Assembly (NCBI RefSeq): GCF_027925025.1
Contig: NZ_AP027058.1
Coordinates: 744,001 to 808,000, forward strand
DNA: 64,000 nt
Direction of reading: 5' to 3'
Source of the DNA: Limnohabitans sp. MORI2
GTDB taxonomy: Bacteria > Pseudomonadota > Gammaproteobacteria > Burkholderiales > Burkholderiaceae_C
Numbering within the stretch: the first letter of the stretch is position 1; every line of letters starts with the position of its first letter. The position numbers and the translations under genes are program-made. The notes below the pieces were generated by a model. The model ran no database searches. It was not told the origin of the DNA and worked only from the letters and a program-made list of their open reading frames with translations. This document shows, piece by piece, positions 1-64,000 of this stretch.

Positions 1-349
1 GCCATTCGTACAGCACGCTCTCCAACACCGCAGGCAAGCCTTGGCCACCGTCATCGGTGGCGGTACACAGCGACGCCCAGCCCGCTTGCCAAAACGCTTG
101 GTACGCGTCCTTGAAGCCGGGGGGCATGGTCACGTTGCCGTCTTTCCATTGCGCGCCCACATGGTCGCCCACAGGGTTGAGCGGTGCAATTTGTTCAGCA
201 ATGAACTTGCCGCTTTCTTCCAAAATTTGGTTCATCAAGTCGGCGTCCACTTCGCCGTAGGGGGCGAGGGCTGCAATGCGTTCTGGCGCGTGCAGCACGT
301 TGTGCAGCACAAACTGAACATCGTCTAAACGGGGTTGGTAGTCGGCCAT
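1..349 (-). CDS. acyl-CoA dehydrogenase, N-terminal part (runs off left edge)
   Basis: The frame reads from an ATG at 349 to the window edge with no stop, giving about 116 residues that begin MADYQPRLDDVQFVLHNVL. This resembles the start of the long (about 590-residue) acyl-CoA dehydrogenases of Burkholderiales, which oxidise an acyl-CoA to the 2-enoyl-CoA with FAD. The N-terminal helical part is visible; the FAD-binding and catalytic glutamate regions lie outside the window. An AAGGA-type ribosome site sits in the end of the upstream livF, only 3 bp away, so it is probably the next gene of the same operon. In this context it could desaturate saturated phenylpropionyl-CoA analogues so that they enter the same beta-oxidation route. 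The substrate is inferred from neighbours only. Confidence 0.75.
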   Translation of the reverse strand, partial: MADYQPRLDDVQFVLHNVLHAPERIAALAPYGEVDADLMNQILEESGKFIAEQIAPLNPVGDHVGAQWKDGNVTMPPGFKDAYQAFWQAGWASLCTATDDGGQGLPAVLESVLYEW

Positions 350-352
350 TTT

Positions 353-1084
353 TTAATCCTTGCGTGCTGCGCCAAGGTAGGTGTCAATCACGCGGCTGTC
401 TTGGGCCAGCTCAGAGGCTACGCCGTGCAAGCTGACTTCGCCCATTTCCAGTACGTAGCCGTAGTCGGCCACGGCCAATGCGGCGCGTGCGTTTTGTTCG
501 ACCAACACAATGGTCACGCCAGTTTTGCGCAGGGTTTCGATGATGGTGAAAATTTCTTTGACGATGAGTGGCGCCAAGCCGAGGCTGGGCTCGTCCAGCA
601 TGAGCACATCAGGGCGCGACATCATGGCGCGACCCACGGCCAACATTTGACGCTCGCCACCCGAGAGTGTGCCCGCTTGTTGCAAGCGGCGTTCTTTGAG
701 GCGGGGGAAGATGTCATACACATCGTCCATGCGCTGACGCCATTGCAGGTTGCCCATGCGCATTTGGCGAAAGCCGCCCAGCTCCAAGTTGTCTTCCACC
801 GTCATCGTGCTGAACAACTCGCGCTTTTCAGGCACCAAGGCAATGCCCATCATCACGCGTTCTTCGAGGGTGAAGTCGCTGATGTCTTCGCCACGGTAAA
901 ACATTTGGCCACGCGTGGGCAGCAAGCCCATGAGGGTGTTGAGTAGGGTGGTTTTGCCTGCGCCGTTGGGGCCAATGACGGTGATCACTTGGCCTTTGTC
1001 GGCGTGCAGGTCGATGCCGTGCAGCACTTCGGCTTTGCCGTAGCCTGCATGGAGGTCTCGGATGTCGAGAAGAGGCGTTGTCAT
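353..1084 (-). CDS. branched-chain/aromatic-acid type ABC transporter ATPase, LivF-like
   Basis: This is a 243-residue ABC ATPase of the LivF class, the second nucleotide-binding subunit of hydrophobic amino acid (HAAT) importers. The Walker A motif GPNGAGKTT lies near residue 40, the signature LSGGERQML near 140, and the Walker B with MLDEPSLGLAP near 160, followed by the H-loop region. It energises import from the cytoplasmic face together with the fused LivM-LivG protein encoded immediately upstream (9 bp gap). HAAT systems placed inside aromatic catabolic operons often carry aromatic acids; CouPSTU of Rhodopseudomonas, for p-coumarate, is a known case. The ligand here is therefore inferred to be a phenylpropenoid rather than leucine. 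Confidence 0.88.
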   Translation of the reverse strand: MTTPLLDIRDLHAGYGKAEVLHGIDLHADKGQVITVIGPNGAGKTTLLNTLMGLLPTRGQMFYRGEDISDFTLEERVMMGIALVPEKRELFSTMTVEDNLELGGFRQMRMGNLQWRQRMDDVYDIFPRLKERRLQQAGTLSGGERQMLAVGRAMMSRPDVLMLDEPSLGLAPLIVKEIFTIIETLRKTGVTIVLVEQNARAALAVADYGYVLEMGEVSLHGVASELAQDSRVIDTYLGAARKD

Positions 1085-1093
1085 GGCCGGTCC

Positions 1094-2848
1094 TTAGTGT
1101 TCGGTGCCCAAGTAGGCGGCGCGCACCACGGGGCTTTCTTGAATTTCTTTGGGCGTGCCTTCGAGCAACAACGTGCCGAATTCCATCACCACCAATTTGT
1201 CACAGACTTGCATCACCAAGTCCATGTCGTGTTCCACCAGCAAGATGCTCACGCCTTCGCTTTGCAGCTGACGGAGCACATCGGCCAAGGCTTGTTTTTC
1301 TTTGTGGCGCAAACCGGCTGCAGGCTCGTCAAGCAGCAGCAGGGCAGGGTCGGCACACAAGGCACGCGCAATTTCCATCAGGCGTTGTTGGCCCATGGCC
1401 AAGTTGCCTGCGGTCTCGTGCATCGTGTGACCAATGCCCACGCGCTCGAGTTGTTGTTGTGCCAATTTGAAGAGGCGTTTTTCTTCTTCGTGGTTGGTGC
1501 CCAACATGCCCGAGAGCACGCCGGTGTGACCACGGCTGTAGCCACCAATCGCCACGTTCTCCAGCACGGTCATGTCGGGGATCATCTTCACGTGCTGGAA
1601 GGTGCGTGCCATGCCGCTGCGCAAAATTTCACGCGAAGGCAAACCGCTGATGGTTTCGCCACGGAACTTCACTGCGCCGGATGTGAGAGGTAACACGCCG
1701 GTGATGAGGTTGAATGTGGTTGACTTGCCCGCACCGTTCGGACCAATGAGGCCGACGATTTGACCTGCATTGATTTGGAAGCGAATGTCGTTGACCGCCA
1801 CCAAGCCACCAAACTGTTTGCGAATGTCTTGCACGTCGAGCAACAGCTCACCGCGTTGGGGCTTGTGTGTTTCAGGCAAGTGGCCGGCATTGGCCCAGTT
1901 CACCTCACGGTCACGGCGAGGCATATAGCGCGCCACCAAAGACCAAATGCCATCGGGCAAGTACTTGAGTACGAGCACCAACAACACACCAAACACAATC
2001 ACTTCGTAGCTGCCGCTGGTGCCAATGAGTTTGGGCAACAGCACTTGCAAGTAGTCGTCCATCAGCTTGATGAGGCCCGCGCCGACGATGGCGCCCCAGA
2101 TGTAGCCCACACCCCCGACCACGGCCATGAACAAATATTCAATGCCCATCTTGAGGCCAAAGGCCGATGGGTTGACCGTGCGCTGAAAGTGCGCCAACAA
2201 CCAGCCCGCCACCGAAGCCAATAATGCCGCCATGACGAAGGCGGTGACTTTGTAGCGGAAGGTGTTGATGCCCATGGCTTCGGCCATTTGTGTGCCGTTC
2301 TTGAGTGAGCGAATGGCGCGGCCTGCACGCGAGTCGAGCAGTTGCGTCATGCACATCGCCGAGGCAAAAAGAATGAGCCACGTCAACACAAAGAAGGGGC
2401 GGCCTTGGCCAATGTCAAAGCCAAACACATTGAGGCTTTGTAAGCCGAGCAAACCGTCGTACTTGCCCAAGGCATCCATATTGCCCATGAGGTAGTACAG
2501 CGACAGCCCCCACGCAATGGTGGCCAATGGCAGGTAGTGACCCGACATGCGCAGCGTGATGACGCCCACCACGAGTGCACTCACAAACGTGAGGCCCAAG
2601 CCCACCCACAAAGTGAGCCAAGGCGACCAACCGAGGTTGAGCGTCATCCAAGCGGTGGTGTAGGCACCAATGCCGACAAACGCGGCTTGACCAAACGACG
2701 TCAAGCCCGACACCCCAGTGAGCAACACCAAACCCATGCAAGTCATGGCATACAGGCCAATGTAGTTGAGTTGGAAAATCCAAAAATCAGGAACAGGCAA
2801 AGCAGCCACCAAAGGCACTGCCGCGAATAAAAGTAGCCAGCGGCGCAT
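1094..2848 (-). CDS. fused ABC permease-ATPase (LivM-LivG fusion)
   Basis: One 584-residue frame joins two subunits that are normally separate. Residues 1 to about 310 form a LivM-type permease with many hydrophobic helices. Residues from about 335 form a LivG-type ATPase with Walker A GPNGAGKSTT (Lys about 375), the LivG-style signature MGQQRLMEIARAL and Walker B LLLDEPAAGL. The start chosen is the ATG at 2848, which has GAGGAG about 7 bases upstream and lies 1 bp beyond the LivH stop; a longer frame begins at 2875 but would overlap livH. The second Liv operon in this window (19107-23689) keeps livM and livG separate, so the fusion is a real difference and not an annotation habit. No frameshift or stop is visible at the junction. 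Confidence 0.9.
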   Translation of the reverse strand: MRRWLLLFAAVPLVAALPVPDFWIFQLNYIGLYAMTCMGLVLLTGVSGLTSFGQAAFVGIGAYTTAWMTLNLGWSPWLTLWVGLGLTFVSALVVGVITLRMSGHYLPLATIAWGLSLYYLMGNMDALGKYDGLLGLQSLNVFGFDIGQGRPFFVLTWLILFASAMCMTQLLDSRAGRAIRSLKNGTQMAEAMGINTFRYKVTAFVMAALLASVAGWLLAHFQRTVNPSAFGLKMGIEYLFMAVVGGVGYIWGAIVGAGLIKLMDDYLQVLLPKLIGTSGSYEVIVFGVLLVLVLKYLPDGIWSLVARYMPRRDREVNWANAGHLPETHKPQRGELLLDVQDIRKQFGGLVAVNDIRFQINAGQIVGLIGPNGAGKSTTFNLITGVLPLTSGAVKFRGETISGLPSREILRSGMARTFQHVKMIPDMTVLENVAIGGYSRGHTGVLSGMLGTNHEEEKRLFKLAQQQLERVGIGHTMHETAGNLAMGQQRLMEIARALCADPALLLLDEPAAGLRHKEKQALADVLRQLQSEGVSILLVEHDMDLVMQVCDKLVVMEFGTLLLEGTPKEIQESPVVRAAYLGTEH

Positions 2849-2849
2849 C

Positions 2850-3890
2850 TCAATGCTCCTCGTCAGAATGACCACTGCTGAGCGAACGCCACAGCAAGAT
2901 GGGCAAGATCATGGTGAACACAATCACCTCTTTGAAAGCGCTTGCCCAGAACGAGCCAAACGATTCGACCACCCCCACAAACAATGCGCCCACCATGGCG
3001 CCGGGGTAGCTCGACAAACCGGCCACTACGGCGGCCACAAAGCCTTTGAGACCGATCAAGAAACCAGAGTCATAAAACACAGTGGTGGTCGGGCCAATCA
3101 ACAAGCCCGACACGGCACCAATGCCCGCAGCCAGCAAGAAGGTGAACTGACCTGCGGCGTGGGTGGAAATGCCCATCAAGCGAGCACCTGTGCGGTTGAC
3201 CGCTGTGGCACGCAAAGCCTTGCCAAACAAAGTGCGTTCAAAAAACACCCACAGTGCCGCAATGAGCAACAAAGCCGTGGTGAAGATGATGACCACTTGG
3301 CCGGTGATGTTCAGGGGGCCGACGCTCCAGCTTTCGGTCAAGAAGCTGGGGTTGCGAAAACCCTCAGCACCGAAGAACAACAAGCCTAAGCCTGTCATGG
3401 CGAAATGCACACCCACCGAAACGATGAGCAAGACCAAAGGCGTGGCTGATTCAAGCGACTGGTAGGCAATGCGATACACCAGTGGGCCAAAGGTCGCGAC
3501 CACGGCAATGCTCAAAAGCGCTTGCACGGGCATGGGGAAATTTTGAGGCGCGGCCCACAGGGTGAAGCACGCAATCAACAAAGGGGGAATGGCCATGACC
3601 ACGCCAGACTTGATGCCATGCATCAAATTGCGGTCATGGTGCCATCGGCTCCAGCATTCCATCAGTGCAGCGAGCACAGCCAGCATCATGAGCAACCACA
3701 CGGTGCCCGGCACTTTGCCTGCTTGCAGCATGGCCATGGTCAACGCACCATAAGCCACAAACTCGCCTTGGGGAATAAAGATGACGCGTGTGACGGTGAA
3801 GACCAAAACCGTGGCAAGCCCTAAGAGGGCATACACCGCGCCGTTGGTGGCACCGTCCAGCATCAGAATGCTGGCGATAGAAAAGTCCAT
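2850..3890 (-). CDS. ABC transporter permease, LivH-like
   Basis: This 346-residue hydrophobic protein has the LivH layout, with an N-terminal region [19 protein letters not shown] and around eight predicted membrane helices. It is longer than typical LivH (about 290) because of an insert of roughly 50 residues near residues 60-115, which contains the charged stretch [11 protein letters not shown] and an extra hydrophobic segment. It should pair with the LivM half of the next gene to form the membrane pore. A terminator-like hairpin at 3903-3935 separates it from the upstream binding-protein gene. The start ATG is at 3890. Substrate as for the operon: probably an aromatic acid. Confidence 0.88.
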
Positions 3891-3902
3891 GTTGTTTCTC
3901 TT

Positions 3903-3935
3903 AAAAACACCCAGCAGGACCAGCCTGCCGGGTGT
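3903..3935 (-). terminator. intrinsic terminator/attenuator between binding-protein and livH genes
   Basis: The arms at 3907-3918 and 3924-3935 pair over 12 positions with one mismatch around the loop ACCAG. On the minus strand the hairpin is followed directly by TTTTT. It sits between the binding-protein stop (3954) and the livH start (3890). It would end most transcripts after the binding-protein gene and allow partial read-through into the permease genes. The second Liv operon has a comparable hairpin at the same place. Confidence 0.75.
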
Positions 3936-3953
3936 GGGGGTTACTTCAGCGAA

Positions 3954-5087
3954 TTAACGTTCAACCGCGAATTGGCCATCCACCACTTTGAGCATCACAC
4001 CGGTTTCCATGGTGTAGCCCCAGTGGTCGTCTTTGGTCCAGTTCATCACGCCGTGTGCAAACACGGTGCGGCCCATGCCTTCAATGGCATCACGAATGGC
4101 AGCGCGGAACTCAGGTGTGCCGGGCTTGGCTTTTTTCAGGGCCACAGGCAACACTTTTTCCATGGTCACTTGGAAGTCGTAAGCGTGGCCAGCAAACTGG
4201 TTGCGCGACTTAGGACCGTTGGCTGCTTCGAACTTGTTGACGAAGTCCATCGACACTTTTTTGGAGGGGTGGCTGTCAGGCAATTGCTCGGCAATCACAG
4301 CGGGGCCAGAGACCACGAAGGTGCCTTCCACAGCCTTGCCGCCGACGCGCATCAAGTCTTGTGTGGCAGCAGCGTGCGTTTGGTAAATCTTGCCTTTGTA
4401 GCCGCGCTCGACCATGCCGAGTTGAGGCATGGCAGCGCCAGAGCCAGAAGCCACGATCAACACGGCGTCAGGGTTGGCGGCGTTGATCTTCAAGGCTTGG
4501 GGGGTCACGCTGGTGTCGGTGCGTGCAAAGCGCTCAGTGGCGACGATTTTGATGCCCGCTTTGTCCAATTGAGGTGTGATTTCTTTGAGCCATTGCTCGC
4601 CATAGGCGTCGGTGTAGCCCAAGAAACCAATGGTTCTCACACCTTGCTTTTTCATGTGCTCGACCACAGCGTGGCCCATCACAGTGTTGGATTGGGGCAA
4701 GCGGAACAACCACTTGTCTTTGCCAGCGGGCACGCCCACAGGTGAGCCAGCCACTTGCACGGTGCCAGCTTCAGAGGCGATGTCGGTCATGGCAGCAGCC
4801 ACGGCGGTGATACACGAGCCAAAGATCACATCCACTTTGTCTTCGGTCACAAAGCGGCGGGCGTTGGCAGAGCCTTTGCCTGGATCGGTGGCGTCGTCCA
4901 ACACGATGAGGTTGACTTTTTCACCGCCAATGGTTTTGGGGAACAGCTTGAGCTGGTTTTGCATGGGAATGCCCAAGCCAGAGCCGGGGCCTGTGAGCGC
5001 CAAGCTCACGCCGATGTTGATGTCGGCCAAAGCGGCAGAGCATGCGACAGTGGCGGCCAAAGTCACAAGGGTCTTCTTGAAGTTCAT
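3954..5087 (-). CDS. periplasmic substrate-binding protein of HAAT ABC importer (LivK-like)
   Basis: The start chosen is the ATG at 5087, giving 377 residues: MNFKKTLVTLAATVACSAALA is a clear Sec signal peptide and GGAGACAACC precedes the ATG. The frame extends further upstream to 5210, but that part reads like shadow sequence. The mature part has the Peripla_BP_6 fold signature (DINIGVSLALTGPGSGLGIP, then the LIVLDDATDPGKG region). It would deliver the ligand to the LivH/LivMG/LivF complex encoded downstream. It lies directly after the thioesterase gene of a CoA-dependent side-chain degradation operon, so a hydroxycinnamate or related aromatic acid is the likely ligand. The ligand cannot be read from sequence alone. 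Confidence 0.88.
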   Translation of the reverse strand: MNFKKTLVTLAATVACSAALADINIGVSLALTGPGSGLGIPMQNQLKLFPKTIGGEKVNLIVLDDATDPGKGSANARRFVTEDKVDVIFGSCITAVAAAMTDIASEAGTVQVAGSPVGVPAGKDKWLFRLPQSNTVMGHAVVEHMKKQGVRTIGFLGYTDAYGEQWLKEITPQLDKAGIKIVATERFARTDTSVTPQALKINAANPDAVLIVASGSGAAMPQLGMVERGYKGKIYQTHAAATQDLMRVGGKAVEGTFVVSGPAVIAEQLPDSHPSKKVSMDFVNKFEAANGPKSRNQFAGHAYDFQVTMEKVLPVALKKAKPGTPEFRAAIRDAIEGMGRTVFAHGVMNWTKDDHWGYTMETGVMLKVVDGQFAVER

Positions 5088-5131
5088 GGTTGTCTCCTGG
5101 TTATCGTGGTTGAAAAAGTGAAATGAACACA

Positions 5132-5551
5132 TCAAGAGCACAAGGCTTTGATGTCTGCGGGAACGGGAATCGCTTTGATGCGGTCTGGATCTTCTGGGTG
5201 CTTGATGCAAAACGCGCGGGTTTCAAAGCCTTCGCACAACACCGTGTCGCCACGCATGACGACGTGTTTTTGAATGACGACTTTTTCGCGCCACTCATGG
5301 ATGCTGGTGTGCACCTGAATGCGCTCGCCGTAGGTGGCAGGACGCATGAATTTGGTGTTGATCTCCAAGAGCGGCGTGCCAATGATGCCGGTGGTCTTGA
5401 CCAACTCGCGCCAAGTGGGCACGCCACACTTGACGAAGAAGTTCAAGGACGAGGCATCCATCCACTTGGAGTAGTTGGGGAAGAACACGATGCCTGCGGG
5501 GTCGCAGTCACCGAACATGATTTCAACTTCGTAAACAACGGTTTTGCTCAT
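5132..5551 (-). CDS. hotdog acyl-CoA thioesterase, 4-hydroxybenzoyl-CoA thioesterase-like
   Basis: The start is the ATG at 5551 (MSKTVVYEVEIMFGDCDPAG), giving 139 residues, normal for the family. The FGDCDPAGIVFFPNY segment matches the conserved Asp-containing active-site region of 4-hydroxybenzoyl-CoA thioesterases, in which Asp17 of the Pseudomonas enzyme is the catalytic residue. It hydrolyses an aromatic acyl-CoA to the free acid and CoA in the cytoplasm. Placed after ligase, hydratase, dehydrogenase and thiolase genes, it would release hydroxybenzoate or vanillate at the end of side-chain beta-oxidation. That role is inference from the operon; the fold and active-site motif are seen directly. 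Confidence 0.82.
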   Translation of the reverse strand: MSKTVVYEVEIMFGDCDPAGIVFFPNYSKWMDASSLNFFVKCGVPTWRELVKTTGIIGTPLLEINTKFMRPATYGERIQVHTSIHEWREKVVIQKHVVMRGDTVLCEGFETRAFCIKHPEDPDRIKAIPVPADIKALCS

Positions 5552-5561
5552 CGTGTGTCTT

Positions 5562-6326
5562 TCAGCGTGGGGCCATGCGCAAGGCGCCATCCAAACGGAT
5601 GACCTCGCCATTCAGATGTGTGTTGCTCACGATGTGTGAGGCCAGTTGCGCAAACTCTTCGGGCTTGCCCAAACGAGAAGGGAAGGGGATGCTCGCCGCG
5701 AGTGACTGCTGCACAGGTTCTGGCAATGTTTTCATGAGTGGCGTAGCAAACAAGCCGGGTGCGATGGTGCACACGCGAATGCCGTGTTGGGCCAAGTCGC
5801 GGGCCATGGGCAGGGTCATGCCAGCCACGCCTGCTTTGGAGGCACTGTAGGCTTGTTGGCCCACTTGGCCATCAAAGGCGGCGACAGATGCAGTCCACAC
5901 CATCACGCCGCGTTCACCGTCTTCGAGTGGGTCGAGCTTGGCGGCTGCGGCGGCAAACAAACGGGCTGCGTTGTAGGTGCCCACCAAGTTGACATTCACC
6001 ACTTTCATGAAGTCTTCCAGAGGGGCGGCGTTGCCGTCTTTGCCGACCACGCGCTTGGCGGTACCAATGCCCGCAATTTGCATCAAGATGCGCGCAGGGC
6101 CGTGTGCGGCCGCTGCGGTTTCGATGGCTTGGGCCATGCTCTCGGGGTCTGACACGTTGCACGACACAGCCACGCCACCGATGTCTTTGGCCACGCGTTG
6201 TGCGTTGTCTAAGTTGAGGTCGAGCACCGCGACTTTGGCGCCCAAACGGCCTAGTTCACGTGCGGTGGCTTCACCGAGGCCGGAGCCGCCGCCGGTGACC
6301 AATGCTGCTTGTCCTTGAATGTTCAT
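5562..6326 (-). CDS. SDR-family 3-hydroxyacyl-CoA dehydrogenase
   Basis: This 254-residue classical short-chain dehydrogenase has the nucleotide motif [15 protein letters not shown] at residues 12-26, the cofactor-selecting Asp in VLDLNLDN (favouring NAD), and the catalytic Tyr and Lys in AYSASKAG near residue 155. It resembles the type II 3-hydroxyacyl-CoA dehydrogenases (HSD10 class). In this operon it would oxidise a 3-hydroxy-3-arylpropionyl-CoA to the 3-keto thioester. It follows the thiolase gene by 36 bp and precedes the thioesterase by 10 bp. A role in general fatty-acid oxidation is the main alternative. Confidence 0.85.
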
Positions 6327-6362
6327 AAGGGTCTCTTTGAATGATTGTGTTGGCCTGCAGAC

Positions 6363-7610
6363 TTACGCCGCCTCGGGGTTTTCGATGAGCAAGGCAATGC
6401 CCTGGCCACCGCCTACGCAGGCGCTGGAGATGCCATAGCGTTTGCCCGAGCGTTGAAGTTCGCGTGCCAAGGTGATGGTCAAACGCACGCCGGTACAGGC
6501 GAGGGGATGGCCCAAGGCAATCGCGCCGCCGTTGACGTTGAGCTTGGACATGTCCAAGCCGAGTTCTTTACCCACAGCCAAAGTTTGTGCGCCTTGGGCT
6601 TCGTTGATCTCAAAGCGGTCGATTTGGTCGAGCGTGAGGCCGGTGCGCTCCAGCAACAAACGAATGGCCGGTGCGGGGCCAATGCCCATGATCTCGGGCG
6701 GCACGCCCACCGAGGCAGCAGCGACTACGCGAGCCATGGGTTTTTTGTTGTGGGCTTTGGCATACGCGCCAGAGGTCACCACACAAGCGGCAGCTGCATC
6801 GACCAAGGCGGCGCTGTTGCCACCGGTTTGCACGCCACCTTCGTACACGGGCTTGAGTTTGGCCAGCACTTCCACGGGGGAGATGCGTGCGTGCGTGTCC
6901 GCGTTGACTTCGGTGACTTTGCCTTGCAGCTTGATGCCGCGTGCTTTGTAGCCTTCTAGCTCGAACTTCTCGGTGACCACCGGCACGATTTCGCCCGCAT
7001 GGAAACCTGCTTCTTGCGCGGCCACAGCCTTGGCAAATGAGTCGGACGCGAATTGGTCTACCTCTTCGCGGGTGATGTTGTATTTCTTGGCCAAGTTCTC
7101 AGCGGTTTGGATCATGTTGATACCAGCGGCTGGATCTTTGAGCGCTTCCCACATGTAGTCTTTGAAGCCTACGGGTGCGCCGAGCTTGAAGCCGGTGCGG
7201 TGGTCAAACGCGGCAATGGGGTTGCGCGTCATGCTCTCGGTGCCCACCACCAAAGCGGCATCGCAGACGCCGGCTTCGATTTGTTCACCCGCTTGACGGA
7301 ACAGCTCAAAGCCTGTGCCGCAAATGCGCTGCGCCATGATGGCTGGCACTTCTTGGGGTACGCCTGCGTACAGGCCGATGTGGCGGGGCAAGAAGAATTG
7401 GTCGAAGTCGCCAGGGGCCATGTTGCCGGTGATGACTGAGCCAATTTCTGTGGGAGCAATGCCTGCGCGCTTCAAGGCTTCGCGCGCGGCTTTGATGCCG
7501 AGGTCGGTGGGCGAAATGTGGCCGAGTGCACCGCAGTAATCCACCATGGGGGTGCGCACGCCTTCGTGCATCCACACATCTTGGAATGAATTGAAAAATC
7601 CTTTGGACAT
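6363..7610 (-). CDS. thiolase (acetyl-CoA C-acyltransferase)
   Basis: This 415-residue thiolase carries the nucleophilic Cys97 in RICGTGF, the C-terminal GHPLACTG segment and the second active-site Cys in SSACVGGGQG. It would split a 3-keto acyl-CoA with CoA to acetyl-CoA and an acyl-CoA shorter by two carbons. Since it sits between a feruloyl-CoA-synthase-like ligase and an SDR dehydrogenase, the expected substrate is a 3-aryl-3-ketopropionyl-CoA, giving an aroyl-CoA. The N-terminal KGFFNSFQDVWMHEGVRTP is slightly longer than in PhbA-type thiolases. It is clearly different from the second thiolase at 36721-37923. Confidence 0.87.
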   Translation of the reverse strand: MSKGFFNSFQDVWMHEGVRTPMVDYCGALGHISPTDLGIKAAREALKRAGIAPTEIGSVITGNMAPGDFDQFFLPRHIGLYAGVPQEVPAIMAQRICGTGFELFRQAGEQIEAGVCDAALVVGTESMTRNPIAAFDHRTGFKLGAPVGFKDYMWEALKDPAAGINMIQTAENLAKKYNITREEVDQFASDSFAKAVAAQEAGFHAGEIVPVVTEKFELEGYKARGIKLQGKVTEVNADTHARISPVEVLAKLKPVYEGGVQTGGNSAALVDAAAACVVTSGAYAKAHNKKPMARVVAAASVGVPPEIMGIGPAPAIRLLLERTGLTLDQIDRFEINEAQGAQTLAVGKELGLDMSKLNVNGGAIALGHPLACTGVRLTITLARELQRSGKRYGISSACVGGGQGIALLIENPEAA

Positions 7611-7616
7611 ATCTTT

Positions 7617-9473
7617 TTAAGCCTGTGGTTTGAGGATGTAGTGCAAACGGTCTTCGTGCAGCGCGGCCACGGTGTCTGCGCGGTGGTGCAGCACAGAGCG
7701 TTGGTTGATCGAGCCTTTGTCGGTGATCTCACCTTTGTCGATGGTGGGTGGCTCGCTCAGCAAGCACATGCGGGCAATGCGGTTGGCGCTGCCAGTGCTG
7801 GTGGCGGCCAACTCGTTGACCACCTTTTGCATGTGGGCCAACACCGCAGGCGCGGCCAACACATCGGCCAAGGGCGCGGTGTCGGGTAAGCCCGCGAGTT
7901 CGCGCACGCGAGGGGTGGGGAACACCATGGCGCCAATTTCTTTCATGTTCAAGCCGGTCAGCACCACGTCTTGGATGTAGGGTGCGCCTGCGGCAATGAT
8001 CTTGCCGCGCAAAGGGCCCACGCTCACAAAGGTGCCGGTGGCGAGTTTGAAGTCTTCAGCAATTCGGCCATCAAACTTCAGGCCCAAGTGCACATCGGTT
8101 TCGTCAATCCACTTCACCGCGTCACCCGTTTTGAAGAAGCCTTCTTCGTCAAATGCCTCAAAGGTTTCCACAGGCGCACGCCAGTAGCCGGGCGTGATGT
8201 TGGGGCCACGGTAGCGCACCTCAGTTTTGCCTTCCATGTCGATCAGCTTGAGCTCCAGGCCAGGCGTGGGCAGCCCCAAATCGCCAGCGCGCACGTGGGG
8301 GTTGGTGACAAACAAACCAAAGGGACCGGACTCGGTCATCCCTAGGCCCGAGGTCATGACAATGCGTTCGCCAATTTCGCGTTCTTCGCTCTCGTACAAG
8401 CTGTCCCAAATGGGTTGGGCCAGCGCGGCACCGGCGTAAAAGAACATCTTGACGCGCGACAAAAAGTTTTTGCGCAGCGCGTCATCGGTCTTCATGGCAC
8501 TGGCAATGGCTTCGTAACCCGTGGGTACATTGAAGTACACCGTGGGTGCGATCTCGCGCAGGTTGCGCAAAGTCTCGCCAATCAAAGCAGGTGTGGGCTT
8601 GCCGTCGTCAATGTAGAGCGTGCCGCCGTGGTAGATCACCATGCCGAAGTTGTGGTTACCACCAAAAGTGTGGTTCCATGGCAGCCAGTCCACCAGCACC
8701 AAAGGCTTCTCGGCGAGCACAGGCATCGATTGGGTCATTTGCTGCTGGTTGGCGCAGCACATGCGGTTGGTGTTGATGACGGCTTTGGGTAGTTTGGTGG
8801 AGCCACTGGTGAACAAGAATTTCACAATCGTGTCGGGGCCCGTCGCGGCCATGGCTTGGTCCACGGCTTCGGTCGCAGGAATGGCGCACAGCTGTGCAAA
8901 GGGGGTGGTGGATCGGCCTGCCACGTTGCCGCTGTTCATGACCACTTCAATGTCATCGCCCACGGTGGCCGCAATGGCTTTGGCGTAGCGCTCGTCTTGT
9001 GCAAACACCAAACCGGGTGTGACGGTTTTGAGTACGTGCTTGAGTTTGTCGTAGTCCACGCTGACCAGCGAGTAGGGGGGCGACGTGGGCACAAACGGCA
9101 CACCAGCCAACATGCAGCCCAAAGCCATCAAGGCGTGCTCTAAGCTGTTTTCGCTCAAGATGGCCACAGGGCGCTCGGCGTTCAAGCCACGGTCAATCAA
9201 GCCTTGGGCAATGTTGCGTGCCGTGGTCCAAGCCTCTTGGTAGCTCACATGGCGCCAGTCACCAAAGCTGCCATCGGCTTGTTTGACGCGACGTGCAAAC
9301 AAGGTGCGCTCAGGTGCTTCGTGAGCCCAATGGCGCAGACGGTCGGTCATGCGCTCGGGGTAGTTTTGCAGGGCTTGATCAGCTTTGAGGTAGTGCGTGC
9401 CGCTGTCGGCACCGTCGCGCACATTGACGCGTGTGACCCCGAATTGAAGTGGGCGAAATTTAGCGGTTGTCAT
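7617..9473 (-). CDS. feruloyl-CoA synthase-like aryl-CoA ligase
   Basis: This is an AMP-forming acyl-CoA ligase of 618 residues from the ATG at 9473, which has GGAGACAACC in front. The AMP-binding P-loop is FTSGSTKLPKAV (about residue 225) and the A5-type motif is TSGLGMTESGP. The C-terminal end with GEITDKGSINQR is characteristic of the feruloyl-CoA synthase family, which differs from the benzoate-CoA ligase type at 24522. It would activate ferulate, p-coumarate or caffeate to the CoA thioester with ATP. It is followed by a thiolase gene (6 bp) and preceded by a crotonase gene (21 bp). No feruloyl-CoA hydratase-lyase/vanillin dehydrogenase pair is seen nearby, favouring the beta-oxidative route. 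Confidence 0.83.
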   Translation of the reverse strand: MTTAKFRPLQFGVTRVNVRDGADSGTHYLKADQALQNYPERMTDRLRHWAHEAPERTLFARRVKQADGSFGDWRHVSYQEAWTTARNIAQGLIDRGLNAERPVAILSENSLEHALMALGCMLAGVPFVPTSPPYSLVSVDYDKLKHVLKTVTPGLVFAQDERYAKAIAATVGDDIEVVMNSGNVAGRSTTPFAQLCAIPATEAVDQAMAATGPDTIVKFLFTSGSTKLPKAVINTNRMCCANQQQMTQSMPVLAEKPLVLVDWLPWNHTFGGNHNFGMVIYHGGTLYIDDGKPTPALIGETLRNLREIAPTVYFNVPTGYEAIASAMKTDDALRKNFLSRVKMFFYAGAALAQPIWDSLYESEEREIGERIVMTSGLGMTESGPFGLFVTNPHVRAGDLGLPTPGLELKLIDMEGKTEVRYRGPNITPGYWRAPVETFEAFDEEGFFKTGDAVKWIDETDVHLGLKFDGRIAEDFKLATGTFVSVGPLRGKIIAAGAPYIQDVVLTGLNMKEIGAMVFPTPRVRELAGLPDTAPLADVLAAPAVLAHMQKVVNELAATSTGSANRIARMCLLSEPPTIDKGEITDKGSINQRSVLHHRADTVAALHEDRLHYILKPQA

Positions 9474-9494
9474 GGTTGTCTCCTCCAAAGCGGG

Positions 9495-10301
9495 TCAGTC
9501 TTTGCTGACTTTGGGTGCTTTGCCTTCCAAGAAAGCACGCACACGGGCTTTGGCTTCGGGTGCGGCTTGGGCAATTGACGACATGAGCGCTTCGGTCATG
9601 AAGCCATGGTCGGCAGGCTGCTCGGCAATGCGAGGCAGTGCGTGCATGAGCGCGTAGTTGGTGAGTGGGGCGTTGGTGGCAATGCGGGTGGCCAACTCAA
9701 TGGCTTTGGCCAACGATTCGCCAGCAGGTACGAGGTATTGCGCAAAGCCCAAGCGTTCGCCGTCTTGGGCGTTGTAGACGCGGCCGGTCATCATCATGTC
9801 GGTCATGCGGGCCACGCCAATGAGCTTGGGAATACGCACCGAACCACCGCCACCCACAAAGATGCCACGCGTGCCTTCGGGCAAGGCGTAGAAGGTGCTG
9901 TCGTCGGCCACGCGAATGTGCGAGGCAGAGGCCAATTCCAAACCGCCGCCTACCACCGCGCCATGCAAGGCTGCAATCACAGGCACACGACCAAACTGCA
10001 CGGCTTCGAGCGCGGCGTGCCAGCTGCGTGAGTGGTGCACGCCTTCACCGGCGTCACGTTCTTTGAGTTCGGACAAATCAAGACCTGCACAGAAGTGATC
10101 GCCTTCGCCATGCACCACCGCAGCGCGGGCTTCGGCGGGCAGGTTTTGAAAAATATCGCGTAGCGCTTCGATGAGTGTGTCGCTCAAAGCATTGCGTTTG
10201 GTGGGGCGGCACAAGCGCACCACGGCCACTGCGCCGTGCATCTCCAGTGAGACGCCATTGCTACGGGCACGTTCAATTGAGGGGTGAAAGGTGGTGGTCA
10301 T
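9495..10301 (-). CDS. enoyl-CoA hydratase/isomerase family protein (crotonase)
   Basis: This 268-residue crotonase-fold protein has the CoA-binding segment HFCAGLDLSEL, the oxyanion-hole loop HGAVVGGGLELA (about residues 112-123) and a Glu-containing loop LPEGTRGIF where hydratases carry a catalytic glutamate. It is the first gene of the long minus-strand operon. The likely step is hydration of an aryl-2-propenoyl-CoA to the 3-hydroxy thioester. It could instead be a hydratase-lyase that releases an aldehyde, but an SDR dehydrogenase, a thiolase and a thioesterase follow and no aldehyde dehydrogenase is adjacent. The function is assigned by family and context. Confidence 0.82.
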   Translation of the reverse strand: MTTTFHPSIERARSNGVSLEMHGAVAVVRLCRPTKRNALSDTLIEALRDIFQNLPAEARAAVVHGEGDHFCAGLDLSELKERDAGEGVHHSRSWHAALEAVQFGRVPVIAALHGAVVGGGLELASASHIRVADDSTFYALPEGTRGIFVGGGGSVRIPKLIGVARMTDMMMTGRVYNAQDGERLGFAQYLVPAGESLAKAIELATRIATNAPLTNYALMHALPRIAEQPADHGFMTEALMSSIAQAAPEAKARVRAFLEGKAPKVSKD

Positions 10302-10415
10302 GTCGATCTTTCCGGGTGGCAGTAAGGTTATTTTTTATAACGTTTATTTTGGCGGTCGACGTTGGCGAAGGAACATGGGACTTTCCCTAAATCTGAACTG
10401 CTCATAATCACAGCT
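10302..10415. promoter_or_regulatory. divergent promoter region with inverted repeat GTTAT-N5-ATAAC
   Basis: This 114 bp gap separates the hydroxycinnamate-type operon (start 10301, minus) from the amidohydrolase gene (start 10416, plus), so it should hold both promoters. A perfect inverted repeat, GTTAT-TTTTT-ATAAC, lies at 10327-10341, about 26 bp from the operon's first ATG. It is a plausible operator, but no dedicated regulator gene is adjacent and I cannot name one. Confidence 0.4.
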
Positions 10416-11279
10416 ATGAAACACCAAGACCTGATTGCGATTGACATCCACACCCACGCCGAAGTGAGCTGCTGGAACCCGTTTGACAACTACGGCGAGG
10501 AATATGACCGCGCCGCCGACAAGTTTTTTGGCAGCAACCGCCGCCCCACCATTGACGAGACCGTGGCCTATTACCGCGAGCGAAAAATTGGATTGGTGAT
10601 GTTCACCGTGGATAGCGAATCGCAGCTGGGCCGTCGCCGTATTCCTAACGAAGAAATTGCCAAGGCCGCGCGCGACAACAGCGACATGATGGTGGCCTTT
10701 GCCAGCATCGACCCACACAAGGGCAAGATGGGCGCACGCGAAGCCGAGCGGCTCATCACCGAAGAAGGCATCAAAGGTTTCAAGTTCCACCCCACGGTGC
10801 AGGGCTACCACCCTTACGACAAGATGGCATGGCCGATTTACGAAGTCATCAACCACTACAAACTGCCCGCCATTTTTCACACGGGCCACAGCGGCATTGG
10901 CAGTGGCATGCGTTGCGGTGGGGGCTTGCGTTTGGCCTACAGCAACCCCATGCACTTGGACGATGTGGCGATTGATTGGCCTGACATGCAAATCGTCATG
11001 GCCCACCCCAGCTTTCCTTGGCAAGACGAGGCACTGAGCGTGGCCACGCACAAACCCAATGTGTGGATTGACCTCTCAGGCTGGAGCCCCAAGTACTTTC
11101 CCAAACAACTCGTTCAATACGCCAACACGCTGTTGAAAGACCGTGTGCTGTTTGGCAGCGACTATCCGTTGATCACGCCCGAGCGTTGGATGAAAGACTT
11201 TGAGGTCGCAGGCTTTAAGCCTGAGGTGATGCCAGGCATTTTGAAAGACAACGCGGTACGGTTGTTAGGACTGGCGTGA
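10416..11279 (+). CDS. amidohydrolase-2 family protein (ACMSD-like TIM barrel)
   Basis: The start chosen is the ATG at 10416 (MKHQDLIAIDIHTHAE), giving 287 residues; the open frame extends upstream but without family-like sequence. The metal-binding His pair is H12 and H14 (HTH), further ligand-like residues occur in IFHTGHSG and the late Asp in FGSDYP. The family covers non-oxidative aromatic decarboxylases and related hydrolases or hydratases. Such genes are often found beside feruloyl-CoA synthase clusters, and this one is divergent from that operon across 114 bp. A role in processing an aromatic or lactone intermediate is inferred; the reaction is unknown. Its stop lies 1 bp from the convergent sensor kinase stop. 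Confidence 0.75.
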   Translation: MKHQDLIAIDIHTHAEVSCWNPFDNYGEEYDRAADKFFGSNRRPTIDETVAYYRERKIGLVMFTVDSESQLGRRRIPNEEIAKAARDNSDMMVAFASIDPHKGKMGAREAERLITEEGIKGFKFHPTVQGYHPYDKMAWPIYEVINHYKLPAIFHTGHSGIGSGMRCGGGLRLAYSNPMHLDDVAIDWPDMQIVMAHPSFPWQDEALSVATHKPNVWIDLSGWSPKYFPKQLVQYANTLLKDRVLFGSDYPLITPERWMKDFEVAGFKPEVMPGILKDNAVRLLGLA

Positions 11280-11280
11280 G

Positions 11281-13077
11281 CTAAGGCGAAGGCTGTTGCG
11301 TGATGGTCTTTTCGATGGCCTGCGCAATTTCGTGAAAACTGATGGGCTTATGCAAAACCTGCACATTCAATTTGGCAAATAAATTGATGTGTGTGGGCGA
11401 TGTGTCCGCTGTGACGATGATGGCCGGAATTTCTTCGTTGTAGCTCTCTCTGATTTTTTCAATCAGCACATCACCTGTTGTGTTGGTTAAACGGAAATCA
11501 CACAAGATGCAGTCAATCTGATCGATGGTTTCAAGCTGACTTTCAAGCTCTTCGGTGTGCTCGGAGAGCACCTGCACATGAGCCCCTTTGCTGGCGAGGG
11601 TGTGTCGGTAAGCCTCTACGATGACAGGGTTGTCCTCGATGACTGCAATCGATTTGCCAGAGAGACTGTGATGTGGGTGAAGGGCAGTGAACGTTGTCTT
11701 TGTGCGTGGCGTCTCTTGCGCATCTTGCGTGATCAAAAAAGGCGTGTTGACCACAAATCGAGCACCTTGACCAATTTCAGAAAACACGTGAATTTCTGCT
11801 CCTATCAAATCGCACAAACGTTTGACGATCGATAAGCCTAGTCCTAGTCCATCGTGCAAGGCGCGGGTTCGATCGGCGCGAAAGAATTGGCTAAAAATTT
11901 GTTGCTGATCGGCGGCGGCGATGCCACATCCTGTGTCTCGCACTTCGATACTTAAACAGTCGAGATGCGTGTCAAAGTGGATGTTGATTTCACCAGCCTC
12001 TGTGTATTGAATGGCGTTGGAGACCAAGTTGCTGAGGATTTGCTGCAATAGCAATTTGTCACCATGCACCACCCAATCGGGTGCATTGGTTTGAAAAACC
12101 AGTCCTTTGCTATGTGCCTTGGTTTCGACGAGATCTCGAATGGTGTAAGCAAGGTCCTCCAGTCGAAAGGGACGTTGGCTGACTTGCATCACATCCGCAT
12201 CAAGTTTGCTGATGTTGAGCAAAGAGTCAAACATGGCATTGAGTGTGGTGATGCTGTTTTTGATTTTTGTGAGCGACTTTTTTTCAAGCGGAGGTAAATT
12301 CTCTGGATTGAAAAGTTCCAGATAAACGTTCACAGCATGCATGGGCTGTCGCAAATCGTGGCTGGCAACAGCAATGAATTTTGATTTGGCGACGTTGGCT
12401 GCTATCGATTGGTCTCGCTCGGTGGCCAGTTCTTGATAGAGCCGCTCGTTACGAAAACGCAGTCTGACTGAGTTTTCAAAAATCTTTGAAAAATTTCTCG
12501 CAATGCTCAGCACCACAATGTAGAGCGATGCGAGGCCGACAGAAAATGGCCAAGGAAAAATATGGACTGACCACAAGACCGTACTGAGTGAGGGAATCAT
12601 GATGGGCAGTGTGAAGGCATAAAACGTAGTGGCGTTCACGCTGTAGGCAAACATGCTTGAGATCATGGCTGCCGTGGTCATGTACACATAGATCATGCGA
12701 TTGACCATTAGCAAATCGGGAGCCATCAAGATCCAACCCAGTCCCCAGCCCACGCCGACGATACCTACAGCCCACGTGACGATGTTTAAATTACGTTTCG
12801 GGTCTTGAATTTTTTCGGCTTCATGCTCAATCCTGAAAATCATCCATGTTCGAATCATGACCATGATGAACATATAGCCTAACCAGAGTTCTAAGTGCGA
12901 GGGCTGAACCTCATCTTTGAACATTGGAATGCAAAGCATGGGTGCCAAGATATTGGCTGTTGTGGCAGAGCGTGCTGCCTTGGTGATGTGCGCTGATTTT
13001 TCTCTGAGTAAGTAGAAGTTGTTGACTTCGTCTTCTAGGAAAAGATCACGAGACTTGGTCTCAGATGGTTGATTCAC
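11281..13077 (-). CDS. hybrid sensor histidine kinase with C-terminal receiver domain
   Basis: The 598 residues start from a GTG at 13077 with AAGG just upstream. Residues about 45-205 hold five or six hydrophobic helices with no large periplasmic domain, so it probably senses a membrane or cytoplasmic signal. The H-box is SHDLRQPMHAV with His240; the N-box is SNLVSNAIQY; the G-boxes are DTGCGI and DGLGLGLSI. A receiver domain follows from about residue 475 with phospho-accepting Asp527 in CDFRL and the conserved Lys in LHKPIS. The NarL-type regulator at 13120-13731 is 42 bp upstream and likely its partner. The signal is unknown. Confidence 0.85.
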   Translation of the reverse strand: MNQPSETKSRDLFLEDEVNNFYLLREKSAHITKAARSATTANILAPMLCIPMFKDEVQPSHLELWLGYMFIMVMIRTWMIFRIEHEAEKIQDPKRNLNIVTWAVGIVGVGWGLGWILMAPDLLMVNRMIYVYMTTAAMISSMFAYSVNATTFYAFTLPIMIPSLSTVLWSVHIFPWPFSVGLASLYIVVLSIARNFSKIFENSVRLRFRNERLYQELATERDQSIAANVAKSKFIAVASHDLRQPMHAVNVYLELFNPENLPPLEKKSLTKIKNSITTLNAMFDSLLNISKLDADVMQVSQRPFRLEDLAYTIRDLVETKAHSKGLVFQTNAPDWVVHGDKLLLQQILSNLVSNAIQYTEAGEINIHFDTHLDCLSIEVRDTGCGIAAADQQQIFSQFFRADRTRALHDGLGLGLSIVKRLCDLIGAEIHVFSEIGQGARFVVNTPFLITQDAQETPRTKTTFTALHPHHSLSGKSIAVIEDNPVIVEAYRHTLASKGAHVQVLSEHTEELESQLETIDQIDCILCDFRLTNTTGDVLIEKIRESYNEEIPAIIVTADTSPTHINLFAKLNVQVLHKPISFHEIAQAIEKTITQQPSP

Positions 13078-13119
13078 TGCCTTGATCCTGTGAAATGGCC
13101 TGTGCTGTGGGCTTGTCCA

Positions 13120-13731
13120 TCAGGGCAAGAGTTTGTGCTTTTGCCCCCTCAGTACAGCTTGCGTTCGATTGAATACGCGAAGCTCTCTGAAGATTTGATT
13201 GATGTGAATCTTCACGGTTTGTTCGCTGATGTCGAGTTGATCCGCAATGATTTTGTTAGGGTGTCCTTGCGCGATCAAATTTAAAACTTCGAGTTGACGC
13301 TGGGTCAATCGAAACTCTTTGGGTTCGCTTGCTTCTGCTGCCCTGGGCTCAGGTGTTGCCAAGTTCATGAGAGGTCGGAGTTTGCGAATCATGAAATCGG
13401 CAGTGCCGTTTTTAGATAGAAACATAGAGGCACCCGCTGACACGGTTTTAGGCTCCCAGCTATGTTCATCGAGGCCTGAAATAGCCACCACTTGTTCTAC
13501 ATTGTCTAGCTCTTTGAATACCTTGATGCCAGCTAAGCCGCTCAGGCCTGGCATGAGGATGTCAAGCAAGATGATCCATTGTTTGTTGGATGAATTGATC
13601 AAATCCAAGCCTTCTTGCACGCTGCTCGCGCTCGCGACATGGACGCCAGCAGGGATAAATTCAGACGCCAATTTTTCGCTCAGTGCATCTCGATACACAG
13701 GATGGTCATCGATGATGAGAAGTGATTTCAT
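13120..13731 (-). CDS. NarL/LuxR-family response regulator
   Basis: This 203-residue protein has a receiver domain (acidic pair D8, D9; phospho-accepting Asp57 in LLDILMPG) and a LuxR-type helix-turn-helix at about residues 140-198 (LTQRQLEVLNLIAQG, then SEQTVKIHINQIF). It is transcribed just before the hybrid kinase gene, so the two form a likely phosphorelay. The receiver domain ends with a Lys-like position in FLSKNGT. Targets are unknown; the nearby aromatic operons and the MDR oxidoreductase upstream are candidates. The start ATG at 13731 has no strong ribosome site. Confidence 0.85.
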   Translation of the reverse strand: MKSLLIIDDHPVYRDALSEKLASEFIPAGVHVASASSVQEGLDLINSSNKQWIILLDILMPGLSGLAGIKVFKELDNVEQVVAISGLDEHSWEPKTVSAGASMFLSKNGTADFMIRKLRPLMNLATPEPRAAEASEPKEFRLTQRQLEVLNLIAQGHPNKIIADQLDISEQTVKIHINQIFRELRVFNRTQAVLRGQKHKLLP

Positions 13732-13784
13732 TGGGCTTGCTTATCCGTATTTCTCTTGCATGCTACTGAGTTGGTACACCTCTC

Positions 13785-13803
13785 ACAACTAAACTTTAGT
13801 TGT
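13785..13803. repeat. 19 bp perfect palindrome overlapping a stop codon
   Basis: ACAACTAAA-C-TTTAGTTGT reads the same on both strands and spans the TAA stop of the MDR oxidoreductase (13796-13798). It lies 54 bp upstream of the NarL-type regulator ATG. There is no T-run, so it is more like an operator than a terminator. Which protein binds it is unknown. Confidence 0.5.
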
Positions 13804-14854
13804 AGATGATCGGGTTCATCTCTTCAGCGGTCAAATCCAAAGCCAGTTTGCCAAACTGCTCGGCGCGCGACATCACATCCAAAGCGGTGTGCACTTGGTC
13901 CATGGGGTAGATGTGGTCAATCACGGGGCGAATGTGGTGTTGCTCGCAAAAGGCCAAGAGGTCTTTGAACTCTTGCAAGTTGCCCAAGGTCGATCCCAAG
14001 ATTTGCAGCTGGCGAATGAAGATGCGGCGCAAGTCAGCAGGCGGTTGGTCGCCACTGGTGGCACCGCAAGTGACCAAGCGACCCCCGCGCACCAATGACT
14101 TCATGGCATCGCCCCACACGGCTTCGCCCACGTTTTCAATCACCACATCCACACCGCGTTTGCCGGTGAAGGCCATGACGCTTTTCACCACATCGTCAGC
14201 GGGTGTATGAATGCCAAGGTCAGCACCCAGGGCTTGGGCGCGTTCGAGCTTGTGCGCATGGCGTGAGGTGACGATGACTTTGGCACCCAAGGCCTTGGCG
14301 ATTTGCAAGGCCGCCACCGACACACCGCCGCCGATGCCAAACACCAACACGGTTTGCCCCGCTTTGACTTGACCTTGTGTGACCACCATGCGCCATGCGG
14401 TGAGGTGGGTCACAGCGAGGGCCGCTGCCTCAAACGGCGTGAGGTAGCTGGGCGCAGGCAGCACGTTGTCCGCGGGCACCACCACGTATTCGGACCACGC
14501 GCCATCTCGGTGTTCGCCCACCAGCGCGATGCGGGTGCACAGCACGTCGTCGCCGCGCTGACAAAACTCGCAGTGCCCGCAGCTGATGCCGGGATGAATC
14601 ACCACGGCATCGCCCACCTGTACATGGGCATGGTCGTCGCAGGCCGCCACATGGCCAAAGCCTTCAATGCCCATGGTTTGGGGCAGCGCGTGGGTAATGC
14701 CTGCGCCGCTGTTGCGCATGTAGAGGTCAACTTGGTTCAAGGTGCTGGCGCGCATGCGAATCAGCACTTCGCCCGGGCGACGCTCGGGTGCGGGGCGTGC
14801 GCCAATTTGCACGACCTCGTTGCCGCCGTGACCGTTGAGATAAATGGCTTTCAT
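13796..14854 (-). CDS. MDR-family zinc-binding oxidoreductase
   Basis: The start chosen is the ATG at 14854 (MKAIYLNGHGGNEVVQIG), giving 352 residues; ATGs at 14881 and 14923 are possible but give non-family N-terminal residues. It has the GroES-like domain, the four structural-zinc cysteines in CGHCEFCQRGDDVLC and the nucleotide motif GIGGGVSVAALQIAKALGA. The usual catalytic-zinc Cys appears absent at the VDLYMRN position, so it may act like the quinone-oxidoreductase branch while retaining the structural zinc. The substrate is unknown. It is divergent from the OmpR-type operon across 163 bp. Confidence 0.78.
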   Translation of the reverse strand: MKAIYLNGHGGNEVVQIGARPAPERRPGEVLIRMRASTLNQVDLYMRNSGAGITHALPQTMGIEGFGHVAACDDHAHVQVGDAVVIHPGISCGHCEFCQRGDDVLCTRIALVGEHRDGAWSEYVVVPADNVLPAPSYLTPFEAAALAVTHLTAWRMVVTQGQVKAGQTVLVFGIGGGVSVAALQIAKALGAKVIVTSRHAHKLERAQALGADLGIHTPADDVVKSVMAFTGKRGVDVVIENVGEAVWGDAMKSLVRGGRLVTCGATSGDQPPADLRRIFIRQLQILGSTLGNLQEFKDLLAFCEQHHIRPVIDHIYPMDQVHTALDVMSRAEQFGKLALDLTAEEMNPIIYN

Positions 14855-14956
14855 GGGGTATCTTTCTTGTACGGATGTCATTTTGGCTGCATCGAACATG
14901 GGCGATGTCAGCTGATGTTGCACTTTATATCTAGTTCTAAAGAATTCGTTTCAATG

Positions 14957-14972
14957 ATGACGTTTTTGTCAT
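14957..14972. promoter_or_regulatory. putative operator ATGAC-N6-GTCAT upstream of OmpR-type regulator
   Basis: A perfect inverted repeat ATGAC-GTTTTT-GTCAT, followed by GT, lies 45 bp before the response-regulator ATG at 15018. The same arms, the same 6-base spacer length and the same following GT recur at 17110-17125 before the TerB-like repeat protein gene. The shared motif suggests control by one regulator, most simply the OmpR-type protein encoded here. Confidence 0.55.
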
Positions 14973-15017
14973 GTGATGAGTTTGGCGATCCGTGAATGAA
15001 CGTATGAGAATCGTGGC

Positions 15018-15725
15018 ATGGAACCATTGGCTGATCGAGTGCGTGTACTGCTCATCGAGGATGAGCTCAAGATTGCAGAGTTCGTGATTGCAGGGCTGAG
15101 CAAAGCGAACTTTGAGGTGAAACATTGCGATGACGGGGAGTCTGGACTTCGCGCTTTTGAAGCCGCAAGCTACGACATCGTGGTGCTCGATGTGATGCTG
15201 CCCAAACTCAACGGTTTGGAGGTGTTGCAAAAAATACGTCAAGCCAATACCGATGTGGGCGTGCTCATGCTCAGTGCCAAGTCAGAATTGGTCGATCGTT
15301 TAAATGGGTTTGAATTGGGCGCAGACGATTACTTGCCCAAACCTTTTTATGTCGAAGAATTGGTGGCTCGGATCAAGGCCCTGTTGCACCGCAAACACCC
15401 AGAGTCTGTGAGTCAAATTGTTTGCAAAGATTTGGTGCTGAATCTGGCCGACCGAACAGCGCACTGGGGTGATGTCAGTGCTGTGTTGAGCCAGCGCGAA
15501 TTTAGCTTGTTGGGATATCTGATGCGCTCACCTGGTCATATCTATTCGCGTCAACAAATTCTTAAATACGTGTGGGGCTTGGACTTTGACCCGGAGACCA
15601 ATGTGGTGGATGTGTGTGTGGGGCGCATCAAACGCAAGCTGGTTCGAAGCCATGGCAAAAAAGAATCGCCGATTGAGTCGGTGCGTGGTGTGGGGTACCG
15701 TCTTAGAACTGAGGCCCTGCAATGA
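15018..15725 (+). CDS. OmpR/PhoB-family response regulator
   Basis: This 235-residue protein has a receiver domain with acidic residues E14, D15 and phospho-accepting Asp58 in VLDVMLP, a Lys in DYLPKPF, and a winged-helix C-terminal DNA-binding domain ending in ESVRGVGYRL. Its stop codon overlaps the kinase start by the ATGA arrangement at 15722, so the pair is translationally coupled. An inverted repeat lies upstream (14957-14972), which could be an autoregulatory site. It resembles QseB/TctD-like regulators, but the specific regulon is unknown. Confidence 0.87.
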   Translation: MEPLADRVRVLLIEDELKIAEFVIAGLSKANFEVKHCDDGESGLRAFEAASYDIVVLDVMLPKLNGLEVLQKIRQANTDVGVLMLSAKSELVDRLNGFELGADDYLPKPFYVEELVARIKALLHRKHPESVSQIVCKDLVLNLADRTAHWGDVSAVLSQREFSLLGYLMRSPGHIYSRQQILKYVWGLDFDPETNVVDVCVGRIKRKLVRSHGKKESPIESVRGVGYRLRTEALQ

Positions 15726-17104
15726 AAAAATCGTTTCGCCTATATCTGTTCATTCAAATCATTGTTGCCACTGCGCTCATCATCGTGGCCAATCGTTATG
15801 TCGCCCAATATTTTTTGGGCGATCAAATGGAAGCTCGCGCACATCAAGAAATGGCCCGTGTGGCCAAGAATTGCAGCACCAGTTTGCAAAACGAACACCA
15901 ATGGCGAGACTGTGCGAGAGGTCCCGACATAGGGCAAGTTTTATCGCCCTTGGTTGATTTTTTTGAGCTCTGTTCGCCGCGCCTCAATACCGATGCGGTT
16001 GCTTGCAATGTGGTGAAAGGGTTGCCAATCACATGGCAACCCTTCAAGTCGATCGATGATTCGATGGTGAGAGGCTCTGTGGTGATCAATCGCACCACTT
16101 GGTTTGTCATGAAAGATGCAGCGAATCCTGCGTCACCCGTGGTGATGCTCGCAGATGCTGATCTGGGGCTTTATCTGCAGAGGTTGTGGGAGTTGCGTGA
16201 TCGTAACTTGATTTATGTATTGCCTACGATCGTGTTGCTGTTGTTCGTGTTGACGGCGTACATGGTCTATGTGGTGATGCGCCCCATTCGCCTCATGGAA
16301 GAAACTTTATCGACGCTGGATTTCAAAAATATCCATGAAAAGACAGAGATTCAAACACCGTATGTTGAGTTTCAAAAACTCGCCAAGGTTTACCGCGATT
16401 TGCTCAAGCGCTTGGATGCGAGTTATGAGAACGCCAAACGATTTGCATCAGATGCTGCACATGAGTTGCGAACCCCATTGAGCATTTTGCGTGGCAATGT
16501 AGAACGCTTGATTCCAGAAATGCCCAATGGGTCTTCTCATCAGATGTATCTCCAAAATTTGGGCGATGAGGTGGATCGTCTGATCTTGATCACGGAAAAG
16601 CTATTGATGTTGTCCCGAGCTGATAGCAACAGTTTGACGCTGGATATTGAGCAAGTTGACCTAAGTGGCTTGTTGAATGATTTGATTGAAGATGCAGAAT
16701 CTTTTTACACACACATCAAGTTCATCAAGGATATTCAAGAAGGTGTTGTATGGCCCTGTGACCGCTCGTTGATCGAGCAACTCATCAACAACCTTTATTC
16801 CAACGCCATCAAATACAACTTCAGTCACAGCGGATGGATTGAGTTCAGGTTAAGCGCGACAGCCCAAGAGGTGAAGTTGGTTGTGATGAATTCGAGCTCT
16901 GACATCTCAGCCAATCTTTCTGAAAAAGCATTTGAGCGTTTTTACAGAGGGGATGCTTCGCGTACGCGTCGTTCTGTCGATGGATTGGGTTTGGGCTTGA
17001 GCATCTGCAGAGAAATCGTGCATGCGCATGGCGGGCTCATTACATTGGAAACCCCATCTCCTTACGTCGTGTCATTAGTAGTGTCGTTGCCTACTAATTT
17101 ATAA
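15722..17104 (+). CDS. sensor histidine kinase of OmpR-type pair
   Basis: This 460-residue kinase has two membrane helices, about residues 6-28 and 163-187, flanking a periplasmic domain of roughly 135 residues. That domain has four cysteines (around residues 50, 64, 84 and 95), which could form disulfides. A HAMP-like linker follows, then the H-box FASDAAHELRTPL with His247, the N-box INNLYSNAIKYN and the G-box DGLGLGLSIC. It partners the regulator overlapping it by 4 bp. The periplasmic domain is not one I recognise, so the signal is unknown. The downstream gene begins 91 bp later with its own copy of the inverted repeat. Confidence 0.85.
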   Translation: MKKSFRLYLFIQIIVATALIIVANRYVAQYFLGDQMEARAHQEMARVAKNCSTSLQNEHQWRDCARGPDIGQVLSPLVDFFELCSPRLNTDAVACNVVKGLPITWQPFKSIDDSMVRGSVVINRTTWFVMKDAANPASPVVMLADADLGLYLQRLWELRDRNLIYVLPTIVLLLFVLTAYMVYVVMRPIRLMEETLSTLDFKNIHEKTEIQTPYVEFQKLAKVYRDLLKRLDASYENAKRFASDAAHELRTPLSILRGNVERLIPEMPNGSSHQMYLQNLGDEVDRLILITEKLLMLSRADSNSLTLDIEQVDLSGLLNDLIEDAESFYTHIKFIKDIQEGVVWPCDRSLIEQLINNLYSNAIKYNFSHSGWIEFRLSATAQEVKLVVMNSSSDISANLSEKAFERFYRGDASRTRRSVDGLGLGLSICREIVHAHGGLITLETPSPYVVSLVVSLPTNL

Positions 17105-17109
17105 AATCG

Positions 17110-17125
17110 ATGACAAATACGTCAT
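17110..17125. promoter_or_regulatory. putative operator ATGAC-N6-GTCAT upstream of TerB-like repeat gene
   Basis: This is a perfect inverted repeat ATGAC-AAATAC-GTCAT followed by GT, 70 bp before the ATG at 17196. It matches the site at 14957-14972 in arms, spacing and following dinucleotide. It begins 6 bp after the kinase stop codon. Confidence 0.55.
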
Positions 17126-17195
17126 GTATACCAGCTTGCAGCTGAAATAACAGAACTGTCACCCAAGAAAAGTCTGCGGTTCATTACCGTTAGGC

Positions 17196-19106
17196 ATGGG
17201 CCTGAGTCAAGCTGTCACCACCAATTCAGATGTTGCGGTCAACGATACCGTTGATCCAAGGGATGGTTTCGCCTCGATTAAGTTGACACCGCCTTTGGTG
17301 CTCACCATTTCGCTGATGTTCATCATTGCCAGCGATGGTCATGTGGATGATGCTGAAAGCAGTCAAATTCAATCGGTCATTGGTCAAAACGAAGAGCTGG
17401 TTCGTTTTGCATCGACTTATGTGCGTGCTGTCTCGCTGAAAGAATTTTTGTTGCGCGCCCCTCATGGGCTCAGTTTGCGCGATAAGTTTTGCGTTCTCAG
17501 CAATGTGTGTGACGCCATGTTTGCCGATGGCATGGTGCATGAGATTGAGCAAAAGACCTTGCATCTGCTACAGGCTGCATTTGGTATCTCAGCGAAAGAT
17601 TTTTCGCGCCATCTAGACACGTTAAAGCTGAAAAACGACAGGACGGTGCTCGGTGATTTTCGACTGACTGCTTCCCATGCGTCGATGACGCCTCACCTAG
17701 CACTTGCAGCCTCGGTGCTGTACATGATGAGTGCAGATGGCAGCATTGACAAGCACGAAATCGGTCGACTTGAGACCTTGGTCGCCGAGTATGAGGGCTT
17801 GCAAAAACTCGCTGTGGCCTATGTGCGCAAAACAAAGCGTGAGAGATTTATCCAAGAGGCTGCTTATGCCTTGACCGAGGAACAGAAGGCTTTCATTCTT
17901 TTGAATGTGTATGACACCATGACTTCAGATGGTGTGATTGCAGTCGTTGAAGACAAAATTTTTTCAGCCTTGCAAAAAGCGTTTGGGGTAGATGACCTCG
18001 AGTTCACAGCGCACGTTCAGGTCTTGGAGGATAAAAATTTCAAACCCTTTGATCTGAGAAAAGTCAATGTTGATCATCTGTTTGAGATGGTTGAACGTGA
18101 GCAAATGATGTTGCATGCCAAAGACAGTGACTCGGCGCATGCTTTACTGGGTGAGATGGTGTCGCGGACGATTCAAGACAATGTCTCAAACGTCAAGCAA
18201 GATCTAGGCGCGTCTGCCAATGTGATTCAGATCCAAACGAATGCCATTGATGAACGCAATCTACAAAAAATAGATGCGGCCAATGATGCGAGTCACCGTG
18301 AGCGTTTGGCTGACGAGCAGATGGACGCCAACCGACAAAAACTAGACGATTCCAATCGCGAGCAACACCGAGAGCAGTTGCCTCAAGATGTCATGGATGC
18401 GGCTCGAGTTCGGCTACCTGAAGACAACCAGGGTGCTAACCATCAAAAATTGGCACAGTCTGATGGTGAGGCGAATCAGCAAACACTGCCAGTCGAGTTA
18501 CGCATCGACCATCTGCATGAAGACATTGAAGAGCTGCACGGGCAGTTGACAGAATTTGAGTCAAAGAATCGCAGCTGGCTCAACATGGGCAAGATTTTTC
18601 AGCAAGAAGAAGAGCGCAATCGCCAAAAGCTAGCGCAAGAATTTGAGATTGAAAATTTCCAAAAAATTCAAAACCATTCAACGCAAATCAATCGACAGAA
18701 AATTGGGTCAGATTCAGCGTTGAAGGAAATGCCAGGGCCCGTTGGGTTCGACCCTGCAGACGCGCCGTCACACGACCAAGATCATGTCTCATCAGGACTT
18801 CTGTCCAATGCAGAGGTCATCGATACGTTGCATGGCGTTAATTCAGACGCTGGTCATGGTCATGTGACCTCACAGCCTTTACGAGGGAATGGCTTTGTCT
18901 ACGAAGGTCGTGTTCTAGACTTCCCACAAAGCCGATACAGGGTTTCACTCAAAGAGTGTTTGTTGGCCGTTGCGCTGACGGTTTGCGTGTCGAATTTAGG
19001 CGCGATGAAACAAGATTCCCGCCGTGTCAATGCGGGTGTCCTCCAAAAGTTAGAGTCCACCACCACTGTGCATGAGGCAGGAGCCGTTTTGTCGGTAGGC
19101 CCCTGA
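17196..19106 (+). CDS. TerB-like domain protein with 12-residue tandem repeats and C-terminal membrane segment
   Basis: I do not recognise this 636-residue protein as a named gene. Residues about 30-290 hold two similar helical modules, each with two acidic loop motifs of TerB/DUF533-like type: ASDGHVDDAE and FADGMVHEIE, then SADGSIDKHE and TSDGVIAVVE. Such loops are associated with metal binding in TerB-like proteins. Residues 354-437 contain seven exact-length 12-residue repeats and 474-509 three more, of pattern x-N-x-Q-K-L plus six variable residues, rich in Gln, Asn, Asp and Arg. Near residues 585-605 a hydrophobic segment (ECLLAVALTVCVSNLGAM) could anchor it in the membrane. The gene follows a two-component pair and shares its upstream motif. 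Its stop abuts the convergent livF stop with no base between. Function unknown. Confidence 0.7.
   Translation: MGLSQAVTTNSDVAVNDTVDPRDGFASIKLTPPLVLTISLMFIIASDGHVDDAESSQIQSVIGQNEELVRFASTYVRAVSLKEFLLRAPHGLSLRDKFCVLSNVCDAMFADGMVHEIEQKTLHLLQAAFGISAKDFSRHLDTLKLKNDRTVLGDFRLTASHASMTPHLALAASVLYMMSADGSIDKHEIGRLETLVAEYEGLQKLAVAYVRKTKRERFIQEAAYALTEEQKAFILLNVYDTMTSDGVIAVVEDKIFSALQKAFGVDDLEFTAHVQVLEDKNFKPFDLRKVNVDHLFEMVEREQMMLHAKDSDSAHALLGEMVSRTIQDNVSNVKQDLGASANVIQIQTNAIDERNLQKIDAANDASHRERLADEQMDANRQKLDDSNREQHREQLPQDVMDAARVRLPEDNQGANHQKLAQSDGEANQQTLPVELRIDHLHEDIEELHGQLTEFESKNRSWLNMGKIFQQEEERNRQKLAQEFEIENFQKIQNHSTQINRQKIGSDSALKEMPGPVGFDPADAPSHDQDHVSSGLLSNAEVIDTLHGVNSDAGHGHVTSQPLRGNGFVYEGRVLDFPQSRYRVSLKECLLAVALTVCVSNLGAMKQDSRRVNAGVLQKLESTTTVHEAGAVLSVGP
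18255..18506 (+). repeat. seven tandem 36 bp units encoding a 12-residue repeat
   Basis: Seven consecutive 12-codon units encode RNLQKIDAANDA, SHRERLADEQMD, ANRQKLDDSNRE, QHREQLPQDVMD, AARVRLPEDNQG, ANHQKLAQSDGE and ANQQTLPVELRI. A hydrophobic Leu or Ile is fixed at position 6 and Asn or His is common at position 2. The DNA copies have diverged but no unit has gained or lost a codon, so the 12-residue period has been kept. Confidence 0.75.
18615..18722 (+). repeat. three further copies of the 12-residue repeat
   Basis: RNRQKLAQEFEI, ENFQKIQNHSTQ and INRQKIGSDSAL continue the same 12-residue pattern in the same protein after a 36-residue non-repeat linker. The core N-x-Q-K-(L/I) is strictest here. 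Confidence 0.7.
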
Positions 19107-19826
19107 TTAAACGCCCAAATAACTCGGCAGCGCTGGGTCGTGCAACATGTCTTGCGCATCACCTTGCATGACCACCAAGCCTTTTTGCAGCACCAACGCA
19201 CGGTTGCTGCGCGACAGCACCTTGTGCCAATCGCGGTCCACGATGAGCACGGCCAGGCCGCTGGCTTTGATCTCGTCAATCACGCGCCAAATGTCGGCCA
19301 CGATGAGTGGGGCCAAACCTTCGGTGGCTTCGTCCAAGATGATGAGGTCGGGGTGCGTCATCAGCGCGCGACCAATGGAGAGCATTTGCTGCTCGCCGCC
19401 TGAGAGCTGGCTGCCCAAGTTGGTCAAGCGTTCGGCCAAGCGAGGGAAGGTGTGCAACACGCGCTCCAGCGTCCAGTCACTGCGGTCGTCACGACCACGG
19501 CGCGCGGCCATGACCAAGTTCTCGCGCACGCTCAGGTTGCCAAACACGCCACGACCTTCTGGCACATAGGCCACGCCCATGCGCGCCACTTCATGCGGGC
19601 GTGCTTTGGAAATGTCGTGACCAAACAAATGAATGTGCCCATCGCGTTGATGCACATGGCCGAGCAAGCTGCGAATGAGTGTGCTCTTGCCCATGCCGTT
19701 GCGGCCCAACAGGCCCACGGTTTCGCCTTTGCGAATATCAAGGCTCACGCCATGCAGCACATGGCTGCTGTCGTACCACGCATGCACGTCTTGGGCTTGC
19801 AGAATGATTTCGGAACTGACGGTCAT
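19107..19826 (-). CDS. ABC transporter ATPase, LivF-like (second Liv operon)
   Basis: This 239-residue LivF-class ATPase has Walker A GRNGMGKST near residue 42, signature LSGGEQQML near 140 and Walker B LIILDEATEGLAP near 165. The start codon shares one base with the upstream livG stop, so translation is coupled. It is the last gene of an importer operon that follows benzoate-activation genes, so benzoate or a related aromatic acid is the likely ligand. The stop codon directly abuts the stop of the convergent TerB-like gene. Confidence 0.88.
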   Translation of the reverse strand: MTVSSEIILQAQDVHAWYDSSHVLHGVSLDIRKGETVGLLGRNGMGKSTLIRSLLGHVHQRDGHIHLFGHDISKARPHEVARMGVAYVPEGRGVFGNLSVRENLVMAARRGRDDRSDWTLERVLHTFPRLAERLTNLGSQLSGGEQQMLSIGRALMTHPDLIILDEATEGLAPLIVADIWRVIDEIKASGLAVLIVDRDWHKVLSRSNRALVLQKGLVVMQGDAQDMLHDPALPSYLGV

Positions 19827-20575
19827 CAGTGATCTCCCAAATAGGCGCTGCGCACATCGGGGTTGTTGCGCACTTCATCGGGCGTGCCCGAGGCAATCAC
19901 GTTGCCGTTGACCATGACGGTGATGCAATCGGCAATGCGAAACACCGCATCCATGTCATGCTCGACCAACAAAATGGCGTGGTCTTGCTTGAGCTCTTGC
20001 AGCAGGGTGAGCATGCGTTCGGTTTCTTCCGCGCCCATGCCAGCCAAGGGCTCGTCGAGCAACAGCACTTGCGGTGCCATGGCCAAACACATGGCAATTT
20101 CCAGTTGGCGTTTTTGGCCGTGGCTCAGGTAGCCCGCTTGACGGTGCAGCACCTCGCCCAAGCCAACGCGCACCGCTGCGTCGTGGCCGATGTGTTGGGT
20201 CACGGGGTCGGTCTCAGCGTTGCGCCAAAACGCCCATGCTTGTTGGTGCTGCGCTTGGGCCGAGAGGCGGCAGTTTTCGAGCGCGGTGAAGCTGGGGTAA
20301 ATGGTGTTGCGCTGGTAGCTGCGGCCCAAGCCAGCGCGTGCGCGGCGAGGTTGCGGCCATTGTGAAATGTCTTGACCCAGCAACTCGACTTCGCCCGAGG
20401 AGGGGGGGAATTCGCCCGAGAGCAAGTTGATGAGAGTGGACTTGCCTGCGCCGTTGGTGCCAATGACGGCGTGCACGCTGCCGCGCGCGAGGTCGAGCGA
20501 CACGTTGTTGACGGCGACCAAACCGCCCCAGCGGCGGGTGAGGTTTTTACCTCGCAAGAGGATCTGGGTGCTCAT
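19826..20575 (-). CDS. ABC transporter ATPase, LivG-like
   Basis: This 249-residue LivG-class ATPase has Walker A GTNGAGKST near residue 40, signature LSHGQKRQLEIA and Walker B VLLLDEPLAGM. It overlaps livM by 4 bp (ATGA) and livF by 1 bp. With LivF it forms the cytoplasmic motor of the second HAAT importer. Unlike the first operon it is a separate polypeptide from LivM. Confidence 0.88.
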   Translation of the reverse strand: MSTQILLRGKNLTRRWGGLVAVNNVSLDLARGSVHAVIGTNGAGKSTLINLLSGEFPPSSGEVELLGQDISQWPQPRRARAGLGRSYQRNTIYPSFTALENCRLSAQAQHQQAWAFWRNAETDPVTQHIGHDAAVRVGLGEVLHRQAGYLSHGQKRQLEIAMCLAMAPQVLLLDEPLAGMGAEETERMLTLLQELKQDHAILLVEHDMDAVFRIADCITVMVNGNVIASGTPDEVRNNPDVRSAYLGDH

Positions 20576-21570
20576 GCGACATCCTCCTCGGTGTGGGTGT
20601 CTTTGGGGCGGGCTGAACGACCGATCAGTCGTTCACGGAATTGTTGGGGCAAGGCCACCAAGCCATGCGGCATGAACGCCACACACGCGATGATGGCCAC
20701 GCCCAGCCCCAAGTGCCAGTGCTTGGCGTAACTGCCAAACACAGCTTCGGATTGAAACAACTCTTGCAGCAAGGCAAACGCAAATGCGCCAATGAGTGCG
20801 CCACGCATGTGGCCCAAACCACCCAAGATGATCATCACCAGCACAGCACCGCTCAAGTGCCAGCTGAGCAACTCAGGGTTCACAAAACCGTCTTTGATGG
20901 CAAACAGATAACCCGCCCAGCCTGCCAACGCGCCCGACAAGGTGAACGCCGCCAGCTTGTAGGGGTAGGTGGAAAAGCCTGTGGCCTTCATGCGTTGTTC
21001 GTTCACACGAATGCCGGCCAGTGCACGGCCAAATGGCGAGCGCAACAGTTGTGTGAGGAACACATAGCCCACCAACAAACTCAGCCAAATAAAGCCATAC
21101 AAGTGCATGGGCTGGTCCAGGTCAATCCAACCCAAGGCTGGCTTGACGTACATGTAGATGCCATCGGTGCCACCACCCAAAGGTGTGTCGTGCACCACGT
21201 AGTAGGCCATTTGCGAAAACGCCAAGGTCACCATGATGAAGTACACGCCTTGGGTGCGAAGTGATAGCGCACCTACGGCCAGCGCATACACACCAGCCAA
21301 GACCACGGCAGACAACAAGGACAACAACAACGAAGGTGCGCTGCCATCCGCAGGCGCGAGCAACAAGGCCGCATACGCGCCAATGCCAAAAAACGCCGCT
21401 TGACCAAAGCACACCAAGCCCGTGCTGCCCACGAGCAGCTCCAAGCTCAAGGCCAGCAAGGCGTAAATCATGATCTTGGCCACCAAGTCCACGCCATACG
21501 AGCTGGCGACAACCGGCCACAGTGCCAGCAGACCGAACACGGCCACCACAAAAGAAGAAGGATGACGCAT
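20572..21570 (-). CDS. ABC transporter permease, LivM-like
   Basis: This 332-residue hydrophobic permease is of the LivM class, with the conserved stretch SLELLVGSTGLVCFGQAAFFGIGAYAA near residues 40-65 and around eight to ten membrane helices. The cytoplasmic C-terminal tail is charged. It is 4 bp downstream of livH and overlaps livG by 4 bp. It forms the channel with LivH for import of the operon's ligand, probably benzoate. Confidence 0.88.
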   Translation of the reverse strand: MRHPSSFVVAVFGLLALWPVVASSYGVDLVAKIMIYALLALSLELLVGSTGLVCFGQAAFFGIGAYAALLLAPADGSAPSLLLSLLSAVVLAGVYALAVGALSLRTQGVYFIMVTLAFSQMAYYVVHDTPLGGGTDGIYMYVKPALGWIDLDQPMHLYGFIWLSLLVGYVFLTQLLRSPFGRALAGIRVNEQRMKATGFSTYPYKLAAFTLSGALAGWAGYLFAIKDGFVNPELLSWHLSGAVLVMIILGGLGHMRGALIGAFAFALLQELFQSEAVFGSYAKHWHLGLGVAIIACVAFMPHGLVALPQQFRERLIGRSARPKDTHTEEDVA

Positions 21571-21574
21571 GTCT

Positions 21575-22453
21575 TTAGTCCTTGAACAAACCGTTGGGAC
21601 GCCATAAAAGAATCAGCGCCATCAACACATACACCAACACGCCCGCCGCTTGCGGCACAAGCACTTTGCCAAAGGTGTCGACAATGCCAATCAGCAAAGC
21701 GGCGACCAAAGCGCCTTTGATGGAACCAATGCCACCAATCACCACCACCACAAAACAGATGATGAGCACGGCATTGCCCATATTGGGATAGACGCTTGAT
21801 ACTGGGGCGGCGATCATGCCGGCAAACACGGCCAACGCCACACCGATGGCAAACACCACGCGGTACAAGAAGGTGATGTCAATGCCTAAGCTTTGCACCA
21901 TTTCTCGGTTGTTGGTGCCTGCGCGAATCATCATGCCTAAGCGTGTGCGGGTGAACACAAACCACATGGCCACCGCCAACAACAAACACACACCGCTGAT
22001 GAACAAGCGATAGACGGGGTAGGTCATCACATCGTTCAAGGGCAGGGTGCCGTTTAAAAATTCGGGCACGGTGACACCATGCACATCGTCGCCCACCAGC
22101 AAGCTTCGCAATTCTTCAAACACCAAAATCAAGCCATAAGTCATGAGCACTTGTTGCAAATGCTCGCGCTCGTAGAGGTAGCTGAAAAACGCCCACTCGA
22201 GCACATAGCCGAGAATGACCGAGAGCACCAAGCCCGCCACCATGGTGCTGAAAAACTCACCACCAAACGCAGCGCCCACGATGGGTGCCAAGGCGTAGGC
22301 CATGTAGGCGCCAATCATGTAGAAGCTGCCGTGCGCCAAATTGATGACGCCCATGATGCCGAAGATCAAGGTCAGCCCCGAGGCGACCAAGAACAGCAGC
22401 AAGCCATATTGCATGGCGTTGAGGCATTGAATGAGAAAAGTTGCAAAGTCCAT
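21575..22453 (-). CDS. ABC transporter permease, LivH-like
   Basis: The start chosen is the ATG at 22453 (MDFATFLIQCLNAMQYGLLLF), giving 292 residues; an ATG six codons upstream at 22471 is possible but lies only 7 bp from the hairpin's T-run. The LivH signature segment FGIMGVINLAHGSFYMIGAYMAY is clear, as are several membrane helices. It pairs with LivM. A terminator-like hairpin separates it from the binding-protein gene, so its transcript level is probably lower. Confidence 0.87.
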   Translation of the reverse strand: MDFATFLIQCLNAMQYGLLLFLVASGLTLIFGIMGVINLAHGSFYMIGAYMAYALAPIVGAAFGGEFFSTMVAGLVLSVILGYVLEWAFFSYLYEREHLQQVLMTYGLILVFEELRSLLVGDDVHGVTVPEFLNGTLPLNDVMTYPVYRLFISGVCLLLAVAMWFVFTRTRLGMMIRAGTNNREMVQSLGIDITFLYRVVFAIGVALAVFAGMIAAPVSSVYPNMGNAVLIICFVVVVIGGIGSIKGALVAALLIGIVDTFGKVLVPQAAGVLVYVLMALILLWRPNGLFKD

Positions 22454-22477
22454 GGCAGGTGTGCGTGTCATGCAGTC

Positions 22478-22508
22478 AAAAAATAAGCCGCCCCCCGAAA
22501 GGGGCGGC
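22478..22508 (-). terminator. intrinsic terminator/attenuator between binding-protein and livH genes (second operon)
   Basis: The arms GCCGCCCC at 22487-22494 and GGGGCGGC at 22501-22508 pair perfectly around a 6-base loop. On the minus strand the hairpin is followed by TTATTTTTT. It lies 12 bp past the binding-protein stop and just before livH. This is the same position as the hairpin of the first Liv operon, though the sequences are unrelated. Confidence 0.8.
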
Positions 22509-22519
22509 CTAAGGGGTGG

Positions 22520-23689
22520 TTACATCTTGCAGCCAAGGCCGGGGTCGGCCAGTGCTTTAGACGCCACGCCTTCCAACACGTTTTCTTTGCCCACCACTTT
22601 GCGCAAGTAAATGTCTTGCACAGGGTTGTGGCTCTTGGACATGGTGAAGGTGCCGCGTGGGCTGTCGATCTTGGCAGCGCGCACCGCTTGTGCAAAACCT
22701 TGGATGTTTTTCGCATCACCCTTGGTGGCGTTCAAACCGATGCCCAACATTTGGCCTGCGTCATAGCCTTGCACGGCATACACGTCGGGTTGCAGTTTGT
22801 AGGCTTTGGCGTAGGCCAAGCGGAAGGCTTGGTCGCGCTTGTTGTTCAAGTTGTCGGCGTAGTGCAAGGTAGTGAGCAAGCCGTCTGCGTCAGCGCCTTG
22901 GGCTTCCAAAGTGCCATCGGTCAAGAAGCCAGAGCCATACAGCGGAATGGTTTTCTTCAAACCAGCGGCTGAGTAGTCTTTGACGAACTTCACAGCACCG
23001 CCACCTGCGAAGAAGGTGAACACGGCATCAGGTTTGGTGGCTGCAATCTCGGTCAGCAGCGCTTGGAACTCGACGTTAGGGAAGGGCAGGCTGAGCTCTT
23101 TCACCACCGTGCCGCCGCTCTTTTCAAAGCCGTCTTTGAAACCTTTGACGGCCTCGTCACCCGCTGCGTATTTCCAAGTGATGGTGACGATTTTCTTGTG
23201 GCCTTTTTTCGCGGCCACTTCGCCCATGGCGTAGCCAGGTTGCCAGTTGCTAAAGCTTGAGCGGAAGATGTTGGGCGCACACATGGGGCCTGTCACGGCG
23301 GCTGCACCGGCATTGGGCACGAGCAACAAAGTGCCCGATTCTTTGGCGGCTTTGGCCATGGCCATGGCCACGCCGCTGTGCACGGTGCCCACGATCACGT
23401 CGACGTTGTCGCGTTTGATGAGTTTGTTCACGTTATCGGTGGCTTTGGATGGATCGCTCTCGTCGTCCACGCGCACGTATTCGACTTCGCGGCCTGCGAT
23501 CTTGCCGCCTTGTTCAGACACGTACAAACGGAAACCGTTGTCGATGGCAGTACCCAAAGAGGCAAAGGTGCCGGTGGCGGGCAGCATGAAGCCTACCTTG
23601 AGTTTGGGTTGTGCTTGCGCCCATGTGTTGGTGGTCGCAGCGATCACTGCAAGCGCAGCGGCTGAGAGTAGAACGGTTCTTTTTTGCAT
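22520..23689 (-). CDS. periplasmic aromatic-acid/branched-chain amino acid binding protein (LivK-like)
   Basis: This 389-residue Peripla_BP_6 protein has a Sec signal peptide (residues 1 to about 26, MQKRTVLLSAAALAVIAATTNTWA minus a few residues) and the family's N-terminal LKVGFMLPATGTFASLG followed by VEYVRVDDESDP. AGGAGACAACC precedes the ATG. It belongs to the subgroup commonly encoded in benzoate (box) gene clusters, so benzoate or a hydroxybenzoate is a likely ligand. It is the first of five importer genes and is followed by a probable attenuator. Confidence 0.87.
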   Translation of the reverse strand: MQKRTVLLSAAALAVIAATTNTWAQAQPKLKVGFMLPATGTFASLGTAIDNGFRLYVSEQGGKIAGREVEYVRVDDESDPSKATDNVNKLIKRDNVDVIVGTVHSGVAMAMAKAAKESGTLLLVPNAGAAAVTGPMCAPNIFRSSFSNWQPGYAMGEVAAKKGHKKIVTITWKYAAGDEAVKGFKDGFEKSGGTVVKELSLPFPNVEFQALLTEIAATKPDAVFTFFAGGGAVKFVKDYSAAGLKKTIPLYGSGFLTDGTLEAQGADADGLLTTLHYADNLNNKRDQAFRLAYAKAYKLQPDVYAVQGYDAGQMLGIGLNATKGDAKNIQGFAQAVRAAKIDSPRGTFTMSKSHNPVQDIYLRKVVGKENVLEGVASKALADPGLGCKM

Positions 23690-23707
23690 GGTTGTCTCCT
23701 GTTTTAT

Positions 23708-24511
23708 TTAGGGTTGCGCGGGGGTTGAAACTTGAGATTGAAAAAACTGCACACACCCTTTGGTGAGCGCTTGCGGTTGATCGCGATGAGGCGAGTGACC
23801 GCAGTTGGCCAATTCAAGCAACTGGGTGTGAGGCACATGGCGCTGGATGTCTCGAATTTGTGCCAAGGTGCCGTACTCGTCGTTGATGCCCTGAATGGCG
23901 AGTACAGGGCAGGTGATGCTTGCTAGTTCGTTCTCGATAGACCAGCTGCGAAATTCGGGGGCGAGCCAAATGCGGTTCCAACCCCAAAACGCAGAATCTA
24001 CGTCGCTATGGTAGCGGGCCAAACGCTGGCGCAGATCGGTGTTTTCATAGGCGTCTTTGGCCAATGCAATGCTTTTCACCGACACGTCTTCGACCATGAT
24101 GTGAGGCGCCAACACCATCACCCCCGCACAGGCGTGGCGTGCGGCAAACAGCAGTGCCATCGAACCGCCATCGCTGTGGCCAAACAGCCAAGGCGCTTCG
24201 TTGACTTGCAAAGCTTGCAGCAAAGCAGGCAGCACCTCACGTGCTTGGCGATGCATGAAGTTGGGCGCCCAATGCTCATCGGCATCGCGTGGTGTGGACT
24301 GGCCGTAGCCTGGGCGTGAATACACCAAGCCGCGCACGCCTAGGGCATCGCACAGCTGTTGCGGGTAGTCGCGCCACATGGCGAGTGAGCCCAAGCCTTC
24401 GTGCAAAAACACAAACAAGGGCGCATCGCTCAAATGCGCGTTGAGCCACTGGTGCTCAATGCGCACGGCACGACCTTGCCAGTCGATGTCGATGAATTCG
24501 CTGTGGCCCAT
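23708..24511 (-). CDS. alpha/beta hydrolase
   Basis: This 267-residue alpha/beta hydrolase has the nucleophile elbow GHSDGG (Ser113), an oxyanion-type HEGLGS segment near residue 38 and a late His in NCGHSPHRD. It lies between benzoate-CoA ligase and the importer genes on the same strand (10 bp and 18 bp gaps). Hydrolases of this type recur in box clusters. A thioesterase role rescuing CoA from benzoyl-CoA or a dead-end intermediate is plausible, as is hydrolysis of a benzoate ester, but neither is shown by sequence. Confidence 0.75.
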   Translation of the reverse strand: MGHSEFIDIDWQGRAVRIEHQWLNAHLSDAPLFVFLHEGLGSLAMWRDYPQQLCDALGVRGLVYSRPGYGQSTPRDADEHWAPNFMHRQAREVLPALLQALQVNEAPWLFGHSDGGSMALLFAARHACAGVMVLAPHIMVEDVSVKSIALAKDAYENTDLRQRLARYHSDVDSAFWGWNRIWLAPEFRSWSIENELASITCPVLAIQGINDEYGTLAQIRDIQRHVPHTQLLELANCGHSPHRDQPQALTKGCVQFFQSQVSTPAQP

Positions 24512-24521
24512 GCGTGTGCTT

Positions 24522-26105
24522 TTAGCCTTGGGCTTCTTGGGCGCGCAGCTTGAAGCGCTGAATCTTGCCGGTGGCGGTTTTGGGTAACTCGCTCACAAAC
24601 TCGATGGCGCGTGGGTATTTGTACGGAGCGAGCTTGTCTTTCACAAAGGCTTTCAACTCGTCTTCGCCAACCTTGGAGCCTTCTTTGCGCACCACAAAGG
24701 CTTTGGTTTTGGTCAGCCCTTCAGCATCGACCACGCCAATGACGGCAGCTTCCAAAACGCCCGTGTGTTGAATGAGCGTGGCTTCGACTTCAAAGGGGCT
24801 GACATAAATGCCGCTGACTTTGAGCATGTCGTCGCTGCGCCCGCCGTAGGTGTAGGTGCCATCGGCGTTGCGCACGTATTTGTCGCCGCTCTTGGTCCAT
24901 CCGCCTTGGAAAGTTTCGCGGCTTTTCTCGCGGTTGCCCCAGTACATGAGGGCCGCAGAAGGGCCTTTGATGTAGAGGTCGCCGGGCTCGCCGTCGGGCA
25001 CGGCATTGCCATCGTCGCCGCGCAGCTCAATCTCGTAGCCGGGCACGGGCCAGCCGGTGGTGCCGTAGCGGACATCGTCGGGCTTGTTGGACAAAAAGAT
25101 GTGCAGCATTTCGGTGGAGCCAATGCCGTCGACGATGTGCACGCCAAAGTGCTCGGTGAAACGCTCGCCCAATTCGGCGGGCAATGCCTCGCCTGCGGAG
25201 GACACCAAGCGCATGGCCACGTCGGATTTCTTGGGCAGATTGGGGTGGGCCAACATGCCGGCAAAGCCCGTGGGCGCGCCAAAGAACACTGTGGGCTTGG
25301 CACCGCCCACGCCACCGGTCATGCGCTTGAACGTGGCGTCAGGCGTGGGGCGTTCGGCCATGAGGATGGCGCATGCGCCCACCGTCATTGGGAAGGTCAA
25401 GCCGTTGCCCAAGCCATAAGCAAAGAACAGTTTGGCGGCTGAAAAACACACATCATGTTCGGTGAGTTTGAGCACATCTTTGCCGTAAAGCATGGAGGTC
25501 CAGTAAGGGTTGGCGTGCGAGTGCACGGTGCCCTTGGGACGACCGGTGGAGCCGGACGAATACAGCCAGAAACCGGGGTCGTCGGCGTTGGTGGCAGCTG
25601 CTTTGGTCAATGCAGGTTGTGACTGCAGGAAGGACTCCAGCTCCACCTCAGCAGGGTGCAGGGGTGCTGCCGGTTTGGAGACGATGACTTTGCTCACTTC
25701 GTGGTCCGACTTGATCATGGCCGCGGTGAGTGTTGGCAGTAACGCCCCCGACACCAATACCGCTTGCGCGCGCGAGTGTTCGAGCATGTAGGCGTAGTCG
25801 TCGGGCGTGAGCAAGGTGTTCACGGCCACGGGCACAAGACCCGCGTACATGGCGCCCAAAAAGCTCACAGGCCAATCGTTGCAGTCTTGCATGAGCAAGA
25901 GCACGCGCTCTTCGCGGCGAATGCCCAAGCTACGCAAACCCGCGGCCAAGCTGCGTACGCGCTGAGACAGTTCGCCGTAGGTGAGCGTGCCGTGGTCGTC
26001 GATGAACGCAGGGCGTTCAGGGTGGCCTGCATTGCGTTCGAGCAACCATTGCGCGAAGTTGAATTGGTCGGCTGGTGCTGCTACGGTGGTTGTTGTGTTT
26101 GTCAT
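24522..26105 (-). CDS. bclA: benzoate-CoA ligase
   Basis: This 527-residue AMP-forming ligase belongs to the benzoate-CoA ligase family. The P-loop is YSSGSTGRPKGTVHSH near residue 185, the adenylate motif is GIGSTEMLHIFLSN, and the C-terminal hinge SDDMLKVSGIYVSP leads to catalytic Lys514 in TATGKIQRF. It makes benzoyl-CoA from benzoate, ATP and CoA in the cytoplasm, the entry step for BoxABC. Its ATG overlaps the TGA of a 29-codon upstream frame and has its own AGGAGG ribosome site. It stands between boxD and the hydrolase gene. Confidence 0.92.
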   Translation of the reverse strand: MTNTTTTVAAPADQFNFAQWLLERNAGHPERPAFIDDHGTLTYGELSQRVRSLAAGLRSLGIRREERVLLLMQDCNDWPVSFLGAMYAGLVPVAVNTLLTPDDYAYMLEHSRAQAVLVSGALLPTLTAAMIKSDHEVSKVIVSKPAAPLHPAEVELESFLQSQPALTKAAATNADDPGFWLYSSGSTGRPKGTVHSHANPYWTSMLYGKDVLKLTEHDVCFSAAKLFFAYGLGNGLTFPMTVGACAILMAERPTPDATFKRMTGGVGGAKPTVFFGAPTGFAGMLAHPNLPKKSDVAMRLVSSAGEALPAELGERFTEHFGVHIVDGIGSTEMLHIFLSNKPDDVRYGTTGWPVPGYEIELRGDDGNAVPDGEPGDLYIKGPSAALMYWGNREKSRETFQGGWTKSGDKYVRNADGTYTYGGRSDDMLKVSGIYVSPFEVEATLIQHTGVLEAAVIGVVDAEGLTKTKAFVVRKEGSKVGEDELKAFVKDKLAPYKYPRAIEFVSELPKTATGKIQRFKLRAQEAQG

Positions 26106-26191
26106 TTGCTGACCTCCTGCAGAGCCGCCTCAAAGGAGGTCAAGCCCCCTCGGGGGGCAGCGAATACATGAAATGATGAGCGTGGGGGCAT
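26102..26191 (-). CDS. putative 29-residue leader peptide overlapping benzoate-CoA ligase start
   Basis: A 30-codon frame starts at an ATG at 26191 with AGGAGA seven bases upstream (a good ribosome site) and ends with a TGA that overlaps the ligase ATG (ATGA). The peptide starts MPPRSSFHVFAAPRGG and has no recognisable domain. The DNA also forms a hairpin, GCCCCC-loop-GGGGGC, at 26144-26158. From memory, similar GC-rich stretches are scattered between genes in Comamonadaceae, so this may be a dispersed repeat that happens to be translatable. If translated, it would couple ligase translation to its own. Confidence 0.4.
   Translation of the reverse strand: MPPRSSFHVFAAPRGGLTSFEAALQEVSK
26144..26158. 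repeat. GC-rich hairpin in boxD-bclA spacer
   Basis: GCCCCC at 26144-26149 pairs with GGGGGC at 26153-26158 around a three-base loop. No T-run follows on the minus strand, so it is not a classical terminator. It lies inside the 29-codon frame and resembles a GC-rich intergenic element known to me from related genomes; copy number cannot be judged from this window. Confidence 0.45.
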
Positions 26192-26222
26192 TTTTTGTCT
26201 CCTCGTACCGTCTTGTGGTGTT

Positions 26223-27785
26223 TTATTTCAGTGAGTTCAAGACGGCGGTGCTGGCTTGGATGGCCGCTCGGCGGTGGTAGAAGTTCAGAGCCCTCAAGCC
26301 GCCTAGCTCTTCGCCGCCTCCGGCGCGGCCAGGGCCGCCGTGGAGGGATTGCGGCATCACGTTGCCGTGGCCGGTGTGCATGGCGCCCACATCGGGCGAG
26401 ATGACGTGGACACGGCCATGGCTGTCGGTCAGCTCGGGCATGGCTTGGGCCAAGGCGGCGTGGTCGCTGCCGTACACCGATGCGACGAGCGAGCCTTGAC
26501 CGCGACGGATGAGTTGCAGCGCATGGTCCAAGTTGTGCCCACGGTAGGGCACCAAGGTGGCCACGGGGCCAAACACCTCGGTGTCGTGAATGCGGTCTGC
26601 GGCATCGCTGCCTGCGGCGTTGCCGGTGCCCAAAAGGGTGGGGCCAACGCAGCAAGCGACGGCTGCATCTGCATCCACCAAGGCGTGGGTGCTGCCGTCG
26701 TGCAGCACGGTGGCTTGGGCTTTCAAATAGGCCAAGCCATCGCGCACGGCATTGAACTGTTCGCGGTTGACCACCGCGCCCATGCGCACGGTATCAACAC
26801 GTGGGTTGCCCACGGTGGTTTTGGCCAAGCGTGCACTGATGGCTTGGGCCACGGTGTCATACAAAGCTTCGGGCACGAGCACGCGACGAATGGCGGTGCA
26901 CTTTTGGCCGGACTTGACGGTCATTTCGCGGGCGACTTCTTTCACCAACAAATCAATGGCTTCGCTGCCCACGGCCTCACCGGGCATCAACAGTGCAGAG
27001 TTGACGCTGTCGGCTTCGATGTTCACGCGCACTGATTTTTTCGTCACAGCGGGGTGTGAACGGATGATGGCTGCTGTATCGGCCGAGCCGGTGAACGACA
27101 CCACGTCAAACGGTTCGAGTTGGTCCATCAAACCTGCAGAGCTGCCGCAAATCACCGAGATCGCGCCTGCGGGGAAGATGCCCGCATCGACCACGTCTTT
27201 GACCATGCGTTGGGTCAGCCATGCGGTGGTGGTGGCGGGCTTGACGATGACGGGCACACCCGACAACAGCGCAGGTGCTGCCTTTTCCCACAAACCCCAC
27301 GAGGGGAAGTTGAATGCGTTGATGAACAAGGCTACGCCGCGTGTGGGCGTGAGCACGTGTTGTGATTGAAACAGCGGGTCTTTGGCCAAACGTGCGGGCT
27401 CGCCGTCGTGCATGAAGTGCACATCGCCCAAGCTCTCGCCCATCTTGGCGTAAGTGCCCAAGGTGTAAATGCCACCGTCCACATCGACCGCGGTGTCGTT
27501 TTTCACGGTGCCGCTGTTGGCGGTGGAGATGTCGTAGTACGCATCGCGGTTGGCTTGCAGCACTTTGGCGGCTGCGCCCAGCATGGCGGCGCGTTGTGCG
27601 TAGGTGAGGGCGCGCAAGGCGTTGCCGCCTTGGTGGCGGGCAAAGGCAAACGCGGCAGCCAAGTCAAGGCCAGAGGCGTCCACACGCACCAGCTCGGTAC
27701 CCAGCACGGGGTCGTGCAAGGCGGTGCCTGCACCTTTGCCGCTGACCCATTGGCCGCTGACGTAGTTAGAGAGAAGTTCGGTCAT
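26223..27785 (-). CDS. boxD: 3,4-dehydroadipyl-CoA semialdehyde dehydrogenase
   Basis: This 520-residue aldehyde dehydrogenase superfamily protein is of the PaaZ/BoxD type. The nucleophilic Cys lies in KSGQKCTAIRR, the general-base region is in RVNIEADSVNSALL, and the cofactor region SFTGSADTAA is present. BoxD oxidises the semialdehyde formed by BoxC to 3,4-dehydroadipyl-CoA with NADP. It is transcribed away from boxR, after the DUF4863 gene (27 bp) and before the ligase gene. Family and cluster position agree. Confidence 0.92.
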   Translation of the reverse strand: MTELLSNYVSGQWVSGKGAGTALHDPVLGTELVRVDASGLDLAAAFAFARHQGGNALRALTYAQRAAMLGAAAKVLQANRDAYYDISTANSGTVKNDTAVDVDGGIYTLGTYAKMGESLGDVHFMHDGEPARLAKDPLFQSQHVLTPTRGVALFINAFNFPSWGLWEKAAPALLSGVPVIVKPATTTAWLTQRMVKDVVDAGIFPAGAISVICGSSAGLMDQLEPFDVVSFTGSADTAAIIRSHPAVTKKSVRVNIEADSVNSALLMPGEAVGSEAIDLLVKEVAREMTVKSGQKCTAIRRVLVPEALYDTVAQAISARLAKTTVGNPRVDTVRMGAVVNREQFNAVRDGLAYLKAQATVLHDGSTHALVDADAAVACCVGPTLLGTGNAAGSDAADRIHDTEVFGPVATLVPYRGHNLDHALQLIRRGQGSLVASVYGSDHAALAQAMPELTDSHGRVHVISPDVGAMHTGHGNVMPQSLHGGPGRAGGGEELGGLRALNFYHRRAAIQASTAVLNSLK

Positions 27786-27812
27786 TCGGAGCTTTCTAGA
27801 AATCGAGTGTTT

Positions 27813-28322
27813 TTATTTGGTGAATTCAATTTCGCCGTTGGGCAAAAGGTACAGCACCAAGGCGCGGCCTTGGCTGACGGTGGGGCGATGCGCGCTGCCG
27901 GGTGGGCACACGTACCAACCGGCGGGGCGGCCATCAAACAAGGCATCGCCTTCGATGGGCATGATGAGGTCCACCTCGCCTTGCGGGTGCACATGGTGTG
28001 GGCCGGCGATGTTGTTCATGTCCACCACATCGACCGAGAAACCGTGCAGTTCCTCTGAGGCTTTGAAAATGCGACCATAGCGAATGCCGCCGTGCTCGCG
28101 TTCGCACAGCCAGCCTTGGGCCACACCCTCTTCGCATGATTGTTTGAGTTCGCGGTAAGCGGGGGTGTCGGCACCGATGTGGGTGTTGAGCCACTCATCC
28201 AAGGCGCTGTTCAAAGGGCGGTTGTGAATCTGTGACGTCACGGCTGCCAAGCGATTTTTGAAGCGAGTTTGAGCTTGATCAATCTCAGCAGGGGGTGTGC
28301 GAGGGGTGTTCTGGGTTGTCAT
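27813..28322 (-). CDS. DUF4863 family protein (cupin-like) of the box cluster
   Basis: The start chosen is the ATG at 28322, giving 169 residues; another lies four codons upstream at 28334. The core has metal-binding-like histidines in AGPHHVHPQGEVDLIMP and AHRPTV, as expected of a cupin-like fold. DUF4863 includes the 4-hydroxylaminobenzoate lyases, but the same family is frequent in box clusters where no nitroaromatic route exists. It is the first gene of the minus-strand boxD-bclA-liv transcription unit, reading from the shared promoter with boxR. Its step in benzoate metabolism is not known to me. Confidence 0.75.
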   Translation of the reverse strand: MTTQNTPRTPPAEIDQAQTRFKNRLAAVTSQIHNRPLNSALDEWLNTHIGADTPAYRELKQSCEEGVAQGWLCEREHGGIRYGRIFKASEELHGFSVDVVDMNNIAGPHHVHPQGEVDLIMPIEGDALFDGRPAGWYVCPPGSAHRPTVSQGRALVLYLLPNGEIEFTK

Positions 28323-28363
28323 GGGTGTCAACATGAATTATTATGCTTGCACGAAGACTAACA

Positions 28364-28396
28364 TGCGTTAAAGCGCACGTCTAGCAATATATTGCA
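28364..28396. promoter_or_regulatory. putative BoxR operator pair in the boxR / DUF4863 divergent promoter
   Basis: Two 14 bp sites stand 5 bp apart: TGCGTTAAAGCGCA at 28364-28377 and AGCAATATATTGCA at 28383-28396. Both are variants of TGCA-N6-TGCA. The second contains the perfect palindrome GCAATATATTGC (28384-28395) and is nearly the same as the second boxC site, TGCAATATACTGCA. They lie between the divergent starts at 28322 and 28439. TGCA-type repeats are, as I recall, the operator type of the related regulator BzdR. Confidence 0.6.
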
Positions 28397-28438
28397 TGTT
28401 TAGGGTTAATCCTAGGCAAGATAAAACAAAGGCAAGCA

Positions 28439-29320
28439 ATGGCTGAAGTGGCAGAAGCGAAGAATCCATTCCTGACCGCACTGGGCGAGCGCGTGCGAGC
28501 CCTGCGCGCGCGCCGAGGTCTCACGCGCAAGGCGGTGGCGATGGCCGCCGATGTGTCCGAGCGCCACTTGGCTAACTTGGAATACGGCGAGGGCAATGCC
28601 TCCATCTTGGTGTTGCTGCAAGTGGCAGGTGCGCTGCAATGCACCTTGGCCGAGCTCTTGGGCGACGTGACTACTGCCTCGCCCGAGTGGCTGCTGCTGC
28701 GCGAAATGCTCAGTACCCGCAGCGAGGCTGACCTGCGTCGCGTGCGAGAGCAAATTGCCGATCTCTTTGGCTCCACCCACGAGGCAGAGCGCACCAACCG
28801 CATTGCCCTCATTGGCCTGCGCGGTGCGGGTAAAACCACCTTGGGTCAGCGCTTGGCCAAAGACTTGGGCTATGCCTTCATTGAACTCAGCCGCGAGATT
28901 GAAAAGTTTGCCGGTTGCAGCATCAGCGAAATTCACAACCTGTACGGCACCAACGCCTACCGCCGCTACGAGCGCCGCGCCCTGGAAGAGGCCATTCAAA
29001 TTTACCCCGAGGTGGTGATTGCCACGCCCGGTGGCTTGGTGTCAGATTCGGCCACCTTGAACGAGATGCTGTCGCACTGCTACACCGTGTGGCTACAAGC
29101 CAAACCTGAAGATCACTTGGCACGTGTGGCCGCGCAAGGCGATATGCGCCCGATGGCGGGCAGCGCCGAGGCCATTGACGATTTGAAAATGATTCTGGAG
29201 GGCCGTGCTCCGTTTTACGCCAAAGCCGATATGACGTTTGACACCAGCGCACAGCCAGAGGAAGAGACGTTTCTGGCGCTGAGGGCGCGAATGCGTGAGG
29301 TGCTCAAGCTGCCTAGCTAA
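28439..29320 (+). CDS. boxR: benzoyl-CoA-responsive transcriptional repressor
   Basis: This 293-residue protein has the two-domain BoxR/BzdR architecture. Residues about 14-70 form an XRE-type helix-turn-helix (LTRKAVAMAADVSERHLANLEYG). Residues from about 118 form a shikimate-kinase-like domain with the P-loop GLRGAGKTT (Lys132), which binds the effector in this family. BoxR is known in Azoarcus to repress box genes until benzoyl-CoA is present. It lies between the two arms of the cluster, with candidate operator pairs on both sides. The kinase-like domain looks intact, but enzymatic activity is not expected. Confidence 0.92.
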   Translation: MAEVAEAKNPFLTALGERVRALRARRGLTRKAVAMAADVSERHLANLEYGEGNASILVLLQVAGALQCTLAELLGDVTTASPEWLLLREMLSTRSEADLRRVREQIADLFGSTHEAERTNRIALIGLRGAGKTTLGQRLAKDLGYAFIELSREIEKFAGCSISEIHNLYGTNAYRRYERRALEEAIQIYPEVVIATPGGLVSDSATLNEMLSHCYTVWLQAKPEDHLARVAAQGDMRPMAGSAEAIDDLKMILEGRAPFYAKADMTFDTSAQPEEETFLALRARMREVLKLPS

Positions 29321-29346
29321 GTGTTTTCCCTGAATTTGAAAGAAAA

Positions 29347-29381
29347 TGCACTTTTCTGCATGTGATGTGCAATATACTGCA
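29347..29381 (+). promoter_or_regulatory. putative BoxR operator pair at the boxC promoter
   Basis: Four TGCA words at 29347, 29357, 29368 and 29378 form two TGCA-N6-TGCA sites (29347-29360 and 29368-29381) separated by 7 bp, so the words recur at 10-11 bp, one helical turn. A good -10 match, TATACT at 29373-29378, overlaps the second site. That overlap is what a repressor operator would need. The boxC ATG is 69 bp downstream. Confidence 0.65.
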
Positions 29382-29449
29382 GTCATGGGGTTGAGATACC
29401 TCTCCGAATTCACCGGCAACTTTGCCCTCTTTCACTTGGAGACAGACAC

Positions 29450-31117
29450 ATGAGCCAATCTAACCGCGTCGATTACCGCATCGAGCCCAGCCAGTACAAG
29501 CACTGGTCCGTCAAGTACGACGGCGAAGTCGCCACCTTGCAACTCAACATCAACGAAGACGGTGGCATTCGCCCTGGCTACAAGCTCAAGCTCAACAGCT
29601 ATGACCTCGGTGTGGACATCGAATTGCACGACGCGGTCAACCGCATTCGCTTTGAGCATCCCGAAGTCAAGAGTGTGGTGGTCACCAGCTTGAAAGACCG
29701 CATCTTCTGCTCAGGCGCCAACATCTTTATGTTGGGCGTGTCGACCCATGCTTGGAAAGTGAACTTCTGTAAGTTCACCAATGAAACCCGCAATGGCTTG
29801 GAAGACACCAGCCGTCATAGCGGCATGAAGTTTGTGGCTGCGGTCAACGGCGCATGCGCAGGCGGCGGCTACGAATTGGCTTTGGCTTGCGACGAAATCG
29901 TGTTGGTGGATGACCGTTCTTCGGCTGTGTCGTTGCCCGAAGTGCCATTGCTCGGCGTGTTGCCAGGTACGGGTGGTTTGACCCGCGTGACCGACAAGCG
30001 CAAAGTGCGCCACGACCATGCCGATATTTTCTGTACCAGCGTGGAAGGTGTGCGTGGCCAAAAGGCAGTGGATTGGCGCTTGGTAGACGAGATTGCCAAG
30101 CCCGCACAATTTGCGGCGGCTGTTCAAGCACGTGCCAGCCACACCGCTGCCAACTGCAAGCGTCCCGGCGCCGCTGCCGCAGGCAAAGGCGTGACCTTGA
30201 CACCTGTGCAACGCACTGAAACTGCCGACAGCATGTCTTATGAATACGTGCAAGTCAGCATCGACCGCGCCAAGCGCACCGCCACGTTGACCGTGCATGC
30301 GCCCAAAGCCCCTGTGCAAGACAGCGTGGACGCGATTGTGGCCGCTGGTGCCAGCTGGTACCCCTTGCAAATGGCTCGCGAGTTGGATGACGCCATCCTC
30401 AACTTGCGCACCAACGAACTCGACATTGGCACTTGGTTGCTCAAAACGGCGGGCGATGCCAAGTTGGCTTTGCAAAGTGATGCCGTGTTGGCTCAGCACC
30501 AAGACCACTGGTTTGTGAATGAAACCATCGGTTTGTTGCGTCGCACCTTGGCTCGCGTGGATGTGTCTTCACGTTCCCTGTTTGCTTTGATCGAAGAAGG
30601 TTCTTGCTTCGCTGGCACCTTGGCTGAGTTGGCTTTTGCAGCGGACCGCGCTTACATGCTCGACTTGCCAGACACACCTGAGAAGAGCCCACACCTCACC
30701 CTGAGCGAGATGAACTTTGGTTACTTCCCCATGGTGAACCACCAATCACGTTTGCAACGCCGCTTCTACGAAGAAGTGGGCCCCATGGAAGCTGCACGCG
30801 CCGCCGTGGGCAAAGCTTTGGATGCCAAGCAAGCGTTGGCTTTGGGCTTGGTCACCGCAGCCCCTGACGACATCGACTGGGCCGATGAAATTCGTTTGGC
30901 CGTGGAAGAGCGTGCTGCGATGTCGCCTGACAGCCTCACAGGCTTGGAAGCCAACTTGCGTTTTGCACAAAAAGAAAGCATGGAAACACGCATCTTTGGC
31001 CGCCTGTCAGCTTGGCAAAACTGGATCTTTAACCGCCCCAACGCTGTTGGAGAAAAGGGTGCCCTCAAGGTGTACGGCAAAGGCGAAAAAGCAGCCTTTG
31101 ATCTGAACCGCGTTTGA
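29450..31117 (+). CDS. boxC: 2,3-epoxybenzoyl-CoA dihydrolase (benzoyl-CoA-dihydrodiol lyase)
   Basis: This 555-residue protein matches BoxC in length and sequence, starting MSQSNRVDYRIEPSQYKHW. It is a crotonase-superfamily enzyme with two related halves; the first has FCSGANIFML and the oxyanion-loop region NGACAGGGYELALACDE near residue 140. BoxC opens the ring of 2,3-epoxybenzoyl-CoA by hydrolysis and releases formate, giving 3,4-dehydroadipyl-CoA semialdehyde. It is the first gene of the plus-strand box operon. TTGGAGACAGACAC precedes the ATG. Confidence 0.94.
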   Translation: MSQSNRVDYRIEPSQYKHWSVKYDGEVATLQLNINEDGGIRPGYKLKLNSYDLGVDIELHDAVNRIRFEHPEVKSVVVTSLKDRIFCSGANIFMLGVSTHAWKVNFCKFTNETRNGLEDTSRHSGMKFVAAVNGACAGGGYELALACDEIVLVDDRSSAVSLPEVPLLGVLPGTGGLTRVTDKRKVRHDHADIFCTSVEGVRGQKAVDWRLVDEIAKPAQFAAAVQARASHTAANCKRPGAAAAGKGVTLTPVQRTETADSMSYEYVQVSIDRAKRTATLTVHAPKAPVQDSVDAIVAAGASWYPLQMARELDDAILNLRTNELDIGTWLLKTAGDAKLALQSDAVLAQHQDHWFVNETIGLLRRTLARVDVSSRSLFALIEEGSCFAGTLAELAFAADRAYMLDLPDTPEKSPHLTLSEMNFGYFPMVNHQSRLQRRFYEEVGPMEAARAAVGKALDAKQALALGLVTAAPDDIDWADEIRLAVEERAAMSPDSLTGLEANLRFAQKESMETRIFGRLSAWQNWIFNRPNAVGEKGALKVYGKGEKAAFDLNRV

Positions 31118-31203
31118 TGTTCTTGCGTTGTGCAGCTGGCTTCCCGGTGGTGCTGGCTGCAACCGAAATGTGACCCCACCGTTCCTTCTATTTGGAGACT
31201 TCC

Positions 31204-32631
31204 ATGTCCGGTATCAACTACAGCGAAAAAATTCCTAACAACGTCAACCTGAGCGAAGACCGCACTTTGCAGCGCGCGCTCGAACACTGGCAACCCAACT
31301 ACTTGCAATGGTGGCAAGACATGGGTCCAGATGGCTCGCAAAACTTCGATGTGTACCTGCGCACTGCCGTGAGCGTGGACCCACAAGGCTGGGCCCAGTT
31401 CGGCCACGTGAAGATGCCTGACTACCGTTGGGGCATCTTCTTAAACCCAGCCGAACAAGACCGCAAGATTCACTTTGGTGATCACATGGGCGAAGCCGCT
31501 TGGCAAGACGTGCCTGGCGAACACCGCGCCAACCTGCGCCGCATCATCGTGACGCAAGGCGACACCGAGCCAGCATCGGTCGAGCAGCAACGCCACTTGG
31601 GCCTCACAGCCCCTAGCCAATACGACTTGCGCAACCTGTTCCAAGTGAACGTGGAAGAAGGCCGTCACCTGTGGGCGATGGTGTACTTGCTGCACAAATA
31701 CTTCGGCAAAGATGGCCGTGAAGAAGCCGAAGGCTTGTTGGAGCGCAACAGCGGCAACGCCGACAACCCACGTATCTTGCAAGCGTTCAATGAGAAGACA
31801 CCTGACTGGTTGAGCTTCTTCATGTTCACGTACTTCACCGACCGTGATGGCAAGTTCCAGTTGTGCGCCTTGGCCGAGTCTGCGTTTGACCCCTTGGCGC
31901 GCACCACCAAGTTCATGTTGACCGAAGAAGCGCACCACATGTTTGTGGGCGAGTCTGGCGTGAGCCGCACCATCCAACGCACCGTGGATGTGATGAACGA
32001 ACTCAAGACCGATGACGTGGCTAAATTGCGCGCTGCTGGCGTGATTGATTTGCCCACCATCCAGCGTTACATCAACTTCCACTTCTCGGTGACTATCGAC
32101 TTGTTCGGTGCTGATCAGTCTTCCAACGCCGCTACCTTCTACAGCTCTGGCTTGAAGGGCCGTTACGAAGAAGGTAAGCGCACCGACGACCACGTGCTCA
32201 AGGGCAACAGCTACAAGATCTTGGCCGTGGAAGATGGCAAGCTGGTCGAGAAAGAAGTGCCGATGCTCAACGCTTTGAACGAAGTGCTGCGCGACGACTA
32301 CATCACCGACTCCAAAGGCGGCATTGAGCGTTGGAACCGTGTGATCGAGAAAGCTGGCATCCAGTTCAAACTGACTGCACCGCATAAGGCTTTCCACCGA
32401 AACATCGGCACATTGTCTGGTGCCAAAATCACACCGGAAGGCCGCGTGGTAAGCGATGCAGAGTGGAACGCCAAAGTGGGCGAGTGGTTGCCCTCGAACG
32501 AAGACCGCGCCTATGTGGCCAGCCTGATGGGGCGTTGCGTCGAGCCAGGCAAGTTTGCCAACTGGATCGCACCTCCTGTCATGGGTATCAACCGTCAACC
32601 TGTTGACTTTGATTACGTCCGTTTCAACTGA
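31204..32631 (+). CDS. boxB: benzoyl-CoA 2,3-epoxidase subunit B (diiron oxygenase)
   Basis: The start is the ATG at 31204 (MSGINYSEKIPNNVNLSED) with TTGGAGACTTCC upstream, giving 475 residues. The two diiron-type E-x-x-H motifs are visible: E152-G-R-H155 in NVEEGRHLWAM and E242-A-H-H245 in LTEEAHHMF. BoxB inserts one oxygen atom into benzoyl-CoA to form the 2,3-epoxide, using electrons from BoxA. It lies 86 bp after boxC and 22 bp before boxA. Length and motifs are normal for the family. Confidence 0.95.
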   Translation: MSGINYSEKIPNNVNLSEDRTLQRALEHWQPNYLQWWQDMGPDGSQNFDVYLRTAVSVDPQGWAQFGHVKMPDYRWGIFLNPAEQDRKIHFGDHMGEAAWQDVPGEHRANLRRIIVTQGDTEPASVEQQRHLGLTAPSQYDLRNLFQVNVEEGRHLWAMVYLLHKYFGKDGREEAEGLLERNSGNADNPRILQAFNEKTPDWLSFFMFTYFTDRDGKFQLCALAESAFDPLARTTKFMLTEEAHHMFVGESGVSRTIQRTVDVMNELKTDDVAKLRAAGVIDLPTIQRYINFHFSVTIDLFGADQSSNAATFYSSGLKGRYEEGKRTDDHVLKGNSYKILAVEDGKLVEKEVPMLNALNEVLRDDYITDSKGGIERWNRVIEKAGIQFKLTAPHKAFHRNIGTLSGAKITPEGRVVSDAEWNAKVGEWLPSNEDRAYVASLMGRCVEPGKFANWIAPPVMGINRQPVDFDYVRFN

Positions 32632-32653
32632 TCGCCTTTAAGCGAAAATTGCC

Positions 32654-33931
32654 ATGAATGCACCTGCCGAACTGTTTAACCAGCATTTGATCGATCCGGA
32701 AATTTGTATCCGGTGCAACACATGCGAGGCCACCTGTCCGGTGGGTGCAATCACGCACGACAGCCGCAACTATGTGGTGATTGCCGATAAGTGCAATTTC
32801 TGCATGGCTTGCGTGCCACCGTGCCCCACGGGTTCGATTGACAACTGGCGCATGCGCCCCAAGTCAGCCGCTTACTCGGTGGACGAGCAGTTGGGCTGGG
32901 ATGAGTTGCCTGTGGCCATGTCTGACAGCGAGTTGTCGGCCTTGGGCGCAGAGGCAGGTTCTGCCCCTGCGGTGGCGGCCACGTCTGCGTCTAGCGCGTC
33001 GGCGGAGTCGTCCGCAGGCGAGGGCGCGGCATTCAACTCGGCTGCCTATGGCGCCACGGTGCCCCCTTGGTCGGCAGCACACCCCTATACCAACTTGCAT
33101 GGCCCCAAAGCGCCGACCACGGCGACGGTGGTGGGCAATGTGCAAGTCAACGAAGCCGGCACTGCCAACGAAACCCACCACATCGTGCTGGACTTTGGCA
33201 ACATGCCGTTTCCTGTGTTGGAAGGCCAGTCCATTGGCATCGTGCCCCCGGGCACCGATGACAAAGGCAAGGCGCACCACGCACGTCAGTACTCCATCGC
33301 CAGCCCTCGCAACGGCGAGCGCCCAGGCTATAACAACCTGTCCATCACCGTCAAGCGTGTGGTGGAGGACCACGATGGCAAGCCCGTCAAAGGCGTGGCA
33401 TCGAACTACCTCTGCGATTTGAAAACCGGCGACACCGTGCAAGTGATTGGTCCGTTTGGCAGCAGCTTCTTGATGCCCAACCATCCCAAGTCCAACATCG
33501 TGATGATTTGCACTGGCACCGGTAGCGCGCCCATGCGCGCCATGACCGAGTGGCGTCGTCGCTTGCGTCAAAGCGGCAAGTTTGAAGGCGGCAAACTCAT
33601 GCTGTTCTTCGGTGCGCGCACACCGGCTGAGTTGCCTTATTTCGGGCCACTCAACAAATTGCCCAAAGATTTCATTGACATCGAATTCACGTTCTCGCGT
33701 GAGGCTGGTAAGCCCAAGCGTTATGTGCAAGACGCCTTGCGTGATCGCAGTGCCGACATCGCCGCACTGCTCAAAGACCCGAACACCTATTTTTATGTGT
33801 GTGGCTTGAAGAGCATGGAAGAAGGCGTGGTGTTGGCCTTGCGTGACGTGGCTACCCAAGCGGGTCTGAACTGGGACACCGTGGGCCAGTCGCTCAAACA
33901 AGAAGGTCGCTTGCACTTGGAGACCTATTGA
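32654..33931 (+). CDS. boxA: benzoyl-CoA 2,3-epoxidase subunit A (reductase)
   Basis: This 425-residue reductase begins with a ferredoxin domain holding two 4Fe-4S motifs, [12 protein letters not shown] and [12 protein letters not shown], within residues 16-62. An Ala/Ser-rich linker of about 60 residues follows (near 95-130). Next comes a ferredoxin-NADP reductase domain with the FAD motif RQYSIASPR and the NADP-binding region [12 protein letters not shown]. It passes electrons from NADPH to BoxB. Its stop overlaps the next gene's ATG by one base (TGATG). Confidence 0.94.
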
Positions 33932-34728
33932 TGAGCCAAGTGTTTCAAACCTTGGTCCTCAGCCAGCGTGCGGCGGGCGTGGCGCAAATCACCATGTCGC
34001 GCCCTCAAGTGTTCAACGCCTTTGACGAGGTCATGATTGGCGAGCTCGACGCCGCTTTCACGCAACTCAGCCAAGACGACAGCGTGCGCGTGATTGTGTT
34101 GGCCGGTGAGGGCAAACACTTCAGCGCAGGCGCCGATTTGCAATGGATGCAACGCGCCAGCGAGGCGAGCGTTGAATGGAATACCGCCGATGCGCGCCGC
34201 TTTGCGGGCATGTTGCACCGCATTGCCACTTGCTCTAAGCCCACAGTGGCCCGTGTGCAAGGTGCAGCTTTGGGCGGTGGTGTGGGACTGACTTGCGCCT
34301 GCGATATGGCGGTGGTGGCTGACAACGCTGGCTTTGCTGTGAGCGAAGCCAAGTTTGGCATCTTGCCCGCCGTCATCGGCCCTTATGTGGTGAACGCGGT
34401 GGGCAAACGCAATGCGCGTTATTTGGCCCTCACCACCACACGCATCGATGCCGCCACGGCGTTGAGCATGGGCATGGTGCAACGCGTGACGACGCTCGAC
34501 ACCTTGGATGCCGAGGTAGACCGCGTGGTGGCCGAGCTGGTGGCCGGTGGGCCACAAGCGCAAATTGAAATCAAACAACTCATGGACCAGCTCAGCGTGG
34601 CCCCAGTGACCGAGCAGGTGCGCGAACTCACCGCCAGCACCATCGCCCGTGTGCGTGGCACCGACGAGGCGCGTGAAGGCTTTGCCGCGTTCTTGGGCAA
34701 ACGCCCAGCACGTTGGATTCCCCAATAA
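33931..34728 (+). CDS. enoyl-CoA hydratase/isomerase of the box lower pathway
   Basis: The start is the ATG at 33931, overlapping the boxA stop, giving 265 residues; a TTG one codon earlier is not needed. Crotonase motifs are GKHFSAGADLQWM near residue 67 and the oxyanion loop GAALGGGVGLTCACD near 112. In this operon it could isomerise 3,4-dehydroadipyl-CoA to the 2,3 form or hydrate the latter. A MaoC-type hydratase is encoded two genes later, so the two enzymes may divide these steps. The sequence resembles the methylglutaconyl-CoA hydratase/PaaF-like branch; the exact assignment is uncertain. Confidence 0.82.
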   Translation: MSQVFQTLVLSQRAAGVAQITMSRPQVFNAFDEVMIGELDAAFTQLSQDDSVRVIVLAGEGKHFSAGADLQWMQRASEASVEWNTADARRFAGMLHRIATCSKPTVARVQGAALGGGVGLTCACDMAVVADNAGFAVSEAKFGILPAVIGPYVVNAVGKRNARYLALTTTRIDAATALSMGMVQRVTTLDTLDAEVDRVVAELVAGGPQAQIEIKQLMDQLSVAPVTEQVRELTASTIARVRGTDEAREGFAAFLGKRPARWIPQ

Positions 34729-34738
34729 GCATTTCGCA

Positions 34739-36241
34739 ATGAGCACACTCAAATTGAACCAAGCCCCCGTGTTGGTGGTGGGCGCAGGCATCATGGGCAT
34801 GGGCATTGCCCAGGTGGCTGCACAAGCAGGCCATGCGGTGTTGGTGTACGACACCCGTGCCGAGGCTGTGCCACAAGCCAAACAAAAACTCGCCGACAGC
34901 TTGGCCGCACTCGTGACCAAAGGCAAGATGACCGCTGACAGCGTGCAAGCCTTGCTCGCACGCATCACGCCCGTGGCGCAGCTGAGTGACGCTGCCCATG
35001 TGAGCTTGGTGGTCGAAGCGATTGTGGAAAACCTCGCGGTCAAGCGCGGTTTGTTTCAAGAACTCGAAGGCTTGGTGAGCGAGCAATGCGTGTTGGCCAC
35101 CAATACCTCGTCGATTTCGGTCACCGCCATCGCCAACGGTTTGAAGCATCCCCAGCGTTTGGTGGGCATGCACTTTTTCAACCCCGTGCCTTTGATGAAA
35201 TTGGTCGAGGTGGTGTCGGGTTTGCAAACCGATGCCCATGTGGCACAAGCTATTTTTGATTTGGCTGGCGCTTGGGGCAAAACAGCGGTGTATGCGCGTT
35301 CCACGCCAGGCTTCATCGTCAACCGCATTGCGCGTCCTTATTACGCAGAAACGCTGGCGTTGCTGCAGGAGCAAGCGGCGCAACCCGCCCAACTCGATGC
35401 GCTGTTGCGTGCAGCAGGCTTTCGCATGGGGCCGTGCGAGTTGATGGACTTGATTGGGCACGACACCAATTTCTCGGTCACGCAGTCCGTGTTTGAAGCC
35501 AATTTTTTTGACCGCCGTTTCACACCGAGCTTGGTACAGCGCGAGTTGGTAGACGGTGGTTTGCTCGGCCGCAAGAGTGGCCGAGGCTTTTACAGCTACC
35601 CCGAAGGTGCACCTGCCTTGCCTGCGGCGAATGTGGGGGCCTTGCCCGCACAAACCCAATGGGTGGTGCATGGCAGTGGCACCACCGCCGATGCCTTGGC
35701 CGCAGCCGTGAGCCAACACTTGGGTGGCAAGCCCGCCTCACGTGCACCCAGCAGCGACTGGGTGGGCGTGGAAGTGGCAGGTTTGCAGTTGCGCCAAACC
35801 GATGGCCGACCCGCTTGGCAAGTGGCGCAAGACGCGGCACTGAAAGACGTGGTGGTGTTTGACGAGTTGCCCACCGTGGCAGGTGGGGTTTTGGCCTTTG
35901 CTTGCGTGGGCCGTGCCGATGTGCCCGAGCTGGCCGCTGCCGTGTTGCAAGCCTTAGGCTTTGCCCCCGTGCCCGTGGCCGATGCGCCGGGCTTGGTGGT
36001 GGCACGGACCTTGGCCATGTTGGTCAACGAAGCGGCCGACGCTGTGCAACAAGGCGTGTGCACCACCGAGGGCGCCAATGCGGCGATGAAGCTGGGCGTG
36101 AACTACCCCGCTGGCCCGTTTGATTGGTTGGACCGTATGGGCCACGCTCGCGTGGTGTCTGTGTTGCGAGCTTTGGATGCTTGCTACAAAGGCGAGCGCT
36201 ACCGCGTGAGTCCTTGGTTGCAACGCGGTGCGCTTGCGTAG
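34739..36241 (+). CDS. 3-hydroxyacyl-CoA dehydrogenase (3-hydroxyadipyl-CoA dehydrogenase type)
   Basis: The start is the ATG at 34739 (MSTLKLNQAPVLVVGAG), giving 500 residues; the frame extends upstream into the crotonase gene but without family-like sequence. The Rossmann motif VVGAGIMGMGIAQVAAQAG is at residues 12-30, the catalytic His in GMHFFNPVPLMKLVEVV, and two C-terminal helical 3HCDH domains follow, the PaaH/PaaC long form. It oxidises 3-hydroxyadipyl-CoA to 3-oxoadipyl-CoA with NAD. Position between crotonase and thiolase in the box operon supports this role. Confidence 0.87.
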   Translation: MSTLKLNQAPVLVVGAGIMGMGIAQVAAQAGHAVLVYDTRAEAVPQAKQKLADSLAALVTKGKMTADSVQALLARITPVAQLSDAAHVSLVVEAIVENLAVKRGLFQELEGLVSEQCVLATNTSSISVTAIANGLKHPQRLVGMHFFNPVPLMKLVEVVSGLQTDAHVAQAIFDLAGAWGKTAVYARSTPGFIVNRIARPYYAETLALLQEQAAQPAQLDALLRAAGFRMGPCELMDLIGHDTNFSVTQSVFEANFFDRRFTPSLVQRELVDGGLLGRKSGRGFYSYPEGAPALPAANVGALPAQTQWVVHGSGTTADALAAAVSQHLGGKPASRAPSSDWVGVEVAGLQLRQTDGRPAWQVAQDAALKDVVVFDELPTVAGGVLAFACVGRADVPELAAAVLQALGFAPVPVADAPGLVVARTLAMLVNEAADAVQQGVCTTEGANAAMKLGVNYPAGPFDWLDRMGHARVVSVLRALDACYKGERYRVSPWLQRGALA

Positions 36242-36250
36242 GAGTTGCCT

Positions 36251-36685
36251 GTGAAATTTGCAGAGTACCAAGTGGGTCAAGTGCTGCACGCTGGCCCTTA
36301 TGCTGTGACTGAGGCTGAGGTCTTGGACTTTGCCAAGCAGTGGGACCCACAGTGGTTTCACACCGACCCTGAAGCTGCCGCGCGCGGCCCGTTTGAGGGC
36401 TTGATTGCCAGCGGTTGGCACACCTGTGGCATTGCCATGCGCTTGGCCACCGATGCGTTTTTGGCGGGCTCTGAATCGTATGCCTCACCGGGCTTGTCGT
36501 ACATCAAGTGGCTGCACCCCGTGCGCCCTGGCGATGTGCTGCGTTTGCGCTTGACGGTGTTGGACTCACGCATTTCGCAAAGCAACCCTAGCCTTGGCAT
36601 CTTGCGTTGGCGCTGGCAACTGCACAACGCCCACGACATCGAGGTGCTCGACCTCGAAGCCACCAGCTTGTTCAAACTTTTCTAA
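36251..36685 (+). CDS. MaoC-family (R)-hydratase-like protein
   Basis: The start chosen is the GTG at 36251 with GGAG at 36241-36244 six bases before it, giving 144 residues. The hotdog fold hydratase signature is visible: an Asp and His in WDPQWFHTDPEAA near residue 36-46, then GPFEGLIASGWHT. It sits between the 3-hydroxyacyl-CoA dehydrogenase and thiolase genes, so a 2,3-dehydroadipyl-CoA hydration step is plausible. Alternatively it could be a thioesterase-like hotdog protein, but the D-x-x-x-x-H arrangement favours a hydratase. Confidence 0.8.
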   Translation: MKFAEYQVGQVLHAGPYAVTEAEVLDFAKQWDPQWFHTDPEAAARGPFEGLIASGWHTCGIAMRLATDAFLAGSESYASPGLSYIKWLHPVRPGDVLRLRLTVLDSRISQSNPSLGILRWRWQLHNAHDIEVLDLEATSLFKLF

Positions 36686-36720
36686 ACCTATTCACACCGT
36701 CGCTCGAGACGCTCACCGCC

Positions 36721-37923
36721 ATGACCCAAGCCTACATTTGCGATGCCATCCGAACTCCTTTTGGTCGCTACGGCGGCGCACTCAGCAGCGTGCGCGCGGA
36801 CGATTTGGCGGCCTTGCCCATCAAAGCCTTGATGGAACGCAACCCCACGGTGGACTGGTCGCAAGTGACCGATGTGTTGTATGGCTGCGCCAACCAAGCG
36901 GGTGAAGACAACCGCAACGTGGCTCGCATGGCTGCGTTGCTGGCAGGCCTGCCCATGGAAGTCCCGGGCGGCACCATCAACCGCTTGTGTGGCTCGGGTT
37001 TGGACGCGGTGGGCACGGCAGCACGCGCCATCAAAGCGGGGGAGGCTTCGTTGATGATTGCTGGTGGCGTGGAGAGCATGAGCCGCGCCCCGTTTGTCAT
37101 GCCCAAAGCTGAGAGCGCTTTCAGCCGCAACAACGCGGTGTACGACACCACCATTGGCTGGCGCTTTGTGAACAAGCTCATGAAAGCCCAATACGGCGTG
37201 GACAGCATGCCCGAGACCGCAGAGAACGTGGCGGTCGACTACAAGATTGAACGCGAAGCACAAGACCAGATGGCTGTGCGCAGTCAGCGCAATGCCTTGG
37301 CCGCGATTCAAGCCGGTCACTTTGCCCGAGAAATTTGCCCCGTCACCATCCCCCAGAAAAAAGGCGATGCCGTGGTGGTGAGCCAAGACGAACACCCACG
37401 CGACACTAGCTTGGAAGCACTGGCCAAACTCAAAGGCGTGGTGCGCCCTGACGGCAGCGTGACGGCGGGTAACGCCAGCGGTGTGAACGATGGCGCGTGT
37501 GCTTTGTTGCTGGCCAACGAGGCGAGCGTCAAGCAATACGGCCTCACTCCCAAAGCCCGCGTGGTGGGCATGGCCACGGCAGGTGTGGCTCCACGCGTGA
37601 TGGGCATTGGCCCAGCGCCTGCGACCGAAAAAGTGCTGGCCCAAACAGGGCTGACACTCGATCAAATCGATGTGATTGAACTCAACGAAGCCTTTGCCGC
37701 CCAAGGCTTGGCGGTGTTGCGCATGTTGGGCCTCAAAGACGATGACGCCCGCGTGAACGCGTGGGGCGGTGCGATTGCGTTGGGGCATCCGCTGGGTGCG
37801 TCTGGCGCGCGCTTGGTCACCACGGCGCTCAATCGCTTGCACAGCACCGGTGGCCGCTACGCGCTGTGCACCATGTGTATTGGTGTGGGGCAGGGCATTG
37901 CGCTCATCATTGAGCGTGTGTGA
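36721..37923 (+). CDS. pcaF: 3-oxoadipyl-CoA thiolase
   Basis: The start is the ATG at 36721 ([21 protein letters not shown]), giving 400 residues, the standard PcaF/PaaJ length. Active-site Cys90 lies in [11 protein letters not shown], the [10 protein letters not shown] motif holds the conserved His, and the second Cys is in [11 protein letters not shown]. It splits 3-oxoadipyl-CoA into acetyl-CoA and succinyl-CoA, the last step of the box lower pathway. It ends the plus-strand catabolic operon, with a ZIP transporter gene 23 bp later. The paaJ-type name would be equally suitable. Confidence 0.9.
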
Positions 37924-37946
37924 CGCCAAGGCGGGATAATGCCCGC

Positions 37947-38810
37947 ATGACTTTGCTTTTGATTGTGGTCGGCACGCTGGTGGCCGGCATGGGCAGTGTG
38001 TGGCTGGCGGCCTTGCTGGCGTATGCGCTGCTCTCACGTTTTACCCAACATCTTTTGAGCTTGGCCGCTGGCGCTTTGCTGGCGACTGCCTTCACACGTT
38101 TATTGCCAGAGGCGTTTGAACATGCCGCCGAGGCGGGCCTATCGGCCCAGCTGTTGTTTGCGGTGTTGCTGGTGGGCTTGGTGTTTTTCTTTTTGCTCGA
38201 TAAAGCCGAGCTGTGGCACCACGGGCATGAGCATGGGCACTTGCACGACGAGTTGAGCGATGCCTCGCATGGGCATGCACACACGCATTCACATGACCAC
38301 GCACACGTACATGTTTCGCACTGCCATCACCACGGCGCGCATGGCGCTCACGGTGCGCACGGCGGTGGCGGTTGGGCTGTGTTGTTGGGCGACAGCGTGC
38401 ACGCATTTGGCGATGGCATTTTGATCGCGGCCGCTTTTGTGGCCGATTGGCGCTTGGGTGTGGCCACCGCCTTGGCGGTGATGACGCACGAAGTGCCGCA
38501 CCACATTGGCGACTTGGTGGTGCTGCGCCAAACCCTGAGTCAACCCAAGGGCGCTTTGCTGCGCTTGTCGATGGCCGGTGCTGTGACGGCCGTAGGCGGT
38601 GTGGTGGGCTATGGGCTGGTGGGCGCGTTTCACGGCTACTTGCCACTATTTTTGGTGGTGGCGGCCAGCAGTTTTATTTATGTGGCCTTGGCCGACTTGA
38701 TTCCCCAACTGCAAAGACGCCTGAGCCCACGCGAGACCACGGCGCAAGTGTCGTGGCTGTTGGCGGGCATTGTGCTGGTGGCGTTGTTAGGCGAGTTGGC
38801 TCAGCACTGA
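37947..38810 (+). CDS. ZIP-family metal transporter with His-rich loop
   Basis: The start is the ATG at 37947 (MTLLLIVVGTLVAGMGSVWL), giving 287 residues. It has about eight membrane helices and, between helices 3 and 4 (roughly residues 88-142), a loop with over twenty histidines (for example HAHTHSHDHAHVHVSHCHHH). The metal-site signature on a helix is HEVPHHIGD near residue 185. ZIP proteins move zinc, iron or related divalent metals into the cytoplasm. It follows the thiolase gene by only 23 bp on the same strand, so it may be co-transcribed with the box operon, whose BoxA and BoxB need iron. That link is inference. Confidence 0.82.
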   Translation: MTLLLIVVGTLVAGMGSVWLAALLAYALLSRFTQHLLSLAAGALLATAFTRLLPEAFEHAAEAGLSAQLLFAVLLVGLVFFFLLDKAELWHHGHEHGHLHDELSDASHGHAHTHSHDHAHVHVSHCHHHGAHGAHGAHGGGGWAVLLGDSVHAFGDGILIAAAFVADWRLGVATALAVMTHEVPHHIGDLVVLRQTLSQPKGALLRLSMAGAVTAVGGVVGYGLVGAFHGYLPLFLVVAASSFIYVALADLIPQLQRRLSPRETTAQVSWLLAGIVLVALLGELAQH

Positions 38811-38823
38811 GCCGCTAAGGTTT

Positions 38824-39681
38824 TCAAGATTTTTCGCAGGGCAGGCCGGGGGTGTTGCACCACTCGCTCCAACTGCCTGCATACAGCGCGGTGCGACCTA
38901 GGCCCGCGACTTCCATGGCCAACACATTGGGTACGGCGCTCACACCGCTGCCGCAGTGGTGCACCACCGTGTCAGCCTTTGCATTGCCCAGCAGCGCTGC
39001 AAATTCAGCGCGCAGTTCGTCCGCGCTTTTGAAGAAGCCTTGCTCGTTCAAGTTGGTATTGAATGGGCGGTTCAAGGCACCTGGGATGTGGCCGGCCACG
39101 GGGTCGAGTGGCTCGACCTCACCACGATAGCGGGGTGCACCGCGTGCGTCGATGATGGTTTGTTGGCTGTCATTCAAATGCGCGGCCACGGTAGCGGTAT
39201 CCACCAATTTGACCAATGGTTCGCGCAGTGCAAAGTTGCCATGTGTGTTTTCAGTGGCCTCACCCGACGCCACCGCGCCGTCCGCAGCCACCCACGCTTG
39301 CAAGCCGCCATCGAGCACGGCCACGGCGTCGTGGCCGCACCACTTGAGCATCCACCACAAGCGGCCGCAGTAGTTCATGCCGTTGCGGTCGTACACCACC
39401 ACTTGGGTGTCGGTGTTCACGCCCACACTTTGCAACCACGCGGCAAACACATCGCGCTGAGGCAGAGGGTGGCGGCCACCGTTGACGCGCAAGGCGGGAT
39501 CGTGGGTGGCGAGGTGCTCGTCCAAGTCAGCGTGTTGCGCACCTGCGATGTGTTGCTCCACAAAAGCTGCATGGCCAGCGGCTGGATTCATCAAATCAAA
39601 GGTGCAGTCAAACACGGCTAAAGGCGTGCCGTTGGTTTGAAGGGTTTGGAGTTGTGCTGCCGAGATGAGCGTGGTGTACAT
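38824..39681 (-). CDS. sseA: 3-mercaptopyruvate/thiosulfate sulfurtransferase (rhodanese)
   Basis: This 285-residue protein has two rhodanese domains. The first carries the structural VVYDRNGMNYCGRLWWML region; the second carries the active-site loop HCGSGVSA with Cys243. The CGSG loop is the type seen in 3-mercaptopyruvate sulfurtransferases rather than thiosulfate rhodaneses. It transfers sulfane sulfur to thiol acceptors or cyanide in the cytoplasm. It is convergent with the ZIP gene (13 bp between stops) and upstream of the DMT transporter gene on the same strand. Confidence 0.85.
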   Translation of the reverse strand: MYTTLISAAQLQTLQTNGTPLAVFDCTFDLMNPAAGHAAFVEQHIAGAQHADLDEHLATHDPALRVNGGRHPLPQRDVFAAWLQSVGVNTDTQVVVYDRNGMNYCGRLWWMLKWCGHDAVAVLDGGLQAWVAADGAVASGEATENTHGNFALREPLVKLVDTATVAAHLNDSQQTIIDARGAPRYRGEVEPLDPVAGHIPGALNRPFNTNLNEQGFFKSADELRAEFAALLGNAKADTVVHHCGSGVSAVPNVLAMEVAGLGRTALYAGSWSEWCNTPGLPCEKS

Positions 39682-39725
39682 GGTGGTTTCCTTTGAGCTG
39701 TCAAAGCTTCACAGTGGCGATGTTG

Positions 39726-40622
39726 TCAGTGTTCTTCAGCAGGTGCTTGTGGTGCGGCACGTGCACGCAGCAATGTGGCGGCCATGCCGCTCACGGTGAT
39801 GAGGGCCATGCCCGCCCATCCGATCAGAGGGATGTCATCACCGAACAGCAGCAAGCTGTACAACGCGGCAAACACAATGCCCGAGTATTGCAAGTTAGCC
39901 ACCACCAGTGTCGCGCCGTGGCTGTAGGCGCGGGTCATGCACAGCTGACCAAGTGACGCAAAAATGCCCACAGGAATAAGCCACACCGCGTGTTCCCATT
40001 CCCAAGTGGAGACGCCCATGAAAACCATGCCTGCCAAGCCCGCCACGATGGTGCCAATGGCAAAGTAAAACACAGTGCGTGTTTCAGGCTCGCCCATTCG
40101 GCCTAAGGCTGTGACTTGCATGTAGGCAAAGGCGGCGCAAAAACCAGACATGAGGCCAATGAGGCCCGCATAGATTTGGTCTTGTGCCATGGTGGGGCGC
40201 AGCACCATGATCACACCTGCAAAACCAGCCATCACGGTGAGTGCAAGAGGCCCTTGAGACCAAGGGCTTTGTCCTTCGTTAGGTTTCCAGTTGATGAGTG
40301 AGCCACCCACGATGAAGGCGGCAATCCAAACGCTGCTCATGTAATTGAGCGTCATGGCTGTGGCCAAGGGTAGTTTTGAGATGGCGTAAAACCACGCGCT
40401 CAACGACGACACGCCAATGATGGAGCGCCACACATGCATGCCCACGTATTGGGTGCGCAGTGAAATGTTTTGCTGTCGTGCAATGACCGCTAAAAAAATA
40501 AAACCCACCACGCCTCGGTAGAACACGAGTTCTGCCGAGTTGAAGTGGGCGGAGCCATATTTGACGCAAACCCCCATGGTGGCAAAGAAGGCTGCGCCGA
40601 GCAGCATCCACAAGGCTTGCAT
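39726..40622 (-). CDS. EamA/DMT-superfamily transporter
   Basis: The start chosen is the ATG at 40622 (MQALWMLLGAAFFATMGVCV), giving 298 residues, because an upstream start at 40667 would overlap the Rieske gene. Ten predicted membrane helices form two EamA repeats. The family exports metabolites such as amino acids, purines or other small molecules. It lies 8 bp downstream of the Rieske oxygenase gene on the same strand, so it may export a product of that enzyme, but this is only a neighbour argument. Confidence 0.82.
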   Translation of the reverse strand: MQALWMLLGAAFFATMGVCVKYGSAHFNSAELVFYRGVVGFIFLAVIARQQNISLRTQYVGMHVWRSIIGVSSLSAWFYAISKLPLATAMTLNYMSSVWIAAFIVGGSLINWKPNEGQSPWSQGPLALTVMAGFAGVIMVLRPTMAQDQIYAGLIGLMSGFCAAFAYMQVTALGRMGEPETRTVFYFAIGTIVAGLAGMVFMGVSTWEWEHAVWLIPVGIFASLGQLCMTRAYSHGATLVVANLQYSGIVFAALYSLLLFGDDIPLIGWAGMALITVSGMAATLLRARAAPQAPAEEH

Positions 40623-40630
40623 TGAGGGGG

Positions 40631-41761
40631 TTAGCTTTGCGTGAAGTTGAGCTTGCCGCGATACCACTCGTGGAAGTGCTGCATGCCGTCTTCCATGGGG
40701 CTTTGGTAGGGGCCGACTTCGTTGTCACCACGATCCATCAAAGCCTTGCGGCCTGCGTCCATGCGCTCAGCGATTTCGTCGTCTTCGATGCAGGTTTCCA
40801 TATAGGCCGCACGTTGGGCTTCAACGAATTCACGCTCGAAGGCGACGATTTCTTCGGGGTAATAGAACTCCACCTTGTTCAACGTTTTATCCACGCTGAT
40901 AGGGTGCAAAGTGGACACCGTCAACACATGCGGGTACCACTCCACCATGATGTGTGGGTAGTAGGTGAGCCAAATCGCACCGCGTTCGGGCAATGCGCCG
41001 TTGCGGTAGTTCAGCAGCACGTCATGCCACTTTTTATAAACATCTGAGCCAGGCTTGCCAAAGGTGTTGGCCACGCCCACGGTTTGTACCGAGTATTCGG
41101 GCTTGAATTCCCATTGCAAGTCGTCACAGGTCACGAAGTTGCCAAGGCCTGGGTGGAAGGGGCCGACGTGGTAGTCCTCGAGGTAGACCTCGATGAAGGT
41201 CTTCCAGTTGTAGTTGCAGGTGTGCAGCTCGACGTGGTCGAGGGCATAGCCGTCAAAGTTCAACTCTTTGGCGGGGCCCATGCCCGCGAGGTCGGCCAAG
41301 ATGTCGCGGCCGTTGTCTTCAAACAGCATGCCATTCCACTCACGCAACTTGTAGTTGTTGAGATTCAGGCAGGGGTCGTTTGCAAAGTGGGGAGCGCCCA
41401 ACAATTCGCCCGAGGGTGAATAAGTCCAGCGGTGCAGTGGGCAGACGATGTTGCCGCCCGCAGAGCCAGGGGCTTGGGTTTGTAAATTGCCACGGCCTTT
41501 GAGCATCACCGCTTGGCGGTGGCGGCACACATTCGAGACCAGCTCAACACCTTTGGCCGTGCGTACGAGCGCACGCCCTTCGCTTTCCTGGGGCAAAGCG
41601 TAGTAGTCGCCCACGTTGGGCACGGCAAGTTGGTGGCCCACATAACGGGGCCCTTGCTGAAAGATGGTCTCCAGTTCGCGCTGAAAAAGCGCCTCGTCAA
41701 AGTAACTGGTAACTGGTAGTTGGCTGTGCGCCTGCTGCAGTTGAAGACTTAAATCAGACAT
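40631..41761 (-). CDS. Rieske-type aromatic ring-hydroxylating oxygenase, alpha subunit
   Basis: This 376-residue protein has a Rieske 2Fe-2S site formed by CRHR near residue 79 and CPLHRW near 111. Downstream is a mononuclear-iron site with YLEDYHVGPFHPG (two His) near residue 193-205, as in ring-hydroxylating oxygenase large subunits. No ferredoxin, reductase or beta subunit gene is nearby, so electrons must come from elsewhere. The family includes aromatic hydroxylases as well as carnitine- or choline-type monooxygenases. The substrate cannot be read here. It is divergent from xseB across 168 bp. Confidence 0.8.
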   Translation of the reverse strand: MSDLSLQLQQAHSQLPVTSYFDEALFQRELETIFQQGPRYVGHQLAVPNVGDYYALPQESEGRALVRTAKGVELVSNVCRHRQAVMLKGRGNLQTQAPGSAGGNIVCPLHRWTYSPSGELLGAPHFANDPCLNLNNYKLREWNGMLFEDNGRDILADLAGMGPAKELNFDGYALDHVELHTCNYNWKTFIEVYLEDYHVGPFHPGLGNFVTCDDLQWEFKPEYSVQTVGVANTFGKPGSDVYKKWHDVLLNYRNGALPERGAIWLTYYPHIMVEWYPHVLTVSTLHPISVDKTLNKVEFYYPEEIVAFEREFVEAQRAAYMETCIEDDEIAERMDAGRKALMDRGDNEVGPYQSPMEDGMQHFHEWYRGKLNFTQS

Positions 41762-41929
41762 GGGTGACCTGACCTAAAGACTCCCCACAGGGAGGTAAGT
41801 GGACAAAAATAAATCGGCCCGAAGGTCGATTGAAGGATGCCCATTGTACCCAAGGGGGCTAACTTTGCCCCGCATGCGGCCTAAAATGGTGGGCTATTTG
41901 ACCCATCTCAAAACGGATATTCGCTCACC

Positions 41930-42175
41930 ATGCCCAAGGCCAAAACCACCCCAAGCGGCGCAGACACTGCGCCCGTCAGCTATGAGGCTGCTTTGAAAGA
42001 GCTAGAAGGCTTGGTGCAACAAATGGAATCGGGCCAGTTGCCTTTGTCCGATTTGTTGTCGGGTTATCAACGGGGTGCTGAACTTTTGGGTTACTGCCGT
42101 GCGCAGTTGGATGCCGTAGAGCAGCAAATCAAAGTTCTGGACAACGGCGCTTTGAAAGCTTGGACACCCACGTGA
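41930..42175 (+). CDS. xseB: exodeoxyribonuclease VII small subunit
   Basis: This 81-residue protein has the XseB signature [21 protein letters not shown] followed by a second helix ([19 protein letters not shown]). It stabilises the XseA large subunit in degrading single-stranded DNA. The gene order xseB-ispA-dxs is widely conserved in proteobacteria. The stop overlaps the GTG start of ispA (GTGA), which couples the two. Confidence 0.9.
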
Positions 42176-43092
42176 GCAAAGCCATGACCCCTGCCGAACT
42201 CGACCAGTGGAGCAACCATTGGCTGGCTGTCGTCGAAGACGCTTTGTCGAGCTGGATCAACCCGCAAGCCCCTGCAGGCTTGGGCGAGGCCATGCGTTAT
42301 GCCGTGCTGGATGGTGGCAAGCGTTTGCGCCCGTTGTTGGTGTTGGCTGCGCGTGAGGCGGTGGCCCACGGCAAAAAAGACGCGACACTGGATGAAGCCG
42401 CTTTGCGTGCCGCATGTGCCGTTGAGCTGATACATGCTTATTCACTCGTGCACGATGACATGCCGTGCATGGACAACGATGTGTTGCGTCGTGGCAAGCC
42501 CACCGTGCATGTGCAGTTTGGCGAAGCCCAAGCTTTGTTGGCGGGCGATGCATTGCAGGCCTTGGCCTTTGAATTCCTCACGCCCGATGATTCGGCCATT
42601 CCCACTGACGTGCAAGCCCGTTTGTGCCGTTTGCTTGCCACCTCAGCTGGTCACGCCGGTATGGCTGGTGGCCAAGCGATTGACTTAGCCAGCGTGGGTG
42701 TGGCGTTGACCGAAGACCAATTGCGCCAGATGCATCGCCTCAAAACAGGGGCGCTGTTAGAAGGCAGTGTGATGATGGGCGCAGCCTGTGGAGAGACCAC
42801 ACCACAAGCTATGAATGGTTTGAAGCGTTATGGTCAGGCCTTGGGCTTGGCTTTTCAGGTGGTGGACGATATTTTGGATGTCATCGCCGATTCAGCCACG
42901 CTTGGTAAAACCGCGGGTAAAGACGCCGCGAATGACAAACCCACTTACGTGTCGTTGCTGGGTTTGGAAGAGGCGAAGTCATATGCGCAGTCATTGTTGC
43001 GCGAGGCGCTGGATGCCTTGCACAGCACGGGCTTGACGCACACCCACGCGCTGGCCGCATTAGCTGAGCGTGTGGTGAACAGAAACACGTGA
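42172..43092 (+). CDS. ispA: farnesyl diphosphate synthase (polyprenyl synthetase)
   Basis: The start chosen is the GTG at 42172, overlapping the xseB stop, giving 306 residues; an ATG four codons later at 42184 is also possible. The first aspartate-rich motif [10 protein letters not shown] and the second VVDDILD are clear. It condenses isopentenyl and dimethylallyl diphosphates to farnesyl diphosphate for ubiquinone and undecaprenyl carriers. It is 6 bp upstream of dxs. Confidence 0.9.
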
Positions 43093-43098
43093 ACACAC

Positions 43099-44952
43099 AT
43101 GCCTAATTTGTTGCAAACCATCAATTCGCCCGCCGATCTGCGTGCTGTGCCGCGCCACCAATTGCCTGCGTTGGCCGATGAGTTGCGTTCTTATTTGCTG
43201 CACAGCGTGGCCAAAACAGGCGGGCACTTGAGCTCCAACCTCGGCACAGTCGAGTTGACTGTGGCACTGCACTACGTGTTCAACACGCCGCACGACCGCA
43301 TCGTGTGGGACGTGGGTCACCAAACCTACCCACACAAAATTTTGACGGGCCGCCGTGACCAAATGGGCACGCTGCGCCAACGCCATGGCCTGAGCGGTTT
43401 TCCGCGCCGGGACGAAAGCGAGTACGACGCCTTCGGTACGGCTCACTCGTCCACCAGTATTTCTGCCGCCTTGGGTATGGCGATTGCCGCTCAGCAAAAG
43501 GGTGAACAACGCCATGCGATTGCCGTGATTGGCGACGGCGCGATGACCGCGGGCATGGCCTTCGAAGCACTCAACAACGGTGGTGTGTCCACCTCCAAGC
43601 TGTTGGTCATTTTGAATGACAACGACATGTCGATCAGCCCACCCGTCGGTGCGCTGAATCGCTACTTGGCGCAGCTCATGAGCGGCAAGTTTTACTCAGC
43701 TGCCAAAGAGGTGGGCAAGCAAGTGCTCAAAGGAGCGCCGCCTTTGTTTGAACTGGCCAAGCGTTTTGAAGAACACGCCAAAGGCATGGTGGTGCCTGCG
43801 ACTTTGTTTGAAAAATTTGGCTTCAACTACATCGGCCCGATTGATGGGCACGACCTTGAGTCGCTCATTCCCACGCTGGAAAACATCAAGCACTTGGAAG
43901 GCCCGCAGTTCTTGCATGTGGTCACTAAAAAAGGCCAAGGCTACAAGCTCGCCGAAGCCGACCCTGTGGCCTACCACGGCCCAGGCAAGTTTGACCCTGC
44001 GGTGGGTTTGCAGCCTGCTGCTGCAGGCAAAACCACCTTCACCCAAGTGTTCGGTGATTGGCTGTGTGACATGGCCGAGCACGACCCATTGCTCGTGGGG
44101 ATTACGCCCGCCATGCGCGAGGGCTCGGGGATGGTGGAGTTCCATCGTCGCTTTCCTGAGCGCTATCACGATGTGGGTATTGCCGAGCAACACGCCGTGA
44201 CGTTTGCCGCTGGCTTGGCCTGTGAAGGCGTCAAGCCCGTGGTGGCGATTTACTCCACCTTTTTGCAACGTGCCTACGACCAAGTCATTCACGATGTAGC
44301 GCTGCAAAAGTTACCCATGGTGTTGGCGCTGGATCGCGCAGGCATTGTGGGCGCGGATGGCGCGACGCACGCGGGTTTGTATGACATTCCGTTCATGCGC
44401 TGCATCCCTAATGTCAGCGTGGCTTGCCCTGCCGACGAAAACGAATGCCGCCAGTTGCTGACTACCGCTTACCAACAAGACCACTGCGTGGCAGTGCGCT
44501 ACCCACGCGGCGCTGGTGCGGGTGTGCCTGTGCAGCCTGGCTTGAATGCTTTGCCATTTGGCAAAGGCGAGGTACGCCGCGAGGGCCAACGCATTGCCAT
44601 CCTCGCGTTTGGCACGCTGTTGTATCCCGCGCTGCAAGCAGGTGAGGCGCTCAATGCCACTGTGGTGAATATGCGCTGGGCCAAGCCGTTGGATACGGTG
44701 TTGCTGGCGCAAATCGCTGCCACGCATGACGCCTTGGTCACGGTGGAAGAGGGCGCCGTCATGGGCGGTGCTGGCTCTGCTGTGTTGGAGGCTTTGCAAG
44801 ACCTGCAACAACCCAAACCTGTGTTGGTATTGGGTATTAGCGATGTGTTCACCGAGCATGGCGACCCAGCCAAACTTTTGGCCGAATTGGGACTCGATGC
44901 TGCAGGCATTCAAGCGTCCATTCAAAAGCGTTTTGCAACGCTTTTGAATTAA
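43099..44952 (+). CDS. dxs: 1-deoxy-D-xylulose-5-phosphate synthase
   Basis: This 617-residue thiamine-diphosphate enzyme has the early His in GGHLSSNLG, the ThDP-binding [16 protein letters not shown] near residue 150 with the NDN segment, and the transketolase pyrimidine domain with [15 protein letters not shown] around residue 360. It makes DXP from pyruvate and glyceraldehyde 3-phosphate, the first step of the MEP isoprenoid route. It completes the xseB-ispA-dxs unit. Confidence 0.93.
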
Positions 44953-45129
44953 CTTCTCATTGAAGTAATTTCAACCCCTCTGAAGATTTTTGAAACCCGA
45001 ATGCTTCGGGGGTAAACCCGCGCATCTAATCGCATTTCCAACTGCATACAATGCCCCATCGCTGGTGGGTGTTGCGCCACAAATGTGACATTCAATGCGA
45101 TTTGTATCAACAACTTATGGGAGTCTCAT
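44953..45129 (+). promoter_or_regulatory. dxs-dctP spacer with candidate promoter
   Basis: This 177 bp gap is the longest without a gene. A short hairpin CCCGAA-TGC-TTCGGG lies at 44996-45010 without a following T-run, so termination after dxs is doubtful. TACAAT at 45047-45052 is a fair -10 match for the TRAP binding-protein gene, but no good -35 stands at the right distance. Nothing else is seen. Confidence 0.3.
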
Positions 45130-46209
45130 ATGGACCGTCGTTCCGTCATTAAAAACGCAGGTATTGCAGGTATCTTGGCTGCCGGTGCAGCCCCCGCAGT
45201 GCATGCACAAGCAGCGATTCGTTGGCGCTTGGCCTCGAGCTTTCCTAAGTCGCTCGACACCATCCACGGTGCAGCCGATGTTTTCGCCAAGGCTGTCAAA
45301 GCCATGTCGGGTGGTAAATTTGAAATCTCGGTGCACGCAGCTGGCGAAATCATGCCTGCGTTCGGCGTGGTCGACGGTGTGCAACAAGGCTCTGTGGAAA
45401 TGTGCCACACAGCCCCTTACTACTTCTTCGGTAAGGACGAAACCTTTGCTTTGGGTTGCGCCATTCCTTTCGGTTTGAACAGCCGTCAAATGACAGCATG
45501 GATGTACGAAGGCAATGGCTTGAAGCTGATGCGCGAGTTCTACGCCAAGTACAACATGATCAGCTTCCCAGGCGGTAACACAGGCGCTCAAATGGGTGGC
45601 TGGTTCCGTAAAGAAATCAAGTCTGTGAATGACTTGAAAGGTTTGAAGTTCCGCGTGGGTGGCTTTGCTGGCAAAGTGCTCGAGCGCATGGGCGTCATCC
45701 CTCAAAACATTCCTGGCGGTGACATTTACCCAGCTTTGGAAAAAGGCACGATCGATTCAGCTGAGTGGGTGGGTCCATATGACGATTTGAAATTGGGCTT
45801 CAGCAAAGTGGCGCCCTTCTACTACTACCCAGGTTTCTGGGAAGGTGGTCCTCAGCTCGACTTCTTCATCAACGACAAAGCATTTGCTGCGCTGTCTCCT
45901 GAGAACAAAGCGATTGTCGAAGCTGCAGCTGCACAAGCGCACTCTGACATGCAAGCTAAGTACGATGCACGCAACCCCGCCGCTTTGAAGCAGTTGGTGG
46001 GCTCTGGTACCAAGCTGCGCGAGTTCCCCAAAGACGTGATGGCATTGGCGTTCAAAGAAGCCATGGCTTTCTACAACGAAGTTTCTGAAAAGAACCCCAA
46101 CTTCAAGAAAGTCTATGCTGACTACTCTAAGTTCCGTGCAGACTCGAACCTGTGGTTCCAGTTCACCGAAGCGAAGTTCGACCAATTCATGCAAAAACAA
46201 AAGCTGTAA
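45130..46209 (+). CDS. TRAP transporter substrate-binding protein, DctP/TakP-like
   Basis: The start is the ATG at 45130 with GGGAG upstream, giving 359 residues. The signal peptide has a twin-arginine motif, DRRSVIKNAG, followed by a hydrophobic stretch ending in VHAQA, suggesting Tat export. The mature protein has the DctP fold and the segment SAEWVGPYDDLKLGF, as in TakP-type binding proteins for 2-oxo acids. It should deliver a small organic acid to a DctQM permease. The permease genes dctM and dctQ are nearby but on the opposite strand, with a third gene between. Confidence 0.85.
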   Translation: MDRRSVIKNAGIAGILAAGAAPAVHAQAAIRWRLASSFPKSLDTIHGAADVFAKAVKAMSGGKFEISVHAAGEIMPAFGVVDGVQQGSVEMCHTAPYYFFGKDETFALGCAIPFGLNSRQMTAWMYEGNGLKLMREFYAKYNMISFPGGNTGAQMGGWFRKEIKSVNDLKGLKFRVGGFAGKVLERMGVIPQNIPGGDIYPALEKGTIDSAEWVGPYDDLKLGFSKVAPFYYYPGFWEGGPQLDFFINDKAFAALSPENKAIVEAAAAQAHSDMQAKYDARNPAALKQLVGSGTKLREFPKDVMALAFKEAMAFYNEVSEKNPNFKKVYADYSKFRADSNLWFQFTEAKFDQFMQKQKL

Positions 46210-46228
46210 GCTGGCTTTTTGCAAGAAC

Positions 46229-46258
46229 AAAAAAACCGCGCCTCGGCGCGGTTTTTTT
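46229..46258. terminator. bidirectional intrinsic terminator
   Basis: CCGCGCC-TC-GGCGCGG (46236-46251) is flanked by seven A bases on the left and seven T bases on the right, so it can stop transcription from both sides. It lies between the TRAP binding-protein gene and the convergent small membrane protein gene. Confidence 0.9.
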
Positions 46259-46278
46259 ATGGCTTTCAAACTTGAGTT

Positions 46279-46794
46279 TTACAACTCGCGAAATGCGGCT
46301 AGCTCGGTACTTAACCGCATGCATTCCGCTTGCACGTGGGGGCTGCTCACGTAAAACACAGCAAACTTACCCATCAGTGTACGTACGTAAAAGCGAGGTG
46401 CCATGAACCATTCCAGGCCACGAACGCGAATGAGTTTGGCATAGGCCAACTCGTCGTAGGCCATGTGCTTGTCCCATATCCAAGTTTGGTGAATGCCTTT
46501 GGCATCTAAGCGTGCGCGGCTGTGCATCACATGCCATGTGGTCCACGCCAGCAGGGCCCATCCCAAGACGAACCAGCCTGCATTGCGCAAACCGTTGAGG
46601 CCGGTGTCACCTCCAAACTTGCCCTGTTGCCACAAAGTGAACAACCAATAACCAGAACCGACCAAGGTCGTCCAAGTGATGGCTTGAAACCAGCGCGAGA
46701 AAGCAGGGCCCTCAATGCCACCATCGGCAGAGGGATGAAAGACAAAAGGCGTGGGGCCTAGAGCTGAGGGGGGAGTTGGTTCAAGAGAGGACAT
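46279..46794 (-). CDS. small membrane protein of unknown function
   Basis: This 171-residue protein has two hydrophobic helices, about residues 37-52 and 73-88, and a C-terminal soluble part that could be a PH-like domain (RLDAKGIHQTWIWDKHMAYDELAYAKL). It resembles conserved hypothetical proteins of Burkholderiales and I cannot name a function. It sits between the convergent dctP gene and the dctM gene, 17 bp from the dctM terminator hairpin's near side. Its promoter would lie in or just before that hairpin region. Confidence 0.6.
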   Translation of the reverse strand: MSSLEPTPPSALGPTPFVFHPSADGGIEGPAFSRWFQAITWTTLVGSGYWLFTLWQQGKFGGDTGLNGLRNAGWFVLGWALLAWTTWHVMHSRARLDAKGIHQTWIWDKHMAYDELAYAKLIRVRGLEWFMAPRFYVRTLMGKFAVFYVSSPHVQAECMRLSTELAAFREL

Positions 46795-46811
46795 GGCAAT
46801 TGACTGGCAAG

Positions 46812-46841
46812 AAAAAGCCCCTCGGGCGTACCGGAGGGGCT
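46812..46841 (-). terminator. intrinsic terminator after dctM
   Basis: AGCCCCTC at 46816-46823 pairs with GAGGGGCT at 46834-46841. On the minus strand the hairpin ends in a run of five T (plus-strand A at 46812-46816). It lies 16 bp past the dctM stop. Confidence 0.8.
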
Positions 46842-46857
46842 GGTCGTTAGAAGGTGC

Positions 46858-48375
46858 TTATTTTTTGAACAAGTCTTCCATGCGTTTTTGTTCTTCTGCG
46901 GCACTTTCGCCAGCAGGTTTGGAGCCTTCGAGTTTGAGCTCTGCCTCAGGGGTTTCTTGTTCGGTAGGCATCTCGATGACCACACTGTCTATGTCCACTT
47001 TTTCTTCTTTGTCCAAGAACATGGTGACGGTCTCGGGCACGAAGATCACGATCACGACCAACACCAATTGCATGATGACCCATGGAATGGCTCCCATGTA
47101 GATGTCGTTGGACTTGACGGGTTTCTCGATACGGCCTTCTTTGAACAAGGTGTCGGCAATACCGCGCAAGTAGAACAGCGCAAAGCCGAAGGGCGGATGC
47201 ATGAAGCTCGTTTGCATGTTCACGCACAGCAGCACACCGAACCACACCATGTCGATGCCCATCTTGTCAGCAACGGGGCCGAGCATGGGCAAGATGATGA
47301 AGGCGATTTCAAAGAAGTCTAAGAAGAACGCCAAGAAGAAGATGAAGATGTTCACCACCACGAGGAAGCCCACTTGGCCGCCAGGCAAGCCGGTGAGCAA
47401 GTGCTCCACCCACTTCGCGCCGTCCACGCCTTGGAACACCATCGAGAACACGCGTGAGCCGATCAAGATGAACACCACCATGGCGGTGAGGCGCATGGTG
47501 CTGTGCATGGCTTCCCAAATCAGGGCTTTGTCCAAGCGATTGTGCATGGCAGCCAAGATCAAAGCGCCCACGCAACCCATCGCACCCGCCTCGGTGGGGG
47601 TGGCAATGGCGGTGTTGATGCCGGGCAAGCCGCCCATCGAGCCCAAGACCGCGAAGATCAAGAAGGCTGAAGGGATGATGCCGCGCAAGCACTTCATCCA
47701 CAGGTGGAAACCGTCCGCGGTGCGTGCTTCTTTGGGAATGCCTGGCACGTGGTCAGGTTTGATCAAACCCAGCGCAAAGGTGTAGAGCGCGAAGATGGCC
47801 ACTTGCAACATGGAGGGGCCCCATGCGCCTTTGTACATGTCACCCACAGAACGGCCGAGCTGGTCAGCCATCACCACCAACACGAGGGATGGTGGTACGA
47901 GCTGGGTGATGGTGCCTGACGCTGCCAACACGCCAGTGGCGTAGCGCATGTTGTAGCCGTAGCGAATCATCACGGGCAATGAAATCAAAGCCATGGCAAT
48001 CACTTGGCCAGCCACCGTACCGGTGATGGCGCCCAAGATGAAGCCCACGATGATGACTGAATACCCCAAACCGCCACGCACGGTGCCAAAGAGTTGTCCC
48101 ATGGAGTCGAGCATGTCTTCAGCGAGGCCACACTTTTCAAGAATGGCACCCATGAAGGTGAAGAAGGGAATGGCCAGCAACAAATCGTTGCTGAGAATGC
48201 CAAAAATGTTCAGGGGCAAGTTGGACATGAAGCTCACGGGGAACCAGTCCATGCTGATGGCGAAGAGGCCACAAGCCAAGCCCAAAAACGCCAGCGAGAA
48301 CGCGACGGGGAAACCAATCAGCATCGTCAGCACAAGGCCGCCGAACATGATGGGTGCGAAGTTTTCCATTTGCAT
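46858..48375 (-). CDS. dctM: TRAP transporter large permease, DctM
   Basis: This 505-residue protein has a dozen or so hydrophobic helices of the DctM class, beginning FAPIMFGGLVLTMLIGFPVAFSL minus its last residues. It is longer than the usual 430 residues, in part because of a charged, Glu-rich cytoplasmic C-terminal tail of about 55 residues (VDIDSVVIEMPTEQETPEAE). Two start codons, M1 and M3, are possible. DctM is the ion-coupled transport subunit. It follows dctQ by 12 bp. Confidence 0.88.
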   Translation of the reverse strand: MQMENFAPIMFGGLVLTMLIGFPVAFSLAFLGLACGLFAISMDWFPVSFMSNLPLNIFGILSNDLLLAIPFFTFMGAILEKCGLAEDMLDSMGQLFGTVRGGLGYSVIIVGFILGAITGTVAGQVIAMALISLPVMIRYGYNMRYATGVLAASGTITQLVPPSLVLVVMADQLGRSVGDMYKGAWGPSMLQVAIFALYTFALGLIKPDHVPGIPKEARTADGFHLWMKCLRGIIPSAFLIFAVLGSMGGLPGINTAIATPTEAGAMGCVGALILAAMHNRLDKALIWEAMHSTMRLTAMVVFILIGSRVFSMVFQGVDGAKWVEHLLTGLPGGQVGFLVVVNIFIFFLAFFLDFFEIAFIILPMLGPVADKMGIDMVWFGVLLCVNMQTSFMHPPFGFALFYLRGIADTLFKEGRIEKPVKSNDIYMGAIPWVIMQLVLVVIVIFVPETVTMFLDKEEKVDIDSVVIEMPTEQETPEAELKLEGSKPAGESAAEEQKRMEDLFKK

Positions 48376-48387
48376 GATCGTGAGTCC

Positions 48388-48927
48388 TTATTGCACTGGC
48401 TTTTCGTAGTGCGTGTCCATTTCATACTTGCCTTGCAAGTAAGCCACGCGCTTGATGATTTCGCTCAAACCTTGCAGGAACATCCAGCCAAAGCCCAAGG
48501 GGAGGAGAAGCATGGCAGGCCAGCGAATCAAACCGCCTGCATTGCTTGACATTTCGTTGGTCACATACATCTTGACGAAGAGCGGAAAGCTCAACCAAGT
48601 CAACATGGCCATCACGGGCAACAAGAACAGGACCAAGCCAAACAAGTCGACATAGACAGGGCCTTTGTCTTTGAGCTTGCCGTAGAACAAATCTACGCGC
48701 ACGTGCTCGTTGAGTTTGAGCACCAAGGGGGCGCCCAGCATCACGGTTGCTGCGAACAGGTACCACTGAATTTCGAGCCAGCCGTTGGAGCTGACGTCAA
48801 AGCCGTATCGGATGAATGCATTGCCTGCCGAGATCACGGCAGCGGCCAATACGCCGAATGCTGCAACGTGGCCAAATTGCTCACTGATGCGATCAACGCC
48901 TAATGCAAATTTAAGAAGTTTTGACAC
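48388..48927 (-). CDS. dctQ: TRAP transporter small permease, DctQ
   Basis: The start chosen is the GTG at 48927, because a strong GGAGG ribosome site stands 7 bases before it; an ATG at 48954 lacks one. This gives 179 residues with four membrane helices typical of DctQ and the family's LKLNEHVRVDLFYGKL loop near residue 80. DctQ packs against DctM in sodium-coupled uptake. It is the first gene of the dctQM unit. Confidence 0.83.
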   Translation of the reverse strand: MSKLLKFALGVDRISEQFGHVAAFGVLAAAVISAGNAFIRYGFDVSSNGWLEIQWYLFAATVMLGAPLVLKLNEHVRVDLFYGKLKDKGPVYVDLFGLVLFLLPVMAMLTWLSFPLFVKMYVTNEMSSNAGGLIRWPAMLLLPLGFGWMFLQGLSEIIKRVAYLQGKYEMDTHYEKPVQ

Positions 48928-49002
48928 TGCGTGCCTCCATTTTTTGCCAACCATGGATCGTACCAAGACAAACCCATGGTCTGAGCGAATTCAGATGAAG
49001 AT

Positions 49003-49029
49003 TTCAATGTCGATTTGAACTAATTTCAA
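49003..49029. repeat. three TTGAA/TTCAA half-sites upstream of dctQ
   Basis: TTCAA at 49003-49007, TTGAA at 49015-49019 and TTCAA at 49025-49029 form two inverted arrangements, including the perfect TTGAA-CTAAT-TTCAA. The group lies in the 116 bp between the ModE-like regulator stop and the dctQ start and could be an operator for dctQM. No assigned binding protein. Confidence 0.4.
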
Positions 49030-49043
49030 GCTGTCACAGGGTA

Positions 49044-50159
49044 TTAACCAGTTCTTTTGCCGCGTGCGAACGTCCACCAAGGCAGTTCCTCACGAAGCGA
49101 CTGAACTTTCCCGCAGTTTTTCGGGGCATAGCCTGCGAGGGTTTTGACGGTGTCTTGCCATGCAGCTGTTTGAAGCAGATCTCGCAATGCTTGGGTGGCC
49201 GGACTGTCGAGTTCGGATTTGAGGCAAACCAAATGAAACTGTTCTTCAACCAAAGGCACAAAACCAAGACCGCGTGCTTGGGCGGTACTTTCTATGCCCA
49301 AGCCGACATCGCAGCGCCCAGAGGCAATAGATTCTGCCAGTGCGGTGTGTGAGGGTTCTTCATCGGGCCAGTTGTTGAGGTTTTGCGGGCCAAGGTTGTC
49401 TTGTTTAAGCAAATCCTCTAACAAAACCCGTGTCCCTGTGCCCTGGGAGCGTTGAACGAAACGAGCTTGGGTGCGTGCTACATCGGCGAGGCTGTGCAGC
49501 TTCAATGGGTTGCCTGCAGCGGTGATCAGGCCTTGCTTGCGTGTGGCAAAGCCAATGATTTTGTGCAAGCCGGGTTGCAATAAGTGTTGGTAGGCAAGGG
49601 CTGTGTGAGAGTTGACGGATGGGGCACTCTGTGTGTGAAACCCAGCCAACGTACAACGTCCTTCGTTAAGGGCGCGAATGGCGTCGACGCTACCGCAAAA
49701 ACGAATGTCCAGATGCAAACCTTCCGTGGCAGCATGTTCCCTTAAACGTGGCAAAGCGTCATCGTGGCTGGCATACAAAGTGAGCACATGGGCCTCTGGG
49801 TCAAAGGCCACAGCAAACGTGCGCTCCAAATCTGCGCGCAGGGCTTCTAGCTGAGGGGCCAGGCGCGCTTGGGTTTGGCGTTCAGCCCACATGAGCTTGT
49901 CGCCGAATTCGGTGAGTTTGGCGGACTGACCTTTTTCCCAAATGATCAGGTCGTGGCCCAGCACGTCTTCCCAGCGTTTGAGCTCGCCCCACACATGTCG
50001 GTACGACAAATTGAGCTGACGTGCGGCGGCTGAAATAGAGCCTTTTTGTGCCACGGCTTGCAGCAGATCCATCAAAGGATGGCGAAGCAAGGCTGTGTCG
50101 CCGTTGGGTTCGGCATCAGTTCGGTGGCTGAGGGTGTAGTGAAGACGGACGCTATGCAC
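49044..50159 (-). CDS. ModE-like regulator with periplasmic-binding-protein-like domain
   Basis: This 371-residue protein begins with a ModE/LysR-type winged helix-turn-helix (residues about 28-90, LLQAVAQKGSISAAARQLNLSYRHVW minus its ends). From about residue 120 it has a PBP-like effector domain (SVDAIRALNEGRCTLAGFH, then RSQGTGTRVLLEDLL). One-component regulators of this build are found next to molybdate or tungstate transport genes, as here, where tupBCA is divergent across 63 bp. It probably senses the oxyanion or a molybdopterin precursor and controls tup. The ligand is inferred from context. Confidence 0.8.
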   Translation of the reverse strand: MHSVRLHYTLSHRTDAEPNGDTALLRHPLMDLLQAVAQKGSISAAARQLNLSYRHVWGELKRWEDVLGHDLIIWEKGQSAKLTEFGDKLMWAERQTQARLAPQLEALRADLERTFAVAFDPEAHVLTLYASHDDALPRLREHAATEGLHLDIRFCGSVDAIRALNEGRCTLAGFHTQSAPSVNSHTALAYQHLLQPGLHKIIGFATRKQGLITAAGNPLKLHSLADVARTQARFVQRSQGTGTRVLLEDLLKQDNLGPQNLNNWPDEEPSHTALAESIASGRCDVGLGIESTAQARGLGFVPLVEEQFHLVCLKSELDSPATQALRDLLQTAAWQDTVKTLAGYAPKNCGKVQSLREELPWWTFARGKRTG

Positions 50160-50222
50160 GGCGTTACATATGTTGGGGTATTGCGTAGGCCAGTACGATA
50201 ACTGAAGTTTTGATTGTTTTTT

Positions 50223-50960
50223 ATGACCACCTTGACCGACACCGCGCTGATCGCGCTCCAGCTTCTGACCGACCTTGACCCCTTGCTGTGGTCCATTGTG
50301 GGACGCTCTTTATGGGTGAGCTTGTTGGCCACTGTGATGGCGTGCAGTCTGGGTGTGGTGCTAGGCGCATGGTTGGGTGTGGCAAGGTTTCGCGGACGCG
50401 ATGCGCTGCTGACGGTGCTCAACACCTTGCTAGCCTTGCCCTCAGTCGTGGTGGGCTTGTTGGTGTATTTGTTGCTGTCGCGTACGGGGCCTTTGGGGCA
50501 TTTGGGTTGGTTGTTCAGCCTCAAAGCGATGGTGCTTGCGCAAACCGTGTTGGTCTTGCCAGTGGTCACAGCGCTGACACGTCAATGCGTGGAGGACGCA
50601 GAACGCAGCCATGGCGAGCAGCTGCAATCGTTAGGCGCCCAGCCTTGGTTGCGCAGTGTGTTGCTTGCTTGGGATGAGCGTTATGCCTTGCTCACCGTGT
50701 TGATTGCAGCGTTTGGCCGCGCCATCTCAGAGGTCGGCGCTGTGATGGTGGTGGGCGGGAACATCGAAGGGTTCACACGCGTCATGACAACGGCCATTGC
50801 ACTAGAGACCAGCAAGGGTGATTTGCCCCTTGCTTTGGCGTTGGGCATGGTGCTCATGAGTGTGGTGCTGCTGCTCAATGTGGGTATATCGTTGCTGCGA
50901 CGCTGGCGTCAGCGAATCGATGGTGTCGGGGCGGATCCTGTGCAAGGGGTGTTGGCGTGA
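50223..50960 (+). CDS. tupB: tungstate ABC transporter permease
   Basis: The start is the ATG at 50223, giving 245 residues; the upstream in-frame start at 50214 is less likely. It is a typical single-gene permease of the TupB class with five or six membrane helices and the cytoplasmic EAA-type loop around GEQLQSLGAQPWLRSVLLAWDER minus its ends. It pairs with TupC. The end overlaps the tupC GTG start by four bases (GTGA). Confidence 0.86.
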   Translation: MTTLTDTALIALQLLTDLDPLLWSIVGRSLWVSLLATVMACSLGVVLGAWLGVARFRGRDALLTVLNTLLALPSVVVGLLVYLLLSRTGPLGHLGWLFSLKAMVLAQTVLVLPVVTALTRQCVEDAERSHGEQLQSLGAQPWLRSVLLAWDERYALLTVLIAAFGRAISEVGAVMVVGGNIEGFTRVMTTAIALETSKGDLPLALALGMVLMSVVLLLNVGISLLRRWRQRIDGVGADPVQGVLA

Positions 50961-51658
50961 GTCCGGTGTTGCAGTTGCGCGATGTGTCGGTGCAGTTCAA
51001 CACGCACTTGGCGTTGCAACAGGTGAATTTGCAAATGCATGCAGGTGAACGTGTGGCCTTGGTCGGTGCCAATGGCAGCGGCAAAAGCACACTATTGCGC
51101 GTCGCGCATGGCTTACTCAAGGTGTCGGGGGGGCAAGTGATGCCAGCGCCACACATGAGGCAAGCCATGGTGTTTCAGCGTCCCCATATGCTGCGCACCA
51201 GTGTGCTGCGATTTGTCGTGTGGGGCTTGTGGTTGCAAGGCACATCTTGGCAAGAGGCGCACGGTCTTGCTCTGCAGGCTCTCGAACGTGTGGGTCTACA
51301 AGACATGGCCCAGCGTTCGGCGCGTACTTTGTCTGGTGGTCAACAACAGCGCCTCGCGTTGGCCCGTGCTTGGGCCTTGCAGCCTAATTTTGTGTTGCTC
51401 GATGAACCAACATCCAGTCTTGACCCGCATGCCAAGCGCGAGGTCGAGCGCTTGTTGCGTGAGTGGGTCGACGCTTCTGATGTGAGCTTGATTTTCAGCA
51501 GCCACAACTTAGGCCAAGTCAAACGTTTGGCCACGCGTGTGGTGTATTTGGAAGCGGGGCGAATTCTGGCTGATTTGCCCGTGGATGAGTTTTTCAATCG
51601 ACCTCTGAGTGAGAGCCACCCTGAGGCCCATTTGTTTTTAAAAGGAGAGTTGGGATGA
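50957..51658 (+). CDS. tupC: tungstate ABC transporter ATPase
   Basis: This 233-residue ABC ATPase starts at the GTG at 50957, overlapping tupB. Walker A is GANGSGKST near residue 40, the signature LSGGQQQRLALARAW near 125 and Walker B FVLLDEPTSSLDP near 147. The order tupB-tupC-tupA with 4 bp overlaps on both sides shows a tightly coupled operon. It drives tungstate import with TupB and TupA. Confidence 0.86.
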   Translation: MSPVLQLRDVSVQFNTHLALQQVNLQMHAGERVALVGANGSGKSTLLRVAHGLLKVSGGQVMPAPHMRQAMVFQRPHMLRTSVLRFVVWGLWLQGTSWQEAHGLALQALERVGLQDMAQRSARTLSGGQQQRLALARAWALQPNFVLLDEPTSSLDPHAKREVERLLREWVDASDVSLIFSSHNLGQVKRLATRVVYLEAGRILADLPVDEFFNRPLSESHPEAHLFLKGELG

Positions 51659-52479
51659 CAACACGTCGCACACATTTGTTTTCGTTGGCTGGTTGCTTAG
51701 CCATGGCCTTGGTTTTGGGCAGCAGTGCTGCTCAAGCGCAATCCCCGAGCATCGTGATGGCATCGACGACTTCTACCGAGCAATCGGGTTTGTTTGCGCA
51801 TTTGTTGCCCGCGTTCAAACAAGCCTCAGGCATCGACATCAAGGTGGTGGCGTTGGGCACAGGCCAAGCGTTGGACACGGGGCGCCGAGGAGATGCCGAT
51901 GTGCTGTTTGTGCATGACCAAGCGGCTGAAGAAAAATTTGTGGCCGAGGGTTTCGGCGTGAAGCGATACCCCGTGATGTACAACGACTTTGTGTTGGTTG
52001 GCCCTGCCAACGATCCCGCCAAAGTTCGTGGCAAAGACATCGTGTCTGCTTTGCAAAAAGTGGCTAACACACAAGCCGGTTTTGTTTCTCGCGGTGACAA
52101 GAGCGGCACCCACGCGGCGGAGCTGCGCTACTGGAAACAAGCGGGTTTAGAGAATAAAGGTGCAGGTTACAAAGAATGCGGTTGTGGCATGGGCCCCGCA
52201 TTGAACATTGCATCCTCCACAGGTGCTTACGCATTGACCGATCGTGGTACTTGGTTGAACTTCAAAAATCGCCAAGATCTGCAGGTGTTGGTGGAGGGGG
52301 ACAACCGCTTGTTCAACCAATACGGTGTGATGGTGGTCAACCCTGCCAAGCACAGCCACGTCAAAGCTGATTTGGCGCAGAAGTTTGTGGATTGGGTCGT
52401 TTCGCCTGCAGGCCAAGCCTCGATCAATGGCTACAAGATTGGCGGCGAACAGCTGTTCTTTGCCAACGCCAACAAATAA
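51655..52479 (+). CDS. tupA: tungstate-binding periplasmic protein
   Basis: This 274-residue protein has a Sec signal peptide (first about 28 residues, ending AQAQ) and the family's hallmark start of the mature protein, MASTTSTEQSGLF. The later GDKSGTHAAELRYWK matches the oxyanion-binding region of TupA proteins. TupA binds tungstate with high selectivity over molybdate in characterised members; here that is taken from family. The ATG overlaps the tupC stop (ATGA). Confidence 0.87.
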   Translation: MTTRRTHLFSLAGCLAMALVLGSSAAQAQSPSIVMASTTSTEQSGLFAHLLPAFKQASGIDIKVVALGTGQALDTGRRGDADVLFVHDQAAEEKFVAEGFGVKRYPVMYNDFVLVGPANDPAKVRGKDIVSALQKVANTQAGFVSRGDKSGTHAAELRYWKQAGLENKGAGYKECGCGMGPALNIASSTGAYALTDRGTWLNFKNRQDLQVLVEGDNRLFNQYGVMVVNPAKHSHVKADLAQKFVDWVVSPAGQASINGYKIGGEQLFFANANK

Positions 52480-52507
52480 ACCTAAGTCTTGCAGCTAGGA
52501 TTCAGGC

Positions 52508-52747
52508 ATGAGTCTCGAATCCTTAGCCCAGATGCCGCTTAGCGATGGCCCGAGTGCGCAGGCTTTTTTTGCCAGTGTGCAGGCGTATGCCGCTGAATGC
52601 GGTGTGAGTCTGCGCACCCCACCCCCAGAGCCAACGAGTTGTTGCGGACGCGGCTGCAATGGTTGTGTCTGGGAGGGTTTTTTTGCCGCAGCTATGTTTT
52701 GGCGCGAAGACGCGTTTATGGCGTTGACTCAAGCGGCTGACCGTTGA
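52508..52747 (+). CDS. small Cys-rich protein, oxidoreductase-like domain
   Basis: This 79-residue protein has the Cys motif CCGRGCNGCVWE, typical of the oxidoreductase-like N-terminal domain family (PF09791), proteins of unknown role. It follows tupA by 28 bp on the same strand. The last 32 bases overlap the end of the convergent helix-hairpin-helix gene, so the two mRNAs would be complementary there. Confidence 0.7.
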   Translation: MSLESLAQMPLSDGPSAQAFFASVQAYAAECGVSLRTPPPEPTSCCGRGCNGCVWEGFFAAAMFWREDAFMALTQAADR

Positions 52748-53015
52748 CCGTTAGGCCTTGCGCTGAAAACTGCTGAGCTTTGTTGCGGCGAATGCCTGAG
52801 ACGCGTTGCATCAAATCAGACCAGTCTTTGAAAGGTCCGTGTGCCCGAGCTTTGAGCACCTTGGCGGTCAGCGATGGCCCCATGCCCTTGACGCTGTCTA
52901 ACTCCGCTTCGTTGGCTTGGTTGATGTCTAGCGCCAAGGCTGTGTGACAGAGCATCAGCGCCATCGCGCCGCCTAAGACACCGCGCGTGAATAAGGACCG
53001 TGCGCCACGGTTCAT
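52716..53015 (-). CDS. ComEA-like helix-hairpin-helix protein
   Basis: This 99-residue protein has an N-terminal hydrophobic signal (residues about 10-28) and one helix-hairpin-helix region (INQANEAELDSVKGMGPSLTAKVLKAR minus its ends), as in short ComEA-like proteins. Such proteins bind DNA in the periplasm during uptake in some bacteria. It lies 9 bp after hldD on the same strand; it is transcribed toward the convergent Cys-rich gene, whose end it overlaps by 32 bp. A role in transformation is possible but not shown. Confidence 0.75.
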   Translation of the reverse strand: MNRGARSLFTRGVLGGAMALMLCHTALALDINQANEAELDSVKGMGPSLTAKVLKARAHGPFKDWSDLMQRVSGIRRNKAQQFSAQGLTVNGQPLESTP

Positions 53016-53024
53016 GGGCGCGAC

Positions 53025-54023
53025 TTATTTGCTCAAAGTGGCCATGTATTGCGTGACACCACTTTGCACATCGGCAAACTGATGATCGCAACCGCTGGCG
53101 CGTAGATTGGTCAAGTCGGCTTGCGTGTAGCACTGGTATTTGCCACGCAACGCATCGGGGAAGGGCACGTATTCGATCAAACCTGCTTTGGCAGCACCTG
53201 CCAAATCAAGAGCGGCTTCGCCTTTTTTTGCGCGCATCGCGTTGACCACCGACAAGGCCACATCGTTGAAGGGTTGTGCGCGGCCTGAGCCGAGGTTGAA
53301 GATGCCCGACTTGTCTGGGTTGTCCAAGAACCACAGGTTCACGGCCACCACGTCGTCGATGAAGACGAAGTCACGCATTTGCGCGCCTTGGGCGTAGCCG
53401 CCGTATTCACCAAACAACTTCACTTTGCCTTCGGCGTTGAATTGGTTGAATTGGTGAAACGCTACGCTGGCCATGCGACCTTTGTGTTGCTCGCGTGGGC
53501 CGTACACGTTGAAGTAGCGAAAGCCCACCACTTGGCGCTTGAACTTCTTGAAGTTGTTGTTGCACTCCAAGCGCATGCGTTGGTCAAACAACAATTTGGA
53601 GTAGCCGTACACATTGAGTGGCAGCTCGTACTCGGGTGTTTCTACAAAGGTGTCGCTGCCGCCGTAAGTAGCCGCAGATGAAGCGTAGAGCAAACGCGTG
53701 CCGCTTTGCTGGCAGGCGTTGAACAAACCACACGAGAGCGTGTAGTTGTTGTCCATCATGTACTTGCCATCGCTCTCCATGGTGTCGCTGCAAGCGCCTT
53801 CGTGGAACACGGCTTCGACTTTGCCAAACGCGTTTTCGGCAAAGAGTTCATAGAACACGTCCTTGTCGAGGTAGTCGGCGATCTTCAAATCGGCGATGTT
53901 GCGAAACTTGTCGCCCTCCGTCAGGTCATCTACCGCGATGATGTTGGTGATGCCGCGAGCGTTCAAGCCCTTGATGATGTTGCTGCCGATAAATCCTGCG
54001 GCGCCTGTGACGACGATTTTCAT
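53025..54023 (-). CDS. hldD: ADP-L-glycero-D-manno-heptose 6-epimerase
   Basis: This 332-residue SDR-type epimerase has the Rossmann motif [10 protein letters not shown] at residues 7-16 and the catalytic Tyr and Lys in [12 protein letters not shown] near residue 140. It converts ADP-D-glycero to ADP-L-glycero-D-manno-heptose for the LPS inner core. It follows hldE1 (rfaE1) by 18 bp, matching the pathway order. Confidence 0.92.
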
Positions 54024-54041
54024 AATTTCTCCAGAGACAGC

Positions 54042-54983
54042 TTAAGCCATCAACTCTTCGTAGCTGACGGTGGCCGTACCAAACTTACCCACCACCACGC
54101 CACCTGCTTTGTTGGCCAAAGGCATGGCATCGCGCAGGCTCAAGCCCGCAGCGACCAACGTGGCCAAGGTTGCAATCACGGTGTCACCCGCACCTGTGAC
54201 GTCAAACACTTCGCGAGCTTGCGCGGATACGCTCAATTCACCTTGCGCATCAAACAGGGTCATGCCTTCTTCGCTACGGGTGAGCAGCAGGGCGTCGAGC
54301 TTGAGCTCTTGGCGCAGCGCATGGGCTTTTTGTACCAGCTCAGCTTCGGTGTGCCATTTGCCGATGACTTGTTCGAGTTCAGCACGGTTAGGTGTGATGC
54401 AAGTCGCGCCCGCGTAGCGCGAGTAATCACTGCCCTTGGGATCAATCAACACGGCTTTGCCTGCTGCACGCGCTGCCGCAATCATTTGCGATACATGGGC
54501 CAAACCGCCTTTGCCGTAGTCAGAGAACAGCACCACTTTGTGGGCTGGTAACAGTTGCATGAATTGGTCGGTTTGCGAGGCCAGTACCTCGTTTTGCGGC
54601 GTGTTCTCAAAGTCCACACGCAACAACTGTTGCTGGCGGCCAATCACGCGCAGCTTGACCGTGGTTTTGAGTTGGCTGTCACGGCCCAAGTGGGGGGCAA
54701 TGCCCGTTTTGGCCACTAAGTCTTCTAGCAAGTGGCTGGCTTCGTCGTCGCCGACGACTGACAGCAGCGATGAATGTGCGCCTAAGCTCACCACGTTATA
54801 GGCCACGTTGGCGCATCCACCCAAACGGTTTTCTTCGCGCGTGATACGCACCACAGGCACGGGTGCTTCGGGGCTGATGCGGTCTACTGCGCCATACCAA
54901 TAGCGGTCGAGCATCACATCGCCGACGACCAAGACATGGGCTTGTTTGAGTTGTTCTTTAGTGACTGGGGTACTGAGTGTCAT
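54042..54983 (-). CDS. rfaE1: D-glycero-beta-D-manno-heptose-7-phosphate kinase
   Basis: The start chosen is the ATG at 54983 (MTLSTPVTKEQL), which overlaps the lapB stop by ATGA, giving 313 residues. It is a PfkB-family sugar kinase with LGGCANVAYN near residue 52 and the GAGDT catalytic motif VTGAGDTVIATLA near 255. It corresponds to domain I of E. coli HldE; the adenylyltransferase domain is absent and must be encoded elsewhere. It lies between lapB and hldD. Confidence 0.88.
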   Translation of the reverse strand: MTLSTPVTKEQLKQAHVLVVGDVMLDRYWYGAVDRISPEAPVPVVRITREENRLGGCANVAYNVVSLGAHSSLLSVVGDDEASHLLEDLVAKTGIAPHLGRDSQLKTTVKLRVIGRQQQLLRVDFENTPQNEVLASQTDQFMQLLPAHKVVLFSDYGKGGLAHVSQMIAAARAAGKAVLIDPKGSDYSRYAGATCITPNRAELEQVIGKWHTEAELVQKAHALRQELKLDALLLTRSEEGMTLFDAQGELSVSAQAREVFDVTGAGDTVIATLATLVAAGLSLRDAMPLANKAGGVVVGKFGTATVSYEELMA

Positions 54984-56131
54984 AGTTCTTCCACGCGACG
55001 GGCGGGGTAGCTGTCCCAAGCTTGGCAGCCTGGGCATTGCCAAAAGTGCTGGCTGGCTTCAAAACCACACGCGGCACATCGGTAGCGTTGCAAGGGTTTG
55101 GCGGCGCGTTCGAGGGCGCGCTGCACTTGCGGGTGAAATTCTTCGTGCTCAAACTTCTCGTTGGCAATCCACTGTGTGGCAGCGACCAACGAAGGCTCGC
55201 GCTCTAAGTGCTTGGCAAACAAGCCGCTGGTGTTTGTCTCACCCTGTGATTTGCGCAAAGTGACGATGGCGTTGAGGACATCAAGCGATGCAGTTTTTGC
55301 ATAGCTGGTTTCGAGCAAAGCCATGGTTTTCGGCACACAGTTCAAAGTTTGCGCCAAGGCCGCAAGCTTAGGAGCGAGCAAGGGTAGCGAAGCGGGTACT
55401 TGCGTCGCCAAGTTTTCTAGCGTGGCATAGGCCTCACCAGCACGGCCAGTTTGCTCATACGTCTTAGCCAGTGCGATGCGCGAACGTGCGTTGTGGGGGG
55501 CAGCCTCAGTTGCTTGCTTGAGCAAAGCCACGATTTGGTCGGCTTGTTGTGCCACGTCAAGGCTTTCAGCTTCTTCGCACAGGTAATGCGCCAAGCGCCC
55601 CTGAAAGCTGCCTTGACCACTGTCGCCCAATTTTTTGGCGATGACCGAGGCTTTGGCCCAATCGCGTGAGCGTTCGTAAATGCTCAACAAGGCCAAGTGC
55701 GCTTGTGCTTGGTGGGCGGTGCCTTCTAGCTTGTTCAGCGCGTCTTCGGCTCGGTCAAGCAAGCCTGCTTTGAGATAGTCCAAAGCAAGAGCGTGTTGTG
55801 CGCGGTCTCGGTCGGTTTGGCTCAAGTCGCCGCGTGAGAGCAAGTGTTGATGGACACGCACGGCTCGCTCGTACTCGCCACGGCGGCGAAACAAATTGCC
55901 AAGCGCGAAATGAAGCTCAGACGTGTCGGGGTCGTGCTGTACAGCCTCAATGAAGGCGTCAATGGCTTGGTCTTGTTGCTCATTGAGCAAATGGTTCAGA
56001 CCTTTGAAATACGCCTTGGGGGTTTGACGGTTCTCCAGTCGCAGCTGGCGCAAGTCCATGCGCGAGGCGACCCAGCCCATGATGAAGGCCACAGGCAAGC
56101 CCAGCAAAATCCAGCTGAGGTCAAATTCCAT
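54980..56131 (-). CDS. lapB: LPS assembly protein LapB (YciM)
   Basis: This 383-residue protein has an N-terminal membrane helix (residues about 5-20), six or more tetratricopeptide-type repeats and a C-terminal rubredoxin-like zinc site with CAACGFEASQ and CPGC. LapB regulates LpxC proteolysis by FtsH and so balances LPS synthesis. It overlaps lapA by 11 bp and rfaE1 by 4 bp, fitting one LPS-linked operon. Confidence 0.9.
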   Translation of the reverse strand: MEFDLSWILLGLPVAFIMGWVASRMDLRQLRLENRQTPKAYFKGLNHLLNEQQDQAIDAFIEAVQHDPDTSELHFALGNLFRRRGEYERAVRVHQHLLSRGDLSQTDRDRAQHALALDYLKAGLLDRAEDALNKLEGTAHQAQAHLALLSIYERSRDWAKASVIAKKLGDSGQGSFQGRLAHYLCEEAESLDVAQQADQIVALLKQATEAAPHNARSRIALAKTYEQTGRAGEAYATLENLATQVPASLPLLAPKLAALAQTLNCVPKTMALLETSYAKTASLDVLNAIVTLRKSQGETNTSGLFAKHLEREPSLVAATQWIANEKFEHEEFHPQVQRALERAAKPLQRYRCAACGFEASQHFWQCPGCQAWDSYPARRVEEL

Positions 56132-56420
56132 GTGTCGAGTCCGCAGTTGTGGAGGCGGTTGTTGCTTCAGGCTTGGCTGATGTATTGGCTAGTTGGGCCA
56201 ATCGACGGTGTTTCCACCAGCGCGGCACCATGCCAACCACGCCCACTGCCACGCCCATGACGAAGACAGTCAGCAACACCAAAACCAACGGTGCACTCCA
56301 AGTGGTGCCAAAAAAGAAATGGACCACGGCATCGTGTTGGTTATTCAGCGCAAAAGCGAAGAGGGTAAAAAAAATGGCTGCCTTCAGTACCCACTGAAGC
56401 AGCCACATGAGGTTTTTCAA
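56121..56420 (-). CDS. lapA: LapA-domain membrane protein
   Basis: This 99-residue protein has two membrane helices (about residues 12-26 and 43-63) with the LapA/DUF1049 layout and a charged C-terminal tail. The start chosen is the TTG at 56420, since GAGGAG stands six bases before it; an ATG four codons later at 56408 has no comparable site. LapA acts with LapB in LPS assembly. It is between ihfB and lapB on the same strand. Confidence 0.82.
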   Translation of the reverse strand: MKNLMWLLQWVLKAAIFFTLFAFALNNQHDAVVHFFFGTTWSAPLVLVLLTVFVMGVAVGVVGMVPRWWKHRRLAQLANTSAKPEATTASTTADSTHGI

Positions 56421-56453
56421 GATGGCTCCTCTGTGACGAGGGCCATTTTAGAC

Positions 56454-56771
56454 TCAACCTTTGGATTCAGACCCCGCCAACAATTCTTGGGTGCGTGCAT
56501 CCACCGCTTCGCGCAAGGCCTTGCCTGGCTTGAAATGAGGCACACGTTTTTCAGGAATGGCAACGCTTTCGCCGGAACGCGGGTTGCGCCCCATCCGAGG
56601 CGGGCGACGGTTGATCGAAAAACTGCCAAACCCCCGCAACTCAATGCGGTGGCCACGCACCAGCGCGTCGCTCATCGCGTCAAGAAGCGTCTTGACAGCG
56701 AACTCGGCGTCGCGGTGCGTGAGCTGCCCAAAACGGGCAGCCAGTTCTTCGACCAAGTCTGAGCGGGTCAT
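56454..56771 (-). CDS. ihfB: integration host factor subunit beta
   Basis: This 105-residue HU/IHF protein starts [15 protein letters not shown], has the [21 protein letters not shown] arm region in part and the family's C-terminal [13 protein letters not shown] beta pairs with IHF alpha and bends DNA at specific sites. Its start shares a base with the rpsA stop, an arrangement known in proteobacteria. Confidence 0.92.
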
Positions 56772-58450
56772 CAGTTGTTGTCGAGCTTAGCGCGCAACAA
56801 AGCACCCAAGCTGGTTGTTCCAGCGTTTTCGGCTTTGGACTGTTGAGACAAGGAAGCCATGGCTTCTTGTTGGTCAGCAGCGTCTTTGGCTTTGATGGAC
56901 AACTGGATGTTGCGGGTCTTGCGATCCACGTTCACCACGACAGCAGTCACTTCGTCGCCGACTTTCAACACTTGGCTGGCGTCTTCCACGCGGTCACGAG
57001 AAATTTCGCTCACGCGCAAGTAGCCCACGATGTCTTCGCCCAAGTCGATTTCAGCGCCTTTGGCGTCCACAGACTTGACCTTACCAGTCACGATTTGGCC
57101 CTTGTCGTTCACCGACACGAAGGTAGTGAAGGGGTCAGAGTCGAGTTGTTTGATGCCCAAGCTGATGCGCTCGCGCTCAACGTCCACGGCCAACACGATG
57201 GCTTCCACTTCTTGGCCCTTCTTGAATTCGCGCACAGCGTTTTCGCCGGTTTCGTTCCAAGACAGGTCAGACAAGTGCACCAAACCGTCGATGCCAGCGG
57301 CCAAGCCCACGAACACGCCGAAGTCGGTGATCGATTTGATGGGGCCCTTCACGCGGTCACCGCGCTTGGTGTTTTGAGCGAAGTCTTGCCATGGGTTGGC
57401 TTTGCATTGCTTCATGCCCAAGCTGATACGGCGCTTGTCTTCGTCGATCTCGAGGACCATGACTTCGACTTCGTCGCCCAATGACACGATCTTGGAGGGT
57501 GCCACGTTCTTGTTGGTCCAGTCCATTTCAGACACGTGCACCAAGCCTTCGATGCCTGGCTCGAGTTCCACAAACGCGCCGTAGTCGGCGATGTTGGTGA
57601 TCTTGCCGAACAAGCGAGTGCTTTGTGGGTAGCGGCGGTTGACGCCCATCCAAGGATCGTCGCCCATTTGCTTGAGGCCCAAGGACACGCGGTTTTTCTC
57701 TGTGTCGAACTTGAGGATCTTGGCCGTGATTTCTTGACCAGCAGTAACCACCTCAGATGGGTGACGCACACGACGCCATGCCATGTCGGTGATGTGCAGC
57801 AAGCCGTCGATGCCGCCCAAGTCCACGAATGCACCGTATTCGGTGATGTTCTTGACCACGCCGTTGACGATAGAGCCTTCTTTCAAAGTCTCCATCAACT
57901 TGGCGCGCTCTTCGCCCATCGAAGCTTCCACCACAGCGCGGCGTGACAACACGACGTTGTTGCGCTTGCGGTCGAGTTTGATGACCTTGAATTCCATGGT
58001 CTTGTTCTCGTAGGGAGACAAGTCTTTGATCGGACGTGTGTCGATCAATGAACCAGGCAAGAAGGCGCGGATGCCGTTGACCAACACGGTCAAGCCACCC
58101 TTGACTTTGCCGCTGGTCGTGCCAGTGACAAACTCGCCAGATTCCAGAGCTTTTTCCAAGCTCATCCACGATGCCAAACGCTTGGCAGTGTCGCGGCTCA
58201 AAATGGTGTCGCCGTAGCCGTTTTCAACGCTACTGATCGCAACAGAAACGAAGTCACCAGCTTGGACTTCGAGCTCGCCCTGGTCGTTTTTGAATTCTTC
58301 GATTGGCACATAAGCTTCAGACTTGAGGCCAGCGTTCACGACGACGTGGTTGTGTTCAATGCGAACCACTTCAGCAGTGATCACTTCACCTGTGCGCATT
58401 TCGGCGCGTTTCAGGGACTCTTCAAACAGGGCGGCAAAAGATTCAGACAT
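56771..58450 (-). CDS. rpsA: 30S ribosomal protein S1
   Basis: The start is the ATG at 58450 ([19 protein letters not shown]) with AAGGAAAT upstream, giving 559 residues; the frame extends to 58645 but only into the leader. Six S1-type RNA-binding domains follow one another, recognised by repeats such as [37 protein letters not shown] and [20 protein letters not shown]1 brings mRNAs to the 30S subunit. It is between aroA-cmk and ihfB. Confidence 0.95.
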
Positions 58451-58620
58451 GTATTTCCTTTGTCTCATCACGGGAAAGAGGGCAGCACAATTACTGCACC
58501 ACATGGGCCTGCGATAAGCGGTGGTTGTGTGGCGTGAGCCACGGTTAAGTTGTAGATCCGTTAGGCCAGTGCGCATGCAGCGCGAGGGGAGCCAAACGGG
58601 CCAGGTTTTGCAGCCCTTGT
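58451..58620 (-). promoter_or_regulatory. rpsA leader region
   Basis: These 170 bp separate the aroA-cmk stop from the rpsA ATG and should hold the rpsA promoter and 5' leader. In E. coli the rpsA leader is folded and autoregulated by S1; here no clear T-run terminator or strong -10/-35 pair stands out to me. Confidence 0.4.
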
Positions 58621-60633
58621 TTAGAAGGGCTGCTTTGCTTGCCACCAGTTCAACACTTGATCGACTGAGGCTTCAATCGAGAGTGATGAGTTGTCCAGTG
58701 ACACAGCATCTTGTGCCGGTTTCAAAGGTGCCACGCTGCGCGATGAATCGCGAGCGTCACGGGCCTCTAAATCGGCGCGAAGACTGTCAAGTGTAGTCGA
58801 AATTCCCTTTGAAATCAATTGCTTATGACGGCGTTCGGCACGCTGCGCGGCGCTGGCAGTCAAAAACACCTTCAATGGCGCATGGGGAAAGATGACGGTG
58901 CCCATGTCGCGACCATCGGCCAACAGGCCTGGCAGGCGCTGAAAGCTGTGCTGTAAGTCCACCAAAGCGGTACGCACGGCAGGTAAAACCGACACTTTAG
59001 AAGCATTCATGCCAGCTTCTTCGGTGCGGATGATGTCGCTCACGTTTTCGTCGCCGAGCCACACGGTTTCGCCTTCAAAGCGCACGGGCAGGGTGCGGGC
59101 CATCTCGGCAATGCGGGCTTCGTCGTGGCTGTCGAGCGACAAGCCCGCTTTCAAAGCGGCATACGCGGTGATGCGGTACAACGCGCCCGAGTCGAGGTAG
59201 TGGTAGCCCAAAGCTTGTGCGACGCGGCTGGCCAGCGTGCCTTTGCCTGAGGCCGTGGGGCCATCGATGCAAATGACGGGAATGTCGGCCGTGCGCGCGT
59301 GCGCCACCGAGAACAAAGCTTCGAAATAGTCGGGGAAAGTTTTCGCCACGCACTTGGGGTCTTCAATGCGCACGGGCAAGTGGGCGGCGTTGAAGGCAGC
59401 CAACGAGAAGCACATGGCCACGCGGTGGTCGTCGTAGGTGTGAATGCTGGCCGCTTGCCACTGGCCTTGTGACGCGGTGGTGTGCGCACCATTGGGCAAG
59501 GGATAGACCTTGATCCAGTCTGGGCCTTCTTCCACGGTGGCACCGAGCTTGCGGCATTCGGTGGCCATGGCCACGATGCGGTCGGTTTCTTTGACACGCC
59601 AGCTGGCGATGTTGGTGAGGGTCGTGGGGCCATCGGCGTACAGCGCCATCACGGCCAGCGTCATGGCGGCATCGGGGATGTGGTTGCAGTCGAGCGTGAT
59701 GCCCTTCAAAGGCCAAGCCCCGCGCTCGATGTGCAGCCAGTTGGGGCCGCTGGTGACCTTGGCGCCCATCAGTTGCGCAGCTTCGACAAAGCGGATGTCA
59801 CCTTGAATCGAGTCCGCACCAACGCCGTTGACGCGGATACCGCTGCCTTCGGCGATGGCTCCTAAAGCAATGAAGTAGCTAGCCGAAGACGCATCGGCTT
59901 CGACGTGAATGCTACCGGGTGACTGGTAGCGGCTGCCTGCGGGAATGACAAAACGCTCCCACCCTTGGCGCTCCACCGCAATGCCGTAGCGGGCCAGCAG
60001 ATTAAGTGTGATCTCGATGTAGGGCTTGCTGATCAACTCGCCCACCACCTCGATGGTGATGGCGCGGTCTTGTGCGGCGAGTGGCAGGGCCATCAATAAA
60101 GCGGTGAGGAATTGGCTGGACACATCGCCGCGCACGGGAATGGGCTTGTCCAGCTTGAGCGCAGGCTGGCGCACGCGCAGGGGCGGGAAGCCGTCGTTGC
60201 CTAAATAGTCGATGGCGCAGCCCAGCTCGCGCAGCGCGTCCACCAAGTCGCCAATGGGGCGCTCGTGCATGCGTGGCACGCCTTTGAGCGTGAAGTCGCC
60301 GCCGTGCACCGCCAAGGCGGCGGTAAGCGGGCGCATGGCCGTGCCCGCGTTGCCCATGAAAAACTCAATCGCCTCTGCAGGCCAGGCGCGGCCGCCCAAA
60401 CCGGTGATGGTGACGGTGCTGCCTTGCACGTTCACACCGCAGCCGAGTTGACGCAAGGCGGCGAGCATCACACGGGTGTCGTCCGAGTCGAGCAGGTCGT
60501 GCACCACGGTCGTGCCTTCGCACAAGGCGGAGAGCAACAGCACGCGGTTGGAAATGCTTTTGGAGCCAGGCAGCGTGACAGCGCCTTGTGCGCCAGCGAG
60601 TGGGGGGAGATCGATGAAGGCGGTGGAGAACAT
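58621..60633 (-). CDS. aroA-cmk: fused 3-phosphoshikimate 1-carboxyvinyltransferase / cytidylate kinase
   Basis: One 670-residue frame carries two enzymes. Residues 1 to about 445 form AroA (EPSP synthase), with [16 protein letters not shown] near residue 22 and [12 protein letters not shown] near 91. From about residue 453 the P-loop [11 protein letters not shown] (Asp457) begins a cytidylate kinase with [10 protein letters not shown] and a C-terminal SDR-like helix. No stop or frameshift lies at the joint. AroA makes EPSP for chorismate and Cmk phosphorylates CMP/dCMP. The fusion is known from some Burkholderiales. Confidence 0.92.
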
Positions 60634-60715
60634 GGGGCTCGTCTCTTGCGGTGTGGGCAGCGTGAATTGGGGGCGTGATCGGTGAGTGCTCAGCTAGTGC
60701 CAAGCACTGTGCGCG

Positions 60716-61612
60716 TCAGGTGTCATCGTTAGCACGGCAGGCGTTCCCTGCTTGCAGCGTCCAGCCCGCGCGTGTGGCGCTGGCTTGTTGGATGAGGGCT
60801 TGCAGCGCGGCGGCATCGCCTTGCTTCAAGGCGTTTTCGAATTGGTCAAGTGCTGCGCGAAAGTGCGCGACTTGTGCGAGCACTTCAGCATGGTTGGCGC
60901 TCAAAATGTCGCGCCACACGGCAGGGTCGCTGGCGGCAATGCGCGAAAAATCGCGAAAGCCCGGGCCTGCCATGTCCAAAAACGCTGCGCCTTGCGCTTG
61001 CGAGGTGATGGCGTTCACGGCAGCAAACGCCAGCATGTGTGGCAAATGGCTCACGGCTGCAAACGTGGCGTCGTGCGCTTCGGGTGTCATGGTGCTCACG
61101 TGGCTGCCAATGGCGGCCCACACATCATGGGCCGCTTGCAAGCGATGAATGCCAGTTTTGGGCAGCGGCGTGAGGATGGTGCGACGCTCTTGGTAGAGCT
61201 GGCTTTCGGCATGTTCGATGCCCGCCACTTCTTTGCCGGCAATGGGGTGTGCAGGCACAAAGCAGCTCAGGCGTTCACCCAAAGTGGCTTGAGCAGCGGC
61301 AATCACATCGCATTTGGTGGAGCCCACGTCCATCAGCAACGCGTTGGGTTGCAACACATCGCGCATCGCAGCAAAGCTGCTGTGCATGGCGCCTACAGGT
61401 ACGGCGAGCAAGACGAGGTCAGCGCCTTGCACAGCTTCGGCAACGCTGGCACAGGCTTGGTCGATGACTTTGAGTTCAACCGCGCGTTGGCGCGTTGTGT
61501 TGGAAGCGCTGAAACCAACGATGGTTTGCACCAGCCCAGCCTCGCGCAAGGCGAGCGCGAACGAGCCGCCCATCAGGCCACAGCCGATGAGGGCTAGCCT
61601 TTGGAATTTCAT
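60716..61612 (-). CDS. tyrA: prephenate dehydrogenase
   Basis: The start is the ATG at 61612 (MKFQRLALIGCGLMGGSFALAL), which overlaps the pheA stop by ATGA, giving 298 residues; an upstream frame reaching 61738 is shadow. The NAD-binding GCGLMGGS motif, MDVGSTKCDVI and the HPIAGKE catalytic region with His are present. It turns prephenate into 4-hydroxyphenylpyruvate for tyrosine. The gene stands between pheA and aroA-cmk; no hisC gene is interposed here. Confidence 0.9.
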   Translation of the reverse strand: MKFQRLALIGCGLMGGSFALALREAGLVQTIVGFSASNTTRQRAVELKVIDQACASVAEAVQGADLVLLAVPVGAMHSSFAAMRDVLQPNALLMDVGSTKCDVIAAAQATLGERLSCFVPAHPIAGKEVAGIEHAESQLYQERRTILTPLPKTGIHRLQAAHDVWAAIGSHVSTMTPEAHDATFAAVSHLPHMLAFAAVNAITSQAQGAAFLDMAGPGFRDFSRIAASDPAVWRDILSANHAEVLAQVAHFRAALDQFENALKQGDAAALQALIQQASATRAGWTLQAGNACRANDDT

Positions 61613-62709
61613 TCTGAAACGGGGTAAGAACCCAACACTTTGTAAAAGGCGCACAAGCCTTGCAGCTCTTGCAGCGCGGCCGCCACATGGGGCTGGCTGA
61701 TGTGGCCTGCGATGTCGATGTAGAAGTAGTACTCCCACTGGCCCGATTTGGCAGGGCGCGATTCGAAGCGGGTCATGGACACGCCATTGTTTTTGAGTGG
61801 CACCAACAAGTCATGCACGGCACCTGGACGGTTGGGCACCGACACCACGAGGCTGGTGCAGTCGTTGCCAGACGCAGGCGGTGTGGCCAAGGTTTGCGGC
61901 AAGCTGATGACGGCAAAGCGCGTGCGGTTGTAGGCCTCGTCTTGAATGGCGTGGTGCACGATGTGCAGTCCAAACTGGCTGGCTGCGCGCTCGCTGGCCA
62001 GGGCTGCCCACTTGGGGTTGGTGGCAGCGAGGCGTGCACCTTCGGCATTGCTGGACACAGCACGTCGCTCTGCCAGCGGCAGGTGTTGGCTCAGCCAGCC
62101 TTGGCATTGCGCCAGTGCTTGTGGGTGAGCCATCACCACTTCGATGTCACTGTCTGAGTTGATTTGACGCATCAAGTTGTGACGCACCAAGAGGCTCACT
62201 TCACCCACCACATGCACGGGCGAGCGTAAGAACAAATCGAGTGAGCGAGCCACCACACCTTCGGTGGAGTTTTCCATCCCGACCACGCCATATTGGGCCG
62301 TGCCTGCAGCGGTGGCGTGGAAGACCTCATCAAAGTTGGCGCAGTAAATCAGGTTGGCCGCGCTGCCAAAAAACTCAATCGCAGCTTGTTCGCAAAACGT
62401 GCCTTGGGGCCCGAGCACCGCCACGCGTTGTGGCGCTTCAAGCGCCAAGCAAGCCGACATGATTTCGCGCCAGATGGAGGCCACGTGTTCGTTCTTGAGC
62501 GGGCCTGGGTTGGCTTGGGTGATCTTGTCGATCACTTGCGCCACGCGGTCGGGGCGGAAAAAGGGCGAGCCTTCAGCGCGTTTGATCTCGCCAACTTGTT
62601 CGGCCACTTTGGCGCGGTCGTTGAGCAACTGCAGCAACTGTTTGTCGAGCGCATCGATCTGCACGCGCAGCGCGGCAAGGGCTTCGGATTGAACGGGTTG
62701 TTGGCTCAT
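61609..62709 (-). CDS. pheA: bifunctional chorismate mutase / prephenate dehydratase
   Basis: The start is the ATG at 62709 (MSQQPVQSEALAAL), giving 366 residues. Domains in order: AroQ-type chorismate mutase (to about residue 90, LRVQIDALDKQLLQLLNDRA), prephenate dehydratase (about 95-275, VAVLGPQGTFCEQAA) and an ACT domain (about 285-366) holding the ESRP motif for phenylalanine feedback. It makes phenylpyruvate from chorismate. It lies 4 bp after serC. Confidence 0.93.
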   Translation of the reverse strand: MSQQPVQSEALAALRVQIDALDKQLLQLLNDRAKVAEQVGEIKRAEGSPFFRPDRVAQVIDKITQANPGPLKNEHVASIWREIMSACLALEAPQRVAVLGPQGTFCEQAAIEFFGSAANLIYCANFDEVFHATAAGTAQYGVVGMENSTEGVVARSLDLFLRSPVHVVGEVSLLVRHNLMRQINSDSDIEVVMAHPQALAQCQGWLSQHLPLAERRAVSSNAEGARLAATNPKWAALASERAASQFGLHIVHHAIQDEAYNRTRFAVISLPQTLATPPASGNDCTSLVVSVPNRPGAVHDLLVPLKNNGVSMTRFESRPAKSGQWEYYFYIDIAGHISQPHVAAALQELQGLCAFYKVLGSYPVSE

Positions 62710-62713
62710 GTGT

Positions 62714-63805
62714 TTAGGCTTGTGTTTTTTCAAACGCTTGCATGTAGTTCACCAGCGCTTGCACGCCTTCGATGGGCATGGCGTTGTAGATGCTGGCGCG
62801 CATGCCGCCGACCGATTTGTGGCCCTTGAGTTGCAGCAAACCTGCAGCTTTGGCACCTGTCAAGAAAGCATCGTTACGTGATTCGTCCGCCAAGAAGAAG
62901 GGCACGTTCATGCGTGAGCGGCAGTCGTGCGCAACCTTGTTGCTGTAAAAGCTAGAGCTGTCCAAAAAGTCGTACAGCAGCTTGGCTTTGGCGATGTTTT
63001 GTTGCTCCATCGCAGCCACGCCACCTTGGCGTTTGAGCCACTGGAAGGTCAAGCCCGCCATGTAGATGCTGTAGGTGGGCGGCGTGTTGTACATCGAGCC
63101 GTTGTCGGCCACAGTTTTGTAGTTGAACGCGCTGGGGCAAGCCTTGAGTGCGTGGCCCAACAAGTCTTCGCGCACGATGACCAAGGTCACGCCTGCAGGG
63201 CCGATGTTTTTTTGTGCGCCGCCAAAGGCCACGCCGACTCGTGACCAGTCGACGCTGCGCGAGAGCACGTGTGACGAAAAGTCAATCACCAGGGGTGCAT
63301 CAGAGCCAAGTGCTTTGAGGTCGGGCAGGGTGTGAAACTCCACCCCGTGAATGGTTTCGTTGGTGCAGAGGTGTACGTACTGTGCGTTTGCACTCAGCTG
63401 CCATTGCGCAGCTGCTGGAATGGCGGTGAAGTGGCTTTCAGCGCCTGAGGCCGCCAAATGCGAGGTGCAGTATTTGCCAGCTTCTTTGTACGACTTCTCA
63501 CTCCAGCTGCCGGTGACCACCACATCCACGGTTTCGCCGCGTGAGAGGTTCAAAGGCACGATGGCGTTTTCAGCCAAACCACCGCCTTGCATGAACAAGA
63601 TTTTGAAATTGGCGGGCACAGCCAACAGCTCACGCACATCGGCTTCGGCTTGTTCGTAGATGCTGATGAACTCTTTGCCGCGATGGCTCATTTCCATCAC
63701 GCCCATGCCGCTGCCATGCCAATCGGTCATCTCGGCGGCGGCTTGCTGCAACACCTCCAGCGGCATGGCCGCTGGGCCTGCAGAAAAGTTATACGGACGC
63801 GTCAT
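62714..63805 (-). CDS. serC: phosphoserine aminotransferase
   Basis: The start is the ATG at 63805 ([15 protein letters not shown]), giving 363 residues; sequence further upstream in frame is gyrA-end shadow. The PLP-binding Lys199 lies in [12 protein letters not shown], and [17 protein letters not shown] is the family's early segment. It makes 3-phosphoserine (and the pyridoxine precursor) with glutamate. It lies 7 bp after the gyrA stop. Confidence 0.94.
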
Positions 63806-63812
63806 CTGCGAA

Positions 63813-64000
63813 TCAAGCCTCGTCGCCTGTGGCGTTGTCTTCTGCGCTGTCGCTGTCGGTCGCGTTGGCGTCGTTTTCGACGATGCGTTGCAAGCCGGAC
63901 AACTTAGCGCCTTCATCCAAACCAATCAGGGTCACGCCTTGTGTGGCGCGGCCCATTTCGCGGATTTCAGCCACGCGGGTGCGCACCAACACGCCGGTGT
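63813..64000 (-). CDS. gyrA: DNA gyrase subunit A, C-terminal end (runs off right edge)
   Basis: The minus-strand frame from the window edge to the TGA at 63813 encodes about 61 residues, including [39 protein letters not shown], which match the last blade of the GyrA C-terminal DNA-wrapping domain. An acidic tail ([14 protein letters not shown]) ends the protein. The catalytic part lies outside the window. Confidence 0.9.

Follow-up and report, generated by a model that had tools for sequence, protein, structure and literature searches.

The window, by which we mean the whole 64-kb stretch of DNA analysed, comes from a freshwater bacterium and contains an operon made up of the genes for an OmpR-family response regulator (RR) and a membrane histidine kinase (HK), followed on the same strand by the gene for a TerB-like repeat protein (Table 1). 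The first-pass annotation had placed two copies of the inverted repeat ATGAC-N6-GTCAT here, one upstream of the RR gene and one upstream of the TerB-like gene, and both 16-mers lie exactly where it located them. It had seen no third copy. This holds for exact copies, of which the window has these two only, but a degenerate box in the same gap as the second site was overlooked.

Table 1. Genes, boxes and candidate promoter elements at the locus (window coordinates)
Feature	Coordinates	Strand	Basis
RR-promoter box ATGACGTTTTTGTCAT (on the - strand, ATGACAAAAACGTCAT)	14957..14972	.	motif scan
GAGAAT, possible -10 element, 33 bp past the RR box	15006..15011	+	inferred by inspection
OmpR-family response regulator, 235 aa, putative phospho-acceptor D58	15018..15725	+	PF00072, PF00486; D58 by inspection
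Membrane histidine kinase, 460 aa	15722..17104	+	PF00512, PF02518; membrane topology by inspection
Distal TerB-promoter box ATGACAAATACGTCAT, 86 bp upstream of the ATG	17110..17125	.	motif scan
Proximal TerB-promoter box ATAACAGAACTGTCAC, degenerate, ATG 49 bp downstream	17147..17162	.	promoter comparison
CATTAC within CATTACCGT, possible -10 element of a near-leaderless transcript	17182..17187	+	inferred from the last 33 bp upstream
TerB-like repeat protein, 636 aa, two TerB domains (residues ~27-285)	17196..19106	+	PF05099

Domain content of the encoded proteins

By Pfam, RR consists of a receiver and a winged-helix domain, and HK has HisKA and HATPase domains. The best of 99 NCBIfam models for RR is TIGR01387 (heavy-metal response regulator, cztR_silR_copR), which scores 196 bits against a curated cut-off of 279.2, and the best model for HK is TIGR01386 (heavy-metal sensor kinase), with 180.1 bits against 292.55; both proteins thus score below the membership cut-offs of these families. 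RR matches many OmpR-family chains in the PDB. It is 38% identical to E. coli CusR and, by database match, 41.6% identical over 96% of the query to C. metallidurans CzcR, an annotated heavy-metal response regulator concerned with heavy-metal homeostasis. Cupriavidus, which is also the host of the regulator AgrR discussed below, presumably belongs to the same order as the source organism, the Burkholderiales.

In HK, H247 is invariant in all 21 rows of alignment A2 as well as in the 17 of those rows that form alignment A3. Four cysteines (C51, C64, C84 and C95) lie in the presumed periplasmic sensor region. All four are invariant in the 17 sequences of A3, which were chosen from the 21 of A2, and across the full 21 only C84 and C95 are, the kinases of L083, L084, L086 and L087 having neither of the other two. 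PADLOC returned one weak match for HK, in its ATPase part (E 0.00036). Elsewhere in the window, a hybrid kinase and a LuxR-type regulator are encoded on the opposite strand (11281-13731), and no exact box was found there.

The TerB-like protein matches PF05099 with 45.1 bits (cut-off 24.4) over two stretches, which makes it a member of this Pfam family, and has a hydrophobic segment at residues 583-601. Each of the 18 TerB-like proteins in alignment A1 contains two TerB domains, and in each of them N-x-Q words follow one another at a distance of exactly 12 residues at least once; the window protein has three such 12-residue steps, and other N-x-Q spacings occur too. A hydrophobic segment on the C-terminal side (at least 1.5 on the Kyte-Doolittle scale) is present in the window protein, in 10/10 relatives whose genes are linked to the regulator and in 4/7 unlinked ones. 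A sequence search of the PDB with A1 gave no match at E 0.1, and in the literature examined we found no function for the family that combines tandem TerB domains with 12-residue repeats. A defence-system reading was set aside, since PADLOC gave no match for the TerB-like protein or for the cysteine-rich protein described below. The TerB-like protein can be likened to DjlA of E. coli, which is membrane-anchored with a cytoplasmic TerB-like domain and, when overproduced, activates the Rcs phosphorelay; DjlA differs in having a J domain and, in the layout described, an N-terminal anchor (PMC11709261, excerpt).

Two side observations concern this family. The TerB-like protein of L015 carries up to 13 N-x-Q words in one 12-residue register, with one extra word off register. 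The metagenome-derived TerB-gene records L185 and L209 are titled Bordetella and Rickettsia, and look like mislabelled bins.

Conservation and position of the boxes

That the two exact repeats are real and not a product of chance is confirmed: the shuffled window yields 0.03 exact boxes on average, and none of 100 shuffles reaches two. Across the 2,649,037-bp genome, of which the window covers bases 744001-808000, the exact word occurs eight times per strand, against 0 for a reversed-pattern control. The six copies outside the window all lie within ORFs of 340-892 aa (called mechanically), and the whole-genome scan found no exact box at any other promoter; frequent occurrence at unrelated promoters, named at first pass as grounds for doubt, is therefore not seen in this genome. 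With respect to a metal-resistance regulon, the scan, which covers exact and not degenerate sites, places the intergenic boxes of the genome at the RR-HK-TerB locus only.

Two details of the original description did not survive closer comparison. The spacers had been said to differ, but after reverse-complementing site 1 to ATGACAAAAACGTCAT, 15 of its 16 bases are identical to those of site 2 (ATGACAAATACGTCAT), so the sites are near-copies in opposite orientation and their spacers agree. The GT after each site had been counted as a shared feature; it directly follows the box in 1/12 RR promoters and 2/20 TerB promoters, with the window counted in each set. Since it is not conserved, the GT lies outside the site and its presence at both is incidental.

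The motif does recur upstream of orthologous pairs, which the first-pass annotation had proposed as a check. An RR homologue search at E 1e-45 gave 41 matches in 35 of 61 genus genomes, 30 of them given as loci (window included). Among the close RR loci (at least 273 bits, n=14 including the window), 12 have TGAC-N6-GTCA within 300 bp upstream; the two without an exact upstream box are L039, which has ATTACGAATTTGTCAT by inspection, and L049. Among the more distant RR loci (234-258 bits, n=16), the exact box is upstream in two and absent from that position in 14, and it follows HK in four; in one of the 16, L055, the contig ends short of the region after HK. Of 20 regions fetched, nine have a complete RR-HK-TerB arrangement, two further contigs end just past the kinase and have the boxes, and nine have no TerB-like gene there, L079, whose contig ends after the kinase, among them. 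Since some distant RR-HK pairs are boxed without an adjacent TerB gene, it is the regulator, and not TerB, that the box goes with. The expectation that the motif would stay with both regulator and TerB homologues is thus borne out for the regulator but not throughout for TerB.

The distant pairs with a box 3' of the kinase are L085, L059, L064 and L066, and in L085 this box precedes a gene (5391-6236) for 281 aa without a Pfam match. In L086 and L087, distant RR-HK pairs with an upstream box precede a secreted-looking gene, which in L087 encodes a MipA-family protein. We also considered an ADH-like gene as a divergent target of the RR-promoter box. This is not favoured, because in the nine complete cassettes of relatives the pair has no ADH-like ORF next to it; a distant ADH-like ORF (25-26% identity) adjoins RR in L083 and L084, and there is no box there.

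At the TerB promoters we compared 22 regulator-linked cases, some of them near-copies, comprising the window, 18 loci, L069, L070 and L245. L178 and L180 were counted as linked, with no HK ORF called on their short upstream ends (the 3' end of HK in L180 was recognised by eye), and L193, in which the TerB ORF is cut off and the promoter resembles that of L183, was omitted. In all 22, a box lies 48 to 50 bp before the ATG. Compared with ATGAC-N6-GTCAY, this proximal box has no mismatch in 15 promoters, one in five (the window, with ATAACAGAACTGTCAC, among these) and two in two; with equal base frequencies and five permitted offsets, a match with one mismatch or none has a random expectation of 0.00025 in each promoter. 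A distal box lies at -75/-76 in 18/22; in L179, L183 and L208 its position is -81/-82, and the window has it at -86. It shows no mismatch in 17 promoters, one in two and two in three (L189, L191 and L192); it was taken as the best upstream match within a range, and is hence weaker evidence than the proximal box. The second site of the first-pass annotation is this distal box, the position-locked proximal one having been overlooked. An argument from helical phase for the distal box, on the ground that the shift from -76 to -86 is close to one turn, loses force with the three promoters at -81/-82 and was not retained.

By contrast, none of 39 unlinked TerB-like promoters has a box with fewer than three mismatches at -47 to -51; anywhere within 200 bp, four have one with two mismatches and none has one with fewer; about half of this control set are short single-domain TerB proteins, the start codons are ORF guesses, and four loci without a called TerB ORF are omitted. 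In a tree of the TerB proteins, linked and unlinked sequences cluster in such a way that the label needs only two changes. The contrast therefore amounts to few independent events, and a Fisher value of 8e-12 (15/17 versus 0/39), which ignores shared descent, overstates it. A stronger argument than this contrast is the fixed position of the box amid differing flanks.

Scans for the tandem arrangement point to the same promoters. In 84 genus genomes, tandem boxes ending in TGTCACC occur at 15 places in 14 genomes (one locus is spread over two contigs). At every place either a TerB-like gene comes next or the boxes stand after HK where the contig ends, and the control gave 0. A looser tandem scan of the same 84 genomes gave 38 forward places in 22 genomes, against two in the reversed control. 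By coordinates, 31 of these lie at promoters of RR, TerB or the cysteine-rich protein or behind a kinase at a contig end, and correspond to 29 promoters, since G009 and G101 each count one twice; the other seven lie elsewhere, one of them being a single stray match in the own genome.

This regularity bears on whether the repeats work as RNA or DNA hairpins, such as a terminator or attenuator, and not as protein sites. They are inverted repeats, and the 14850-19160 region holds eight terminator-like sites versus 4.8 in shuffles, but none of the eight overlaps a box, the arms are just 5 bp around 6 nt and there is no Rfam match. Moreover, the tandem register and the positions relative to the ATG are conserved, and in characterised relatives the same word is a protein site (PMC11195947 and PMC7380067, excerpts). 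We therefore regard a hairpin function as highly improbable and treat the boxes as candidate protein-binding sites.

No sigma-70 consensus promoter was found at either site, the 14850-19160 region holding two such promoters versus 4.4 in shuffles. Many of the RR promoters inspected have a GARAAT-like word 32-34 bp past the box, and words resembling CATTAC are found just upstream of the TerB ATG in relatives.

A cysteine-rich protein and other linked systems

Seven relatives, chosen because they carry the cassette and are well assembled, have 53 exact sites between them. The cassette accounts for 14; of the remaining 39, 29 lie within ORFs of at least 200 aa, and five of the other ten precede a single gene family. 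Its products are cysteine-rich proteins of about 178 aa that start with M..INxRNCQPCTACCEGWL and have no Pfam or NCBIfam match; their CxxCxxCC pattern recalls what we take to be the YkgJ type. The gene is present in 10/84 genus genomes, and was not found in the own genome at E 1e-15. Its promoters carry tandem boxes at about -77 and -50 in nine of the ten genomes (eight measured, L160 by reading), with single mismatches in L162, L165 and L168, and in these nine boxed relatives the gene lies at an unlinked locus. In the tenth genome, G097, the gene has no box. The first-pass proposal of an operator in front of the regulator's own operon and the TerB-like gene thus came through both sequence tests, but the regulon it drew was incomplete, as the cysteine-rich protein is a candidate target in nine relatives; as an interpretation it is partly supported.

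The same genomes bear on the possibility that another regulator binds the boxes and controls both units, with the adjacent RR a passenger of that regulon. Binding by a relative is conceivable, since in E. coli one DNA sequence is recognised by both CusR and HprR (PMC8249747, excerpt), and a first look at the own genome scored 33 RR candidates. Against this stand the confinement of the exact intergenic sites of the own genome to the RR-HK-TerB locus and the boxes that more distant RR-HK pairs also carry beside themselves. In addition, a close RR is present in nine of the ten genomes with the cysteine-rich protein, and the exception, G097, in which none was found at E 1e-60 (the only threshold here), is the one without a box at that gene. 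We consider control by another regulator quite improbable and retain the adjacent RR as the likely ligand of the boxes.

Some TerB-like genes adjoin a different kind of two-component system. In G097 (locus L241) the order is kinase (641 aa), regulator, TerB-like gene and cysteine-rich protein. Kinases of 637-638 aa adjoin TerB-like genes in L195 and L206, the L206 kinase having a 7TMR-DISMED2 domain and there being an OmpR-type regulator too. In L206, L195 and L241 the TerB-like repeat proteins may form a second class, with a two-component system of another kind next to them; L195 and L241 are assigned by length and resemblance. In L169 (G072), the gene for the cysteine-rich protein is apparently internally deleted, and its tandem-box promoter is intact.

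Known relatives and a proposed mechanism

At the level of sequence, the geometry of the box is that of the sites of E. coli CusR and Cupriavidus AgrR. Palindromic 16-bp boxes of the ATGAC/ATKACA type, as expected of heavy-metal response regulators at their own and at a target promoter, are present here as words only. The cusR-cusC gap of E. coli K-12 contains AAAATGACAATTTTGTCATTTT, with one exact TGAC-N6-GTCA, and this is the published CusR site (PMC11195947, excerpt). The site of CusR (ATGACAANNTTGTCAT) lies, as appears to be the case for RR, between its own operon and its target, which is adjacent. CusR differs in that the target is the divergent efflux operon cusCFBA, in that there is no tandem layout, and in its other sensor and effectors.

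AgrR of C. metallidurans, like RR an OmpR-type regulator, binds ATKACANNNNTGTMAT, a 16-bp inverted repeat that includes ATGACANNNNTGTCAT and whose centre lies at -43.5 in the control region of AgrR itself. According to excerpts of the same source, AgrR is active in its unphosphorylated form, regulates itself positively and is a type II activator at promoters whose -35 element is poor or missing; some of its operators have extra half-sites (PMC7380067). It differs in serving silver resistance and in binding the promoters of copper and zinc genes (PMC7380067, excerpt), whereas the candidate targets here are the RR-HK pair, the TerB-like protein and, in relatives, the cysteine-rich protein.

On these grounds we propose, at a probability of roughly 0.78, that the adjacent OmpR-family RR binds the ATGAC-N6-GTCAT boxes and controls its own operon and the gene for the TerB-like protein. 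The membrane kinase would sense an envelope signal and phosphorylate RR. The conserved cysteines of its sensor region suggest a signal that is perhaps redox or metal. HprR, which shares the CusR site, responds to hydrogen peroxide (PMC8249747, excerpt), so redox is as conceivable a signal as metal. An RR dimer would then bind palindromes of the ATGAC-N6-GTCAT type, the single box at the rr-hk promoter providing autoregulation and the two tandem boxes, the position-locked proximal one and the distal one, serving the TerB-like gene. The centre of the proximal box is 41.5 bp upstream of the TerB ATG. Given this position and the lack of a sigma-70 consensus, transcription would start near the ATG if RR acts like AgrR, and the proximal box would in that case be the contact point with RNA polymerase for a type II activator. 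The output would be a protein with two TerB domains, a region of 12-residue repeats and a hydrophobic segment that possibly anchors it, and in relatives a further output would be the cysteine-rich partner from an unlinked locus.

RR could instead bind the boxes and mainly repress, the TerB-like gene remaining off until the signal changes the state of RR. Such behaviour is described for CusR, which represses cusCFBA without inducer, unphosphorylated CusR acting on its single target (PMC8249747, excerpt). The lock of the proximal box at -48 to -50, together with the lack of a consensus -35/-10 pair, fits activation instead, and AgrR activates from a similar position (PMC7380067, excerpt). We therefore think a mainly repressive role unlikely and favour activation by RR.

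A broader reading, which we offer tentatively and hold to be possible but doubtful, is that the TerB-repeat protein and the cysteine-rich protein form a new envelope-stress effector module that has come under two-component systems of two unrelated kinds, the CusR-type pair, whose tandem boxes stand at about -76 and -49, and the pair whose kinase has about 640 aa. Upon periplasmic thiol or metal disturbance, the TerB proteins, made from near-leaderless transcripts, would use their 12-residue NxQ repeats to assemble into a fibre or solenoid tethered to the membrane. Among the literature matches listed, no paper connects these parts, which in itself does not prove that none exists.

The proposed system would constitute a small, testable regulon in which a single regulator acts through a defined 16-bp site on two or three target promoters of fixed geometry. 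Its inducing signal, once found, would put a condition on TerB-repeat proteins. If the proposal is true, operators of the CusR/AgrR type serve effectors besides metal pumps in freshwater Burkholderiales.
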